Assembly (NCBI GenBank): GCA_016946835.1
Contig: JACVTC010000154.1
Span: 380,001 to 401,486, forward strand
DNA: 21,486 nt
Reading direction: 5' to 3'
DNA from: Neocallimastix lanati (nom. inval.)
Taxonomy: Eukaryota > Neocallimastigomycota > Neocallimastigomycetes > Neocallimastigales > Neocallimastigaceae
The notes under the pieces were generated by a model. That model was given only the letters and a program-made list of their open reading frames with translations. It made no database searches and was not told the origin of the DNA. The translations under genes were made by a program, and so were the position numbers. Positions 1 to 21,486 of this stretch are shown here, piece by piece (positions within the stretch are counted from its first letter, which is position 1; every line of letters starts with the position of its first letter).

Positions 1-324
1 ATGTCACAATGCTTCTATCTTCTCTAAGTTTTATTTGTCTTAATTTATCTTCAATCTGTTTGATTTCAAAATCAATATCTGCTAATATTTTTTCATAATC
101 TTTTTCCTTTGACGTACTTCTCTATTAAGCAATATTTTGAATTATACATATATTAAATTCAATTTATAATAAGGTAATACAAAAAATATAATTTTATTTA
201 TTGAAATTTATTATACATATATTAATATAAAAATAAAAATAAAACAATAAAAAATAAATTAATAATATAGTAATATTTATATATAATAATAAATAAAAAA
301 ATAAAATACCTTTCTCCAGAACAT
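1..324 (-). CDS. 5' part of a spliced gene, possibly Lunapark-like ER protein (partial)
   Basis: Two short minus-strand exons fit together. Exon 1 (324-310) reads MFWRK from an ATG with A at -3 and ends at a GTATTT donor. The intron would be 309-122 (188 bp, almost pure A/T, ending AATAG). Exon 2 (121-1) starts in the same phase, reads RSTSKEKDYEKILADI and continues through a charged amphipathic stretch with KLRQIKLRED near the end, then leaves the window. The exons contain clearly more G/C than their surroundings. A short Phe/Trp/Arg N-terminus followed by a coiled coil ending in a basic-acidic segment is the layout of Lunapark (LNP1), which stabilises three-way junctions of the ER; there a pair of membrane segments would follow, outside this window. 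Coding nature is well supported, the splice model moderately, the family only by pattern. It lies in tandem with the mannosyltransferase gene. Confidence 0.5.
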
Positions 325-781
325 TTTTACAATTATATCTTTTATTAAATATTTTTTTAATAATTATAAATTATTATTTATTTATTAATTATATTTTTAT
401 AATATTATATTCTTTTTCTTGTGATTTAATAATTTATTTTACTATTATTTATTGTTGCTATTAAAAATAAAGATATAATAAAATAATATAGTATAAATAT
501 ATAAATAAATTACATATATATTTATATTATAGTTGATTCTTAATTGAAATATTTTAAATATATAAATATTTATAAATATTTTTTTTTTTCAAGTAGATTT
601 GGTATTTCAATTTTTTTATTTTTTTTTTTTTTTTTGAAAGTTTTTATAAAAAATTTTTCTTTTCCTTTTATTTTAATTAATATTTATATTTAAAAAAAAA
701 ACTCAAATTTTAAAAGCAATATACCAATAAAAATTATAAATTAGGATTTTTATTTCAAAACTTAAAATTTTATTTCATTGC

Positions 782-812
<31 letters not shown>

Positions 813-1568
813 GTAAAACCAAAACTAAAATAAAAAAAAGATATTGTACTAAAAATTAATTTTTAATAAAAAAAGTAACTCCAGTTTTATTAAAAATTAA
901 ATCTAAAATAATTTAATAATTAAAAAAAAAAATAATTTTGTAGTTTTAATGTATCAATTATTATTTATTTATTTATTATTTATTACTTATTTATTATTTA
1001 TTATTTATTTATTATTTATTTATTATTTATTTATTTATTAATGTATTAATTGTATTTATTTTATATATAAAATGTAAAACATTATAAAATAAATATTTAT
1101 ATTAATTTTATTAATTTTTTATATAATAAATTTAGTATGTAAAATAAAAAAAAAAATAATAGAAATAATTATATATAAAAAATAAAAAATATATATATGA
1201 CAATATAATATTAAAAATGATTTATAAATATAATATATATTTTTTAATTTAATAATATTTATATATTATTTCTATATTTTATTTCAAATTTTTTTATTAT
1301 TTTAAATATAAAGCATTAATAATTATATATTTTATTTTTATTTTGATAATTTTTTTTTTTTTTTACTCTTTAATTATTAAAAAAAAAAAAAAAAATTAAA
1401 AACAAAAAATGAACAATATAATAATAAAAAAAAAATAATAAAACTATATTATTAATTTATTACTATATTTTTTAATTATATATTATATATATATATTTTT
1501 TTTTAAAAAAAATAAGCATATTCTATATATTTATTTATTTAATTATTTAATTCTTTTAAATATATAAT
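325..1568. other. AT-only intergenic spacer
   Basis: About 1.2 kb of almost pure A/T between the two minus-strand genes. It should hold the promoter of the left gene and the 3' end of the mannosyltransferase gene. I see no coding stretch, RNA gene or GC-containing motif on either strand. It contains a 25-nt A run (788-812), several T/A runs paired around 1340-1395, and the microsatellite listed separately. Confidence 0.7.
957..1041. repeat. TTATTTA/TTTATTA microsatellite
   Basis: An 85-bp imperfect array of interleaved TTTA and TTATTTA units, interrupted by a single C (TTATTACTTATTT). It is a plain simple-sequence repeat in intergenic DNA with no visible function. Confidence 0.8.
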
Positions 1569-3134
1569 TTAATAATTTTTTTGATTTTTTTCTAATTCAT
1601 CCTCATATGTTCCTGATACAACAAAGTGCATTTTACGTTCTCTTTGAATAATTTGATTAATAATATCATTTTCTTCATCATCAAATGGAGTTGTTTTACG
1701 ACCATCTAAATTCATACAATGAAAGGTTGGCCATTCAGCTTCAGTATCTTCAATAAGATATACTTCGAATTTTAATAAACGATCATTGTATCTCTCATCA
1801 TTTTTATCCTTTACAATATGATCATTCCAGAAAAGTACATGACCATCCCTTGATAAATGTCCAACATGTCCACAGAGTTGTTCAGCATTTGGATCGTCAC
1901 CTTCAGCACCAACAGCTAATTCACCAACAAAAACAATTGGTAATGGAATTTCATTATAATGTTGACGAGCCATATCGAATCCCATCCAGAATGTTTCCTT
2001 ATCACCGTGAACATGCTTGTAAACAACATCATCACGAATTTTTTGTTCATTAAATTTACAAACTGCTAAGACACCTAATATAGTTCTACTCTTATCAATA
2101 ACAACTGTACTAGATTCCATTTCGTGAGCTGATTCTTCATTCCAAAAACGAAGTCCTTTTGTTTCTGGTAATGGATCTACCATCCAATTTTTAAGCCATT
2201 GAGAACCAGAATGTGGTCCTGGGTATAAAGTACGATCACGGAAGAAGAGAGTTCCAGTTTCTTTATAACCTTCATCCTCAAAAAGAATAGCTGGATCTTT
2301 AATATACATTGCGTCAGCATCCATAAGAATGACTTCTTTAAAACGAGAAGCTAAAACAGAGAAAGGTTTGATAGCCCATCCACCAATTTGTAATGGTTCG
2401 TCATCAAAATATTTTCTAATATCTGAAACATAAACATTTTTATATTCTTGGAATTTCTTTCTATTTTGGACTGAGAGGTCTTCTTCTCCATTATAGAAAA
2501 TTTCAATTGGAAGATCACTTTCAATAATATTACGTAAAGCATCAACAGTACTAATAGCAAATCCAAAATGACCATCACCAGCACAAATAACAATACCACG
2601 TCCATCAAAAGATTTGAATAAATTTTTGGCTGAATAAAAACGACGTTTATAAAGCCATGGATATAAAGATTGATGTAAAGATGCTAAAATTCTGCGATTT
2701 CCTGTTAATTTTTTTGGATCACTGATAAGGAATGAAGCATCTTTGAAGGTTTCAGCACTGTATGGGCCTTCTCCAAATATTTCACGCCATAAATAAGAAT
2801 GAAGTTCAACTCTATCACGTAAAGTTATAAAATCTTCTGTAGCGATTCCTTTATGAAATGATTTTACTACTAAGGCACTAAGCTTATTTTCAAGCTTACG
2901 ATGATTATCACTAGCCTTTTCACTAATTTTTTCATTAACAACTTCTTTTTCTGTTTCATTTTTTGGAACATCTACTATATTTTTATTACTTACTTTCTCT
3001 TGGTTTAATAAGTCTGAATAATGTTCAGAAACATTAGCACTTCTTTTAATACTAAATAAAAACAGTGATATAAATATCATACTACCTAGAACTATAAGCA
3101 TTGGTATTATTACACGTTTTCTTGAAATTCTCAT
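1569..3134 (-). CDS. MNN1-family alpha-1,3-mannosyltransferase (type II membrane protein)
   Basis: An intact 521-residue single-exon gene. Residues 8-29 form one hydrophobic membrane anchor after a short basic N-terminus (MRISRKR), the type II layout of Golgi glycosyltransferases. Residues 30-90 are a charged, low-complexity stem with two N-glycosylation sequons (N34, N59). The catalytic region runs from about 175 to 475: a GDGHF segment near 186-190, the metal-binding DxD motif in VILMDADAMYIKDP (D272-x-D274), the MNN1-like SSTVVIDK segment (341-348), and HGDKETFWMGFD (376-387). The family (Mannosyltran3) transfers mannose from GDP-mannose to N- or O-linked glycans in the Golgi lumen of fungi; the exact linkage cannot be read from sequence. 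The start is supported by the context AACAAAATG and the immediate membrane segment. The tail after about 490 is charged. The frame is unbroken and codon use differs sharply from the AT-only flanks, so it is probably functional. Confidence 0.9.
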   Translation of the reverse strand: MRISRKRVIIPMLIVLGSMIFISLFLFSIKRSANVSEHYSDLLNQEKVSNKNIVDVPKNETEKEVVNEKISEKASDNHRKLENKLSALVVKSFHKGIATEDFITLRDRVELHSYLWREIFGEGPYSAETFKDASFLISDPKKLTGNRRILASLHQSLYPWLYKRRFYSAKNLFKSFDGRGIVICAGDGHFGFAISTVDALRNIIESDLPIEIFYNGEEDLSVQNRKKFQEYKNVYVSDIRKYFDDEPLQIGGWAIKPFSVLASRFKEVILMDADAMYIKDPAILFEDEGYKETGTLFFRDRTLYPGPHSGSQWLKNWMVDPLPETKGLRFWNEESAHEMESSTVVIDKSRTILGVLAVCKFNEQKIRDDVVYKHVHGDKETFWMGFDMARQHYNEIPLPIVFVGELAVGAEGDDPNAEQLCGHVGHLSRDGHVLFWNDHIVKDKNDERYNDRLLKFEVYLIEDTEAEWPTFHCMNLDGRKTTPFDDEENDIINQIIQRERKMHFVVSGTYEDELEKNQKNY

Positions 3135-3404
3135 TTTGTTATAATATATCTTATGTTTAAATCAATTCTTTATTATATGGAAATATTAAGTTTTAGAAAA
3201 ATATTTGTATATATAAAATTTTCTTCAATTCACTAAAAATATATGAATAGTTCAACTATTATATATTTAATAAATAATATGATTATATTTTTTTTTATTA
3301 TTACTGTTATTTGTATTTTACTTTTATTTTTGAATGCTATTTCTCGAATTTTCTTATTTTTATCTTTCAAAAGGATTTCAAATGGATTTTATTCATTAAT
3401 TTTT

Positions 3405-3432
3405 TTTTGAGTTTTGAGTTTTGAGTTTTGAG
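3405..3432. repeat. Four tandem TTTTGAG units
   Basis: Four perfect 7-bp units TTTTGAG followed by a diverged TTTTGTTTTCG. It is about 270 bp upstream of the mannosyltransferase start codon. There is no further evidence of a regulatory role. Confidence 0.85.
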
Positions 3433-4369
3433 TTTTGTTTTCGTTTATGTATAAAATATAAAATACTTTGTAATATATTCTAGTGAATATTATAAAAGTA
3501 TATATATATTAATAAAAAATTGTCTATATAAATTTTTACGTTATAAAAATAATATTTAAATATTCCTTTTTTTTTTATCAATCTCTATTTTTATTTATAT
3601 TTTTAGTATAAAAAAAAAAAAAAAAAAAAAAAAAAAGATACAATAAAAAAATTTTTGTTTGTACCAAAAAAAAGTATTATTTATTGTATTAAAAAAAAAA
3701 GAATAAAATATGTTAATATAATATTAATAATTATATTATATTAGGTATAAACAATAATATTAAATATATAGACTATTTCTTAATCAAAAATTATATATAA
3801 TAAATAAATATTTAATAAATATCTTTCTCTTTTTCATAATAAAAAAAATATAGATTTAATTAAAATCAATATAAATTATTATAGTATGATTTTGAAATAA
3901 TAATTTTCTATATTTTATTACAAAATTTATTAATCTTTCTGTTTAATTAAAAGTTTTACTTTAACATCTTCTGACACTTCACTCATATAACAAAATTTAA
4001 ATCTTAAAAAAAAAAATGTTCTTACATGTTTTCAAAGTATTGAATTTTTCTTTTAAAAGTTTTCAAATAAAAAATATATATATAAATTGTATATATATAT
4101 ATATATATATTAAAAAAGAAAGCAATTCAATTGTTTTTCGTTTTCAAATTAATTTATTTATTAGTAGTATTGTTGTTTTATTTATAATATTTTGTTTATT
4201 TATTTTTTTTTTCTTTTTTTTTTTTTTTATTTGTTTTCTTAATTTAAATAATAATATCTTTCATTTATATATTTTTACTTCATTATATTTAAAAATGAAA
4301 AATAAAAAAAAAAATATAATAAAAAAAAATTTATATATATTAATATTATTTAATTTTTATATATAATTA

Positions 4370-4405
<36 letters not shown>

Positions 4406-5138
4406 TATTAATTAATAAAATAAATATAAAAAATTATTATTATTGAAAAAATAATTAATTTACTACGAAATATTTTAGTATTTTTATAAATATATGACCT
4501 TATTAAAATATAAAATAATACAAAACAATTTAACATAATATTTACTTTTTTTTTTTCAATTTATTTATTATAATTATCTATCAATTTTATAATTTTCAAT
4601 ACAGAAAAATAGAATGTCAAAATATTTTATATGTATTTTTTTTTTTTTTGATAGATAAAAGAATTTATTCATTAAATATAATTCATAATAAAACTAAATA
4701 TTTTTAATAATAATCTTGTAATTAATATATTTAATTATTATTTATTATAATTAGTAATATTAAATCAATAATGCTATTATTTAATAATTCATTAATATTA
4801 GCAAATGAAATGATATACTAATGTAAATAATATCAAATAAGATTAGATTAATGTTGAAGACATTTCAATAAATTAAATAATTTATTTTACGAACTTTAAT
4901 ATATAATAGGATAATTTTTATTTAAAATATAATTGATTTGACAATATATTAACAGTATTGAATAATATACCGATAGCCTATGAAAAAGTAGATATTTAAA
5001 TTAAAAGCTAAAAAATAAAAATAAATAAAAATACTATTATTAAAATAAATAAATGTCAATGTTTTAAGCATTTATTTTTGTATGTAAATATAATATATTA
5101 AAATTGGTCAATTTTATTCAAAATCATAAATTCATAAT

Positions 5139-5258
5139 CATAAATTTTTATTAAAAAATAAATATTTAATTTATAATTATTAATTTTTATTAAAAAATAA
5201 ATATTTAAATTATAATGTTAATCTTTATTAAAAAATAAATATTTAATTTATAATCATT
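5139..5258. repeat. Tandem repeat, about three copies of a 38-39 bp unit
   Basis: Three near-identical units share the core ATTAAAAAATAAATATTTAA, whose starts lie at about 5150, 5189 and 5227 (spacing 39 then 38 bp). A fourth, decayed start follows at about 5262. The units differ by single bases. It is a minisatellite immediately upstream of copia remnant B; no function is visible. Confidence 0.8.
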
Positions 5259-5539
5259 AATATTTATTTAAAAAAAAAAATTTTAAAAGTCAATATAGAA
5301 GTAATTCATACCTAAATCTATTATATATATATAATTTTTCTGTATCTGTTGAATAAGAAGTTTTATCAAATATAATTTTGATATAATTAAAAAAAAGTTG
5401 TTGAATAAATAAAACATAAATACAAAGTTTCCACATATAAAGGGAAAAACAGAATTATTGAAATTAATATAATTAAAACTAATAAAAGCTACAAATTTAA
5501 TCAAAAGGATTATATTAAACAAATATTAACTAACTATAT

Positions 5540-6268
5540 ACGCAATCTAAAGTAACAATAACACCATATATTAATGTAAAATTCGAAAATAGAGAAAACT
5601 CCGAAAAAATTGACAAACCGGATTATAAAAGATTGACTGATTCCTTATTAGAGGTATTAACAAAAACAAGATCAGATATAGTATTTTCAGTAAATCAAGT
5701 TGCAAGATTTTCTGAGAATCCAATAGAGGCTGATTTGAATGCAGATATTAAAATATTAAAATAGCTTAAAAGTACGAGGGACTATTCAATCCATTAAAAC
5801 AAAAAGAAAATTCTTAAGAGCTTATTGTGTTATAAATTCGTGATGAAATTAAAAGAATATCCACCTCAGGATATATATTCATATTAGGAAATAGTCCAAT
5901 ATCATAGAAATCAACTACTCAGAAAAAATAAAGCCTTATCAACCAGGGAAGCCGAATACTTAATAATATATACAAAACAAACTGAATGAATAAAAAGATT
6001 AGTAAATAAATTAGTCAATAAAGATATTATAATTAATATTAGAATAGATTATAAGCCATGTAATGATATAACCAAAAAATGAAAACAAAAAGGAACGATA
6101 CAAGTATATGGAAATAAAATATAAATAAATTCCAAATGAAATTATATAAAAATGAAATTAAGTTAATCCTAAACTCATTGATAGCAGATCCATTAACCAA
6201 AAGTATTTCTAAACCCAAGATCAAATACTTTGCAAATTTCAAATGTAGTAAATGCCAATGAAGGGGAA
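5540..6268 (+). pseudogene. Decayed copia pol 3' end (RT tail and RNase H)
   Basis: One frame reads DKPDYKRLTDSLLEVLTKTR followed by SDIVFSVNQVARFSENP, the conserved copia segment after reverse transcriptase (usual form YRKLVGSLLYLA.TRPDI). Later pieces lie in different frames: LKSTRDYSIH at about 5765, a RNase H segment STSGYIFILGNSPIS (about 5860-5904), ALSTREAEY (about 5936-5962) and IADPLTK at 6182-6202. In-frame stops include TAG 5762-5764, TAG 5905-5907 and TGA 5987-5989; the last two sit where the family has tryptophan. At least two frameshifts are needed. The product cannot be functional. The motif order is colinear with copia pol, which makes the identification firm. Confidence 0.85.
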
Positions 6269-6407
6269 TGTTAAATATCATAGTTACATGTTTAATTACA
6301 TTGCACTTTATCCTACATTATTAATGTAAAAGCAATAAAATAAATTAATAAACAAACGCATAATAAAATATAAATATCATTTCTGATTTTAAATTTTATA
6401 TTTAACA
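6269..6407 (+). repeat. LTR of element B (139 bp) with 10-bp inverted ends
   Basis: The sequence starts directly after a polypurine tract (GAAGGGGAA, 6260-6268), exactly where a 3' LTR should begin. It opens TGTTAAATAT and closes ATATTTAACA, a perfect 10-bp terminal inverted repeat with TG...CA ends. No second copy is found in the window, so the right boundary rests on the inverted repeat alone. The size is short but within the range of copia LTRs. Confidence 0.65.
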
Positions 6408-6453
6408 ACAAAAAAACTGGACAATTAAAGATAATATTAACATTATAACTTAC

Positions 6454-6492
6454 AAATTCATTATCTTGTTGAAAAGTAAGGAAGGGTCTCAT
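6454..6492 (-). other. Candidate small 5' exon next to the B LTR
   Basis: On the minus strand an ATG begins 13 codons with ordinary codon use (MRPFLTFQQDNEF) and is followed at 6453 by a canonical GTAAGT donor. The segment is more GC-rich than its flanks and lies just outside the LTR of element B, so it could be host sequence whose gene was split by the insertion. No matching downstream exon was found. It could equally be chance. Confidence 0.2.
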
Positions 6493-6503
6493 CGGTAATT
6501 AAT

Positions 6504-6595
6504 TTACTGTACAAAAAGACTTTTTAAACATAATTTTCTAATTTCTTCTGTTGGAACTTGTAATAACTTATTATAATAATAATTTATTTTATCTC

Positions 6596-6600
<5 letters not shown>
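6504..6600 (-). pseudogene. Possible C-terminal coding fragment, unknown
   Basis: The minus strand reads VRDKINYYYNKLLQ then VPTEEIRKLCLKSLFVQ and a TAA at 6506-6504. The amino-acid mix is protein-like, unlike the Lys/Phe/Ile runs typical of noise here. Directly upstream lies a 27-nt homopolymer (T6600-6626 on the plus strand), and AG dinucleotides at its edge could be an acceptor. It may be a last exon or part of the neighbouring decayed minus-strand gene. I do not recognise it. Confidence 0.35.
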
Positions 6601-6626
<26 letters not shown>

Positions 6627-6780
6627 GAAAAAAAAAATTATAAAATATAAAGTTTTTAAGTTTTTTTTGATTATAAAAAAATATATATCATTAAAAAACA
6701 TTTAATATAAATGTTATTAATTTTTATTTTCTTTCAAATAGAATTTAATTTAAATAAAAATAAAAATATACATTATTTTA

Positions 6781-7917
6781 TTACAAAAAAATCTCTACTT
6801 CATCAGTTAGTAATCCCTTTAATTTTACTAATTCATATAACCTACCAATACTAATGAATTTCATATCTTTCTTAAAGTCATTATCATCATCATTTTCCTT
6901 TAATTTATTAAATTCTTTATATAATGAATATTTATATTGATAAATTAAATGAATTAAATGATCTTCATTAATATTGTGTAAGTTTATAAAATTTTGATAA
7001 AATCTATTAAAAAGGATTGAGCACTTCGTGGATTGAACAATCTTTGTTATTAAATCCGGAAAAGGTTGATTAATTACCTTATTAAAGGCATACTCTATCT
7101 ATTTAAAAAATATATAATATTATAAAGAAATAAATATAATAATTATAAATAAATAGATTTAGTTGTCATTTGTTCTACATATTTATCTATTCATTATCCC
7201 CTTTACTAAATAATGTAAATCTTATAATAGCTTTTATATAATCGTCTTCTAAATCTTCATTATCAAATCCCTAATATTATCATGTATATATTAATATTAT
7301 TACTAATAAATCATTCATTATTAAGAATTATTCATATTATATTGAGATATAAATATAACAGAATAAAATTTAATATTATTAAAATTACTGTTAATTTATC
7401 ATTCAATAATCCTCAAATTTATAAATTTCACCACCATCAATAAATACGTCTAAGAGTAATTTTCTATTTATGCATCAATTAAATAATTTATAATAATAAT
7501 AAATATATTTAACAAAATTTTTAATTAAATAAATAACTAACTGTTATAAATATTATTAACTTTTGTATTATCTAATCTTGAATTTAATTTTTCAATTAAT
7601 TGTAGAATAGAGAATTTTGATAATTCTGGAGCATTTATTAAGCATTCTCTATATATAGATTATAAATAATGTAAATATATATCAATAATATTAAAATAAT
7701 AATAATAATAATTTTTTCCTTTTGTTTGTTGTTTTAAGTTCATTTTGTATACCTTTAACCATTCTTTAAATCTTCAGTTATTATTTAATAGAATTACCCA
7801 GTGGGACTCTAAAAGTAATTGAGAAATAACAAAAAGCTTCTTCGAATTTATCTTTATTTTTTAGAATTAGAAAAACATATTATTTCAAATAAAATAGTGT
7901 ATTTTTGTTTTATTTAT

Positions 7918-7960
<43 letters not shown>

Positions 7961-8123
7961 GTTATAGTTACTTCAGTATATTGTTTATAATTTACTTCTG
8001 CCACTATTATTTTTAAAATTTTAAATACAACATGATATTTCTTAGATCTTTCTCTCCTTCAATAGTTTGGATAAATCCTGAAGCAATAGTACCCTCAATA
8101 ATAAAAGCGGTATTAATATCACT
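6781..8123 (-). pseudogene. Decayed or intron-rich minus-strand gene of unknown family
   Basis: Five minus-strand blocks, separated by AT-only stretches, read as protein. In coding order they are: 8123-8013 (SDINTAFIIEGTIASGFIQ...), 7870-7781 (LILKNKDKFEEAFCYFSI...), 7648-7537 (ECLINAPELSKFSILQLIEK...), 7270-7190 (GFDNEDLEDDYIKAIIRF...) and the last exon 7098-6781. The last is 105 residues, from an AAATAG acceptor to a TAA, containing INLHNINEDHLIHLIYQYKY. A short piece at about 7450-7400 reads LLLDVFIDGGEIYKFEDY. Splice acceptors (TAG) precede several blocks, but good GT donors are missing and blocks at 7190 and 8030 need a frame change, so decay is more likely than a working gene. A 36-nt A run (7921-7956) falls inside. 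I do not recognise the family; the Asn/Leu-rich helical style recalls ankyrin-type proteins of gut fungi, but no ankyrin motif is clear. Confidence 0.6.
7921..7956. repeat. 36-nt poly(A) run, longest homopolymer of the window
   Basis: It is 36 consecutive A. Other long runs are A788-812, A3610-3636, A4375-4402, T6600-6626, A14957-14973, T18010-18033 and T20898-20920. They occur in both orientations, between or inside gene remains, so they are not simply poly(A) tails of retrogenes. Confidence 0.9.
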
Positions 8124-8828
8124 TTAATAATTTTTTTTATTAATTATATAGTAATAAATATTTTATTAATAATTATAAATTCGAAAAAATCAACATCTCT
8201 TATTGTTTATTAATAATCTTGAATAATAATTTTGTAAATCATATTATATATATAAAATATGTTATAAAATTAATATTAATATTAATATTAATATTAAATA
8301 TAAAATTTTAACATTTATAAAAGGTAAAATTATTTACTCTTTAATAATTTCATTATTAACATTCTAATTTTTTTAAAATATATAAAATACCACCGAATAA
8401 ATATTTTAAGAAATTTAAACAATTTAAGCGTTCAAAATTACACATGCTATTTTTATATTATAGAATTAGATTTCAAATTATAATTTTAATTATAAACTTC
8501 ATTTACATTATATAATAATTTTTATATTCAAATTAAATTTTATAATTCATTCATATATTTTGGTAAAAAATATTTAATTAGCTATTTATTATTTATTAAT
8601 ATATAAAATTTTATTAGTAATTATTAAATAAAATAAAGCTGAAATTTTATAAATAATTTCATAATAATAATAATAATTATAAATTTATTGCTTTAATAAT
8701 GATATTTACCTATTTTTATATTACAACTACAAAATACTCTGAAAATCAATGCCAAATTTTATTATTTGTATTATTAAATTTTATTTTATAAATATTATAT
8801 TTAAATATATAAAATAAAGAAATAATAT
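8124..8828. other. AT-rich spacer with hexamer repeat
   Basis: About 700 bp of A/T-dominated sequence between two minus-strand coding remnants. It contains about 4.5 copies of TAATAT (8269-8296) and short TAA runs near 8665. I see no coding block, LTR end or RNA gene. Confidence 0.55.
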
Positions 8829-9050
8829 CTATTCAGTAGATGTTGGAGCAGGAGTATTTGATGTATTAGTATTTGTATTAGTGTTTGGGTTTGTATTATT
8901 ATTGTTGGTAATCTGTTACTTGCAACATTAACATGAAGCAAAGTGATATTGCAAATCTGCTAAAGCTTCCTTTCCTTCCTTATGATTAACAAAATCAACA
9001 TAAATTCTCTTACGAAGAGGAAGAGCATCGGTAAACGTTATAAATTCCAT
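8829..9050 (-). pseudogene. Host gene fragment with two internal stops, unknown family
   Basis: From an ATG at 9050 the minus strand reads 40 residues with well-expressed-gene codons (MEFITFTDALPLRKRIYVDF, then a segment with HKEGKEALADLQYHF). It meets TAA at 8930-8928 and another TAA four codons later, then runs on in the same frame through an Asn/Thr/Pro-rich tail (NPNTNTNTNTSNTPAPTSTE) to TAG at 8831-8829. A frame that stays open over 74 codons apart from two close stops points to a recently broken gene or a tiny altered region. The frame stays open upstream of the ATG, into DNA that on the other strand is copia element A, so the real 5' end was probably cut off by that element. The family is not recognised. 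Confidence 0.55.
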
Positions 9051-9053
9051 TGA

Positions 9054-10437
9054 ATTCCTTATATAAGAGAATACAAAATAAATCTCATTCTGCCAAACAA
9101 AGCAAAAATTAGGATTACTAAAATAGGAACATTATCAGGATATATCAATAATAAACCTTTTGAAATAGAAGATGTATTATATTCCAGGGAACTCAACAAG
9201 AATCTCATTTCGTATAGTATTTTAAGGAAAACAGGTTATCTAGCTGATTATATACTTATTGATGACGACATATATTTTAGACTCGCCAATAAAAACCAGA
9301 ATTTATTATGTATCGCAAAAGAAAATGATGCAAACATATGCAATATCATTGTGTCTAAAACATGGAATATAAACAAAGACCAAAATGTTTACAATCTTGA
9401 GCTAGATGACTAATCCGAAAAGATATGGCATATAAGACTATGTCATTTTTATAACAATAACTTAAGAAAATATCTTGAAGGACACAATATTAAGAAAAGT
9501 AATTGTATTGACTGTAAATCTTCAAAATTAAAAAAGGCTCCATTAAATAAATCTACCTCCCACGCTTCAAGACCTTTAGAATTAATTCACTCAGACGTAT
9601 TAGGACTCCTTAAATTATCAAGAAATAATTATAAATATGTAATTACCTTTCTGGATGATTATAGTAGGAAAAGTTGGATTTATTTGATGAAGAAGATATC
9701 TGAGGTCACAGATATTTTCACTCATTTCGTTAAAATGGTCTCCAATGAACAGAATTTAACTGTTGTTAAGATTCAATCAGATAATAGAAAAGAATATACA
9801 TCTAATAAATTTGTAACATTTTGTTCAGAAAATGGTATTCAAAGAAGACTTATTGTTCCAAGTAACCCCCAGAGTAATGGTAGAGCTGAAAAACTTAATG
9901 GTACCTTGGAGAATGCAGTGAAAGTAATGTTAAGCTAAGCAAAACTTAGTAAAAATTTTTGGGAAAATGCAATTAAAACAGCTAATTATATTTATAATAT
10001 AACTCCAAGAAGTTCTATTGACTTTAAAATCCCTGATGAACTTTATTACAAAAAACCTGTGAATATAGATAAATTAAGAGTCTTTGGTTGTAAAGCTTAC
10101 TATTATATAGATCCAAATTTAAAAGTAAACAAATTTCATTCAAACTCAAAACCAAGTATATTTTTGGGTTATGATACAAATGCAAATGGATATATTATTA
10201 TGGATTATGAAACATTAAAAACTCACGTAGTTCGAGAAGCTGTTTTTGAAGAATAAATTCCAGGAAACTTCAATTTAATAAATAAAAAACCTTATGACGA
10301 AGAATATAATCTACCTTCTTTGCATACTAACGATGATATAGATGATTATGAAGATATAAATATTGAAGATAAAGAAACATTTGATGATAATCCAAAGTCA
10401 CACATAATTATTAATCCTATATTATTTACTCAGTAAA
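9054..10437 (+). pseudogene. Element A integrase region, broken
   Basis: A single frame holds the whole region, interrupted by TAA at 9411-9413, 9936-9938, 10254-10256 and about 10434-10436. Order: KIRITKIGTLSGYINN and NKNLISYSILRKTGY (pre-integrase), then the zinc-binding HHCC part (WHIRLCH...CIDC, about 9426-9520). The catalytic core follows, with IHSDVLG (first Asp), KIQSDNRKEY (second Asp) and SNGRAEKLNGTLE (Glu). The usual Gly after the second Asp-Asn is Arg. Next come FWENAIKTANYIYN and the conserved LRVFGCKAYYYIDP...FLGYDTNANGY segment at 10074-10200. The stops fall within conserved sequence, so the gene is dead, although the three acidic residues remain. Confidence 0.85.
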
Positions 10438-11727
10438 CTTATGCCAATATAAATTATAATGAAGACCATAACTCCCACAACACCAATAATAAAAAAAAGA
10501 AAAATAGAAAAAGTTAAAAATAATGATAAAAATATGTCCAACACTAATACAACAGTTGAAAATACGAGTAATACGGATAATAAATTAAACAATACAGATA
10601 ACATAATGAATAATACCAATAATGCATTTAATAACAAACATGACACGTCGAATAATATAAACAACACGAAAAACTACACAAAAAATAATTTTGATGATAA
10701 GAGCAATAGAAAAATTTTATTTGAGAATAATAATAATTTTATTAAAGATTTAAATATTGATGAAGATAAACAAAAATATGAAAATACTATGATAGATACT
10801 TATAATGAAGATAAAATTATTAATAGTAATAATTCTAATCAGGAATACATGAAGAATAATAGAATGAAAATAACGATATAGATAAAATAAACAAAGCTGC
10901 GAACAAAAATATTCAATATTATAAAAATAAAATAAGAGAATCAAATTATAATATTTATAAATTAATGAATGGATTAAATGATGTAATCCAAAATAATAAT
11001 TATATTAAAAAATTAATAACATACCTTTCAGTGTACAAGAGGTAAACAAGAAATATAACAATAATAAATCCAATAATAACATTAAATTACTTTCCTATTA
11101 GGATAATCAAGATAATAATGTTAAAATATTGAATAAATTTCAAAATAATCCTGATAAGCATGAACCTCCAAATAATTCAAAGGTATATGATGTAAGCCCA
11201 AATCAAAATTCAAATATTAATCCTGTTAACAAAATTTCGAGTGAAGTAAGCAAAGAAATTCCTGCAGTTTTAATTGAAAACAATAATAATTCAAATGAAA
11301 ATCCTGAAAATCCTGAAATCCTGAATAATAAAGACCTAGATTTAAATAAAAATAAATCAAAAAATAAAAATAAAATTTAATTGTTAGTAAAAAATAAAAA
11401 AAATGAGGATTTAAATTTTAAAAAGAAAGAAGAAAAAGATAATAAAACTAAAGTTAAGATTTAAAAAATAAAAAATATAAAATTACAAACTCGAAAAAAA
11501 ATTATATTAATGAAAAATTTTCAATTATTAAAAAAAAATCAAAAAAATTAAATAATTTTAATAAATTTAATTTTACCAAAAATAAAGTTATCGATAATAA
11601 AGATAAAAAATAGCATACGAAAAATTTTAATGAAAAATTTGATGAAAATCTGATTAAAGCTAATACTAGCTGTAATAATAATGTCAATAATGATCAAAAA
11701 TTAATAATTAGAGTTAAAAGACCAGGT
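10438..11727 (+). pseudogene. Element A expanded Asn/Lys-rich linker
   Basis: About 1.3 kb between integrase and reverse transcriptase encodes low-complexity Asn, Asp, Lys and Thr sequence in shifting frames: 10459-10881 in one frame (NTNTTVENTSNTDNK...) and 11129-11380 in another (KDLDLNKNKSKNKNKI). AAT/AAC and AAA/GAT runs dominate. The linker is roughly twice as long as the corresponding part of element C. Expansion of AAT-type triplets could explain both the length and part of the frame changes. Confidence 0.7.
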
Positions 11728-12791
11728 ATGCCACTTGAAAACAATAAACATAAAATTCAGAAAATGGAGGAAATATCCAATATCACAAATAATAATCCAA
11801 AAAACTATTATGAAGCTATTACTTATGAAGAGAATGATAAATGGATTAAACTTATATCTACCGAGTTGCAGAATTTAAAGGAAAATAATACAATGACCAT
11901 AGTATCAGAGCTACCAGAAGAAATTAAACCATTTAGTCCTAGATGGGTATTTACGAAGAAATATGATAGAAATAATAATTTAGAAAAATACAAAGCAAGA
12001 TTAGTTGTAAAAGGATATAATCAAATTGAAGGAGTCGATTATGAATTAACTTTTTCTCCAACACTACCAGTAGAAAGTTTAAGATTAACAATAGCATTAG
12101 CTTCTTTATTTAATTGGGACATTCAACAGTTAGATGTGAAAGGTGCATATCTCAATGCCAAATTACATAATGATATTTATATGAAACTACAGGAAAGACA
12201 TGAAAATTATAATGAAGGTTTTTTGTAAATTAAATAAGGCACTATATAGATTGAAACAGGCTGGTCGAGAATGGAACCAAACAATTAGTAAATTTTTGAT
12301 CAAGAAAGGACTATATCAATTAAGAAGTGAACAATGCTTATTCGTTAAGTGGGATAATAAAAACAATGTAATATGCTTAGTAGCTTTATATGTCGATGAT
12401 ATGTTAATAACAGGTATTAAAGAAGAAATTTTTAATATTATTAATATTATTAAGAACATTTTTAAAATATCCAAGTGCGAATATATAAATCATATTTTAG
12501 GATTAAATGTTAGAAAAAATAAATTTGGATATACAATCTCTCAAGAAAACTATATTGAAAACATTTTAAAGAAATTTAATATTAAAGAAAATGAAAAAGC
12601 TTCTACTCCATGTACTGGTGATGACATCATACTAATTAATAAAACACCTTTTGATAAGACTATTTACCAGAGTGTAGTTGGTTGTTTAATACATGTATCT
12701 AACTCAACAAGGCTTGATATAGTTTTCTCTGTTAGTAAGGCATCAAGAAAAAATTCAAATCCAACAATATCAGATAGGAACAAGGTAGTCA
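11728..12791 (+). pseudogene. Element A reverse transcriptase, two frameshifts
   Basis: The first part (to about 12223) reads AITYEENDKWIKLISTELQN, SPRWVFTKKYDR, KARLVVKGYNQIEGVDYE and WDIQQLDVKGAYLNAKL, including the first catalytic Asp. The frame changes at a T6 run (12219-12224) and continues CKLNKALYRLKQAGREWN, then the active-site ALYVDDMLITG (YVDD) and ILGLNVRKNKFGY. It then passes SVVGCLIHVSNSTRLDIVF to KASRKNSNPTISD. A second frame change lies at 12785-12798, caused by a direct 7-bp duplication (GTAGTCA twice). All core motifs survive, so the damage is recent relative to element B. Confidence 0.85.
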
Positions 12792-13308
12792 GTAGTCAGC
12801 ATTCTTAAGTATTTAAATCAAACTAAGAATTATTACATTTCATACAAAAACAAAGGAGAATAAATTGATTATACAGATTCCGATTTTGCTAGAGATTTAA
12901 CAAATAACAAATCCACTTCATGAAATATTTTTTCTTAGCCTCAGGACCAAGAACAATCAGTAACAAGATCTACTGCAGAAGCAAAAAATATTGCTCTTTC
13001 TGAAGCTGTATCAAATGGTTTATGGATTAAAAATATGTTAAATGAAATGTTTAAAAAGAAATTTGTAATAAATTTAAATGGAGACAACAATGCATCTTTA
13101 TTTGCTGCTGAAAATTATGCTATTAGCAAAAAACTTAGACATTTAAGAGTTAGCTATCACTACTTTAAAGAAAATATTGAAAGAAGTAATTTTACATTAC
13201 ATTAAATCTGAAGAAAATTTTGTAGATATTTTAGCAAAAGATGTTAATAAAAATAAAATAACTAATTTTTCAAACAAAGTTTTTGATAATACTTTGTTTA
13301 GGGGGGAA
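12792..13308 (+). pseudogene. Element A RNase H and polypurine tract
   Basis: After the frame change the reading is ILKYLNQTKNYYISYKNKGE, stop, DYTDSDFARDLTNNKSTS, stop. It resumes with TRSTAEAKNIALSEAVSNGL, LNGDNNASLFAAEN, KLRHLRVSYHYFKE and, one frame later, YIKSEENFVDILAK. These match element C's RNase H segments STAESEYYSLNECALKCMW, IRIDNKAAIYNSEN, SRHISLRYHKVRE and YIKSENNLADGLTK one by one. Stops lie at about 12862, 12919 and 12934. The polypurine tract AGGGGGGAA (13300-13308) ends directly before TG. Confidence 0.85.
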
Positions 13309-13442
13309 TGTTTAAATTTTTAATTAATACTTTGTTCAATACTTTTATTTTATTATAATTTTAAATATTAAATATTAAATAGGATATTATAAATAAATAG
13401 GATATATTACAATAAGAGGTCCAAAACGCCAATTGATCTAAA

Positions 13443-13468
13443 ACAAATATGTGTAGTAACATATTTGT
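13443..13468. repeat. Perfect 10-bp inverted repeat, 6-nt loop
   Basis: ACAAATATGT (13443-13452), loop GTAGTA, ACATATTTGT (13459-13468). It lies about 135 bp into the presumed LTR of element A, so it could belong to the LTR's RNA 3'-end signals. The function is unknown. Confidence 0.6.
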
Positions 13469-13986
13469 ATATTTAATAATAATTATTAAATATTAAATTT
13501 ATATCTTTTGATAATAATTTTTATAATATATTATTAATTATTCATTATTATATTATAATTACTATTATAATATATATTAAATTACATATTATTTTATAAT
13601 ATATTATATTATATTATTTATTAATTATATATTATTATATTAAAATATAATAATATTTTTATATTTAACTTTAATAGGATTTTTATTATATTATACAATA
13701 TATTATTATGTATTATTTTATATTTATTTTTTATTTTACATATAATATACATTTATTATTTAAATATAGATATTGTATTCTTATATATATATAATTTATA
13801 TTATATGTTTAAAATATATTTCATACTATTAAATTTTATAATTTTAAAATGTAATTTCTTAATAATAACCAATTTCTAATAAATTAATTTAGAAAGGGGG
13901 TTTTTTAGTTTTTAGGAAAAGGAATAATAAATTAAATAAAGATATAACTATATTATTATAATTAAAATATAGCACATAAAAGTCCC

Positions 13987-14016
13987 GTATATCACAATTC
14001 TTTTCACGTGATATAC
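13987..14016. repeat. 9-bp inverted repeat overlapping a CACGTG palindrome
   Basis: GTATATCAC (13987-13995) and GTGATATAC (14008-14016) form a perfect 9-bp stem with a 12-nt loop. The right arm overlaps the 8-bp palindrome TCACGTGA (14004-14011), an E-box type site bound by bHLH factors in fungi. It is one of the few GC-containing spots of the spacer. Chance cannot be excluded. Confidence 0.45.
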
Positions 14017-14593
14017 ATTCTTACAATAATATATAGTTTGTATAGTTTATGATACAAATAATATAGTTTTAAAAATTTTTATAAGCCTCTTTTATATTAT
14101 TTCTATTAAGTCATGTATTTAATATAATAAATATGTACGTTCCATTGAATGTAATTTTTATGAATATAAAAATATTAAATCATGTATTATTATTAAAAAA
14201 TAGGTTTTTTAATAAAAAATAATAATAATAAAATTTTATTTTTAATAAAAGTAAATATTTATTTACGACTTTTTGTCATTTATTAATAATTAAAAACCAT
14301 TGCATTATATAAATAATATATTAATATATTATATGATGTATTATAAACTTTTTATTTATTAATTACTTTTTTAAAAAAATATTTATTATATAAATATTTT
14401 ACAAAAAGAATATATTTAAAATTATTTCTGTTAAGTATTAGCTACATTATACATTATACATTGTAATATTAATACGTCATTATAAGCCACATTATGAATA
14501 CATTAGTTATTAGATAGTTATTAAATAGTTATTATAAATCTTATTTATTATATTTTGTTAAACTGTAATATTCTTTATTATGTAATATTCATA

Positions 14594-14598
14594 TAATT
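14594..14598. repeat. Left target site duplication of element C (TAATT)
   Basis: TAATT precedes the 5' LTR and is matched by TAATT at 20788-20792 right after the 3' LTR. A 5-bp duplication is usual for copia integrases. Confidence 0.9.
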
Positions 14599-14879
14599 TG
14601 TTAGAAATTAAGTTTAATATTCCACAAATCTTAATATAATTAATTTAATAATAACTTAATTTTATTATATTTTATAGGATAAAAATAATTTAATAATAAA
14701 TGTGATTTAATATTAATATTTAATATTAGAAAATAAATAAGTGAATAGAATAAAGTTTTAAAGGATTAGGAGATAAATATAAATTTAATGAATGAAAAAT
14801 AATAAAAAATAAATAATGTTGAAAAGTGTAAAAAATTAATTAATATATATTAATAAATAAAGTGATTATTAAAACAACA
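14599..14879 (+). repeat. 5' LTR of element C (281 bp)
   Basis: It runs TGTTAGAAATTAAG...AAAACAACA, with ends TGTT/AACA. It matches 20511-20787 over its whole length apart from four extra bases (ATTAATTAATAT versus ATTAATAT) at about 14857. TATA-like and AATAAA-like strings are abundant, but in this base composition they cannot be assigned as promoter or polyadenylation signals. Confidence 0.95.
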
Positions 14880-14899
14880 GATTAAGAGTCTCAAGCGCT
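14880..14899 (+). promoter_or_regulatory. Primer binding site complementary to the tRNA-Lys(CUU) anticodon arm
   Basis: Immediately after the 5' LTR the sequence is GATTAAGAGTCTCAAGCGCT. Its reverse complement contains CTCTTAA, the anticodon loop of tRNA-Lys(CUU), preceded by a stem TGAGA and GCGC as in a D-stem 3' strand, and followed by TC, which pairs with the last two stem bases. The primer would thus be the 5' half of the tRNA ending near position 39-40, the arrangement known for Drosophila copia with initiator tRNA-Met. No TGG (acceptor-end complement) is present. The site can also fold into a small hairpin (TCAAG/CTTGA). Confidence 0.7.
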
Positions 14900-15077
14900 C
14901 TTGATTATTAGATAGTTATATATAAATTATTTATTAAATTAGTGAAGTGTTAAAATAAAAAAAAAAAAAAAAAGATATTATAAATAAATAAAAATATCAC
15001 TTAATAAAATAAAGTTAAAGTGAAGTAATTTTTTATAATATTACTAGATTGAAGTTAAGTCAAATTAACGAACTAAA
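14900..15077 (+). other. Untranslated leader of element C
   Basis: This is AT-rich sequence between the primer binding site and the gag ATG, with a 17-nt A run at 14957-14973. Packaging signals of such elements usually lie here, but none can be recognised. Confidence 0.6.
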
Positions 15078-16097
15078 ATGAACAACGAAAGGAACTCTAC
15101 AAAGGATATTTTGGATAACTCTAATTTCAAGTTATGGAAACAAGAATTCTACCTTTTGTTAAAGGGAAAGAAATTAGAGGAGTACATTTTAAAAGAAAAA
15201 ATTAAAAAAATTCCCGAAAATAAACTAAGTAAAGAACAGAAAAAGAGATTAACTTTAGTAGATGGTACCACTGACACTTACTACGAAGAAAGTGTCACAG
15301 AAGATATGACTCAGGAAGATTCGTTGGTGAAAGAATATTTAATAAATAGTATATCTAAGGAGTTGGCAGAAAAATTCGATTTTATAACATTAACTGCCTA
15401 TGAAATATACAAGTTAATATCAAGTTTGAACGTGAATGATGACAATGACTTGATAGAAGAAATTAAAAACTCATTAGAAAAAGAAAAATATACTCCAGGA
15501 AAGGATGCATCTCTATCTATTTTTATTTCGAATATGAAAACAAAGTTTAGGGAACTGAATGTCTTGAAAGCGTCACCATCAGAACAAGAGAAGATAGATT
15601 ATTTATATAATAGCATACCTGATGATCTTGCTTTAAGATCAAATGCTATCAATTTCGAAGGAAATTTTGATGAGTTCTCGGAATTACTTATCAAAACAAA
15701 TCAAAGACTTATAAAACTTACTGAAAGAAGATTAAAAAGCAGTCTCAATAATAATCAATCTAACAGTTCTGATAATTTACAAGGTGTAAATGAAGATTTA
15801 TCAAAAAATATTAATACATATCCTAATGGTGCGAAAAATAACGAAAATAACTTTGAATCAAATTTTAATAAAGTACACAAAAATAATAATCACAAATATA
15901 ATAAAAGAAATTATAATAATAAGAATTATCAATATAATCACAGAAAACAAGATAAAAGTGAGGTAGAATGCTGGAATTGTGGAAAGAAAGGCCATTATGC
16001 ATCTGAATGTAGAAATAAAAATAACAAAAATAATTATAGGAAATTCAATAATAAAGAAGTAAATAAGGGGAGGCATTACATTAAACACAGAAGTTAA
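15078..16097 (+). CDS. gag: Element C Gag (capsid/nucleocapsid)
   Basis: An intact 339-residue frame. Residues 1-225 are a helical charged copia-type capsid domain (FKLWKQEFYLLLKG near the start, then SLSIFISNMKTKFRELNVLK). A Asn/Lys-rich basic stretch follows (about 230-295), then one zinc knuckle C298-x2-C-x4-H-x4-C311 (CWNCGKKGHYASEC), and a basic tail. It would form the virus-like particle and bind the element RNA. The ATG (context CTAAAATGA) is the first one after the leader. The stop at 16095-16097 lies inside the pol frame, which is open from 16063 in the +1 frame, so Gag-Pol probably needs a translational frameshift. Confidence 0.9.
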   Translation: MNNERNSTKDILDNSNFKLWKQEFYLLLKGKKLEEYILKEKIKKIPENKLSKEQKKRLTLVDGTTDTYYEESVTEDMTQEDSLVKEYLINSISKELAEKFDFITLTAYEIYKLISSLNVNDDNDLIEEIKNSLEKEKYTPGKDASLSIFISNMKTKFRELNVLKASPSEQEKIDYLYNSIPDDLALRSNAINFEGNFDEFSELLIKTNQRLIKLTERRLKSSLNNNQSNSSDNLQGVNEDLSKNINTYPNGAKNNENNFESNFNKVHKNNNHKYNKRNYNNKNYQYNHRKQDKSEVECWNCGKKGHYASECRNKNNKNNYRKFNNKEVNKGRHYIKHRS

Positions 16098-17290
16098 GAA
16101 GGAATATAAAGACGAACATATGAACCAATTTTTTGAAGACTATAATGATTCATACTTTGAATCAAATAGTAATTCCTCAATACTTCCCTTCAATAATAAA
16201 GATTATTTTATCTATAATTTAAATATAAAAGAAAAAAGCATAAACGAAAATAATAAAACTAATGTTAAAATCTTTCCATGGACTTTGGATTCTGGTACTA
16301 CTTATCATATGACTGGTAATTTAGATCTTTTGGAAAATAAAAAATCTTTCAAGAAGAAAATTTTCTTTGCAAATGGAGATTTTATTAACTCGAAGTATAT
16401 CGGTGAATTTTGTGGATATATTAATGATAATAAAATCACATTAAAAAATGTTCTATTTGTCCCAGAATTTAAAAGAAATCTAATGTCAGTTGATTGTTTA
16501 ACTGACAATCATTTTAAAATTATATTTTTTAATAATGATAACAAGAACCACGTCTCCATTTATAATAAAAACAATAATAAAGTATGTACTGTATGTTCAA
16601 ATAATACTAAGACGTATACTATTTGGACATCAAGGGAGAAAATTACATTTCCAAGTAACAATGGGATATGTAATTACATTGCTGACACAGATAGTGAAAG
16701 TCTTTACCTGTGGCATAAACGTCTTGGCCATTTCAATATTAATCATCTCAGAAACATTCTAACGAAAATAAATACTAAGAAACAATGTGAAATATGTGCT
16801 AAGACCAAATTAAAAAATTTTCCATTCAAACATAACGACAATAGAGCCAGTGAGCCTTTCGAAAGGATACATATGGATACTGTATCTATAAATGATGAAT
16901 CTCTTTATGGCAATAAGTGTTTCTTATCTATTTTAGATGATTATTCTAGATTCGGTTGGATAATTTTTCTTAAATCAAAAAGTGAGGTGTTCAACAAATT
17001 TATTTTATGGTATAATAAAATTAAAAATACTTTCAACACTACCATCAAATTTCTACGAACGGATAATGGAACTGAATTTACCAATAATTATTTTGTAGAT
17101 TTTTGTAACAATAATGGTATTTGTCATGAATTTACCATTCCTTATTCACCTCAACAAAACGGCAGAATTGAAAGGCTCCACGGTACCTTAATTCCAAATG
17201 CTCGTGCTATTTTAGAAGAGGCTAAACTTAACCATGTTTTTTGGGAGGATGCTATTGACACTATTAATTATATTCACAATCGTATCCCTC
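16063..17290 (+). CDS. pol: Element C pol, 5' part: protease and integrase (interrupted)
   Basis: It is open in the +1 frame from 16063, with the first ATG at 16120. The aspartic protease active site is LDSGTTYHMTG (Asp-Ser-Gly at 16288-16296). The pre-integrase zinc-binding motif follows: WHKRLGH at about 16711 and CEIC at about 16787. The integrase core has Asp in HMDTV (16876), Asp in RTDNGTEF (17062) and Glu in NGRIERLHGT (17170), with the D-x35-E spacing exact. The segment ends at NRIP, where the nested insertion begins; a stop (TAA 17293-17295) comes from the insert. The protein continues at 18075. Joined, pol would be about 1216 residues. Protease processes Gag-Pol; integrase inserts the cDNA. 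Confidence 0.9.
16065..16074 (+). promoter_or_regulatory. Candidate +1 ribosomal frameshift site (gag to pol)
   Basis: In the 35-nt gag/pol overlap the gag codons are AAG GGG AGG CAT. GGG AGG C resembles the Ty1 heptamer CTT AGG C in its AGG C half, where a slow AGG codon in the A site lets the P-site tRNA slip +1. The pol frame is exactly +1 to gag. The GGGGAGGC string is the only G-rich spot near the end of gag. The mechanism is inferred; internal initiation at ATG 16120 is an alternative. Confidence 0.45.
17286..17290. repeat. Left target duplication of the nested insert (CCCTC)
   Basis: CCCTC at 17286-17290 is repeated at 18070-18074, on both sides of the TG...CA insert. A GC-rich 5-mer is very unlikely by chance in this composition. 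Confidence 0.9.
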
Positions 17291-17533
17291 TGTAAAGATA
17301 TGATCAATATCTTTAGTACATTAATTAATTTATTTTGTACATTAAATTATTTAATGTAATTCACGTTTACAAAATAATGCTAATGCATTAAATTATGTAA
17401 AATATATTAATTTATGAAATTAATTGATTTATGAAAATTAATAATAAATTTATATTTCATATAATATATAAATTTAAAAATATAAAATTAATTTTTAAAT
17501 AACCTAAAATTTAGTAATAAAATATATTAATAA

Positions 17534-17613
17534 TTTTAGTTTAGTTTAATTTTAGTTTAGTTTAATTTTAGTTTAGTTTAATTTTAGTTTAGTTTAATTT
17601 TAGTTTAGTTTAA
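17534..17613. repeat. Five perfect 16-bp tandem units in the nested insert
   Basis: The unit TTTTAGTTTAGTTTAA occurs five times without a mismatch, itself built of TTTAG and TTTAA subunits. Perfect identity implies recent expansion or homogenisation. Confidence 0.95.
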
Positions 17614-17692
17614 TAATCATAAAAATTAAATAGTAATATATAATTAATAGTATTAATAATAAAAGAATAATAAATAAATAATAAATAAGAAC

Positions 17693-17724
17693 TTATTCAA
17701 TTTGAGTCAAAACAAATTGAATAA
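17693..17724. repeat. 12-bp perfect inverted repeat in the nested insert
   Basis: TTATTCAATTTG, an 8-nt loop, then CAAATTGAATAA. It could form an RNA hairpin in a transcript of the insert. A second perfect 10-bp pair lies at 17894-17903 and 17911-17920 (GTTATTAACT/AGTTAATAAC). Confidence 0.8.
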
Positions 17725-18069
17725 AAAGCTTATTGAATTAGTTTTAGTTTTTTATAACTTTATTTAATTTTAGATTAGTTTTTGTTTATTTTATATTGAA
17801 TATATATTTAAATAAATAGAAATAGTATATTATAATATAATTAAGAAAAAATATAAATACATGTAAAATTATTCTATTAAAGAAAATGTAGTTGTTATTA
17901 ACTATTTTGCAGTTAATAACTAATAAAAAGAATTTTTATAATAAAGTGATTAATAAAAGAATTTTTTTAAAAAATAAATTTCATTTGAGTATTGTTATTG
18001 ATAGTGTTGTTTTTTTTTTTTTTTTTTTTTTTTCGTAATTGTAATCTGCTCCATAAGGAACATTTTACA

Positions 18070-18074
18070 CCCTC
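18070..18074. repeat. Right target duplication of the nested insert (CCCTC)
   Basis: This is the second copy of the 5-bp duplication, directly after the ACA end of the insert. The pol reading resumes here in frame. Confidence 0.9.
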
Positions 18075-20497
18075 ATAATGGTATTAACAATTCTATTCCT
18101 TATGAATTGTTATATGACAAAAAAGTTGACTTTTCGAATTTTCGTGTTTTTGGTTGCAAAGTTTTCTTTTACGTTCCAAAGCAATTTCGTAAAAAGCTTT
18201 TAAATTCAGCTCTCCCTGGTATCTTTCTTGGCTATGATTCTAACCCTTCTGCTTATAGGATTTATGATGTTAATAATAATAAAATTATTCTTTCTCGATC
18301 TGTTGTCTTCTTTGAAAACATTCCTGTCAATTGTGCATCTCCAAAATCTCTTCCTGAATTTATAAATTTTACTCCTTATTATGAAATCGAGGGAGAAGAT
18401 TTACTTGTTAACGAAGATGGTAATAATGATATCAAAGATTTTAATAACATTAATAATGATAACAATGATAATGATAATGCTTATGATAATAATAAAGATA
18501 ATTCAAATAACAATATTAATCAAAATACGAATTCAACTAATTCTAATGCAACTATAAGTGACAATAATAATAATAATAATAGTTATAAACAAGTTAATAA
18601 TGGCGTTGAAAACGAAAATGTAGATTACTTTACAAATGACAATGAAAATAATAACAATGAAAATAATAACAATGAAAATAAATACAATGAAAATAATAAC
18701 AAAGATAATAAGTTTAATAAAATTAATAATATCAATGATAATAATCAAAATAATATACATGAAATCAATAACATTATTGATAAACAGTTGAATTATTCAA
18801 CAAACGATACAAATAACATCATTAAAAGTAATACTGATATTTCAAATTTCAATAAAAATGAAAATAACTATGTCCCTAAAAGAAAATTTATAGATGAAAC
18901 AGAAAAATTGTATAAAAAATTCAAAATAACAAACAACCTGAATTTAAGCAAGTTTGAAGAAAATCAAGAATTAGATCCGCCACTAAGCTTTAAAGATATA
19001 TTCGGAAGACAGGATGAAAAAGAATGGCTGAAAGCAGTAGAAGAAGAATTAAATAATATGAAGAATAAAAACGTATATACAATTGTTTCAAATATTCCTA
19101 ATGAAAAAAATTTAATTTCTAGTAGATGGGTTTTTAGCTACAAAAGAGATGATAGAGGAAATATAATAAAATATAAAGCAAGATTGGTGGCTCGTGGATT
19201 TTCTCAAGTTTATGGAGTAGATTATGAAGAAACTTTTTCGCCCACGTTAAAGCAAGATTCACTGAGAATCATTACTAATCTTTCAACTTTTTTCAATTTC
19301 GAAATGTACCAATTGGATATTAAAGCAGCATATCTTAATGCTGAAGTTGATGAAGAATTATATATGGAAATTCCTGACGGTTTTGAAAATAGAGGTTTTT
19401 GGAAATTAAACAAAGCAATTTATGGACTAAAACAAGCCGGAAGGATGTGGAATAATAAAATAAATAATACATTGTTAAACTTAAATTTTGTTAGATCTAA
19501 AAGTGAACCATGCGTCTATTATAGAAAGGATAATAAAAATAATATCTCATGTATTTTAGCTATATATGTTGACGATATTATAATATCAGGAAAGAAAAAT
19601 GAAATAAATTATATTAAAACAGAAATTAAAAAAATATTTGACCTTAGTGACATTGGACCTGTGGATTTCATAATAGGAATAAAATTTATCAAAACAAAAT
19701 ACGGATACATAATGCATCAATTACAATACTTAAATAAAATTTTGGAAAATTTCGAAATTGGAAAATATAACCAAATATCAAGTTTAACCTTTATTCAAAA
19801 TGAAGAATTAAGAAAAAGAAAATTTAACTCAAAAAAATATATGCAAGCTGTGGGTAGTTTACTTTATTTAGCAATGGGTACGAGACCGGATATTTTATTC
19901 GCTACTAGTAAGGCGTCAAGAAAAAATAAGGATCCAACATATGAAGATTGGATAAATGTTTTAAAAATATTTAGATATTTAAAGGGAACAAAATATTATG
20001 GATTAAGGTTTACTGATAATATAAATTTAAATGTTTATGTAGATGCAGACTTAGGTGGTGATGAAGAAACTAAAAGGTCCACTACCGGATTCATAATTAA
20101 TATGGGAAATACACCTATTTCATGGTATTCAAAGCTTCAACATTGTGTATCGATATCAACTGCAGAAAGTGAATACTATAGTCTAAATGAATGTGCTTTG
20201 AAATGTATGTGGTTAAAAAATTTCTTAGAAGAATTAAATATAAATACAGGGACAATTAAAATTAGAATAGACAATAAGGCTGCAATATACAATAGTGAGA
20301 ATGAAACAATAAATATAAAATCAAGACATATAAGCTTAAGATATCATAAGGTAAGAGAATTAGTAAGCGAAAAGAAAATTAAATTAGAATATATAAAATC
20401 TGAAAATAATTTAGCGGACGGCCTAACAAAATATCTCAATGGACCTTTACTTAAGAAATTTAGAAAAATAATGCTTTGTAAATTAATAGGAAATTAA
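18075..20497 (+). CDS. pol: Element C pol, 3' part: integrase tail, reverse transcriptase, RNase H
   Basis: It continues integrase with NNSIPYELLYDKKVDFSNFR, VFGCKVFFY and FLGYDSNPSAYRIYD. An Asn/Asp-rich linker covers about 18420-18860. Reverse transcriptase follows: EWLKAVEEELNNMKNKN, SSRWVFSYKRD, KARLVARGFSQVYGVDYEE, YQLDIKAAYLNAEV with the first catalytic Asp, KLNKAIYGLKQAGRMWN, and the active-site AIYVDDIIISG (YVDD, about 19564). TRPDILFATSKASRK leads into RNase H, with acidic residues in VYVDADLGGD, STAESEY, RIDNKAAI and NNLADGLTK. The frame is unbroken to TAA 20495-20497. It has no start of its own, because it is the downstream half of pol cut by the nested insert. It copies element RNA into cDNA inside the particle. 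All catalytic residues are intact. Confidence 0.95.
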
Positions 20498-20510
20498 ACT
20501 TACGAGGGAG
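20498..20510 (+). promoter_or_regulatory. Polypurine tract of element C
   Basis: CGAGGGAG lies directly before the TG of the 3' LTR and just after the pol stop codon, the normal plus-strand priming position. Elements A and B have the comparable AGGGGGGAA and GAAGGGGAA. Confidence 0.8.
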
Positions 20511-20787
20511 TGTTAGAAATTAAGTTTAATATTCCACAAATCTTAATATAATTAATTTAATAATAACTTAATTTTATTATATTTTATAGGATAAAAATAA
20601 TTTAATAATAAATGTGATTTAATATTAATATTTAATATTAGAAAATAAATAAGTGAATAGAATAAAGTTTTAAAGGATTAGGAGATAAATATAAATTTAA
20701 TGAATGAAAAATAATAAAAAATAAATAATGTTGAAAAGTGTAAAAAATTAATATATATTAATAAATAAAGTGATTATTAAAACAACA
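20511..20787 (+). repeat. 3' LTR of element C (277 bp)
   Basis: Identical to the 5' LTR except for a missing 4-bp unit. It ends AACAACA and is followed by the TAATT duplication. Confidence 0.95.
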
Positions 20788-20792
20788 TAATT
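20788..20792. repeat. Right target site duplication of element C (TAATT)
   Basis: TAATT matches 14594-14598. The empty site before insertion would have joined the sequence left of 14599 directly to that right of 20792. Confidence 0.9.
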
Positions 20793-21486
20793 AAATATAA
20801 ATAAATAAAAGCCATATTAACTATAAATAATCATAATTGAAATTGTGAGATTTCAGTTACATTCTTAACAATTTCATTGATATTAACCATTTTTCTATTT
20901 TTTTTTTTTTTTTTTTTTTTAATTATCCAAAATTTTTTAAATTAAAAATTTAGGTTACACGATTTATATTAATGATTAAATAAAAAATTTTTGACAGGCA
21001 TAAATAAAATTTTTATAGACTTTATTATAGATAATATATATTAATATATTGTATATTGAATAAATATCAATTAAAATTTTATGTAGAATATATATTTTTT
21101 TTTTAAAAAAAATAAAAATCACAATATATTATACTTAAATATATATCTTTTTGTATGCATTACATTAATTACATAATTATATCATTAATAATTAATAGAT
21201 ATAATTTTTTAATTTTAATATTAATATTTTAATTAAAATATTAAAATATTAATATTAAAGCAAACAAATAATATTACACAATAATTAATAAATTCTTTTT
21301 CTATTTTTTATTTTATTATAATTAATTTTATTTTTTATCAAAATTATCAAAAATAAATCATATTGAATTACCAATAAATGATTTTAATAACATAAATATT
21401 ATATAAGAAGTATTACATTTAATATATAAGATATGATATATTAATTATTATATAGTATTTTTTCTTTTTTTTTTAATTTTAAATAA
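20793..21486. other. AT-rich flank without a clear gene
   Basis: This is almost pure A/T sequence with a 23-nt T run at 20898-20920 and TTAATATTAA-type palindromes near 21220-21255. The only GC-containing block is 20831-20890, which on the minus strand reads MVNINEIVKNVTEISQFQL from an ATG with A at -3, then TGA. It might be a first exon, but no downstream exon or good donor supports it. Nothing else is visible. Confidence 0.5.

Follow-up and report, generated by a model that had tools for sequence, protein, structure and literature searches.

A Copia-type retrotransposon of Neocallimastix lanati with a probable tRNA-Lys(CUU) half-tRNA primer

The first 14 bases past the 5′ LTR of a Ty1/copia element in the gut fungus Neocallimastix lanati (GATTAAGAGTCTCA, 14880-14893) exactly complement positions 27-40 of the host tRNA-Lys(CUU), where tRNA position numbers follow our own assignment from the cloverleaf. 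Very probably, judging from sequence comparison, these bases constitute the primer-binding site of the element, pairing with the anticodon arm of tRNA-Lys(CUU) such that a half tRNA primes reverse transcription. Priming from a cut half is the probable mode because the 14-base site matches the middle of the tRNA and not its tip.

The element and its probable primer-binding site

The element lies in a window of 21,486 nt (C62:380001-401486), the whole stretch of DNA analysed; L-numbers denote other loci of the same 199-Mb, 762-contig genome. It spans 14594-20792, both TAATT copies included (Table 1), and is a Ty1/copia LTR retrotransposon (Pseudoviridae), as seen from the Copia order of its domains (zf-CCHC, Pol_BBD, gag_pre-integrs, rve, SH3, RVT_2), its paired LTRs (98.6% identical over 281 aligned positions) and its short target-site duplication. 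The preliminary description had already called it a Copia element, and was right to do so. The copy is broken, since pol is interrupted at about 17296-18049. The interrupting stretch is AT-rich and ends, on the plus strand, in a long T run, and it might be an A-tailed retroposed insert lying on the minus strand. The gag frame and the +1 frame of pol have 35 bases in common (16063-16097), an arrangement also present in five of nine related loci checked (L001, L003, L005, L006 and L009, the gag of L006 containing a stop) and absent from L002, L008, L010 and L016. All six overlap-bearing elements, that of the window included, carry GGGAGGC inside the overlap, which recalls the +1 frameshift site of Ty1, CUU-AGG-C.

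Table 1 Features of the element, in window positions
Feature	Position	Strand	Basis
Target-site duplication, left copy TAATT	14594..14598	.	read from sequence and LTR alignment
5′ LTR, TGTTAG...AACA	14599..14879	+	281-base alignment to 3′ LTR, 98.6%
Putative primer-binding site, exact complement of tRNA-Lys(CUU) 27-40	14880..14893	+	host tRNA comparison
Remaining 6 bases of the site as first described; 4/6 match tRNA 21-26 ungapped; also part of hairpin	14894..14899	+	
Predicted RNA hairpin, 10 pairs, 5′ arm = primer-binding site	14880..14906	+	folding vs shuffles
gag reading frame, stop to stop	15069..16097	+	ORFs and domain search
CCHC zinc knuckle in gag	near 15966-16013	+	domain search
pol first part, +1 frame: Pol_BBD, gag_pre-integrs, integrase core	16063..17295	+	ORFs and domains
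Non-coding stretch splitting pol, ends approximate	17296..18049	.	gap between frames
pol remainder: SH3-like domain, RVT_2 reverse transcriptase	18050..20497	+	ORFs and domains
GAGGGAG purine run preceding 3′ LTR, candidate polypurine tract	20504..20510	+	read from sequence
3′ LTR	20511..20787	+	LTR alignment
Target-site duplication, right copy TAATT	20788..20792	.	read from sequence and LTR alignment

The window, which is AT-rich, also holds a Mannosyl_trans3 gene and the remains of another Copia-type element (9414-13308, plus strand), with an integrase core, a split RVT_2 and, around position 13300, a purine run (AGGGGGGAA). The 5′ end of this decayed element seems to be missing, and the 14-base site was not seen near it.

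The 5′ LTR ends in ...AACA at 14879, and the sequence from 14880 reads GATTAAGAGTCTCAAGCGCT. A host tRNA-Lys(CUU) gene was located at L030:1467-1540 on the minus strand (GCCCGGCTAGCTCAATCGGTAGAGCGTGAGACTCTTAATCTCAAGG...); the copies in the examined loci agree (n = 5), and a 35-base core of the gene occurs at 73 exact places in the genome. That the bases beside the 5′ LTR complement the anticodon arm of this tRNA had been proposed before any host comparison, and the 14 exact matches to the host gene bear it out. A run of about 19 matches ending at tRNA position 39 or 40 had also been predicted: the match does end at 40, but the unbroken run is 14 bases long, and 14880-14899 as a whole agrees at 18 of 20 positions ungapped, with mismatches at tRNA 26 and 23. 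The complement had further been extended into the D-stem. There, 4 of the 6 bases of 14894-14899 match, but they may equally form a hairpin arm, and because the hairpin explains them too, we dropped them as proof.

No other host tRNA comes close. Within the 61 bases that follow the LTR, none of them matches exactly over more than 8, against 14 for tRNA-Lys(CUU), in a host set of 20 anticodon names with the initiator tRNA-Met (iMet) tested by pattern only. Classical priming by the 3′ end of a full tRNA was rejected, as the 61 bases downstream of the LTR contain no TGG, the best 3′ end among 32 unique strings from 97 genes matches 10 of 18 bases near the site, and the usual iMet 3′-end primer site occurs at 0 places in the genome. 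These comparisons uphold the preliminary description on three counts: tRNA-Lys(CUU) fits best by far, the complement is to its anticodon arm and not its acceptor end, and the better 3′ end nearby that might have overturned the proposal is not found among the 32 strings.

Recurrence of the site across the genome

The 14-mer occurs at at least 1448 exact places outside tRNA-Lys genes, which were removed from the count via the base two before the site, while the reversed pattern occurs at 0. The count is a lower bound, as the pattern requires non-G at three positions and takes the exact 14-mer only, with variants uncounted. The 27-40 segments of four other tRNAs were counted by genome-wide pattern as controls: those of iMet, Arg(UCU) and Lys(UUU) gave 0 places each, and that of Ile(AAU) gave 1, preceded by AC. 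Among the matches listed (the first 100 of 1448, from contigs C1-C14), 98 of 100 sites follow an A (57 CA, 25 TA and 16 AA) and 2 are not preceded by A; the 100 sites comprise 76 unique 35-mers. The 40 sites in the examined loci fall into 22 clusters by their last 30 LTR bases, a rough grouping in which L007 stands separate only through its masked LTR, and the site is found after many unlike LTR ends. Outside this genome, an 18-mer made of AACA and the site was found in 2 stretches of an 84,980-species prokaryote set and in 2 among 2.9 million viral contigs; 0 of these 4 repeat the 40 bases before the 18-mer, and we judged all of them to be chance occurrences.

Eight further site-bearing stretches (L064-L071) were fetched. 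Copia-type domains were identified in the frames examined of six (L065 and L067-L071), and hence, with the window element, in 7/7 coding elements examined. RVT_2 was found in five of these seven (the window element, L065, L069, L070 and L071) and in none of the frames examined of L067 and L068, which for L068 means one of three frames. Their integrase cores are 29-59% identical, and in L065 the gag, integrase and reverse-transcriptase domains all lie in a single open frame of 1876 codons. The window element, L064, L066, L067 and L071 each have an LTR pair with its end at the site; within the 6.4 kb fetched, no second LTR-end copy was found for L065, L068 or L070, and that of L069 amounts to 21 bases only. 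L066 and L067 have moved recently, because their LTRs are identical (over 217 and 234 bases, respectively). Matching 5-bp flanks surround the window element (TAATT), L067 (ATTTA) and L071 (ATATT), and a flank match in L064 and L066 says little because their flanks are ATT repeats.

Two of these elements are short (L064:214-2381 and L066:193-2728), carrying the same site and LTRs that are 99% and 100% identical, respectively, and the interval between the LTRs holds no frame reaching 200 codons; they are probably non-autonomous copies mobilised by Copia elements. ATTATT repeats follow the right LTR end in L064, L066 and L069 (3/9 elements), and these elements may often insert into or next to ATT arrays.

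The genome also contains dense arrays of diverse tRNA genes (13 in 6.0 kb at L061, 14 in 10.0 kb at L062 and 12 in 5.0 kb at L063). Several short contigs (C188, C251, C252, C266, C350, C353 and others) carry tRNA-Lys(CUU) genes spaced 5-6 kb apart whose strand alternates from one to the next, a pattern resembling a head-to-head repetition of large inverted units. A first look at the CBM_10/dockerin family gave 1440 candidates in the genome, and all of the 150 scored exceed the cut-off (150/150); together with the AT-rich sequence and the Mannosyl_trans3 gene, this is in keeping with an anaerobic gut fungus (Neocallimastigomycota).

Edge of the match, hairpin and alternative explanations

In sequence, the tRNA match is one that stops sharply at position 26. 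If pairing beyond tRNA 27 were important, a C would be expected next after the 14-mer, but C is rare there: opposite tRNA 26, a C stands at 67 of the 1448 places and, among the matches listed, in 3 of 76 unique contexts, with C least frequent in this column among the 12 downstream. G26 is N2,N2-dimethylated in many eukaryotic tRNAs. In HIV-1, according to the available portion of PMC13191261, the end of the 18-base site is set by m1A58, at which plus-strand copying of the tRNA halts, and we infer that G26 would be the counterpart of m1A58 as a copying stop. The same portion lists ms2t6A37 as a copying stop; tRNA base 37, within the 14, would have to be read through, and a bulky 37 could stop copying earlier.

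We propose that tRNA-Lys(CUU) would be cut between positions 40 and 41, yielding a 40-nt 5′ half that would pair with the 14-base site. Reverse transcriptase would then extend C40 into U5, copying the last A of the LTR first, and the plus-strand copy of the attached primer would reach only position 27, where the modified G26 would block it. Every cycle would copy precisely these 14 bases anew from the tRNA, which under this proposal is why they stay identical while LTRs and genes diverge. In many families, a hairpin arm would also have to be opened by the tRNA.

The hairpin predicted for the window element (14880-14906) has a folding energy of -8.3 kcal/mol (z -2.51), a stability reached by 6 of 200 shuffled sequences. 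Among the matches listed, 54 of 76 unique contexts, taken as the 12 downstream bases, form >=5 pairs with the site, and 42 of 76 fold better than shuffles at P<=0.05 (mean z -2.21) with G-U pairs and short stems allowed; these contexts are interrelated, were drawn from the first 100 of 1448 places, and were compared with shuffles preserving base counts only. The corresponding exact-match statistic is weak, with 3/22 clusters at P<0.05. CTC is present in 43 of the 76 contexts, against 9.5 expected, and ACCGA, the complement of D-loop 16-20, in 10/76 as a raw count, both among the matches listed. The downstream arm often resembles the tRNA's own anticodon strand (GACTCTTAA), but it is variable and absent in some families (e.g. 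L069 and one L025 site). We read the hairpin as a gate on the primer site, to be opened by the tRNA. The full scenario, in which the Copia superfamily here would be locked to the tRNA-Lys(CUU) 5′ half, kept by 26-bounded rewriting and gated at the site by a tRNA-mimicking hairpin arm, is put forward tentatively, as one possible account of these patterns.

The same hairpin could instead point to self-priming, in which the transcript's own RNA would pair with the 14-mer and be cut, either through its 5′ end or through the hairpin arm. In Tf1-type self-priming, as described in the accessible part of PMC7175516, the site is a complement of the 5′ end of the RNA that carries it. The pairing of the site with bases directly downstream in many contexts would suit such a scheme, as would an arm that ends at the required primer end, and some LTRs match the site's complement over 7-8 bases (7 in the window element and in L017, 8 in L068), each exceeding its shuffles; for the window element the 7 compare with 5.2 in shuffled sequence, the LTR being the sequence searched. 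Across the 22 clusters, however, there is no average signal, LTR matches to the complement of the site having a mean maximum length of 5.68 against 5.49 when shuffled, and the hairpin arm varies and is sometimes missing. Self-priming would also leave the exact match to a host tRNA unexplained, and we consider it unlikely.

Still less credence attaches to the idea that the 14-mer merely docks the anticodon of an intact tRNA-Lys, for packaging or regulation, with the 3′ end of another tRNA priming elsewhere. For retroviral primers, the available portion of PMC13191261 discusses contacts that the anticodon loop makes beyond the primer site, but here the match sits exactly at the LTR end, the required primer end, and the missing TGG, the 10/18 best 3′ end and the absence of any iMet 3′-end site argue against a second primer. 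Chance or tRNA-gene-derived sequence beside the LTR has a negligible probability despite the many tRNA genes arrayed in this genome, as 1448 exact places against 0 for the reversed pattern exclude a chance match, the 18-mer has only four stretches in the prokaryote and viral sets, with no repeated 40-base flank, and the flanks of the listed sites resemble LTR ends and not tRNA.

Comparison with known half-tRNA primers

Priming by a half of tRNA-Lys(CUU), the reading we prefer, has close relatives among known elements. Hemivirus is set apart by the ICTV via the use of a short tRNA segment (PMC8515867). In the available parts of the literature, copia and Ty5 are described as primed by the anticodon region of a truncated initiator tRNA-Met (PMC10886601, PMC5371799), and the Ty5 start from an internal cut is attributed to RNase P (PMC5371799). 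The elements described here resemble copia and Ty5 in belonging to the Copia superfamily and in their probable use of an anticodon-region primer from a truncated tRNA, but differ in the tRNA itself, which is initiator Met there and tRNA-Lys(CUU) here. The copia primer, a 5′ fragment of 39 nt, has its 3′ end at canonical position 40, and Candida Tca2 may use a half tRNA-Arg. By sequence, one hemivirus-type feature, a complement of an internal tRNA segment that ends in the anticodon stem, placed directly at the LTR, is present at 14880-14893, and another, use of initiator tRNA-Met, appears to be absent, as the host iMet differs and the half-iMet site occurs at 0 places.

Fungal counterparts are known from rust-fungus Copia elements, for which the accessible text reports sites complementary to anticodon loops, with Tyr, Ile, Asp/Asn and iMet as primers (PMC10886601). 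These and the related Helenus elements share with ours the anticodon-loop sites, short non-autonomous relatives with the same sites and 5-bp target-site duplications, but the same text gives several primers in one lineage (PMC10886601), whereas here Lys(CUU) stands alone among five segments tried. In plants, half-tRNA sites (Osser, Bryco, Gymco-II and Bianca) are, in the part of PMC6317226 available, confined to Ty1/copia and use half Met or Ile, in about 2% of elements, unlike the probable Lys(CUU) primer here. The retroviral 18-base site offers a likeness of another kind, in that its length is set by a stop in tRNA copying, as set out in the available portion of PMC13191261. Its edge lies at m1A58, while the edge here lies between 27 and 26, with dimethyl-G26 as the inferred cause.

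The preliminary description had foreseen a primer choice different from that of copia, and Lys(CUU) is indeed absent among the half-tRNA primers that we found named (Met, Ile, Tyr and Asp/Asn). In the open-access literature, a scope outside which most subscription papers lie, we found no half tRNA-Lys(CUU) primer, and no open-access account of these elements in gut fungi was found. With tRNA-Lys(CUU), the short list of named half-tRNA primers gains a member, and in this genome its exact sites number at least 1448. That the match ends so sharply at tRNA 26 suggests a testable length rule for half-tRNA sites, comparable to the base-58 rule for retroviral 18-base sites, and the high copy number would make this fungus well suited for finding the cleavage that generates half-tRNA primers, a long-open step. 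Set beside copia, Ty5 and their fungal and plant relatives, tRNA-Lys(CUU) is a new primer choice within the known half-tRNA mechanism.
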